A DNA stretch of 36,485 nt from contig PCVE01000108.1 of assembly GCA_002762705.1 (NCBI GenBank), positions 1-36,485 on the forward strand, read 5' to 3'. A program made the translations under genes and the position numbers. How positions within the stretch are numbered: the stretch's first letter is position 1; the number at the start of each line of letters is the position of its first letter. Below the pieces are notes generated by a model, which saw only the letters and a list, made by a program, of their open reading frames with translations, made no database searches and was not told the origin of the DNA. The DNA comes from Candidatus Woesearchaeota archaeon CG11_big_fil_rev_8_21_14_0_20_43_8 (GTDB lineage Archaea; Nanobdellota; Nanobdellia; Woesearchaeales; CG08-08-20-14). Positions 1 to 36,485 of the stretch are shown piece by piece.

Positions 1-398
1 TCATAGAAATCCGGCTTGTGGACATCGCAGTATTTGCATTTATCCATCTCTTCTCCTTTCCATTTCACATGGTCGCATTCGACAGCGACGATCACAAGAT
101 TCTCACGAGACACCTGATGCTCCTGAAGAAGCCCGATGATACATTTTATATCGCAGCCTTTTGCGACGATACCGACACGTTCACCCCGCAACCGGCCAAG
201 AAAACCAGGAAGGCTCATCACACAGTGCTCATCAAACATCAGTTGCTCGATCTTTTTCTTGAGGTCGGTATCTCCTGAAGAAATATATATGGGTCGCGCA
301 CCTACATGTTCATCATGGCAGTAGCCAAGAAACACATCTATCTTCTTCTTGGCGAATAGATCGCCTGCGATTCTTCCTATCTCTTCATTCATTCCCAT
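1..398 (-). CDS. Partial CDS: FrhB/FdhB-like (coenzyme F420 hydrogenase/dehydrogenase beta-subunit-like) Fe-S protein; C-terminus beyond the window
   Basis: My own minus-strand translation (absent from the ORF track because it is truncated): MGMNEEIGRIAGDLFAKKKIDVFLGYCHDEHVGARPIYISSG...GRLRGERVGIVAKGCDIKCIIGLLQEHQVSRENLVIVAVECDHVKWKGEEMDKCKYCDVHKPDFY. The KGCD...LLQE..V...N..IV.V.C segment followed by CxxC...P.xY resembles FrhB-type proteins next to hdrA. Overlaps the mvhD end by 14 nt. Confidence 0.7.
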   Translation of the reverse strand, partial: MGMNEEIGRIAGDLFAKKKIDVFLGYCHDEHVGARPIYISSGDTDLKKKIEQLMFDEHCVMSLPGFLGRLRGERVGIVAKGCDIKCIIGLLQEHQVSRENLVIVAVECDHVKWKGEEMDKCKYCDVHKPDFY

Positions 399-813
399 CT
401 TCAAATATAATATTTCGCCCGACGCGATTCACAGTGTCAAGCACATCTTCAACCACGCTTTTCCACTTGGCCGCTTCTGAAGCCGATACCCAGCTCATCT
501 GGATCCGCTCTTCTTCTATCCCCATGAATTCCGTAAGTGTCTTGAATGTGAACATACGCCGTCTGGCGCGCATGTTGCCTTCGCTGTAATGACAATCTCC
601 CGGATGGCAGCCTGAAATCAATACTCCATCTGCACCTTCATACAATGCTTTTATGGCAAAGCGCGGACTCACACGACCAGAACACGGCACTTTGATGACA
701 CGGACGTTCTCAGGATATTTTACTCTCGAAGTGCCTGCAAGATCTGCACCTGCATAAGAGCACCACTTGCATAAGATCGCAGCGATTACCAGATCATCAT
801 TTCTTTTTGCCAT
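385..813 (-). CDS. mvhD: MvhD-like (methyl-viologen-reducing hydrogenase delta subunit) Fe-S electron transfer protein
   Basis: ILCKWCSYAGADLAGTSRVKYPENVRVIKVPCSGRVSP...GADGVLISGCHPGDCHYSEGN...R is the MvhD family signature; directly downstream of hdrA. Confidence 0.93.
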   Translation of the reverse strand: MAKRNDDLVIAAILCKWCSYAGADLAGTSRVKYPENVRVIKVPCSGRVSPRFAIKALYEGADGVLISGCHPGDCHYSEGNMRARRRMFTFKTLTEFMGIEEERIQMSWVSASEAAKWKSVVEDVLDTVNRVGRNIIFEDGNE

Positions 814-2803
814 TCGTTTTTATCCCTGCATCATTTTTTCGTATCCCTTTTCCAAGGGCTTCAATCTCGACAAAAACATCTTCGGCGCTGAAACCAGATA
901 CATCGATCGCAGGCACAGGACACACTGATGAACACACTCCGCAGCCAGTGCACTTGCTTTCTATCACCTGTGCGACTCTACGTATCTTCTTTGTGTTCGG
1001 ATCTTTATAATCAACCATCTCGATTGCGCCGAACGGGCATGCCATGAAACAGTTCTCGCATCCGCTGCACAGGAATTGATTCACATGCGCGATTGTAGGT
1101 TCCAGTTCAAGCGAAGAGTGATTCAATATCGACATCGCCCGTGACGCAGCAGCTGAACCGCTTGCGACAGCATCTGGGATATCTTTTGGTCCCTGGCATG
1201 TGCCTGCTATGAACACTCCTCGTGTCGCAGTCTCGACCGGCGCGAGTTTAGGATGCAGTTCATTGAGCCAGCCATGAGTGTCTTTTGATAGGTTCAAGAC
1301 CCGCGCGATCTTCCTTGTCGACTTCGCCGGCACAAGACCATTCGCAAGCACGACCATATCAGCGTCCACTTTCACCTGATTGCCAGTCAATGTATCGGTG
1401 CCGAACACATGCAGCTTGCCATCGCGATCGAAGATACGCGACACACGACCGCGCAGATACAATGCTCCGGTCTCATCCTGGACTCTTTTTACGAATTCTT
1501 CATAATTCTTTCCAAAGGATCTGATGTCGATATAAAAAACATAGATGTCTGTACCCGGATGATGCTCATTCAAAAGAAGCACATGCTTCGCTGTATACAT
1601 GCAGCAGACACGCGAGCAATATGGATATCCTTTCTTCTCATCACGCGACCCGACACATTTTATGAATACGACGCTCTTTGGCACTTTTCCATCGCTTGGC
1701 CGCAGCACTTTTCCGTCAGTAGGACCGCCTGCGACAAGCATCCTCTCAAACTGAAGCGATGTGATGACATCAGGGATCTTTCCATAGCCATATTCACCAT
1801 ATGCAGAATCATCAAATATCTCTGAACCAGTCGCGACGATAACGACACCGAATGTTCTCTTGAAGATCTCATCTTTCTGATTGTACCTGATGCACTTCTT
1901 CGGACAGACTTTTGCGCATGCTCCACATTTGATGCATTTGTCATTGTCGATGCGCGGCACTTTCGGGACTGCCTGAGGGAAATCGAAATAGATGGCTTTG
2001 CGCTTCACAAGGCCCTGATTAAATGTCGATTCCGTCTTCACAGGACATACTTTCTCGCATGCTCCGCAGCCGATGCATAGTTCCTCATCCACATAACGTG
2101 TTTTCTTCCTGATCTTCGCATTGAACTCACCGACGTGTCCATCCAGCTCTTCGACTTCAGAGAATGTCAGCAGCTCGATATTCTCATGATCCCTTGTCTG
2201 CACCATCTTAGGTGTCAGTATGCACATAGAACAATCAAGTGTCGGGAATGTCTTATCGAACATAGCCATCTTGCCGCCGATAGTTGGCTCTTTCTCGACC
2301 ATGGTCACTTTGAATCCCGCATCTGCGAGATCGAGCGCGGCCTGGATCCCAGCTATGCCGCCACCGATCACAAGTGCTCTTTTTGTGACTTTGACAGATC
2401 TTTTCTTAAGCGGTCTTCCGTGTGATACTTTCGCGACAGCCATCCTGACGATATCTATGGCTTTCTCAGTCGCTTTGTCGATATCATCATGCACCCATGA
2501 GACCTGCTCACGGATGTTCGCGATCTCGACAGAATAATAATTGAGACCGTTCTTCTCTGCAAGCCCCCGAAAAGTCTTTTCATGAAGATTAGGAGAACAT
2601 GATGCGACAACGATCTTTGTCAGGTTATGTTTTTTTATCATGTCAGTTATCAATCCCTGGCCTTCGCTTGAACACATGTACATGCTTGTGGTTGAATAGA
2701 GCACTCCAGGAAAATCCGCTGCGGCTTTCGCTACATCTTCGACACGTACTCTCCCTGCGATATTATTTCCGCAGTGGCAGACAAAAACTCCTATCCGCAG
2801 CAT
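797..2803 (-). CDS. hdrA: Heterodisulfide reductase subunit A (FAD and multiple [4Fe-4S])
   Basis: N-terminal IGVFVCHCGNNIAG; VIGGGIAGIQAALDLADAGFKVTMVEKEPTIGGKMA; FPTLDCSMCILTPKM; four CxxCxxCxxxCP clusters (CIGCGACEKVCP, CIKCGACAKVCP, CSGCENCFMACP, CTGCGVCSSVCP). Confidence 0.95.
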   Translation of the reverse strand: MLRIGVFVCHCGNNIAGRVRVEDVAKAAADFPGVLYSTTSMYMCSSEGQGLITDMIKKHNLTKIVVASCSPNLHEKTFRGLAEKNGLNYYSVEIANIREQVSWVHDDIDKATEKAIDIVRMAVAKVSHGRPLKKRSVKVTKRALVIGGGIAGIQAALDLADAGFKVTMVEKEPTIGGKMAMFDKTFPTLDCSMCILTPKMVQTRDHENIELLTFSEVEELDGHVGEFNAKIRKKTRYVDEELCIGCGACEKVCPVKTESTFNQGLVKRKAIYFDFPQAVPKVPRIDNDKCIKCGACAKVCPKKCIRYNQKDEIFKRTFGVVIVATGSEIFDDSAYGEYGYGKIPDVITSLQFERMLVAGGPTDGKVLRPSDGKVPKSVVFIKCVGSRDEKKGYPYCSRVCCMYTAKHVLLLNEHHPGTDIYVFYIDIRSFGKNYEEFVKRVQDETGALYLRGRVSRIFDRDGKLHVFGTDTLTGNQVKVDADMVVLANGLVPAKSTRKIARVLNLSKDTHGWLNELHPKLAPVETATRGVFIAGTCQGPKDIPDAVASGSAAASRAMSILNHSSLELEPTIAHVNQFLCSGCENCFMACPFGAIEMVDYKDPNTKKIRRVAQVIESKCTGCGVCSSVCPVPAIDVSGFSAEDVFVEIEALGKGIRKNDAGIKTNGKKK

Positions 2804-2805
2804 AT

Positions 2806-3702
2806 CTAGATCAACCTCTTTCTATCCAATAGTACTTGTGTATCGACAAAATGCGTATGCAGTCCAAGTTTTCTATGATCGATCCCAAGCGCGAGACCAA
2901 GCAATTGCGAGAAATAAAACACAGGCATATCCAGATCCATCCTGAGCTCTTTTCCGATCTCTTTTTGCTTCATATCAAGATTTGAATGGCATAACGGGCA
3001 GGCAACAACAACGCATTCAGCGCCTGATTTTTTAGCGTCTTCTAATATCTTGCTTGTAAGTTTCAATACAATCTCTGGTTTTGATGCAAAATACGAAGCC
3101 CCGCAGCATGTCACCTTATAATTCCAGTCGACTGTTTTCATGCCAAGGGTTTCGCAGAAATCATCCATCAGTTGCGGGTTTTCTGGTCTCTCATCAAACT
3201 CCATGACATCTTCTGGCCGTGTGAGAAGACAGCCATAATAGCATGCAGCTTTTAACCCGAGTTTTTTCTTAAGCAAGTTCTGCCACTTCTCGGGTTTTAT
3301 ATCTTTCATGAGCACTTCCAGCGGATGTCGGCATCTGATATTGCCATCATACCTATGCCCAGTTATTTTATACATCTCTTTTCTTATGTCTTCACGCTCG
3401 CATTCTTTATTCGTGACCTTGTGACGCTGAAAACACGCAGCGCATGGAATCGCTATCGTACCCATCCCCATTTCCTGTGTCTTTGCGAAATTGTGATAAG
3501 GAAGAGCGATGGCAAGATTTTTATCGGTCGCATGCGCGCTTGTGGCTCCACAGCAGATCCAGCTAGGGATTTCTATAAGTTCTATTCCAAGGGCAGAGAA
3601 ACTAAGTTCTATCGAGTCGCCGAATTCTTTGGTGGTCCCTTTTAGGGTGCATCCTGGGTAATACGCAATTTTTATTGTTTGATCTGTTTCATCTCTTGTC
3701 AT
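2806..3702 (-). CDS. hdrB: Heterodisulfide reductase subunit B
   Basis: YYPGCTLKGTTKEFGDSIELSFSALGIELIEIPSWICCGATSAH and VTCCGASYFAS: two CCG-type motifs, immediately upstream of hdrA. Confidence 0.93.
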   Translation of the reverse strand: MTRDETDQTIKIAYYPGCTLKGTTKEFGDSIELSFSALGIELIEIPSWICCGATSAHATDKNLAIALPYHNFAKTQEMGMGTIAIPCAACFQRHKVTNKECEREDIRKEMYKITGHRYDGNIRCRHPLEVLMKDIKPEKWQNLLKKKLGLKAACYYGCLLTRPEDVMEFDERPENPQLMDDFCETLGMKTVDWNYKVTCCGASYFASKPEIVLKLTSKILEDAKKSGAECVVVACPLCHSNLDMKQKEIGKELRMDLDMPVFYFSQLLGLALGIDHRKLGLHTHFVDTQVLLDRKRLI

Positions 3703-4264
3703 TTTTCTCTACTGTGTTCTTGAATATCTTTTTCATGTCTTTTTTTGCAATGTTGCTTGGGATGAATTTGAGTTTTCCATGTACTAACATCTCAGGCGCC
3801 TTTGTTGTGTCTCTTAGTAGATGTCCTGAAAGCACATTATTCATGCCGACAAGCTCCACTTCAAAGAGCCGCCCATGTCGCCTGATATTATTTAGGAATA
3901 TCTCATTGAAAAGCGCGATATTTCTCTCGCTTCTGTCTTTTGGAGTCATCTTCTTCTTAATAGAGAATGATTTCAATCCATCCATTAGTTCGCTTATCTT
4001 CACTTTCCTTGGACATCTCGCAGAACATGTGCCGCATGCGACGCAGTTCCAATATGCGTTTGAGGAAAGGGCTTCATCTATGGCCCCTATCTGCACCAAA
4101 CGAATCATCCGTTGCGGAGGATTATCCATAAGATGAGCTACAGGACATCCGGCTGTACATTTGCCGCATTGATAGCATCCAGAGACATCAAGCCCATCGA
4201 TAAAACCTTCTATCTCCTTTATTTCGCTTTTCCTGTTTTTGCCAAGTACTTTTTCCATCCCCAA
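3689..4264 (-). CDS. hdrC: Heterodisulfide reductase subunit C
   Basis: CYQCGKCTAGCPVAHLMDNPPQRMIRLVQIG and CVACGTCSARCPRKVKI; overlaps hdrB. Confidence 0.93.
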   Translation of the reverse strand: MGMEKVLGKNRKSEIKEIEGFIDGLDVSGCYQCGKCTAGCPVAHLMDNPPQRMIRLVQIGAIDEALSSNAYWNCVACGTCSARCPRKVKISELMDGLKSFSIKKKMTPKDRSERNIALFNEIFLNNIRRHGRLFEVELVGMNNVLSGHLLRDTTKAPEMLVHGKLKFIPSNIAKKDMKKIFKNTVEKNDKR

Positions 4265-4494
4265 GGGGAAAAATAGCTAATGTGCTATATATATTTGATG
4301 CATATGGTTTGATTTTTACTGACTATGCTTATCCGAATCTAAACTGATTATTCTTGCTTTTTTGTTTACTTTACAGTACTATCTTTTTGGATTTTGACAT
4401 TCTATCAAGCTAATTTTTTTTATCTTAGATAGAAAAACATATAATATAGAATAAACTCAAAAGCATTTAATCACATTCATGGAGGGTGTTTATC

Positions 4495-6153
4495 ATGGCA
4501 AAATCAAAGAGAAAAGTCAAATCGAAAGCTAATCAGCGAAAATCATCAAAAACTAAACAAGAAAAGTCATCACATCCAAAATCAGATGATAAACCGACAA
4601 AGAGATTCTCAAACATGCGAAAATTCGTGATATTCTGTGTCTTTGTCGCTGTGATATTTCTTATATTTTTCCTTGGAAATGGGAAGCAGGGTCAGACCCC
4701 TGCAACAAATCTGGTCCCATCCGGAGAGATAACGGCAGGGGATACAGTTTCAGTCAAATATGTCGGTCGACTGATGAATGGCAGCATATTCGACACAAAT
4801 GATGAAGTGGCAGCAAAGAATGCCGGATTTGAGATACAACATACCGACCCGTTTGTATTTGAGATCGGAAGCGATATGGTCGTTCCGGGATTTGAAGATG
4901 CAGTGCTCAGCCTAAAGAATGGTGAAAGAAAGAAATTTGTCATCAAGGCAAGTGATGCCTATGGTATGCCGGATCCTACTTTGATAATGGATGTCCCAAG
5001 AACACAAGAGTTCTCCAGATTCCAGACCCTAAACAGGACCCAGAATATTCCGACTGATTTCTTCAAAGAATTATTCACCGTAGAACCAGAGATCGGAAAA
5101 GTGGTCTCAATCGAAAGCATGCCTTGGGAATATGAAGTCGTGGCTGTGAAAGCTGATGAAGTCAGCATAAAATCAAAACCAGTCCAGGGTCAGATTGTAG
5201 AGGTGCAAGGATCAGCATGGAACGCGACAGTCACAGCGATTGACGATAAGACAGTGACTTTAAGAGCAGATCCAGTCGATGGGACAACATTAGCGACACC
5301 TTTTGGCGACGCGAAACTCTCAATCACAAGCGACATGATCACGATAACGACAAACCCCGTTATCGGCGACGTAGTCACAACGATGTACTGGTCAGGTGTT
5401 GTGAATGCTATGAACAGCACATCGATAACCATAGATCTTAATCATCCACTGGCAGGAAAAGATCTTGAATTCGAGATTGAAGTGACAGATATTGAGAAAG
5501 CTGATTCGGCAGCGACAACAGAGACACTGGTTGCAGGGGCTACCGAAACAACGAAGACCAATAAGCCTAAAGTCCTCATGTTCGTCATGAGTTTCTGTCC
5601 ATATGGGCAGCAGATGATGGCTGTGATGAAGCCGGTATTTGAACTGTTTGGTGACAAAGTCGATATCGAACCGCATTTTGTCATCTATGGAAGCGCAAGC
5701 TACAAGGGAAAGGAGAGCAGCTATTGCATGGGTGATCTATGTTCGATGCATGGCTTATATGAACTCGAAGAAGACATACGTCAGGCCTGCATCTGGAACG
5801 ACGACCATAAAGCATATTGGGATTATTCTGAATGCATCAGCCAGAAATGTTCAAAAGCGAACCTTGACAGCTGCTGGAAATCTTGTGCTGATGATTTTGA
5901 CATAGATACTGCTGAAGTGGAGAAATGCCAAAAAGACGAAGGAAAGACCATGATGGGCCTTGAGAAGATGCTCAATTCCCAATATGGTGTGCAAGGATCA
6001 CCTACTGTCTTCATAAACGGTGAGACATTCAAGGGGCAGAGGACTCCTGAAGACATGAAGAAGGCGATCTGCAGCACGTTCGCAGATGTTCCATCCGAAT
6101 GCAGTCAGACACTCGGGACAGGAGCGACCACTGCTGCAGGAGATTGCGGTTAG
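4495..6153 (+). CDS. Membrane-anchored FKBP-type peptidyl-prolyl isomerase (SlyD-like with expanded insert region) fused to a Cys-rich thioredoxin-fold domain
   Basis: Lys-rich N-terminus, TM segment FVIFCVFVAVIFLIFFLG, FKBP GDTVSVKYVGRLMNGSIFDT...PFVFEIGSDMVVPGFEDAVLSLKNGERKKFVI..DAYG, then NHPLAGKDLEFEIEV typical of SlyD-type proteins, then VLMFVMSFCPYGQQM...GVQGSPTVFINGE. Track start 4486; second ATG (MAKSK, 4495) preferred. Confidence 0.88.
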   Translation: MAKSKRKVKSKANQRKSSKTKQEKSSHPKSDDKPTKRFSNMRKFVIFCVFVAVIFLIFFLGNGKQGQTPATNLVPSGEITAGDTVSVKYVGRLMNGSIFDTNDEVAAKNAGFEIQHTDPFVFEIGSDMVVPGFEDAVLSLKNGERKKFVIKASDAYGMPDPTLIMDVPRTQEFSRFQTLNRTQNIPTDFFKELFTVEPEIGKVVSIESMPWEYEVVAVKADEVSIKSKPVQGQIVEVQGSAWNATVTAIDDKTVTLRADPVDGTTLATPFGDAKLSITSDMITITTNPVIGDVVTTMYWSGVVNAMNSTSITIDLNHPLAGKDLEFEIEVTDIEKADSAATTETLVAGATETTKTNKPKVLMFVMSFCPYGQQMMAVMKPVFELFGDKVDIEPHFVIYGSASYKGKESSYCMGDLCSMHGLYELEEDIRQACIWNDDHKAYWDYSECISQKCSKANLDSCWKSCADDFDIDTAEVEKCQKDEGKTMMGLEKMLNSQYGVQGSPTVFINGETFKGQRTPEDMKKAICSTFADVPSECSQTLGTGATTAAGDCG

Positions 6154-6187
6154 TTTTTTATTTTTTTGACTTTTTTGTTATCTTATT

Positions 6188-6913
6188 CTATTTTGTCGCA
6201 AGGAAATACATCGATGGCGATTCTTTTGTATAATGGCAGAGCCCTGCGCCATAATAATGATGCTTTGAGAATCCTGCCGCATCTAATGCATGACTGAATT
6301 CTTCTCTAGTGTACATGGCAAAGGTGTTTTCATCTGTAAGTCTGACAATAGTTTCCTTTTCCATATCATGTATGATGCATCTCTGCTTATGTGTCAAGAT
6401 CTTTCCGTCAAGCGTATTTGTCTCGTGCACAATGACTTGAAGATTGTCCTGCGTACATTCATGCATCCTGTCCTTGTATTCTTTCTCTGGCCAGTGGTTT
6501 GGGGCATTGAATACCAGTCGCCCGTATGGCCTCAAGGCTAGATACATGTGCCTCAATCCATCAACCAATCTGTCTTCATCCAGTAGATAATTGATGGCCT
6601 GACGGACCATGATCCCATCGAATTCATTGTCTGCTGAAAACTCACACATCGATGCACAGGTGAATTCAAGATCGTATTTTTCTAGTTTTTTTCTTGCCAC
6701 TGAAAGCATCCCTAGCTCTGCATCCATGCAGGTGATATTCCAAAATCCCTTCTTTAGCAAGTGCGCAGTCACTTCACCTGTCCCGCAGCACAGATCAAGC
6801 AGTCTCTCGTCTCGATTGAAAGAATATTGTGTTAGTTTGAGAAATGTGTCTGACTGCTGGAACCTATTGTATATCAGGTCATAATATTCCGGAAATTCGT
6901 CATAGCAACTCAT
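6188..6913 (-). CDS. Class I SAM-dependent methyltransferase
   Basis: LLDLCCGTGEVTAHLLKKGFWNITCMDAELGML (motif I/II), later RPYGRLVFNAPN. Confidence 0.85.
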   Translation of the reverse strand: MSCYDEFPEYYDLIYNRFQQSDTFLKLTQYSFNRDERLLDLCCGTGEVTAHLLKKGFWNITCMDAELGMLSVARKKLEKYDLEFTCASMCEFSADNEFDGIMVRQAINYLLDEDRLVDGLRHMYLALRPYGRLVFNAPNHWPEKEYKDRMHECTQDNLQVIVHETNTLDGKILTHKQRCIIHDMEKETIVRLTDENTFAMYTREEFSHALDAAGFSKHHYYGAGLCHYTKESPSMYFLATK

Positions 6914-7746
6914 TCTCCTGCACCCCTTATATGATTGAAGATATCTCCAATCCGGTTGCCAGGAACGACGATGCCATGATTTTTCAGCCGTACTGGTCCT
7001 GCTTCGCCCGCAAGTGTTTTCATTATCTCCTCGATGTCTTCTTTTGTTCCTGGAGAATAGTCGAATCTGGTTTCTTTCTCGAATGGCATATCGATATGCG
7101 AATGAAGGATATGGTTCAATTCAGGGAAATTTCTAAACATAACTGATGCCACATTCGCATTCAATGATGCCTTCTTTCCTTCGCTTGTGCAATAGATGAT
7201 TCTTTTTTTGTGGTCTACTTTGTCGACATGGACAATATCTCTTGTATCAATGTTCTTCTTATTGCTGCCTCTCGCTGTTATCAGGAAACTTTCGCTGCCT
7301 GTGCGTTCTGCATAGAAGCCGAATTGTTTTTCAGAACCCTCGTAATATAGAAGGAACAATCCTTTTTTTTCAAATAATCCAATATTTTGCTTGAATGAAT
7401 CAGTCATCAATGTCTCTATCGAGTCAACATCATTCTGTTCAGTGCGGTAATGGCGGTCTGATTTTCTTAATTCTATCAATCCAATTACCTGCTTTGGATC
7501 AACAAGTCTTCTGATTCCTTTTTCAGGCGTGATTGCAAAGATGCCATCAATCCCTTTCACAATAGTGAGGTTTGATTTATGTTCTATCCCTACCTTGTAT
7601 ATCTCATCGATATCAATCGATGCGAATGTTCCATGTCGTTCTAATACATAGGCATTGAACGTCCTATTTTCATCGGGACTTTGCCATCCATCATGCAAAT
7701 CAACTCCAGCAGGCATTCTTTGTTTCAGATAATCATATAATATCAT
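6910..7746 (-). CDS. Protein with uncharacterised N-terminal region and class II aldolase/adducin-like C-terminal domain
   Basis: C-terminal FLITARGSNKKNID..DIVHVD...LNANVASVMFRNFPELNHILHSHIDMPF...RLKNHGIVVPG (putative HxH and NHG metal ligands). Start MILYDYLK at 7746 gives an ATGA overlap with the upstream gene; the track start is 7770. Confidence 0.7.
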   Translation of the reverse strand: MILYDYLKQRMPAGVDLHDGWQSPDENRTFNAYVLERHGTFASIDIDEIYKVGIEHKSNLTIVKGIDGIFAITPEKGIRRLVDPKQVIGLIELRKSDRHYRTEQNDVDSIETLMTDSFKQNIGLFEKKGLFLLYYEGSEKQFGFYAERTGSESFLITARGSNKKNIDTRDIVHVDKVDHKKRIIYCTSEGKKASLNANVASVMFRNFPELNHILHSHIDMPFEKETRFDYSPGTKEDIEEIMKTLAGEAGPVRLKNHGIVVPGNRIGDIFNHIRGAGE

Positions 7747-8864
7747 AGTGTCACCCCTTTTTGTCGCCATATCAATCTCCCAAAAGCATACTTCAGATTT
7801 TCAATACCCAGTCTAATCGTTTCAGGATCATTAGCTGCAAAATTCATACGGATATTGTTCCTGCTTTTTCCATCATGATGTGAAAAAGAATCCTGTTCAA
7901 GTTCGACGCCCACATGCTTTGCATAACTGAAAAATTCCATCTGATCAACATCTGCAGGCAGTGTCAGCATAAGGAAAATACCACCTTCTGGCTTTGTGTA
8001 TTCAACGCCGTACATAGACAAATGAAGATTATCCAGGGAAGCAACACAGGTGTCACGTCGCTCTTTGAATTCTTTTTTCAATAGATCTAGATATCGTTCG
8101 TGCACTAAAAGCTCTTTTGCAACAATCTGATTCAATGTTGATGTAAATAGGTCTGCAGTTATTTTTTCCGAACGTATTTTTCTGATTATATCTTTCTTTG
8201 CCATGATGTAACCAATCCTTAGTCCAGGAAGGGTGATTTTTGAGAGCGATCCGACAAAGATTGTCCTATCTGGTATCCTGTCAAATATCCTGTTTGGCAT
8301 TTTATTGTCATAATGCAAGAGGTCATAGGGATTATCTTCGATAAGGATATTATCGTCATGGTCCATCATTTCGGCAATATCATCTTTTTGTTCTTCTGCA
8401 TATGAGAATCCAGACGGGTTATGGAAATTCGACGTGAGGTACACCAGATTATGCCTTTCTGGATGACTTGGACAGACAAACGGCGGCCAGATATGGTTTT
8501 TGAAATCAGGACTTTCCTTGTAATGGAATTTTGCTGTATACCGGGTATCCAATCCCTTAAGCAGCCTGATGGCACCAAAGTATGCGGGTTCCTGTATCCA
8601 TTTTGTCCGTGTCTTCACTGAATCAAAAGCCAATGACAAAGCCTGCTGGGATGATGATGTTATCAGTATATTCTCAATGCTGACATCAAATCCCATCTTT
8701 TCTATGATTGTTTCACGAAGCTCTGGAAGACCTTGGATCATCCCATACTGCGAATAAAGATCAACTCTCTCACTGGCTTTGCATATGGCTTCTTTTGCGA
8801 TCTCTTCAAGTTCGGGCGTGAGTCCGATGTGTCCTCCGCAGAAACGTATCATCTGCTCTGCCAT
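7743..8864 (-). CDS. PLP-dependent aminotransferase class I/II
   Basis: LITSSSQQALSLAFD; SNFHNPSGFSY; IEDNPYDLL; VGSLSKITLPGLRIGYI (PLP lysine region). Confidence 0.9.
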   Translation of the reverse strand: MAEQMIRFCGGHIGLTPELEEIAKEAICKASERVDLYSQYGMIQGLPELRETIIEKMGFDVSIENILITSSSQQALSLAFDSVKTRTKWIQEPAYFGAIRLLKGLDTRYTAKFHYKESPDFKNHIWPPFVCPSHPERHNLVYLTSNFHNPSGFSYAEEQKDDIAEMMDHDDNILIEDNPYDLLHYDNKMPNRIFDRIPDRTIFVGSLSKITLPGLRIGYIMAKKDIIRKIRSEKITADLFTSTLNQIVAKELLVHERYLDLLKKEFKERRDTCVASLDNLHLSMYGVEYTKPEGGIFLMLTLPADVDQMEFFSYAKHVGVELEQDSFSHHDGKSRNNIRMNFAANDPETIRLGIENLKYAFGRLIWRQKGVTL

Positions 8865-10105
8865 CTGTGCTTCATCTCCATTGCATAGTTCTCAAGGTGC
8901 TCACCAAGTCCGTGCGTGATGTGATCCTTTGAATTGAATGTTGAATAGTTTCGATATGTATCTATGAAATAACCGATGTGTTTTCCCACTCGGATATCTG
9001 AAAGATCATTTGCGATAACCAGATCGCATCCATTTTTTTGTAATGAATCATACGCTATTTCTCTGAGTTTCTCTGGACTTTTTTTGCTTTCAAGCTTGAA
9101 TCCGACTTTGTACATTTTTTTGCCTGTCTCTTCGGTGATTTTGTCGACCTCTTTTATGATCTTCTTTGTTGGGACAAGCCGCACATTCATTTCGTCACCA
9201 GATCTCACTTTCTCGTCGATCACTTTGTCAGGAGCATAATCCAGGACTGCTGCATTGAAGATGCTTATCCTGTAATTCTTATCTTTACGTCTGAGTTCAT
9301 CTTCTACTGCCTGCATCATCTCATCAGGGCCTTTTACATCAGTCACATCAAGATATCCGGGGGGATGCACAGTGCCGGGGCCATATGTCACTTTCACATT
9401 TGCGCCGCGCATATAGAGATCTTTTGCAATACGGATGCCAAGATCGCCTGATGATGTGTTTTTGATCTTTCTGACAGCATCGACATTTGCTTCGTTTGGT
9501 CCGACAGTCATCAACACATCGACCCCTGATAGCGGCCCATTGGCAAGCTGTCTTGTTGTTGCTGCGACAATCTCATCTAATTTTGCGAGCTTCGCTTTTC
9601 CTTCAGAAAAACGCGGTTCGATAATGTGGATATTGTAATCTTCATTGTTTCTGAATTCATTTAGGTTCTTCTGCAGGATAGGATTCTCATAAAGCGACAT
9701 GTGCATTGTCGGGGCAAGCATGATCGGAATACCCCTGCCCATGGCGCTTGCCACTGTTGTCGTCAATGGATTGTCTGCGATGCCTGCTGCGATCTTGTTT
9801 ATCGTGTTCAATGTGGCTGGCGCCACAAGCACTGCGTCTTCAAGGTCAATGTGCTGCGCAGTGCCATCAAGCGTCGTCACCACTTTATTTCCTGTCGCCC
9901 ATTCCATTGTCAAAGGTGTGATGAACTTCTGGGCTGCATCACTCATCACCGCACGGACATCAGCTCCGTATCTTCTTAGCATCCTTGCGACTTTTGGCAT
10001 CTCGATACTTGCAATCCCGCCACTGAGACACATTGTTATCTTCTTTCCTTTCAGATAATCCGCTATCGCATCTACCTGTCTATCTTCTAGTTCTTTCATA
10101 TCCAT
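8849..10105 (-). CDS. coaBC: Bifunctional phosphopantothenoylcysteine decarboxylase / phosphopantothenate-cysteine ligase (archaeal CoaBC)
   Basis: CLSGGIASIEMPKVARMLRRYGADVRAVMS; QHIDLEDAVLVAPATLNTINKIAAGIADNPLTT; PRFSEGKAKLAKLDEIV; VDAVRKIKNTSSGDLGIRIAK; FNAAVLDY; DLVIANDLSD. Confidence 0.9.
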   Translation of the reverse strand: MDMKELEDRQVDAIADYLKGKKITMCLSGGIASIEMPKVARMLRRYGADVRAVMSDAAQKFITPLTMEWATGNKVVTTLDGTAQHIDLEDAVLVAPATLNTINKIAAGIADNPLTTTVASAMGRGIPIMLAPTMHMSLYENPILQKNLNEFRNNEDYNIHIIEPRFSEGKAKLAKLDEIVAATTRQLANGPLSGVDVLMTVGPNEANVDAVRKIKNTSSGDLGIRIAKDLYMRGANVKVTYGPGTVHPPGYLDVTDVKGPDEMMQAVEDELRRKDKNYRISIFNAAVLDYAPDKVIDEKVRSGDEMNVRLVPTKKIIKEVDKITEETGKKMYKVGFKLESKKSPEKLREIAYDSLQKNGCDLVIANDLSDIRVGKHIGYFIDTYRNYSTFNSKDHITHGLGEHLENYAMEMKHRWQSR

Positions 10106-10163
10106 CGTCGCACCTCGTATTCTTCATAGCTATCGCTATGTTCTGTCTTAGATGGCTATAACC

Positions 10164-11003
10164 CTATAATCTCAGCAATCTCTTCGCGTTCTCGTAGTAG
10201 ACTTTATTTTTGTCTTCTGTGCTGTAGCCCATTGATTCTATATGTTCTATCGAATCTTCTATGGATTGGATAGGAAAATCTGATGCGAATAATACTTGCG
10301 AAGGATCACATTCGTGCGCTAATATCTTCAGCGCTTTTCTTGTGACTCTTATCTCTTTTTCTGTGTCGTCTTTTCCTGTCTTCCAAAGGCCAGAGACATC
10401 TGTGTATATGTGCGGATGTTTATTCAGCACATCCCTTGCGCTTTTTGTGAATGGCTGTCCATAATGGCAGATGACAAGATCAAGCGATGGGAATCTCTTC
10501 GCGACTTCACCTATGTGAGATGGGTGTGTCTGATAATGGAGATATTGTCCGGGATTATCTTCATCGATATCCCATGATTCAGGGAAATCACCTTCACCAG
10601 TGGTCTCTCCAGAGTGGAAAGCGACTGGTATCCCAAGTTCGCTTGCTAGTCGATATACCAGCGACATCTTCTCTTCATGAGGATAGAAGTCTTGATATCC
10701 TGGATAAAGTTTGATGCCAGATATCGAATCCTTGATACTGCGGAGTTCCTGGATACCAGCATCCATTGATCTCTCTACGTCAAGGCCGCCGAACATGAGA
10801 AATCTGTCGCTTTCTGAGATCAGATCAAGCATCTTCATGTTGCCGCTTCCCCTGTTCTGGTGCGGGAAGAATGTCGCCATGACCACTGCTTTCTCTATTG
10901 AATATCTGCTCATGACACTGACTAGGTATTCGGGTGAAGCATCATCTGTATACAGTCCTTCCTGCGTGTGCCTTGTCAAGTGTGTGTGAAAGTCGATCTT
11001 CAT
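10164..11003 (-). CDS. Amidohydrolase-2-type metal-dependent hydrolase
   Basis: MKIDFHTHL; GIKLYPGYQDFYPHE; IPVAFHSGET; LDLVICHYGQP; VLFASDFP. Confidence 0.87.
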   Translation of the reverse strand: MKIDFHTHLTRHTQEGLYTDDASPEYLVSVMSRYSIEKAVVMATFFPHQNRGSGNMKMLDLISESDRFLMFGGLDVERSMDAGIQELRSIKDSISGIKLYPGYQDFYPHEEKMSLVYRLASELGIPVAFHSGETTGEGDFPESWDIDEDNPGQYLHYQTHPSHIGEVAKRFPSLDLVICHYGQPFTKSARDVLNKHPHIYTDVSGLWKTGKDDTEKEIRVTRKALKILAHECDPSQVLFASDFPIQSIEDSIEHIESMGYSTEDKNKVYYENAKRLLRL

Positions 11004-11042
11004 CTTGATATGTGGGGAGGCACAGGGCAGTATAAAGCTATT

Positions 11043-11090
11043 CTTTAAATCTTTAAAGATGTTTAAATTTAAAGCAAATTTATATATGCA
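11043..11090 (+). promoter_or_regulatory. AT-rich promoter region with overlapping palindromic TTTAAA elements
   Basis: CTTTAAATCTTTAAAGATGTTTAAATTTAAAG followed by TTTATATAT, 20-65 bp before the NUDIX ATG and between divergent genes. Confidence 0.55.
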
Positions 11091-11108
11091 ACCGCCTTTC
11101 CTATCGAT

Positions 11109-11588
11109 ATGTCAGACAAGGTGATGGTTCAGGCGGCAGTCATGGTGTTGTTACGTGAAGATGCCGGCCAGATAGAGACATATCTCACCAAACGTCCAGC
11201 CACATTCAGGACATATCCTGGAAGATATGTCTTTCCAGGTGGCACGATGGAAATGAATGACTCTGATCATCTTGATTGTGCGATAAGAGAGGCTTTAGAA
11301 GAAGTAGGTATCTGTCTGAAAAGAGCAGATGTCTTTTTTTTATCTGAGAATCATGTCGATCATTATCTTGATGATATCCAGTATCATGTATTCTCATATG
11401 CTGCGAAGATGCCTGATGACCAAGTGATCACATTGAATCCTGATGAAGTCGAAGAGGGTCTTTGGTTACGTCCGAATGATTGTTTACAAAAAGAAAAAGA
11501 GAGCAAGATGAGTCTGACAAAAATCACGCGACGGAATTTGCGTATGCTTTTGGACTATAAGACTCTTGATGAGGTCTTCAGAAAATGA
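11109..11588 (+). CDS. NUDIX hydrolase
   Basis: YVFPGGTMEMNDSDHLDCAIREALEEVGI: NUDIX box variant. Confidence 0.85.
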   Translation: MSDKVMVQAAVMVLLREDAGQIETYLTKRPATFRTYPGRYVFPGGTMEMNDSDHLDCAIREALEEVGICLKRADVFFLSENHVDHYLDDIQYHVFSYAAKMPDDQVITLNPDEVEEGLWLRPNDCLQKEKESKMSLTKITRRNLRMLLDYKTLDEVFRK

Positions 11589-12511
11589 AGACCACAACAC
11601 GAAAACTGCAGGAGATCTCTGGTTCATTGCTAGTTACACTTCCATCGGAATGGGCGCAGAGATATAGGCTCAAGAAAGGATCAGAGGTGATGATCACCCA
11701 GAATGACGATACAACCTTGAAGATAAGCAAGGAATTTTTGTATGATGAGATCAAAGGTGAGAGTATCATAAAATACGATTCACTGCTTCTCAGACGTTTT
11801 TTCCGTGAATATCTCTCTTCTGTCGATTTTGTTGTCGTGCATTTCCAGGAGTGTGATACGCCAAAAGAAGAGATCCGGAGATTCTATGATTTCATACGTG
11901 ATTCTATGCTGAATGTCGAAGTGATCGAGGAGACAAAAGAGAAGATGGTCCTTCAGATATTCCGGATGAATGAGGTCACGATCGGGTCATGCATCAGGCG
12001 TATGTTCTATCTGGTGAAGAATATGATTGATATCCTGACATCGAAAGGCGATGCATCACAGATAATCGATCTTGATAAGACAGTCGCGAAATTCTATTAT
12101 ATGCTTGTCAAGCAGACAAGGATATTCCTTCAGCAGGGCAGGTACACAAAAGCAGAGGAACTCACTGTGATCGAAGCCATGGATCATCGGATGGTGGCTG
12201 AGAAGATAGAACGCATCGGTGACCTGGTAAAAGAGCTTGCGATTACATCAGATGGCAAGAGATTTGACAAGACGCTTCTTGATTTTTTCCTTTTTGTGGT
12301 GTCTCGGCTGGATTCTGCCTTTTCAGCCTTTATAAAGCATGATTTCGACTCGGCCCTCAGGATATGGGATGAGCAGAGATCGGTCTTTTCAAGGTTTTCA
12401 AGGCTTAAAGAGCAATATGCCAAAAAAAAGGATATGAAAAGCCTTGAGCTCTGCTCATATCTGAAAAATGTCTATGAACATACTAGGGATATCGCAAATA
12501 TCGTCAGATAG
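11585..12511 (+). CDS. Phosphate-uptake-regulator-like protein: AbrB/SpoVT DNA-binding N-terminus plus PhoU-like helical domain
   Basis: KLQEISGSLLVTLPSEWAQRYRLKKGSEVMITQNDDTTLKI (swapped-hairpin AbrB type), then helical region with ERIGDLVKELAI and YEHTRDIANIVR typical of PhoU; 4-nt overlap with the NUDIX gene. Confidence 0.85.
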   Translation: MKTTTRKLQEISGSLLVTLPSEWAQRYRLKKGSEVMITQNDDTTLKISKEFLYDEIKGESIIKYDSLLLRRFFREYLSSVDFVVVHFQECDTPKEEIRRFYDFIRDSMLNVEVIEETKEKMVLQIFRMNEVTIGSCIRRMFYLVKNMIDILTSKGDASQIIDLDKTVAKFYYMLVKQTRIFLQQGRYTKAEELTVIEAMDHRMVAEKIERIGDLVKELAITSDGKRFDKTLLDFFLFVVSRLDSAFSAFIKHDFDSALRIWDEQRSVFSRFSRLKEQYAKKKDMKSLELCSYLKNVYEHTRDIANIVR

Positions 12512-12591
12512 AAACGAAATGTTTTTAAATGCCCTCTAATTTCTGCATGGAATGGGTTTATTAAGGTTTAGCTCGTGAGAGGTATATAAAA

Positions 12592-13170
12592 ATGACGAGT
12601 ATGTATGATGTTTCAGCAGATGAATTGATCAGACTGACTGCAGAAGAACTAAAGAAGTTAGATTCGCTACATCCACCACAGTGGGCTGCGTATGTGAAGA
12701 CAGGCGTCCATAAAGAGAGACCACCCGTCGAGCAGGACTGGTGGTATGTCAGGGCGGCTTCAGTGCTTAGGAAAGTCTATATATTAGGTCCGGTCGGTGT
12801 ATCTAAGCTCCGTCGGAAATATGGCGGAAAGCGCAATATGGGCGCAAGACCAGAGCACTTCTTCAAGGGCTCAGGAAACATATTGAGAAAAATATCACAG
12901 CAGCTTGAAGCAGCAGGTCTTCTCCAGAAGAGCAAGACTTCACGAGCAGGAAGGATTGTCTCAGCAAAAGGAAGATCCCTCCTTGATGGAATCGCAGCAA
13001 ACATGGCAAGATCAGCGCCAGCAGTTGCAGCATCTAAGCCAAAAGCGAAACCAAAGAAAGAAGAAGCTGCTAAAGAAGAGCCAAAGGCAAAACCACAGAA
13101 GGAAGATGTTCCTGATGCCGAGCCTGAGAAGAAGCCGAAAGCTGAATCAAAGAAAGAGGCAAAGGAATAG
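12592..13170 (+). CDS. rps19e: Ribosomal protein S19e with charged C-terminal extension
   Basis: HPPQWAAYVKTGVHKERPPVEQDWWYVRAASVLRKVYILGPVGVSKLRRKYGG..N.G..PEHF..GSGNILRKISQQLEAAGLL. Confidence 0.97.
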   Translation: MTSMYDVSADELIRLTAEELKKLDSLHPPQWAAYVKTGVHKERPPVEQDWWYVRAASVLRKVYILGPVGVSKLRRKYGGKRNMGARPEHFFKGSGNILRKISQQLEAAGLLQKSKTSRAGRIVSAKGRSLLDGIAANMARSAPAVAASKPKAKPKKEEAAKEEPKAKPQKEDVPDAEPEKKPKAESKKEAKE

Positions 13171-13175
13171 ATAAG

Positions 13176-13508
13176 ATGTCTGAGCTTGATGCGCTGAAAA
13201 AGAAAAGGATGCTTGAACTTCAACAACAAGCAGCCTATCAACAAGATGCGCAGGCCGAGCAAGAACAACAGATTCAAGAGCAGCTCGCTCAACTCGAAGC
13301 GATGGTAAGACCATTGCTGACTCCTGAGGCGCTGCAGCGTTATGGCAATATCAAGATCGCGCATCCGGAGTTGACAGTGAGTGTCCTTGTCGCGCTTGGA
13401 CGTTTCGCACAGAGCGGAAAGATTAAGCGTGTCGACGATAATATGCTCAAGACGATCCTTATCGAGCTTCAGAAGACCAAGCGTGAGATCAAGATCAAAC
13501 ATAAATGA
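13176..13508 (+). CDS. PDCD5/TFAR19-family DNA-binding protein
   Basis: MSELDALKKKRMLELQQQ...MVRPLLTPEALQRYGNIKIAHPELTVSVLVALGRFAQSGKI; located between S19e and L39e as is usual in archaea. Confidence 0.95.
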   Translation: MSELDALKKKRMLELQQQAAYQQDAQAEQEQQIQEQLAQLEAMVRPLLTPEALQRYGNIKIAHPELTVSVLVALGRFAQSGKIKRVDDNMLKTILIELQKTKREIKIKHK

Positions 13509-13525
13509 TTACTCGAGGTATCAAA

Positions 13526-13699
13526 ATGGCAAGGTACAAAAAGACAGGCAAGAAATCAAGATTGATTAAGAAAGGCAAACAAACCAAATGGGCTCCATTC
13601 TGGACCATCCCAAAGATGTATGGTGTAGGAAGACAAGTCCATCCAGGACGTCATACAGTAGTCAAAAGGCACTGGAAACGTACTAAGACAAAGGCGTGA
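13526..13699 (+). CDS. rpl39e: Ribosomal protein L39e
   Basis: MARYKKTGKKSRLIKKGKQTKWAPFWTIPKMYGVGRQVHPGRHTVVKRHWKRTKTKA; start placed at MARYKK rather than the track start 13505. Confidence 0.95.
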   Translation: MARYKKTGKKSRLIKKGKQTKWAPFWTIPKMYGVGRQVHPGRHTVVKRHWKRTKTKA

Positions 13700-13704
13700 T
13701 TGAT

Positions 13705-14283
13705 ATGGCTAAACTTGAAAGAACTTATAATGTTCCCTTGAGGAAAGAGTTTCTAAAAGAGAAGAACTACAAAAGGACAGAGAAAGCAGTCAGGGCACTA
13801 AAAGAGTTCATGGCTAAACACATGAAATCCGATGATGTGAAGATTGGTCCGCAGCTTAACAAGAAATTGTGGGACAAAGGGATCAAGAACCCACCGCATC
13901 ATGTGCATGTCACTGCAGTCAAGGATGATGAAGGCGTCGTCAGGGTCGAGCTCTTCGGTGCACCAGCATTCGAAGCAAAGAAACCAACAGAGAAAAAATC
14001 TGGCGGTCTGAAAGATAAATTGGCTGGCGCGATAAAAGGCAAGGACGCTCCTGCAAAAGCTGATGACGCGAAGTCTGATGATAAGCCTAAGACTGATGCA
14101 GCAGAGAAACCTAAAGCTGATAACAAACCTGCTCCTAAGTCAGATGCTCCTAAAGATGCAGCAAAACCTGCTTCTGAGAAGAAAGTCGATGCTCCTGTGA
14201 AGAAAGCAGAAGAAGCAAAAGTCCCTGAAAAAAAGGAAGTTGCTCCTGCATCGAAAGATAAATCTGCAGAAACGAAACAATAA
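13705..14283 (+). CDS. rpl31e: Ribosomal protein L31e with about 100-residue low-complexity C-terminal extension
   Basis: LERTYNVPLRKEFLKEKNYKRTEKAVRALKEFMAKHMKSDDVKIGPQLNKKLWDKGIKNPPHHVHVTAVKDDEGVVRVELFG, then a K/A/D/P-rich tail. Confidence 0.96.
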   Translation: MAKLERTYNVPLRKEFLKEKNYKRTEKAVRALKEFMAKHMKSDDVKIGPQLNKKLWDKGIKNPPHHVHVTAVKDDEGVVRVELFGAPAFEAKKPTEKKSGGLKDKLAGAIKGKDAPAKADDAKSDDKPKTDAAEKPKADNKPAPKSDAPKDAAKPASEKKVDAPVKKAEEAKVPEKKEVAPASKDKSAETKQ

Positions 14284-14315
14284 TTTTTATATACTTATTT
14301 GTTTTTTTGTTGTCT

Positions 14316-14555
14316 ATGAAGATACTTAGTGCGATTATGATATTCTCAGCTGTGTTCATCATAGTCTCTACTCTTGGATTCTATGTGGAACATTTTTTCG
14401 AACCATATACGACGGAAGATGAAGGTTTCAACAAGATATTCAAGATGGTTGAACTCATCCTTCCAGGTGGTCTTGATTCATCAGGTATCCTTAGAAATCT
14501 TGGTTGGTCGATGTTAATCACGTTGGGATTCTCTTCTGTAGGCAAGAAAGAATAA
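14316..14555 (+). CDS. Small hypothetical membrane protein
   Basis: MKILSAIMIFSAVFIIVSTLGFYVEHFF...SGILRNLGWSMLITLGFSSVGKKE; N-terminal TM helix; ATG at 14316 preferred over the TTG at 14307. Confidence 0.55.
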   Translation: MKILSAIMIFSAVFIIVSTLGFYVEHFFEPYTTEDEGFNKIFKMVELILPGGLDSSGILRNLGWSMLITLGFSSVGKKE

Positions 14556-15068
14556 TCAACAGAATTTGATATCTTTGACTTCAAGTGTCTGTGAACAACT
14601 GTATAACTTCCCTTCGATGTTCATACTAATTTTCGGTGTTATCTCAAGAGTGCTGATCCTCCCGAGTCTTTCCTGATCGAATTCCTGAGAAAATTGTCTT
14701 GCTTCATTTGCTGTCAACGCGATCCCTTCAAGGTCGAAGAAATCAGTCTCATAATCTTTTCCAATCATCACAGCTCTTATTCCATCAATAGTTATGCTGC
14801 CTTTATTTATCAGTTTCATCTTCAATGTCTTTTTTGTCTGAATGACGCATAGATCGGTCGCTGTCTCGTTGGCCATCTCGATAGCCACGAATTTCTCGCA
14901 CTTTATCTTCGCTTCTTCCTGTTTTTTTTCGATATCTTCCTGGAGCTTTGAATAGCTCGATCCCCAATTCATTATCACTGCGCCAAGCGCCATCGCAAAG
15001 AAGATCAATAGCACTGTCGCTATCATTGGTGATACTCCTTTTGGACCGATGGTCTTTCTCATACGCAC
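14556..15068 (-). CDS. Type IV pilin-like protein (archaeal class III signal peptide)
   Basis: IGPKGVSPMIATVLLIFFAMALGAVIMNWGSS N-terminus; Cys-containing C-terminus KLYSCSQTLEVKDIKFC. Confidence 0.85.
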   Translation of the reverse strand: MRMRKTIGPKGVSPMIATVLLIFFAMALGAVIMNWGSSYSKLQEDIEKKQEEAKIKCEKFVAIEMANETATDLCVIQTKKTLKMKLINKGSITIDGIRAVMIGKDYETDFFDLEGIALTANEARQFSQEFDQERLGRISTLEITPKISMNIEGKLYSCSQTLEVKDIKFC

Positions 15069-15071
15069 GCC

Positions 15072-16388
15072 TCATTCATTGATAGCAAGATTTTCTATAT
15101 TGATTAGGAGGAAATCGACACCGCCTTCAAGTGTCATGACAAGATCATATTCATAATGATTCCCTGCTGCTGAGCTGTTCATATGCATTATGACAACTGC
15201 AGCATCTGGATCAGTCCTTAGCTCTGATAATTTCACATAGCCTTTTCCATATGATGAGACCGGATCATTGTTTATGCTGAATGAGAAATTCTTCCCAGTC
15301 AGTTCCATGCCCGTGCTTGTGTAGTTCATCTTCTTTATTATGTCTGATGCATTGATATATTGCTGGATGCTTTCAGTTCCGACAGTCTTTCTGAATTCCA
15401 TTGCGAGATAAGTGTTGTTCACGTGATAGGTGTTGTCATCCATCTCGATGTCATCGATAGTGAATATGCCGCCACCTGTAGTGATGAATGGTTTAAGAAG
15501 ACCGGATTCAGATCGTGCACGCGTGGTGTTCCTTAGCAGAAGTCTCCAGTCTTTGTTGTTCTCGCTCATGAAGAAATCAGTATATGTCTTTCCATTCTCT
15601 GTCGTCTTTGTGATCATGAAATTATAATCTTTGTTTGATGTGTAGTTCGCTTTCCAATTCGTCGTACCTCTCTCATACGTCTGTATGGTCCCATATCCGC
15701 CACTATAATTCAACATTATACCTGCGACTATATTGGCACTTGAGACGGCAAGCGTGCTGTTCGCCCATCCGACGACAACAAGATCATCGGTCGTGACCGC
15801 GCCTGTATTGAACGTGAATCGCAAGGTGGTGTCCTCTTTTTCTGTGATGTTCTTATGTGAAAGGATATAATTATCATCCAGATTTCTGCAGCCACCAGTC
15901 GCGCTGTATTTCCCATTTATGATGAAATCATTTCCTGCGCAATTATCATATCTATACCAGGTGTTCGTAGACAGCGTCGAAGTGCTGAAATCTTCAGAGA
16001 AAGACTGAATTCCATCTTCAAATGTGATGAAACTATCGTCCCCTATTATCAGGTCACCGACAAAGACTTTTGTCCTTGGTTCAAGTATCTTCGCTTTTGA
16101 TTCCATCTTCCATTTTATCTGATTGTCCTGTATCGTCATATCGCCTTTCTTGATCTCGATCGGGATGACTCGTTGTGCGCCAGCGCCTTCAGATTGGACA
16201 TCTTTTATCTGAGAATCGATGTTCAGGAACATATCCTTTGTCTTTGTGAATATCGATTTATCCTTCACTTTTTCTAATAATGGTATCCCTGTATTCAATA
16301 ATAAAACTATTATGACTACTGTTATCAAGATGTATGATATCGCAGAAAGCCAGATCTGGCCCTTTCTAGGTGCACGCATAGATATCAT
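15072..16388 (-). CDS. Type IV pilin-like protein with large beta-rich lectin/LamG-like insertion
   Basis: N-terminus RKGQIWLSAISYILITVVIIVLLLNTGIPLL; internal EDFSTSTLSTNTWYRYDNCAGNDFIINGKYSATGGCRNLDDNYILSHKNITEKEDTTLRFTFNT...FFMSENNKDWRLLLRN...GGGIFTIDDIEMDD. Confidence 0.75.
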   Translation of the reverse strand: MISMRAPRKGQIWLSAISYILITVVIIVLLLNTGIPLLEKVKDKSIFTKTKDMFLNIDSQIKDVQSEGAGAQRVIPIEIKKGDMTIQDNQIKWKMESKAKILEPRTKVFVGDLIIGDDSFITFEDGIQSFSEDFSTSTLSTNTWYRYDNCAGNDFIINGKYSATGGCRNLDDNYILSHKNITEKEDTTLRFTFNTGAVTTDDLVVVGWANSTLAVSSANIVAGIMLNYSGGYGTIQTYERGTTNWKANYTSNKDYNFMITKTTENGKTYTDFFMSENNKDWRLLLRNTTRARSESGLLKPFITTGGGIFTIDDIEMDDNTYHVNNTYLAMEFRKTVGTESIQQYINASDIIKKMNYTSTGMELTGKNFSFSINNDPVSSYGKGYVKLSELRTDPDAAVVIMHMNSSAAGNHYEYDLVMTLEGGVDFLLINIENLAINE

Positions 16389-16944
16389 CCTCCACTAGAT
16401 TCATGTTCCTGCAAAGTTGGGGACCAGTCCCTGCTTCGATATTGACATACGGCGCGAATGTCACCTGGACAACATCTTCGCCTAGCCCTGTGAAGTTGAA
16501 GCTTGTTGTCCCTTTTTTCACGCCACCAGCAGATATGCTGAATGTCTTTTTATCATCTACATAGCTTGTGTCATTTATTCCTATCAAAGCCACCATTATC
16601 CCGGCTATCGAGTCAGATCCTTTGTTCTCAAGAGTGTATTCCAGGACACCTGCTGTCGCGCTAGTGTTCTTGAAACAGAGCCGTTTTTCTCCAGCGATTG
16701 TCTTGACGCTCAAAGCGATAGACATTTGGCACGTGACTCCCAATTGTCCTTCGAGCTCTGCTTTTTCGGTTTGGCTTTCGACATTGCCCACACCCCATCT
16801 CATGACCATGGCGCCGATTGTGATGGTTATTGCAACAAGCAATATCGCGCTGATAAGCTGCGAGACACCCCTATTTTTAAGTTTGATAGAATTCTTTCTA
16901 ACCTTATTTTCCGGACTTAGGCCCAGATTCCTCTTTTTATACAT
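16366..16944 (-). CDS. Type IV pilin-like protein (archaeal class III signal peptide)
   Basis: KNRGVSQLISAILLVAITITIGAMVMRWGVGNVESQTEKAE; C-terminal Cys pair; start MYKKRN preferred over the track start 16971. Confidence 0.82.
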   Translation of the reverse strand: MYKKRNLGLSPENKVRKNSIKLKNRGVSQLISAILLVAITITIGAMVMRWGVGNVESQTEKAELEGQLGVTCQMSIALSVKTIAGEKRLCFKNTSATAGVLEYTLENKGSDSIAGIMVALIGINDTSYVDDKKTFSISAGGVKKGTTSFNFTGLGEDVVQVTFAPYVNIEAGTGPQLCRNMNLVEDDIYACT

Positions 16945-16993
16945 AATCAATATCTCTTTTATATAGAGCACTATTAAAAGGTTTCGTCGTATT

Positions 16994-17028
16994 GGGGTAT
17001 GGGGTATGGGATATGGGGTGTGGGGTAT
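16994..17028 (+). repeat. Five tandem G-rich heptamers (GGGGTAT-type), potential G-quadruplex
   Basis: Read directly: GGGGTAT GGGGTAT GGGATAT GGGGTGT GGGGTAT. Confidence 0.9.
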
Positions 17029-17126
17029 GAGTTATTGGATCTTCATGAGTTTTGTACTGCGATTGTTCGGCGGTTTTTTGAAGCACTCCGTCCTGTTTTT
17101 AAGTCGTTTTTCACTTCACTTTGATC

Positions 17127-17738
17127 ATGAGAAACAAGATCCGTATAGTTATGATGTGGCTTCTTCCAGTGATTCTGGTCGGTGGGGTGATATGGCCATA
17201 TCTTGGTTTTCTGGTACTTGGCATGATGGTGTTCTTCCTTGTGCTTTCTTATTTCAAAGGCAGATACTGGTGCGGCAACCTATGTCCACGAGGGACTTTC
17301 CTTGACAAGTATCTACGCAGATTCGCAAGGGATAGGCATGTCCCGAGATTGTTCAAGAACTCTACTTTCAGATGGAGCGTCTTCATTCTTCTTATGGCGT
17401 TCATGGTATTTCGTCTGTCCATAGCTTCAAGCGCAGCCGCCGTCGGGCTTGTCTTTGTCACGATGTGCCTATTGACCACTGTGATAGCGATCCCTTTAGG
17501 TCTTGTGTTCCGGGCAAGAAGCTGGTGCGCGGTATGTCCGATGGGTACGCTTCAAGGGACATTGTCGAAGAGAAAGCATGCAGTCGAACTGAATAGCGAG
17601 TGCGCAGGATGTGGTGTCTGCAAGATAAAATGCCCGATAAGCTCAGATCCCTCATCTGGTAAAGTGCATAGCCGTGATTGTATCAAGTGCGGCAAGTGCA
17701 GCACTGTCTGTTTCAAGGACGCCATACAGCATAATTAA
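17127..17738 (+). CDS. Membrane 4Fe-4S polyferredoxin (NapH/NosR/CcoG-like)
   Basis: Several TM helices, RYWCGNLCPRG and SWCAVCPMG loops, then CAGCGVCKIKCP and CIKCGKCSTVCF cluster motifs. Confidence 0.87.
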   Translation: MRNKIRIVMMWLLPVILVGGVIWPYLGFLVLGMMVFFLVLSYFKGRYWCGNLCPRGTFLDKYLRRFARDRHVPRLFKNSTFRWSVFILLMAFMVFRLSIASSAAAVGLVFVTMCLLTTVIAIPLGLVFRARSWCAVCPMGTLQGTLSKRKHAVELNSECAGCGVCKIKCPISSDPSSGKVHSRDCIKCGKCSTVCFKDAIQHN

Positions 17739-17790
17739 TTCGAAATTTTTTTAATTGGATCTTGCTTTTGATGATTAAAGAGGGATCATT

Positions 17791-18249
17791 ATGAAAAAAA
17801 CATTAGTCTCATTGGTTCTTGGAATGACACTTGCAACCTCAGGATGTGCTTTCACTTCTGTTTCAGATGCTTATTACGGAACTATTGATAATAATCAAGT
17901 CCAGATCGTGAATATCATCAGAAGATCCATGATATCAACAACGATGAAAGTGGGTACGAATGCAAAAAGTGCCGAATCTGAGGTGGAACTTATCCTATTT
18001 GATTACAGCACAGGTGAACTTGGAGATGAAGAGCAAGATTACATCATGATTGGTAAAAAAGACGGCCCATGTAAGCTATATACTCCTAGATTCATGAACG
18101 AAAATGATTTCCCACCAATAACTTTTGATTCGTCTTCTAAAAGTGGACTTGCATCTGAGACAAAAAAGTTGTTTGAGAGATATAATCCTCTTTTTCGTGA
18201 TTATCTTGTGAAAGCAGCAAGACAGATGACTGGACAATCGCAGAAATGA
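17791..18249 (+). CDS. Putative lipoprotein of unknown function
   Basis: MKKTLVSLVLGMTLATSGCAFTS: signal peptide with lipobox-like SGC; no recognised domain. Confidence 0.7.
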   Translation: MKKTLVSLVLGMTLATSGCAFTSVSDAYYGTIDNNQVQIVNIIRRSMISTTMKVGTNAKSAESEVELILFDYSTGELGDEEQDYIMIGKKDGPCKLYTPRFMNENDFPPITFDSSSKSGLASETKKLFERYNPLFRDYLVKAARQMTGQSQK

Positions 18250-18319
18250 TATTTGACAGAAATGAGCAGATAGATTTAAATAACTCACATCGCATTGCAA
18301 TCCATAGGGTGGATTAATT

Positions 18320-19174
18320 ATGTTTGAGATCACAGGTCTTGCAATACTTGATACATTCTCATGGGACGCAGTCTCTGAAAAATTGCTTTCTTATGTGCCA
18401 AGATTGATTGTCTCGGTGATCCTCTTTGCGATTGGTTATGTGTTCATCAGGATCGTGGATGCAGGGCTCGCAAAGATATTCAAGCGGACGAAGTTCGACA
18501 GGACACTTGAGATCTTCATACAGAAGACATCAGTCGGCATATTGTGGATGATCATAGCACTTATTGTGCTCTCGAATCTCGGAGTCAATGTCTCTGGTAT
18601 AATTGCGGGGCTTGGCATCATGGGCTTTGTCGTCGGCTTCGCTCTTAAAGATACTCTTGGCAATTTTGCCGCAGGACTTTTCATCCTTGCATACAAGCCA
18701 TTCCGTGTCGATGATTATGTCGATGTCGGTGGCGTGTCAGGGACAGTGAAAGAAGTCGGGCTTGCGGCGTGTGTGCTTCGGAGCCCTGATGGGATCAAGA
18801 TTACTGTCCCTAATTCAGAGATCTGGGGAAAGGCCATCATGAATTATACCGGCAACACAGTGCGATGTATCAGAAATCTTAATGTCGGCATCGGCTATGG
18901 CGATGATATCAAGAAAGCGAAGAAGATAATCATGGATATCATGAAGAAAGATTCTCGCATACTTCCTGATCCTGTGCCGGAAGTGGTTGTGATCGCTTTA
19001 GGTGATTCATCAGTCAATCTATCTGTCCGTCCTAGCGTCAAAAAAGAGGATTTCTGGGCAGTCTATTTCGACTTGATTGTGCAAATAAAAGAGATGTTCG
19101 ACAAGAACGGGATATCGATACCTTTCCCACAAAGAGATGTGCATATGTATCAGGAGAAGAAAAAGAAGAGATGA
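18320..19174 (+). CDS. mscS: MscS-family mechanosensitive ion channel
   Basis: VSGIIAGLGIMGFVVGFALKDTLGNFAAGLFILAYKPFRVDDYVDVGGVSGTVKEVGLAACVLRSPDGIKITVPNSEIWG. Confidence 0.95.
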   Translation: MFEITGLAILDTFSWDAVSEKLLSYVPRLIVSVILFAIGYVFIRIVDAGLAKIFKRTKFDRTLEIFIQKTSVGILWMIIALIVLSNLGVNVSGIIAGLGIMGFVVGFALKDTLGNFAAGLFILAYKPFRVDDYVDVGGVSGTVKEVGLAACVLRSPDGIKITVPNSEIWGKAIMNYTGNTVRCIRNLNVGIGYGDDIKKAKKIIMDIMKKDSRILPDPVPEVVVIALGDSSVNLSVRPSVKKEDFWAVYFDLIVQIKEMFDKNGISIPFPQRDVHMYQEKKKKR

Positions 19175-19212
19175 TTATTTTGTGTTCTCTGATTCCATAT
19201 GCAAGAGGATTA

Positions 19213-20214
19213 TCACAGGAACAGCGGCGCGATGGACTGGACCTTGTCGACAAGCGACTTGTCAGGTATCACCCAGGTATTGCTGTCAGACTCCCTGAGC
19301 AGGTTCTCGCTATGGCCTGCGTAAGGCCAAGCATTGAAATGCAGCCACTCTTCTCCTGATTCAACACCATAAGTCACTTCCAGAAGGGAATTCGCTGTAG
19401 TCATCTCATGGGGTCTTCGGTCTATTCTGTCGCCACGCATGCTTCCATATCTCACTGGATTGAAGATGTATGCGTTTATGACTGGTGATGCATCAGAATC
19501 CTGGTCATGCCACCATGGCTTTATCAGAAGCACGTCGCCGGCATGATCTGCAAGAGATCCGTAACTACCCAACTTATTCTTCCCTTTTTCCATATCAAAA
19601 TAAGTGATCCTCTCATATGGGAAAACCGTGCCACCGATTATCTGGGCAATGACAACAGGGTGCAGCAGGTGTTTTGGGTGGATATTCCCATGCCCCTTTA
19701 GTATTTTAGGGACATCCAGGATAGGGCGTCGATGACGTTTCCAGCCTTTTTTCATGTAATTGTCCCGGAAGAAGCCTACAATCTCTTCTAACTCTGGATA
19801 GTTCTTAGGCCCCCTTCCATCCTTTGTTCTTTTCAGCCATTTGTGCGGATCGATGCCTTCATTCAGAAGAAGCTGCTTCGCCCGCGCGAGAATCTGTGTT
19901 TCATCTTCTGGTGTGTGATGATAGAATAGCTGGTATTCTATCGCTTCGCAGTCTATCATGTCGAGGTCAAATCCGCTTCCCGACATGATGCATTTGTTTG
20001 ATTCAAAATTGTCAAGAACAAGCATGTAGTCACCATTGCCGTTTCGCATATTATATTTTGCTTTCAATGGCACAGCGATGTCCTTGCCATGCTTGTCTGT
20101 CATGGTCTTGCTAGATTCTATAAGTATCTGGTCGGTATCATACACAGTTATTGTGATGTTGTCGTCTATGATCCGTTTTACTTCTCTGTGCTCTAATGGT
20201 CGCATGTGTCTCAA
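19213..20214 (-). CDS. Hypothetical protein, no recognised family
   Basis: Uninterrupted 333-aa ORF with codon usage similar to its neighbours; starts MRHMRPLEHREVKRIIDDNITITVYDTDQILIESSK. Confidence 0.75.
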   Translation of the reverse strand: MRHMRPLEHREVKRIIDDNITITVYDTDQILIESSKTMTDKHGKDIAVPLKAKYNMRNGNGDYMLVLDNFESNKCIMSGSGFDLDMIDCEAIEYQLFYHHTPEDETQILARAKQLLLNEGIDPHKWLKRTKDGRGPKNYPELEEIVGFFRDNYMKKGWKRHRRPILDVPKILKGHGNIHPKHLLHPVVIAQIIGGTVFPYERITYFDMEKGKNKLGSYGSLADHAGDVLLIKPWWHDQDSDASPVINAYIFNPVRYGSMRGDRIDRRPHEMTTANSLLEVTYGVESGEEWLHFNAWPYAGHSENLLRESDSNTWVIPDKSLVDKVQSIAPLFL

Positions 20215-20274
20215 ACCTCTTTGGTATTTTGGGGTATGTTGATGTCAGTATTATACTTTGTGTTTATGTTCCCA

Positions 20275-20537
20275 CATCTTTTCGGCTCTGTAGAAAGTCG
20301 TCTTCTCCGGGAGATACATCTCATATTAGCTTCTAGCACGCTGACCAGATCCTCTGGTCAGCGTGCGCTTTTTTGCCCTGCCTGTCAGACCTTATATGCA
20401 TGATGGATCAAAAATAGCAGGGGCAGACAGTGTCTGGACCGCTTGAGGCGGCCCGGGACTCTGCCAAGAGGAGATATGAAAAGAATTATGCATCGATCAT
20501 CAAGACACGACTTTCTACAATGCCCATCTTTTCGGCT
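20275..20537. repeat. Nested repeats: 13-bp direct repeat CATCTTTTCGGCT flanking a 12-bp perfect inverted repeat TGTAGAAAGTCG / CGACTTTCTACA
   Basis: Direct repeat at 20275-20287 and 20525-20537; inverted repeat arms at 20289-20300 and 20508-20519. Confidence 0.85.
20336..20374 (+). terminator. Perfect 14-bp hairpin followed by a T-tract, terminator-like
   Basis: GCACGCTGACCAGA-TCC-TCTGGTCAGCGTGC followed by GCTTTTTT. Confidence 0.7.
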
Positions 20538-20619
20538 AATATGAAACCCTCTCCATTTATTTGTACAATTTAACACGAGAAAACGCATTATCTCGGCGGA
20601 TATGCAATATACATTCTGT

Positions 20620-20823
20620 CTATCGGCTTCGCTCCGTCCCGGAGGGACTAACGCTTCAGCCGTTCTATAGGCCAGGTCAAAACCCTTTGTGGCTTCCTAG
20701 ATTGCTTCTCCGAGCTTAGGTATTCAAGACGCGCCTTACGGCGCAGCAACAGGATCAGATGCCACAAAGCAGCTCGTAGGACGAAGTCCGAAGAGCGTAT
20801 TTATTGGATCTTGGCCCTTTTTT
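20620..20823 (+). ncRNA. Candidate structured non-coding RNA, identity unresolved
   Basis: Long-range pairs TTTGTGGC (20686-20693)/GCCACAAA (20761-20768) and GGCCAGG (20670)/CTTGGCC (20810-20816), internal hairpins CTAT-CGGC...GCCG-ttct-ATAG, GCGCC-TTAC-GGCGC, GCTCgtaGGACgaaGTCCgaaGAGC, ending in six T. No ORF. Confidence 0.5.
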
Positions 20824-20969
20824 AATAGTCTCTGCCGTCGATAAAACGACTGATCTCGTCGGAGATATAGTTCTTTAGTCTAGAGGGTTTCACATTAGCC
20901 CATCTTTTCCTAAACTTTAAATATCTCTTATCAATAAAACATATGATGATATATGAAGGGGTGCTAGAA

Positions 20970-22328
20970 ATGTCAGTATTCAGAGCATATGATATAAGGG
21001 GTGTATACCCGACAGAGATCAATGAAGATATCGCCTATGGTGTCGGAAGAGCGTTTGTCCTGTTCCTTAAATGCAAGACTGTTGTTATAGGAAGAGATAT
21101 GCGATTGTCATCAGACAGCATATTCGAAGCATTGGCTCGCGGCATAACAGACCAGGGCGCAGATGTGATAGATATAGGTCTCTGCTCGACACCGATGGAC
21201 TATTTCACGATCGCGAAATATGGCTATGACAGCGGTATAATGATAACTGCGTCGCATAACCCAAAAGAATACAACGGCCTGAAGCTGTCGAGAGCGAAAG
21301 CCATCCCGATCGGTGGAGACAGCGGCATGAAAGATGTCGAAGCATTATACAACAAGCATAAAGGTGGGAGTTGGCCTGATGCAGAAAATAAAGGCACAAT
21401 AATAAAAAAAGATATCGAAGATGATTATGTCGCGCATCTTCTTGATTTCATGGGCGGAAAGAAATTATCTAACATGAAGATCGCAGTAGACGCGGCAAAC
21501 GCTACAGGTGTGATCGAATTTGAGCACATGAAAAAATTGTCCGATGATACTGTCGAATACATCCCGCTCTATATGGAGATTGATGGCACATTCCCAAATC
21601 ATGAAGCGAATCCACTAAAAGAAGAGAATATGAAAGATGTCGCAAAAGCAGTAGTAGACAACAAAGCCCACATCGGCCTTGCCTTTGACGGCGACTGCGA
21701 CAGAGCTGGTTTTGTCGATGAAGATGGAAAAGTAGTATCGGCAGATTTCATCACGGCGCTCATCGCGCGTCAGTTCCTCTTAGAGAAGAAAGGAGAGAAG
21801 GTTCTCTATGATCTCCGTTGCAGTTGGGTGACAAAAGAAGAGATAGAGAAAGCTGGCGGAATACCTATGATGTGCAAAGTAGGCCACGCATTCATCAAAA
21901 GACAGCTTAGAGATGAAAACGCCGTCTTCGGCGGCGAGCTAGCAGGACATTTCTATTTCCGGGATAATTTTTTCACAGATTCTGGTATAATTGCTATCCT
22001 TCAGATGCTCAAATATGTCTCATCGGCGATCAAGGGCGGTACCACAGTGTCCCAACTTGTGGATCCAATGCGAAAGTATTTCTGTACAGGCGAGATCAAC
22101 ACAAAAGTGAAAGATCCAGACGCGATCTTAAAAGACCTGGAAGACAATTTCACAGAAGGCGCTTCGTTGGTTTCGCATCTTGACGGTATCAAGGTTGAGT
22201 TCGACGACTATTGGTACAATGTGAGGAAGAGCAATACCGAACCAGTTCTCAGACTCATCGTCGAAGGCAGGACAAAAGAAGTCATGGAACAGAGAAGAGA
22301 TGAGCTTCTCAATGTGATCCGCGGATAA
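20970..22328 (+). CDS. Phosphomannomutase/phosphoglucomutase
   Basis: FRAYDIRGVYPTEINEDIAYGVGRAF; GIMITASHNPKEYNGLKL; LAFDGDCDRAGFVDE; GELAGHFYFRDNFFTDSGI; RKSNTEPVLRLIVEG. Start at MSVFRAYD. Confidence 0.96.
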   Translation: MSVFRAYDIRGVYPTEINEDIAYGVGRAFVLFLKCKTVVIGRDMRLSSDSIFEALARGITDQGADVIDIGLCSTPMDYFTIAKYGYDSGIMITASHNPKEYNGLKLSRAKAIPIGGDSGMKDVEALYNKHKGGSWPDAENKGTIIKKDIEDDYVAHLLDFMGGKKLSNMKIAVDAANATGVIEFEHMKKLSDDTVEYIPLYMEIDGTFPNHEANPLKEENMKDVAKAVVDNKAHIGLAFDGDCDRAGFVDEDGKVVSADFITALIARQFLLEKKGEKVLYDLRCSWVTKEEIEKAGGIPMMCKVGHAFIKRQLRDENAVFGGELAGHFYFRDNFFTDSGIIAILQMLKYVSSAIKGGTTVSQLVDPMRKYFCTGEINTKVKDPDAILKDLEDNFTEGASLVSHLDGIKVEFDDYWYNVRKSNTEPVLRLIVEGRTKEVMEQRRDELLNVIRG

Positions 22329-22341
22329 GGGTTTGATCCAT

Positions 22342-22758
22342 TCAGCCGATCATTTTTTTTATCTCATCCTTTATTCCGATGATGATATCGTGGCCAAGAT
22401 CCTTCTTTTCATATGGCGCATAGTTTGCGTCCGGCCTTGGATCAATAAAATCTATTCCATGGAAATTGCGAACAGAATGATACCTTGGTATCAAGTGCCA
22501 GTGCAGATGACGTACAGTATTTCCAAGACAGGCGACATTTGGCCAGTCGTGGTTGTATAATCTCTTTATGGCAGAATCCCATGCAGGTATGATCAGTCCA
22601 AACAGCTCATCTCGTTCGACAGGATCCATGTCTATAATCCTCTCGGCGTCAGGTCGTTTTGCCCATGCCACACATCTTCCAAGATATGGGTATTGCTCTT
22701 TGTGGATATAGAGCCCCCATTTTTCATAATCCTTGATCAGCAGATGTTCATATCCCAT
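22342..22758 (-). CDS. HIT family protein
   Basis: NTVRHLHWHLIPRYH (histidine triad HLHWHL). Confidence 0.9.
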   Translation of the reverse strand: MGYEHLLIKDYEKWGLYIHKEQYPYLGRCVAWAKRPDAERIIDMDPVERDELFGLIIPAWDSAIKRLYNHDWPNVACLGNTVRHLHWHLIPRYHSVRNFHGIDFIDPRPDANYAPYEKKDLGHDIIIGIKDEIKKMIG

Positions 22759-22781
22759 GATTCTTTCTTTTTACCATTGCG

Positions 22782-25157
22782 CTAATGGTTACAGAGCGAG
22801 AACCCGCATCCTGGGCAGAGGCAACATCCTTCCTGGACAATCAAAGAGCTTTTGCATTCCGGACAGCTATCCGGCACTTTTCCAAAAGCGCTTGCCTGTT
22901 GTGGTTCTTTTTCAGGTTCAGGGATGCTTTTCAAATATACCTGATGAGCGGGCGTCGTCCCGAGAGATTCAGAGCTCTGCATGTTCGGCATGTCTGCAGT
23001 TATACGAGAATCTTTTTTTGGTTCAGCTTTCTTTTGTGCCTGCGCCACATTGTATATCATGTTGATCTTTTCGAGAAGCTCTGTCTGTTTCTCTTTTCTT
23101 GTCTCATTATCAATATTGAGAACTTGCTGGCTTCTTGACCTGTCACGGTATATCGTCACGCCTTTGCATCCGAGTTTGTATGCGAGCATATATGCGCTTT
23201 TGACATTGTCGACAGATGCGTTAGACGGGAAATTTATTGTCTTCGAGACCGCATTATCGATCTCTTCTTGGAACGCTCCCTGCATCTTTATATGCCATTC
23301 CGGCGATATGTCGTGCGATGTTATGAAAACATCTTTGATCTTTTCTGGGATAATCGGAATCTTTGAGATCGATCCAGTAAGAGCGACAAGCTCCATCAGC
23401 TCGTCAGAATAAAGGCCAGCTTCCCTGATGGTCTCCTCGAAATATTTGTTCACATAAAGAAGATCCTTCCCATCCATAACTCTCTTGATATAAGACAATG
23501 CAAAGAGCGGTTCTATCCCTGATGAACAGTCCGCGATCATGCTGATGGTTCCAGTCGGAGCGATTGTCGTAGTCGTCGCATTCCTCATCGGAGGAAGCCC
23601 TGGCTTGTCATAGATGCTGCCTTTGAAATTCAGGAATGGACCGCGTACTTTCGCAAGCTCCTGCGAAGCCTTCTTAGATTCATCTGAGATGAATTTCATG
23701 ATCTTGCCGCCCATCTTGACTCCTTCTTCAGAATTGTATGGTATGCCAAGCAATATCAGCATGTCAGCAAATCCCATGAGACCAAGCCCGATCTTCCTAT
23801 TTGCCTTTGTCATTTTCTCAATCTGCGGAAGGGGGAACTTGTTCATATCGATCACATTATCAAGGAAATGGACCGCGATATGCACGACTTTTCCAAGCCT
23901 TTCCCAATCGACTTTGCCGTTCTTGACCATCTTCGCAAGATTCAGAGAACCAAGATTGCATGATTCATAAGGCAGCAATGGCTGTTCGCCACATGGGTTT
24001 GTGCTCTCTATCTCGCCGACATGCGGTGTCGGATTATAGTCATTTATTCTGTCAAGGAAGACAATGCCTGGTTCTCCGTTTTTCCAGGCCATGGCCACGA
24101 TGAGGTCGAACACAGTCCTTGCAGACATCTTGCTAAGAGGTTCTTTTGTCCTTGGATTATAAAGATTATATTCTATGTCTTTCTCGACGGCATTCATAAA
24201 TTCATGCGTGAGTCCGACAGAGATATTGAAGTTGTTTAGCACATTCTCTTTCTCTTTGCATGTTATGAAATCCATGATATCTGGGTGATCTACTCTAAGG
24301 ATGCCCATGTTGGCGCCTCGTCTTTTCCCACCTTGCTTGATCACTTCTGTCGCAGCATCGAATACCCTCATGAAAGAGATCGGTCCGCTTGAGACGCCCT
24401 TTGTCGAATTGACGACATCGTTCTTCGGCCTCAATCTGGTGAAAGAGAATCCTGTCCCTCCGCCAGATTTATGTATGATCGCTGTGTTTTTTATGGTGTC
24501 GAAGATGCCTTCCATGGAATCCTCGACAGGCAGCACAAAGCATGCTGACAATTGCTGCAGATGATTGCCTGCATTCATCAGTGTCGGACTGTTGGGCATG
24601 AATTCAAGATTTGTCATGACCTCGTAGAATTCCATCATGGTTTTCTTGGTATCTGTGTTTTTGTCATATTTCTTGTCAGCTTTTGCGATGTTTTTCGCGA
24701 CACGGGTGAACAATTGTTCGGGAGTTTCGATGATCTCTCCAGATTCATTTTTGATAAGATATCTTTCCTTCAAAACTTTGAGCGCATTCATAGACAAGCT
24801 CGTATCGATGTTCTTTCCAAGGATAAGCGCGATCTCTTTTCGTAGCTCATTTCTTTTTTGTCTATACAAGATATATGCTTTCGCTGTCCTCACGTGACCT
24901 GTCTCGATAAGCACCCTTTCTACTATATCCTGTGTCTGTTCGACAGACGGCACAGTATGTCCATCATAGATCTCTTCGACCATCTCAGATACTTGCGATG
25001 CGAGTGTCTCTGCAAGCTTTCTGTCACTTCCACCGACGGCCACTGCCGCTTTGAAGATCGCAGTTGTGATTTTGTCTATATCGAATGGGACGACTCTGCC
25101 ATCCCTTTTTCTGATCTTAGAAATAGATCTCTTTTTTTTATCGCCAACCATGTTCAA
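22782..25157 (-). CDS. nrdJ: Adenosylcobalamin-dependent (class II) ribonucleotide reductase with N-terminal ATP-cone and C-terminal Cys motif
   Basis: ATP-cone [98 protein letters not shown]-terminal [25 protein letters not shown]. Confidence 0.95.
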
Positions 25158-25511
25158 CCCCTTTTTACTCCTCTTTTTTTTGAATGAAAAATTCTCTTCA
25201 CAAACGCCAATAAGCGAAGAGCATTACCTCTCTTTCTCCCATTTCCATACTAGAACCAAAAGGCTCTCTAAACAAGCAAACAACTAGTGAATAGTGCCCT
25301 TTTTCCAAATCCCCCACAAATCAGGGCATACTCTAGGATTCAAACATCCATAAAATATATCGTTTCTCGATGTTTATTAATGTTTGGTTAAGATTAATTG
25401 GTATCCGGTTTGATTTATATATATTTCCCGAATGCAAATTATATGTAGTATCCATTTCATTTTGATAGTCCTGTCTCAATGGATATATTGCAGTGGCACT
25501 GTCATTATCAT

Positions 25512-28253
25512 TCAATAAAAATCCGCTAGAAATTCGATTATGTGGCAGACTTTTACTTTCTCTTTCGAAAGACAATTCTTGAGTTGCATTATGCATGAGG
25601 GACAAGTTGTCACTATGACATCCACCCCTGATTGTATAATCCCTTCTCTTTTGTTCTTGTCGAATATCTCTTTTGAACTCTTCTTCTGGGTGATTGCATA
25701 TGATCCGCCCCCGCCACAGCATCTGTCTGCGCCATCGACTTCGACATATTCAAGAAAGCCTGATCTTTCAAAGGCGTGTAATAATTCCCGCGGGGCCTTC
25801 GTGATCTTCTGGGCAAGCATATGACAGGGGTCATGATAACCGACCTTCAGTCTTCTCTTCGGTATCTTTTTTGGCATCCTGATCTTCAGATGCTGGACCA
25901 GGAATTCAGTCACGTCCATGATCTTTGGAGACATGGATCTTGCTTTTATCTTGTATATATCATCCTTGAAGAAATCAGGATACGCTTTCAGACCATTCCC
26001 ACATGTCCCGCAGCTCGTGATTATTATATCATATTTCGCCAATGAATCGACATTCTTATGTCCCAATGTCTCCGCTGTCTTTGTGTCTCCATAACATCTC
26101 ATTGGCACACCACAGCACCATTGCTCAGGTAATTCCACATAGACACCATTCTCATTTAGGAGCCTGACCATCGCAGGCGCAGTCTCATCATCGATGATAT
26201 CTGTGGCGCAGCCATAGAAATAAGCGACAGACACACGCGCATCCTGCCTTTTGATAGAATTCTTCACTCTTGATCGCAATGGTTTTTTCGCAAGCTTTGG
26301 CATTGCGTCCATCCCGATGATCCTCCTTGTTATAGGATTATTCCAGATCGGATGTGTCCATCCAGCTGCTGTCGCCATAGATTCGAATAAGCTCTTGTTT
26401 TTCATGACAGAGAATATAAATTTCAATGAAATATTCTTCTTCCTTGAAGCAGCGACCTCTTTTCCGACAGCGGCCCTGCTCGGACATTCAAATAGGCATC
26501 TGCCGCAGACGAGGCATTTATCGATTGTGTCTTGATATACCTTTGATTTCTGTTTGTCATCGACACCATGCATTGCGAGAGATTTACCTCTTGGTGAATA
26601 GCTCTCATCAAGTGTTGTCCCATAGATGCTGCAGAACCCTCTGCATTTTCCGCAGGTGGAACATGCATATGAATATTTGTCGAAGAATGTGTCTTCATAA
26701 GCTTTCTTGTCGCTGATCATCACATCCGGATTCATGATATCCTCCGGATCAATGATGGCTTTTGTCTTAGCAAGCAATCTATGATACTTATCTCCAAAGA
26801 AACCTTTCAAGAAAGGGCCGCGGACTCTTCCGATGCCATGTTCGCCTGATAATGCACCGCCAAGAGATTTTACCTTTGAGAACATAAGCTCCCCAATCCT
26901 CCAAAAAGAGCTGACTGTTTTTTTGTCAGACATGTCAAGAAGCAATCTCATATGGAGATTGCCTTCACCAGCATGGCCAAATATAGCTCCTTCAACACCC
27001 TCTTTCTTGAATAACTTGTGAGCGAATGCGATAGCATCTTTTATCTTATCTGGCGGGACGACTATATCTTCGATTATGGGTATTGGTTTCTTGTTGCTGC
27101 CATCTGGATTAAGTGTCTTGTTCATGTAGAATGTGTTCAATAATGATGCAAGCGAACGCCTGGCTTTCCATAGCTTCTCTTTGTCTTCTTCATTGGTCGC
27201 CTTTGCCACAGATATCGGCTTGTATCTTTTGAGTATCTCAGTTGCTTTCTCAAGCTGATTTTTGATGTCTTCATCGACTTCCACGAGTAGCATAGCGCCG
27301 CATTTAGGGATGTCAAATTCCGGATAGGCGGCCCTTATGATATCGATCGCAAGCGTATCCATGATCTCAAGGCCGCTTGGCGAAAGTCTCCTCAACAGAC
27401 GCACAGCTTTCACCGCATCATCGATATCTTTATAGAATGCGAGCGCGACATAACTCTCTTTTTTGGCGTGGATCACCCTAAGCTTTGCTTTCGATACGAT
27501 GCCTAGTGTTCCTTCGTTTCCTATGAATAGGTGATGAAGATCAAGATAGCCCTTGGCCATGCCAGCTTCGATATCGAAGAGATCATATCCGCATGATGCC
27601 TTCAATGTCTTAAGTGCACTGTTTTGTATGAGCATTTTGTTGTCCTTGATAAGCTGCACCAGCTCTCCGACAGAAGGATATTCTGCAAGCAATGTCTTGT
27701 ATTCTTTTGAATCGATACTATAACGCTTTGCGATGAGTTTTGATCCGTCTGGCAGATATACTTCCAGTTCTTCGACATAATCTCTGGTCACACCATATTT
27801 CAGTCCGTTGCTACCGCTTGAATTATTCGCGATATTAGCGCCGATCTGGCAGACATCACCGCTCGATGGATTAGGCGCGAACAAGAGGCCATTCTTTGCT
27901 AGTTTCTTGTTCAGATCTGCATAGACGATCCCTGGTTCCACAGTGACAAATCTGTTTTTTTTATCTATCGAGATCATCTTTGAATATCTCGACATATCAA
28001 GTATCAGCCCTTTGCCTATCGACTGGCCGCAGGTGCTTGTTCCGGCGCCTCTTGGTGTTATCGGGATCCCATGTCTTCTTGCGACATGGATAGCTTTTTT
28101 AATATCTTCTTCAGTCTCGATGAAGATGACTGCTGATGGCATGATCCCATAGATCGAAGCGTCTGTCGAATACGCGCATAATGTAGCCGGGTCAGATGAT
28201 GATTTCTTACCAAAGGTCTTTTCAAGATCCTTCTGTATTTTAGAATTCAACAT
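25512..28253 (-). CDS. FAD-linked oxidase fused to Fe-S CCG domains (D-lactate dehydrogenase/glycolate oxidase-like, GlcD-GlcF fusion)
   Basis: ITPRGAGTSTCGQSIGKGLILDMSRYSKM (FAD_binding_4); GAIFGHAGEGNLHMRLL; ALSGEHGIGRVRGPFL; CSTCGKCRGFCSIYG, CLVCGRCLFECPSRAAVG; CCGVPMRCYGD and DRCCGGGGSYAITQ. Confidence 0.93.
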   Translation of the reverse strand: MLNSKIQKDLEKTFGKKSSSDPATLCAYSTDASIYGIMPSAVIFIETEEDIKKAIHVARRHGIPITPRGAGTSTCGQSIGKGLILDMSRYSKMISIDKKNRFVTVEPGIVYADLNKKLAKNGLLFAPNPSSGDVCQIGANIANNSSGSNGLKYGVTRDYVEELEVYLPDGSKLIAKRYSIDSKEYKTLLAEYPSVGELVQLIKDNKMLIQNSALKTLKASCGYDLFDIEAGMAKGYLDLHHLFIGNEGTLGIVSKAKLRVIHAKKESYVALAFYKDIDDAVKAVRLLRRLSPSGLEIMDTLAIDIIRAAYPEFDIPKCGAMLLVEVDEDIKNQLEKATEILKRYKPISVAKATNEEDKEKLWKARRSLASLLNTFYMNKTLNPDGSNKKPIPIIEDIVVPPDKIKDAIAFAHKLFKKEGVEGAIFGHAGEGNLHMRLLLDMSDKKTVSSFWRIGELMFSKVKSLGGALSGEHGIGRVRGPFLKGFFGDKYHRLLAKTKAIIDPEDIMNPDVMISDKKAYEDTFFDKYSYACSTCGKCRGFCSIYGTTLDESYSPRGKSLAMHGVDDKQKSKVYQDTIDKCLVCGRCLFECPSRAAVGKEVAASRKKNISLKFIFSVMKNKSLFESMATAAGWTHPIWNNPITRRIIGMDAMPKLAKKPLRSRVKNSIKRQDARVSVAYFYGCATDIIDDETAPAMVRLLNENGVYVELPEQWCCGVPMRCYGDTKTAETLGHKNVDSLAKYDIIITSCGTCGNGLKAYPDFFKDDIYKIKARSMSPKIMDVTEFLVQHLKIRMPKKIPKRRLKVGYHDPCHMLAQKITKAPRELLHAFERSGFLEYVEVDGADRCCGGGGSYAITQKKSSKEIFDKNKREGIIQSGVDVIVTTCPSCIMQLKNCLSKEKVKVCHIIEFLADFY

Positions 28254-29128
28254 TTTATCTGCATTATCTCTGAATTGTAGTTTGTGTCTATCAGGTAATT
28301 CCCAGAATAAGTTATATCTCCCTTGAAATTCGACTCTAATCTGAGATAATATTTCTTATCAGGTTTTATGATCGGTGTGTCCATGAGAATGCACTTCTCG
28401 CAGATGGATATTGTCTTCTCGACGCCAAAAAGCGGGCCGAAACTGAATATTGTCTTGTAATCAGTCTCTGATTCTTCTCTGATCTGAAATGAACTGTTCG
28501 CAGGAGTGGATAGCTTATACTGTACATAAACAGCATTATGTTTTGTGCCAGGTTGACACGATCCTTTCACTGTGATCTCATAGAAATTGCTCCCTTCTGG
28601 AATCTTCGGTGCATTATACACCAATATCTCTTCTGGTTCCAGATCCTCTTTTGATTTTGTGTCTTCATCTACCACAGCATATTTCTGGACAATCTTTTCT
28701 GCGATGCATTTCCCATGTACACATGAAGCAGAGAGATCAGATGCCGACGTACATTCACCACATAAGAATTCATCCTCGCAAGCTGGACTCTTCCCGTCAT
28801 CAGATATGCTAATCTTTGATTTCGCGTCTTTGTTGATCGACAATGGACAAGAACAGCACTTGTCTGGTTTCACGATGATACAATCCTGATCTTCACTACA
28901 TGAGAATAATGATTTGGTATCGATTGGTTGAGGGCTGCTTTCCATCGTCGCGATATCGTTGATTGTAGAATTATCTTGGTCTGCTTTCAATTCATCCAGA
29001 TCTTTCACATCGGTGAAATCGAAATCATTGTATTCGCCTAATCTCTCAGGTTCTCTGTTACATCCTGCGAATATCAAAGATACAAGCAGGACAATGATAA
29101 TGATATAAACGGATCGCATATTGGTCAA
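28247..29128 (-). CDS. Putative lipoprotein with Cys-rich domain
   Basis: VYIIIIVLLVSLIFAGCNREP lipobox; CSEDQDCIIVKPDKCCSCPLSINKDAK...ACEDEFLCGECTSASDLSASCVHGKC; overlaps the start of the FAD/Fe-S gene. Confidence 0.75.
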   Translation of the reverse strand: MTNMRSVYIIIIVLLVSLIFAGCNREPERLGEYNDFDFTDVKDLDELKADQDNSTINDIATMESSPQPIDTKSLFSCSEDQDCIIVKPDKCCSCPLSINKDAKSKISISDDGKSPACEDEFLCGECTSASDLSASCVHGKCIAEKIVQKYAVVDEDTKSKEDLEPEEILVYNAPKIPEGSNFYEITVKGSCQPGTKHNAVYVQYKLSTPANSSFQIREESETDYKTIFSFGPLFGVEKTISICEKCILMDTPIIKPDKKYYLRLESNFKGDITYSGNYLIDTNYNSEIMQIKC

Positions 29129-29222
29129 ATCCCTCCAACAGATGATATCGCAGCTAAGTGATTATATAAAGGTTTCTCTCGGAGAGCATGTGCAGAATCG
29201 TGTATATGGGAAGTCTTGGAAT

Positions 29223-30422
29223 TCACTTAGAACTGATTATCTCTATGACATCCCGATGGTTCAGCTTGTATTCTTTTCCGACAGTGATCTTTTTCTTGAC
29301 ATCGATGGCCCTTATGAAATTCTTGCCAAAATCCGTGTGCAGCTTGAAAGCGAAATCAAGAGCTGTCGAATCCGGAGGCATCAGAAAACAATCCGGAAGC
29401 ACGTTTCCATCCGAATCAGCGAGCTTGTTGACACCGCCAGGGAATATCGCTATATAACCTAGCAGACCAAAGACAGCAGTATCCAGTATATCTTGCACCC
29501 CCGAGCCATTGTTTCTCTTAAGGACATTGTCTCTTATGAATCCTAAAGCAGCTTTCTGTGTATCATTCAGGCGATCTTCACTAGTTATCTTGAAATCATC
29601 TTCACCAGGGATATATTCGATCAATCCATGCTTGGCTGCCTCTTTCAATGCAAGCTCAGATTCTGCTGAGCAGCCGATGATCCTGTGTTCTGGAAACTCT
29701 TTCTTAAGTCTCTCAAGGTTGTCCCTACCATTTCCTACATCCATCTTGTTGGCCGCGATCACCATAGGTTTTGTGAGTTTCCGAAATTCGACTGCCAGAC
29801 TTCTTAGCTGGCTCTCAGTCCAGGAGATGACGCTATCCACAGGAAGGCCTAAATTCCTGATGACGATATTTGCCATGTCTTCATCTACTCCGACACCGGA
29901 TAACTGCTTTGCGAGAGCGACTTCGATCTTTCCACCAGTCTGCTGGATAGTCCTTGCGAATTTCTCCCATCCTTTCTTGAGTATCCCAAGGTACCACATG
30001 TCAAGCTCGATCTCAAGGAATCTTACATCGTCAGCTGGATCATGTGTGCCTGGTTCGACAGGTTCTCCTTTATCGTTTGTCGCTCCTGCTGCGTCGATGA
30101 CATGGATTAGGACATCGGCCTGCCGGATATCATCAAGGAACTGGTTTCCCATGCCCTTTCCTTCATAGGCACCCGGGACAAGCCCCGCGACATCTATCAG
30201 CTCAACAGGGACGAAACGTTTGTGGTTCTGGCAGTGGCCAGTCCTTGGATTGCATTGCGTATCAAATTCCTTGTCGACACAGTCGATCTTCACATATCCT
30301 ACTCCTGAATTGGGTTTTATCGTCGCGAATGGATAATTTGCGATGAGAACATCACCTAATGTCACTGCTTTGAAGAATGTGCTCTTTCCAACATTTGCCT
30401 TGCCGACAACACCGACCATCAT
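29223..30422 (-). CDS. ychF: YchF/OLA1-like GTP/ATP-binding protein with C-terminal TGS domain
   Basis: VGVVGKANVGKSTFFKAVT (P-loop), YPFATIKPNSGVGYV, LIDVAGLVPGAYEGKGMGNQFLDDIRQADVLIHVID, AANKMD; C-terminal TGS-like segment. Confidence 0.94.
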   Translation of the reverse strand: MMVGVVGKANVGKSTFFKAVTLGDVLIANYPFATIKPNSGVGYVKIDCVDKEFDTQCNPRTGHCQNHKRFVPVELIDVAGLVPGAYEGKGMGNQFLDDIRQADVLIHVIDAAGATNDKGEPVEPGTHDPADDVRFLEIELDMWYLGILKKGWEKFARTIQQTGGKIEVALAKQLSGVGVDEDMANIVIRNLGLPVDSVISWTESQLRSLAVEFRKLTKPMVIAANKMDVGNGRDNLERLKKEFPEHRIIGCSAESELALKEAAKHGLIEYIPGEDDFKITSEDRLNDTQKAALGFIRDNVLKRNNGSGVQDILDTAVFGLLGYIAIFPGGVNKLADSDGNVLPDCFLMPPDSTALDFAFKLHTDFGKNFIRAIDVKKKITVGKEYKLNHRDVIEIISSK

Positions 30423-30691
30423 GGTATTTGCACTGATATGTGGGATGTATAAAAATATTACTAAATTGACGCAGTGTCATTTTTGCGTGATCTTCATTGG
30501 ATAGATATCACATATCCATCTGTATCGGCCGTGATATATGTTTTTATCAGTCTGATCTATTCCAATTGTGGTCATGCGAAAGGGGCAAGACTCTACAGGC
30601 ATAAAAATCAACCGGACCCTAAAGATGGTCCATATCTGCGACTTGCGTTTTACTAAATCTTTTTATATATATCTGATCCTTATGCTTTTGC

Positions 30692-31378
30692 ATGCTAAAG
30701 ACTGATCTTCACATACATACAAATGAGGATCCTCAGGATTCATTCATCAAGTATTCTAGCAGGGATCTGATAGATATAGCATCTAAGAATGGTTATGATG
30801 TCCTTTCTATCACAAATCATAATGATGTCTTCAGCGATAAGGCTGTATCAGCATACGCCAAGAGAAAGGGGATATTGTTGATACCTGGCGCAGAGCTCAC
30901 GATTGACAGAAGGCATGTCCTTGTGTATGGGATCACTAATGCTGATCTGAAAAAAATAAAGACGATGGATGATCTTGGCAAGGCTCCGTTTGTGATAGCT
31001 CCGCATCCATTCTATAAAGCCAGATCCTGCCTTGGAAACAGGCTTGTTGAGCATCAGAGAAGGTTCGATGCTATAGAATACGCACATTTCCATATGGGCC
31101 ATGTCCTGAATTTCAACAAGAAGGCGATGCGCTTAGCAAATGACCTAAGGATCCCGATGGTCGGGAATTCAGACGCTCATTATATGATGCAGTTCGGGAA
31201 GACATATTCTCTTATAGACGCAGAGAAGAAGATGGATGATATATTTGAGGCGATAAGGAAGTTCAAGGTGAAGATCGTCTCAAATCCGCTCACTCCGATC
31301 GAATACACAAGAGTGATGTTAAGATCAATTCTCCTGTCTCCATTCGGGCGTATCACGCGCCGGTTCCGTAATCTTTAA
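30692..31378 (+). CDS. PHP-domain metal-dependent phosphoesterase
   Basis: LKTDLHIHTNEDPQD; LSITNHNDV; FVIAPHPFY; VGNSDAH. Confidence 0.9.
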   Translation: MLKTDLHIHTNEDPQDSFIKYSSRDLIDIASKNGYDVLSITNHNDVFSDKAVSAYAKRKGILLIPGAELTIDRRHVLVYGITNADLKKIKTMDDLGKAPFVIAPHPFYKARSCLGNRLVEHQRRFDAIEYAHFHMGHVLNFNKKAMRLANDLRIPMVGNSDAHYMMQFGKTYSLIDAEKKMDDIFEAIRKFKVKIVSNPLTPIEYTRVMLRSILLSPFGRITRRFRNL

Positions 31379-31404
31379 ATAGGCTCTTTCTCAAGATTAT
31401 ATGT

Positions 31405-31959
31405 ATGGCCACATCGTACAAGATAGCGCAACCAGAGATAATCTTCCAGGATGTGTTCAAGCTAAAAGAGGTCTATGAGCTTATCCATGACTGGTTGAAT
31501 GATGAGAAATATCTGGATAAGAGGGGCGGGGATCAGTTCATGGAGAAATATTACCATGAAAGGCGTATCCAGAATGTCGGAAAAGAGATCCGTATCTGGT
31601 GGAGGACTTTTAAGAACCCGACAAAATATTTCCAATACAAGCTGGATGTCGATTTCTTTGTCATCGCCATGAAAGATGTGGATGTCGTGAAAGATGGCAA
31701 GAAAGAACGCGCTAATCATGGCGAGCTGCAGATCAAGATCACAGGTACGCTTGTCGTGGATCCAAAAAATATGCTGACTGATAGTGTGATTCTAAGGCCA
31801 TTTCATTGGATATTTGAAAGAGTGTGGATGAAACAGGAACGTGATTATCATTACGCATATCTGCTTAAGAAAGTGAATCAGCTCGAAGGAGAAGTCAAGA
31901 CCCACTTAAAGATAACAAATTTCATGCCGCAGTTCAAGCCTTATCGTCCACAATATTGA
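31405..31959 (+). CDS. Hypothetical protein, no recognised family
   Basis: 184-aa ORF, MATSYKIAQPEIIFQDVFKLKEVYELIHDWLNDEKYL; closely follows the PHP gene. Confidence 0.75.
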   Translation: MATSYKIAQPEIIFQDVFKLKEVYELIHDWLNDEKYLDKRGGDQFMEKYYHERRIQNVGKEIRIWWRTFKNPTKYFQYKLDVDFFVIAMKDVDVVKDGKKERANHGELQIKITGTLVVDPKNMLTDSVILRPFHWIFERVWMKQERDYHYAYLLKKVNQLEGEVKTHLKITNFMPQFKPYRPQY

Positions 31960-31969
31960 TTACATGTCT

Positions 31970-32716
31970 TCACTTGATCTTTCTTACGAAACTAAGGAAA
32001 CCGGAATGGTTTATGGATCGTGATTTAGGTCGGACTTTTCGTCCTTCTATCTCCCATTGTCTCTCTGTGAGCTCGATCGTCTCGATGAACTGGAACTTGT
32101 CTCTGATCTTCACAGCCTCGACAAAATCGCTCACTTGCGGTATGCACGGAGAATAAGACACAAGCATGCCCCCCACTTTCAAGCACTTCTCTGCTGAATC
32201 AAGCGCGAGCCATGGTTCTGGGACATCGAGTGTCATCGTATCTGCATCATCCACTGGGACAGATTCATAGATATCATGTTGTTCTGCGACAATATTAGAG
32301 AATCCCATGAACTCGATATTCTTCTTTGCGACAGCAAGATGGTCTTCGCGTTTCTCGAAAGTATAGACTTTTTTCGCGATCGCGCCAAGCGAGATGGCGA
32401 GGGCTCCTGACCCAGCGCCAGCATCGACGACAACAGATTCTTTTGTTATCCCGCATCTGGTGATTATCAATCCGATATCTTTTAGCGGGATTATCTGTGG
32501 AGCACGTTTTATCTTCGAATAGATATCAAGAAAATTCGGTTCAAGGATGATGAACTCATCTTTTGTGTTGGATTGGACAATATTCCCTGCTTTCTTTTCC
32601 AGCTCTGTAGAGCAGACGAATCCGAACTGTGAATGGAAATCTACTGAAGTGTCCCTGACATAGAATTTTCTGCCGGTCTTCTTGTGCATCAGTATCTTCT
32701 TGATATCAATCGCCAT
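31970..32716 (-). CDS. TrmI-like tRNA (adenine-N1)-methyltransferase
   Basis: IIPLKDIGLIITRCGITKESVVVDAGAGSGALAISLGAIAKKVYTFEKREDHLAVAKKNIEFMGFSNI; TLDVPEPWLAL; TERQWEIEGRKVRPKSRSINHSGFLSFVRKI. Confidence 0.9.
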   Translation of the reverse strand: MAIDIKKILMHKKTGRKFYVRDTSVDFHSQFGFVCSTELEKKAGNIVQSNTKDEFIILEPNFLDIYSKIKRAPQIIPLKDIGLIITRCGITKESVVVDAGAGSGALAISLGAIAKKVYTFEKREDHLAVAKKNIEFMGFSNIVAEQHDIYESVPVDDADTMTLDVPEPWLALDSAEKCLKVGGMLVSYSPCIPQVSDFVEAVKIRDKFQFIETIELTERQWEIEGRKVRPKSRSINHSGFLSFVRKIK

Positions 32717-32723
32717 GTTCTCT

Positions 32724-34526
32724 TCAATTATTGACCATTATCTCGACATTATTGCCGAAGAGACTCTTAAGGTCCTCAAATATCTTGCTCTTTAGCATTA
32801 TCTTCTCTTGGAACTTAGCCTCGCCCATGTATCTCTCGAACTCTTCCATATCGCTCTTATCGATCTTGTCAAGTCCGCCCGCTTCGGTGACTTTCGCTTT
32901 CCTTATCTCTTTTTCACCTTCATTGGCATCGTATAAGATAAATGCGTCGCCTTTCGCGAACATGATTATCTCAGCATACTTGTCGCCGAACTTGACCTTT
33001 ATCTTGCTTTTCTCGATCTCATTCGCACGTTTCCTCTGCATATATTCGACCATGAACTTGATGTAATTGTGGGCGTCTTTCCTTATGTTCTCGACGTCTT
33101 GTTTTGTGATGGTGCCTTTTGGGTAATCCACTTTCGCTTTCAGGATCTGTTTTAGCACACGCATCGTCTTGTCTGGGAAGATGCCAGCATTGATTATCTT
33201 TTCTTGGAAGACATTTGGAAGATCTTCTGCTGACACTTTTTTCACGCCTTCAAGTTTCAGGACATCTCTAGATGCTGCGACGACATTATCGTTTGCATGC
33301 AGCACAGTCTCTTCAAGTTTCTTCTTCTCGATCTCTCCATAGAGCTCTTTGATCCTCTTCAGATATCTCTCGACATTCTTAATGAGACGTTCTGCTTTTG
33401 AGCCGTCTAATGATTTGACCTCGTCATATTCATAGCTTTTCCATAGCTGGACCTGCTCATCGATTATGTCTCCGTACTCTTTCTCGAGCATCTTCTCCTT
33501 GTCGACAAAGACCTCTTTTATAAGTCTCGCTGTCTCTCTTGGTGTGGTCGGATTGATGCCATACATCATGAGAGCGGCCTGCGATGGATTGAGGATAGCA
33601 TAATATGCATCTTCTACACCAGCAGAGAGGATCTTGTTCTTCGCTCTCTCAAGGAATTGTTCTCCAGAATTCTGGAACATGTCGATAGATTCAGCTGATG
33701 GTTTTATCTTTCCCATCTTTAAGAGCTGCTTCCAAGGCATGTACATTCCCCGGTCATAGAACGGGATGCCATCTCTTAGGAATGTGAAGATGACTGGGTT
33801 CGCATCTTTTATCGAATCCCAAAAATCCGTGAGCAAATATGTCTGGACATGCAATTTTATCTTGACGCCAGTGATCTCTGCCGCTTTGTAGGCCATATCA
33901 TACATGATCGCAGTGAGCTTGTCCTTGAGCTCGCCACGGCTCATACGTTTGACATCTGTATCATCGATGACCACGAACGCGTCGATATCGCTCTTCTCAT
34001 GGCCGTCGCCCCTGAAATGTGATCCGGCACAGACATAACAGACGATGTATTTCTCGAACTTGTCAAGGCTCATCTTCTTGTGCACTTCTGATAGTTTTAT
34101 GCCTGAGATAGTGCCCCTGTCATAGACTGGCTGTGACATGGCGATCTGGTTCAATTTGTCGTATTTACCGTCATGACATTCTCCCCATATCTCTGAGACT
34201 ATCCATGTCTGGACTATCATGTTTGGATCCACTTCCTTTGCTAAGGATGCGATTATCGCGCCTAGCTTGTCGGAAAGCTCTTGCTTTGACATCTTTTGTG
34301 AATCGGAATCATCGACGACGACAAGCACATTGATATCCTCTTTCTTGTCTTTTGTCGGTGGGAGAAGTGTGACACCAAGTATGTATCTGTCGAATTTCTC
34401 AAGCACATTCTTTGAGAATAGGTCAAGTTTATCTTTCAGCTCTTTTAGTTCTGGCGGGAATTCTGGAAGCTTCTGGCTTGCCATGAAATCCTTCTTTTTC
34501 TCTTGTTTCTTTCCCTTGCTTGTCAT
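32724..34526 (-). CDS. Nucleotidyltransferase protein with tandem NTase-like domains and helical C-terminal region
   Basis: Second unit AGSHFRGDGHEKSDIDAFVVIDDTDVKRMSRGELKDKL has the GS..(D)xD NTase motif; first unit LPPTKDKKEDINVLVVVDDSDSQKMSKQELSDKL is a related copy without the GS motif. Confidence 0.8.
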   Translation of the reverse strand: MTSKGKKQEKKKDFMASQKLPEFPPELKELKDKLDLFSKNVLEKFDRYILGVTLLPPTKDKKEDINVLVVVDDSDSQKMSKQELSDKLGAIIASLAKEVDPNMIVQTWIVSEIWGECHDGKYDKLNQIAMSQPVYDRGTISGIKLSEVHKKMSLDKFEKYIVCYVCAGSHFRGDGHEKSDIDAFVVIDDTDVKRMSRGELKDKLTAIMYDMAYKAAEITGVKIKLHVQTYLLTDFWDSIKDANPVIFTFLRDGIPFYDRGMYMPWKQLLKMGKIKPSAESIDMFQNSGEQFLERAKNKILSAGVEDAYYAILNPSQAALMMYGINPTTPRETARLIKEVFVDKEKMLEKEYGDIIDEQVQLWKSYEYDEVKSLDGSKAERLIKNVERYLKRIKELYGEIEKKKLEETVLHANDNVVAASRDVLKLEGVKKVSAEDLPNVFQEKIINAGIFPDKTMRVLKQILKAKVDYPKGTITKQDVENIRKDAHNYIKFMVEYMQRKRANEIEKSKIKVKFGDKYAEIIMFAKGDAFILYDANEGEKEIRKAKVTEAGGLDKIDKSDMEEFERYMGEAKFQEKIMLKSKIFEDLKSLFGNNVEIMVNN

Positions 34527-34700
34527 TTATTCATCGCCTCATAGTAATCATAAGTCCCTGGATAGGGAAATGTCCCCCCATTTATAAACATATATATAAT
34601 AACCCTATAACGACTGGGACAATTTGGTCACATATATACATAAAAAGGTTTTTAACCAACAGAGCCTTGATTATCATAAGCATAGAAAGAGGTGCTATAC

Positions 34701-36212
34701 ATGCGATTCAACATAGTCTCAACTGCTTTAAACACAATCTCTGGCGATGTCTGCGTCTTGGGCATTTATAAAGAAAAAGGGCTTCCGAAACAGGTATCTG
34801 ATATCGACAGAAGTTGCGGTGGTATGATAAAAGAGGCGATGCGATATGGATTCAACGCTGAATTCGGGCGGCAATGCCTTCTACATGTGGATAAAGGTAT
34901 CAAAGCCAAGAGGATCCTTCTGCTTGGACTTGGCAAGCGAAGTGAGCTTGATCTGAAGAAAATCAGGATACTGCTTGCAAGGATGTGTCTTTATCTGAGG
35001 CAACAGAACACAAAAAGCTATTGCATGCAGTTGATACGAAGCTCAGATAGGCGCGATTCATTCTCTGACACTGTCGAAGCGCATATAACCAGCCATGAAT
35101 CAGCGCTATACGAATTCAATCAGTACAAGACTGAAAGAAAAGAGGAATATATCCCGATTGTCGAGGCATCTTTTGTCTGTTTGGCATCTGAACTAAAAAG
35201 CGCAAAAGAATCAGCAAAGAAAGCGCATCATGTCGTTCAGGCGATGAACCTGATCAGGAATCTTGTTAACGAGCCTTCGAACATGCTGACCCCCTCAAAT
35301 CTTGCCAGATATGCTGTATCGATGTCGAAACGGGATGGGATATCATGCAAAGTCTATGGCAGGAAAGAGATAGAGAAGATGGGCATGCGCGCGTTCCTTG
35401 GTGTAGCGAAGGGCAGCGCAGAAGAGCCAAAATTCATAGTCATGGAACACAAGCCGAAGAAATCCCATGGCAAGATCTGTGTGGTCGGAAAAGGCATAAC
35501 TTTCGATAGCGGTGGCATATCTATAAAACCATCAAAAGGCATGGATGAGATGAAGATGGACATGGGAGGCGCTGCTGCGACCATCGGGATAATGGATGCT
35601 GTCGCAAGACTCAAGATACCTGTGCATGTGTATGGCATCGTCGCCGCATGCGAGAACATGCCTTCTGGTACGGCGCAGAAACCAGGAGATGTGGTCGAGA
35701 CCATGAGCGGAAAGACTGTCGAGATAGCGAACACAGATGCAGAAGGCAGGCTCATACTTGCAGATGCCCTTCATTATGCCACGACATTGAAACCAGATGC
35801 GATCGTCGATCTGGCAACATTGACAGGCGCGGTAGTGGTCGCGCTTGGAAGCCATGCCACTGGCATGTTCACAAACAACAGTGTCCTTGCAAAGACGATG
35901 GAAGCGGCTGCTTTTCAGAGCGGAGAGGCAGTATGGCGATTGCCTGTTTGGGAAGATTATCAAGAAGATGTCAAGAGCGATATCGCAGACATAAAGAACA
36001 TAGGTCTTCCGATGGAGGCAGGTTCGATAACTGCTGCTATGTTCCTGAAATTTTTTATCGGGAAGACTCCTTGGATACATCTGGATATCGCTGGGACAGC
36101 ATGGACAGATGGCAGAAAACACATCGGTGTCAAAGGTGCCACCGGCTCTGGTGTCAGGCTGGTGACACGGTTCATTGAAGAGATCAGCGAGATGAAGGCT
36201 TCTCGACGATAA
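34701..36212 (+). CDS. pepA: Leucyl aminopeptidase, M17 family (cytosol aminopeptidase)
   Basis: NLVNEPSNMLTPSNLA; VGKGITFDSGGISIKPSKGMDEMKMDMGGAAA; ENMPSGTAQKPGDVVETMSGKTVEIANTDAEGRLILADAL. Start MRFNIVST. Confidence 0.97.
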   Translation: MRFNIVSTALNTISGDVCVLGIYKEKGLPKQVSDIDRSCGGMIKEAMRYGFNAEFGRQCLLHVDKGIKAKRILLLGLGKRSELDLKKIRILLARMCLYLRQQNTKSYCMQLIRSSDRRDSFSDTVEAHITSHESALYEFNQYKTERKEEYIPIVEASFVCLASELKSAKESAKKAHHVVQAMNLIRNLVNEPSNMLTPSNLARYAVSMSKRDGISCKVYGRKEIEKMGMRAFLGVAKGSAEEPKFIVMEHKPKKSHGKICVVGKGITFDSGGISIKPSKGMDEMKMDMGGAAATIGIMDAVARLKIPVHVYGIVAACENMPSGTAQKPGDVVETMSGKTVEIANTDAEGRLILADALHYATTLKPDAIVDLATLTGAVVVALGSHATGMFTNNSVLAKTMEAAAFQSGEAVWRLPVWEDYQEDVKSDIADIKNIGLPMEAGSITAAMFLKFFIGKTPWIHLDIAGTAWTDGRKHIGVKGATGSGVRLVTRFIEEISEMKASRR

Positions 36213-36243
36213 GATTATATAGCTTTGCATCATTTATATCCTT

Positions 36244-36485
36244 GTGGCTGAGCACTATAGATCGGAAAAGAAGAAGATCCAGAAAGGAAAGCGATCATTG
36301 TTCTTTCTTCCGATTGTCGTGACCGCGCTTCTTGTCCTGAATTGGATTGGGCTTCCATCCGTTTTCAAGTGGCTTCTCCTTATTTACGCTGCATATCGTC
36401 TGATCATCCTTGCGATGGAGAATTTTACGTGCGGCCATTGCTTGTATCATTTTGGAGTGGCTTTTGCATTGGTGGTATTCGCTTG
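36244..36485 (+). CDS. Partial CDS: small multi-TM membrane protein, truncated at the window edge
   Basis: My own translation from GTG 36244: (M)AEHYRSEKKKIQKGKRSLFFLPIVVTALLVLNWIGLPSVFKWLLLIYAAYRLIILAMENFTCGHCLYHFGVAFALVVFA. Confidence 0.55.
   Translation, partial: MAEHYRSEKKKIQKGKRSLFFLPIVVTALLVLNWIGLPSVFKWLLLIYAAYRLIILAMENFTCGHCLYHFGVAFALVVFA

Follow-up and report, generated by a model that had tools for sequence, protein, structure and literature searches.

The 755-bp gap at positions 20215 to 20969 of the window (the whole stretch of 36,485 nucleotides that was analyzed) holds two tandem MITEs, M1 and M2, in front of an archaeal gene, rather than an RNA gene. We found that, across the order, insertions of related elements almost always occupy a single fixed position immediately upstream of a promoter. 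The arrangement in the window is very probably the outcome of two successive transpositions, in which IS5-family (IS903-like) transposases mobilized M1 and M2 in trans and placed their 9-bp cut against the BRE-TATA of the gene. This reading builds on the elements themselves, their TSDs, their insertion sequence (IS) relatives, and a distance to the BRE-TATA that is fixed across many genomes.

Two tandem elements and their dispersed copies

M1, M2, and the duplicated 9-bp words occupy 635 bp of the gap; by coordinate arithmetic, subtracting both elements and two of the duplicates would leave a gap of about 130 bp, an ordinary size. Inverted repeats delimit each of the two modules, and identical copies of the 9-bp sequence CATCTTTTC lie before, between, and after them, at 20275 to 20283, at 20525 to 20533 (common to M1 and M2), and at 20901 to 20909 (adjoining the core promoter). 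M1 (20284 to 20524, forward strand) is a 241-bp MITE with IS5-type ends and without a transposase. Repeat detection placed its left TIR, GGCTCTGTAGAAAGTCGT, at 20284 to 20301 on the forward strand, where pattern searches also recovered it, and its right TIR at 20507 to 20524 on the reverse strand. M2 (20534 to 20900, forward strand) is a MITE of 367 bp that belongs to the same IS5 superfamily and has another TIR subtype, its left TIR, GGCTAATATGAAACCCTCT, lying at 20534 to 20552 on the forward strand and its right TIR, located by repeat detection, at 20882 to 20900 on the reverse strand. The third copy of CATCTTTTC is followed by CTAAAC (20910 to 20915, forward strand), a weak match to R-N-W-A in the BRE position as set by the flank profile, then by the TATA box TTTAAATA (20916 to 20923, forward strand), 15 bp from the M2 end, and then by a phosphoglucomutase/phosphomannomutase gene (20943 to 22328, forward strand; Pfam PGM_PMM domains I to IV), which may start at 20943, 20946, or 20970. 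The ATG of this gene lies 27 to 30 nt past the first T of the TATA box.

The preliminary description, which read the gap as one or two noncoding RNA genes, had seen much of this architecture. The 13-bp direct repeat in its left module (CATCTTTTCGGCT, 20275 to 20287 and 20525 to 20537) is there, as are the inverted repeat within it (18 nt at 89%), the 14-bp hairpin (20336 to 20366, forward strand; perfect in the window copy, with one mismatch in most other copies), and, within 20620 to 20823, the long-range pairings and T6 tract of its right module. It was also right that the region looks less AT-rich than the other gaps, with a GC fraction of 0.498 in M1 and 0.466 in M2 versus 0.29 in the gap remnants outside both. 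Overlooked were a third, 12-nt direct copy at 20898 to 20909 and the 19-nt inverted repeat, at 95%, formed by 20534 to 20552 and 20882 to 20900.

A DNA search of the window's genome, that of a woesearchaeal archaeon, returned 26 matches at 74 to 96% identity, many of them running out at contig ends. About 20 are dispersed copies of M1, several with perfect 9-bp TSDs, while contigs C141, C43, C46, and C99 hold other copies of M2. Aligned copies have sharp ends and 9-bp TSDs, e.g., TATCGAAAC, CCATACTTC, CTTTTGTCC, and ATATTCTGC. A core in the interior of M1 (columns 141 to 188 of alignment A2, about 20420 to 20470 in the window) is conserved like the TIRs, which is unusual for a MITE. The M1 core had no exact match in the collections of genome contigs and viral contigs searched. 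In both elements the TIRs are 16 to 19 bp long and flanked by 9-bp TSDs, and the list of open reading frames holds no plausible transposase gene within either. Both elements are thus short, bounded by TIRs and a TSD, present in many copies, free of a transposase gene, and matched by autonomous relatives with the same ends, as is expected of MITEs. They share the traits of prokaryotic MITEs described in a review, which are gene-less and short, with TIRs, direct repeats of 7 to 9 bp, an intergenic location, and predicted folded transcripts, and which are moved by related IS (PMC10969869). The archaeal MITEs listed there come from Sulfolobus, Halobacterium, Haloquadratum, and a few others, with no Woesearchaeota among them (PMC10969869). 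Elements of the M1 and M2 type differ from those listed in having a fixed promoter register.

Terminal repeats shared with IS5-type insertion sequences

Of 353 genomes of the order, 31 contain the M2 TIR pattern GGCTARTRTGAAACCCT, with 0 hits for the reversed control pattern, and 27 the M1 TIR pattern GGNNCTGTAGAAAGTC, with a control near zero. Both TIR types occur on MITEs and on full IS, whose transposases are of the IS5 family in the M2 type and probably so in the M1 type; in other genomes, the same ends bound MITEs of about 120 to 550 bp with unrelated interiors as well as complete IS. M1 and M2 themselves were not found in 59 relatives by DNA search, because their interiors are lineage-specific whereas their ends are common.

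The autonomous relatives of M2 are two IS with M2-type ends from other genomes, L154 (1,019 bp, perfect 9-bp TSD) and L155 (1,018 bp, TSD matching at 8 of 9 positions), both encoding a DDE_Tnp_1 transposase, together with IS ends in the window's genome. The L154 transposase passes the NCBIfam IS5 model NF033579 with 145 bits (cutoff, 140), and the sole named relative found for it comes from a Candidatus Woesearchaeota MAG. For M1, the autonomous relative is the 901-bp L191 of another genome of the order, which has M1-type ends and a related transposase, 30% identical to that of L154, whose best match is the same model at 96.6 bits against the cutoff of 140. No full IS with M1-type ends was found in the window's genome. 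At its contig ends, two kinds of IS end persist, one of which translates into the C terminus of an IS5-type transposase (TRVIAYNIDRLIRM...RVSH*), and IS ends can be paired through identical 9-bp TSDs (ATTTATTCC for C56 and C58, TCTTCAACA for C133 and C59). The contigs of this genome gave no match to PF01609, because the middle of the IS is missing from the bin and only the ends of transposase genes are present.

The TIRs of IS903 begin with GGC, a start that the woesearchaeal elements share. Members of the IS903 group of the IS5 family, as exemplified in Paracoccus, are about 1,050 bp long with inverted repeats of 15 to 27 bp and direct repeats of 9 bp (PMC3281130). The woesearchaeal IS resemble them in their IS5-type DDE transposase, single gene, 9-bp TSD, and similar size of about 1 kb, but they are archaeal, distant in sequence, and targeted beside the BRE-TATA, the likeness being one of size, gene count, and TSD. 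IS1 and IS1595, considered as a source of the ends on account of the 9-bp TSD, are both absent from the window's genome, and the IS1 of related genomes carries other ends. In two of these genomes (G078 and G125; loci L104 to L132), many-copy IS1-family elements break the assemblies at contig ends. These elements, whose ends begin with GGAAGTGTTATCA, lack a promoter register. MITEs of both TIR types have an internal motif in common, in which an outer stem of variable sequence encloses GACRTT-CCCC-GNN-GGGG-GCAACCCC-YTTGTC; it was seen in eight different genomes of the order (L147, L149, L170, L171, L176, L185, L193, and L196), with no Rfam match in the six of these that were scanned.

Insertion register at archaeal core promoters

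In the window's genome, many insertions have a TATA-like box on one side, 6 bp past the TSD. The promoter hypothesis was framed on this genome alone, and earlier flanks of relatives agreed with it. For an independent test, 100 further stretches were fetched from 29 other genomes, giving 104 flanks. Counting from the element end, so that offset 15 corresponds to the 9-bp TSD plus 6 bp, TTTWWA starts exactly at offset 15 in 28 of the 104 flanks, versus a mean of 0.55 and a maximum of 4 at offsets 30 to 109. Both ends and a TSD were available for 49 insertions; a TATA-like box starts at offsets 14 to 18 in 39 of them (0 to 4 of 49 in shifted windows), and in 37 of these 39 it is present on one side only; the other 10 have no clear TATA match, several showing near-matches. 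When the TATA-positive flanks were pooled (n = 79), the box was preceded by R-N-W-A, which is the archaeal BRE, and ATG was enriched at 45 to 49 bp (36 in this bin), i.e., 30 to 34 nt past the first T of the box, a spacing that fits leaderless archaeal transcripts. BRE-like letters accompany 67% of the TATA sites adjoining insertions, compared with 26% of the remaining TATA-like sites at these loci (P = 6e-8), while the ATG enrichment relative to the latter was not significant (P = 0.10). The IS1 control comprised 27 flanks, almost all of them taken from two genomes of the order, and none had a box at offset 15. The distance between element end and core promoter is thus fixed, and the elements insert against archaeal core promoters. 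Some are located upstream of tRNA genes (an Rfam tRNA match at L185:71-143 and a tRNA-like sequence in the flank of L273), showing that the targeted promoters are not limited to protein genes.

The target could be recognized through DNA-bound TBP and TFB or through the BRE-TATA sequence itself. We give close to an even chance to the idea that a TBP/TFB complex sitting on the core promoter recruits the woesearchaeal IS5-type transposases, which then cut immediately upstream, so that insertion would perhaps be guided by these proteins. A preference of the transposase for a DNA sequence, namely a TTTAWA word at a set spacing, is a serious contender at somewhat less than an even chance; the sharp single-base register at offset 15 speaks for it, as does the nonsignificant ATG comparison, which leaves room for direct DNA recognition. 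Against it, the BRE-like letters, which are contacts of TFB, are enriched beyond other TATA-like sites, and the register is one-sided in nearly all two-sided insertions, whereas a symmetric transposase dimer should give symmetric targets. Retention of M1 for a host role after insertion, cis-regulatory or as an RNA, is unlikely: its interior blocks are conserved among copies like the TIRs (0.81 versus 0.81 and 0.78, with linkers at about 0.6) and the downstream neighbor is codirectional in most copies, but the consensus structure of M1 shows both-sided changes in just 2 of 16 pairs, and promoter targeting accounts for the bias in gene orientation. That insertion is random and selection spared only the copies upstream of promoters is highly improbable, since, although an insertion that disrupts a gene is harmful and every M1 copy examined lies within or beside a gap, selection cannot set a one-base register and IS1 of the same order shows none.

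Insertion against the core promoter also offers an account of the stacking in the window. M1 would have arrived first, upstream of the phosphomannomutase promoter, duplicating CATCTTTTC, and M2 later at the same promoter-defined position, duplicating the same 9 bp again and coming to lie nearest the promoter. Provided that the core promoter is the point from which the transposase measures, a newcomer at an occupied promoter would cut the same 9 bp, and the expected order would be TSD-M1-TSD-M2-TSD with M2 nearest the promoter, which matches the window; promoter targeting would thereby explain the shared triple repeat. Such a site may be favored because gene and promoter remain intact, and the elements may still be active today. 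Counting against the account as a whole are the poor fit of CTAAAC to R-N-W-A in the window, the 10 insertions without a clear TATA match, and the missing transposase gene and full M1-type IS in the window's genome. At three places in this genome (C85, which is the window, C141, and C84), precisely 9 bp separate the right end of an M1 copy from an M2-type element or IS. The layout in C141 is M1-TGAATAGAC-M2-TGAATAGAC-GGCAGA-TTTAAATAAG. That in C84 is M1, 9 bp, and an IS, where the two flanks of M1 mismatch, so that the neighboring IS departs from a simple reinsertion.

Promoter-targeted transposition was previously known for bacterial Mutator-type elements. The nearest precedent is that of TnGBS, ISLre2, and ISKra4, which insert 15 to 17 bp from the -35 element, upstream of σA promoters, and which use both orientations when their inverted repeats are symmetric (PMC3942029). 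The woesearchaeal elements likewise keep a fixed promoter distance in both orientations, but at archaeal BRE-TATA promoters instead of bacterial σA promoters and with an IS5-type transposase unrelated to the Mutator/p-MULT type; with such a transposase and an archaeal host, they do not belong to p-MULT. The haloarchaeal ISH6, also an archaeal IS with an AT-rich target, duplicates an AT-rich motif, and the same paper suggests that it might prefer promoters or gaps (PMC3942029); the ISH6 motif, AANATNTT, lies inside the duplicated target, and no fixed promoter distance was shown. In the literature searched, which covered only a minority of subscription papers, we found no report of a fixed promoter distance of transposons in archaea and no paper on woesearchaeal MITEs or IS, and promoter-homing insertion in archaea appears to be unreported so far. 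Among eukaryotes, the retroelements Ty3, Ty1, and TRE5 integrate beside Pol III genes via the transcription machinery. The woesearchaeal elements are DNA transposons, and an IS5-type element reading the BRE/TATA position to the base would be a simple case of targeting by a eukaryote-like transcription machinery. Were TBP/TFB recruitment true, archaea would have a parallel to the targeting of Ty elements, in which promoter-proximal insertion spares the gene and permits repeated stacking at one promoter. Since the insertions mark core promoters, they could serve to map promoters from sequence only in uncultured DPANN archaea. They also explain the pile-up of structured noncoding repeats upstream of genes in such genomes, which can be mistaken for noncoding RNAs.

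Folding and a structured repeat inside M2

Both modules fold better than dinucleotide-shuffled sequences on both strands (z = -3.7 to -6.4). Without the TIRs, the values are -3.6 and -4.0 for M1 and only -0.9 and -1.8 for M2, indicating that most of the fold signal stems from the TIRs, with the M1 interior still folding better than shuffles and the M2 interior at chance level. The preliminary description had been unable to place RNase P or SRP motifs convincingly, and indeed, chance hits aside, neither these nor any other Rfam family gave a covariance-model match in the gap with the threshold relaxed to E ≤ 5; no tRNA or tmRNA was found there either. Strong folding on both strands, that of the M1 interior included, and the covarying stems described below are what one or two undescribed single-copy noncoding RNA genes would have in their favor. 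This reading is nevertheless very improbable for the gap as a whole, given the missing Rfam match, the numerous copies bounded by transposon ends and 9-bp TSDs, the transposase-bearing relatives, the absence of the M1 and M2 interiors from 59 relatives by DNA search, and the chance-level fold of the M2 interior. What stands of it is one structured piece in the right module.

This piece is R1, a small dispersed repeat of about 90 nt that sits inside M2 (20729 to 20818, forward strand) and consists of a hairpin followed by two stacked, covarying stems around a 3 × 3 internal loop (GTA/GAA, GGA/GGA). In an alignment of 8 rows, six of which were used to derive the structure, pairing reaches 97% and 91% in the two stems, which together show 15 both-sided changes, a result equaled by 0 of 500 shuffles and by no slid version. 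R1 has no constant gene neighbor and was seen only in the window's genome, since neither viral contigs nor the 287 other genomes of the order searched gave a convincing match. In the window's genome it has 9 matches, 6 of them outside M2, recurring in C110 (as two inverted copies), C6, C28, C109, and, in part, C37. We read R1 as a REP/BIME-like structured repeat that M2 may have captured. Besides the window, R1 loci comprise L030:2465-2693, L031:2607-2696, L100:1501-1592, and L102:1501-1594, partly as inverted pairs.
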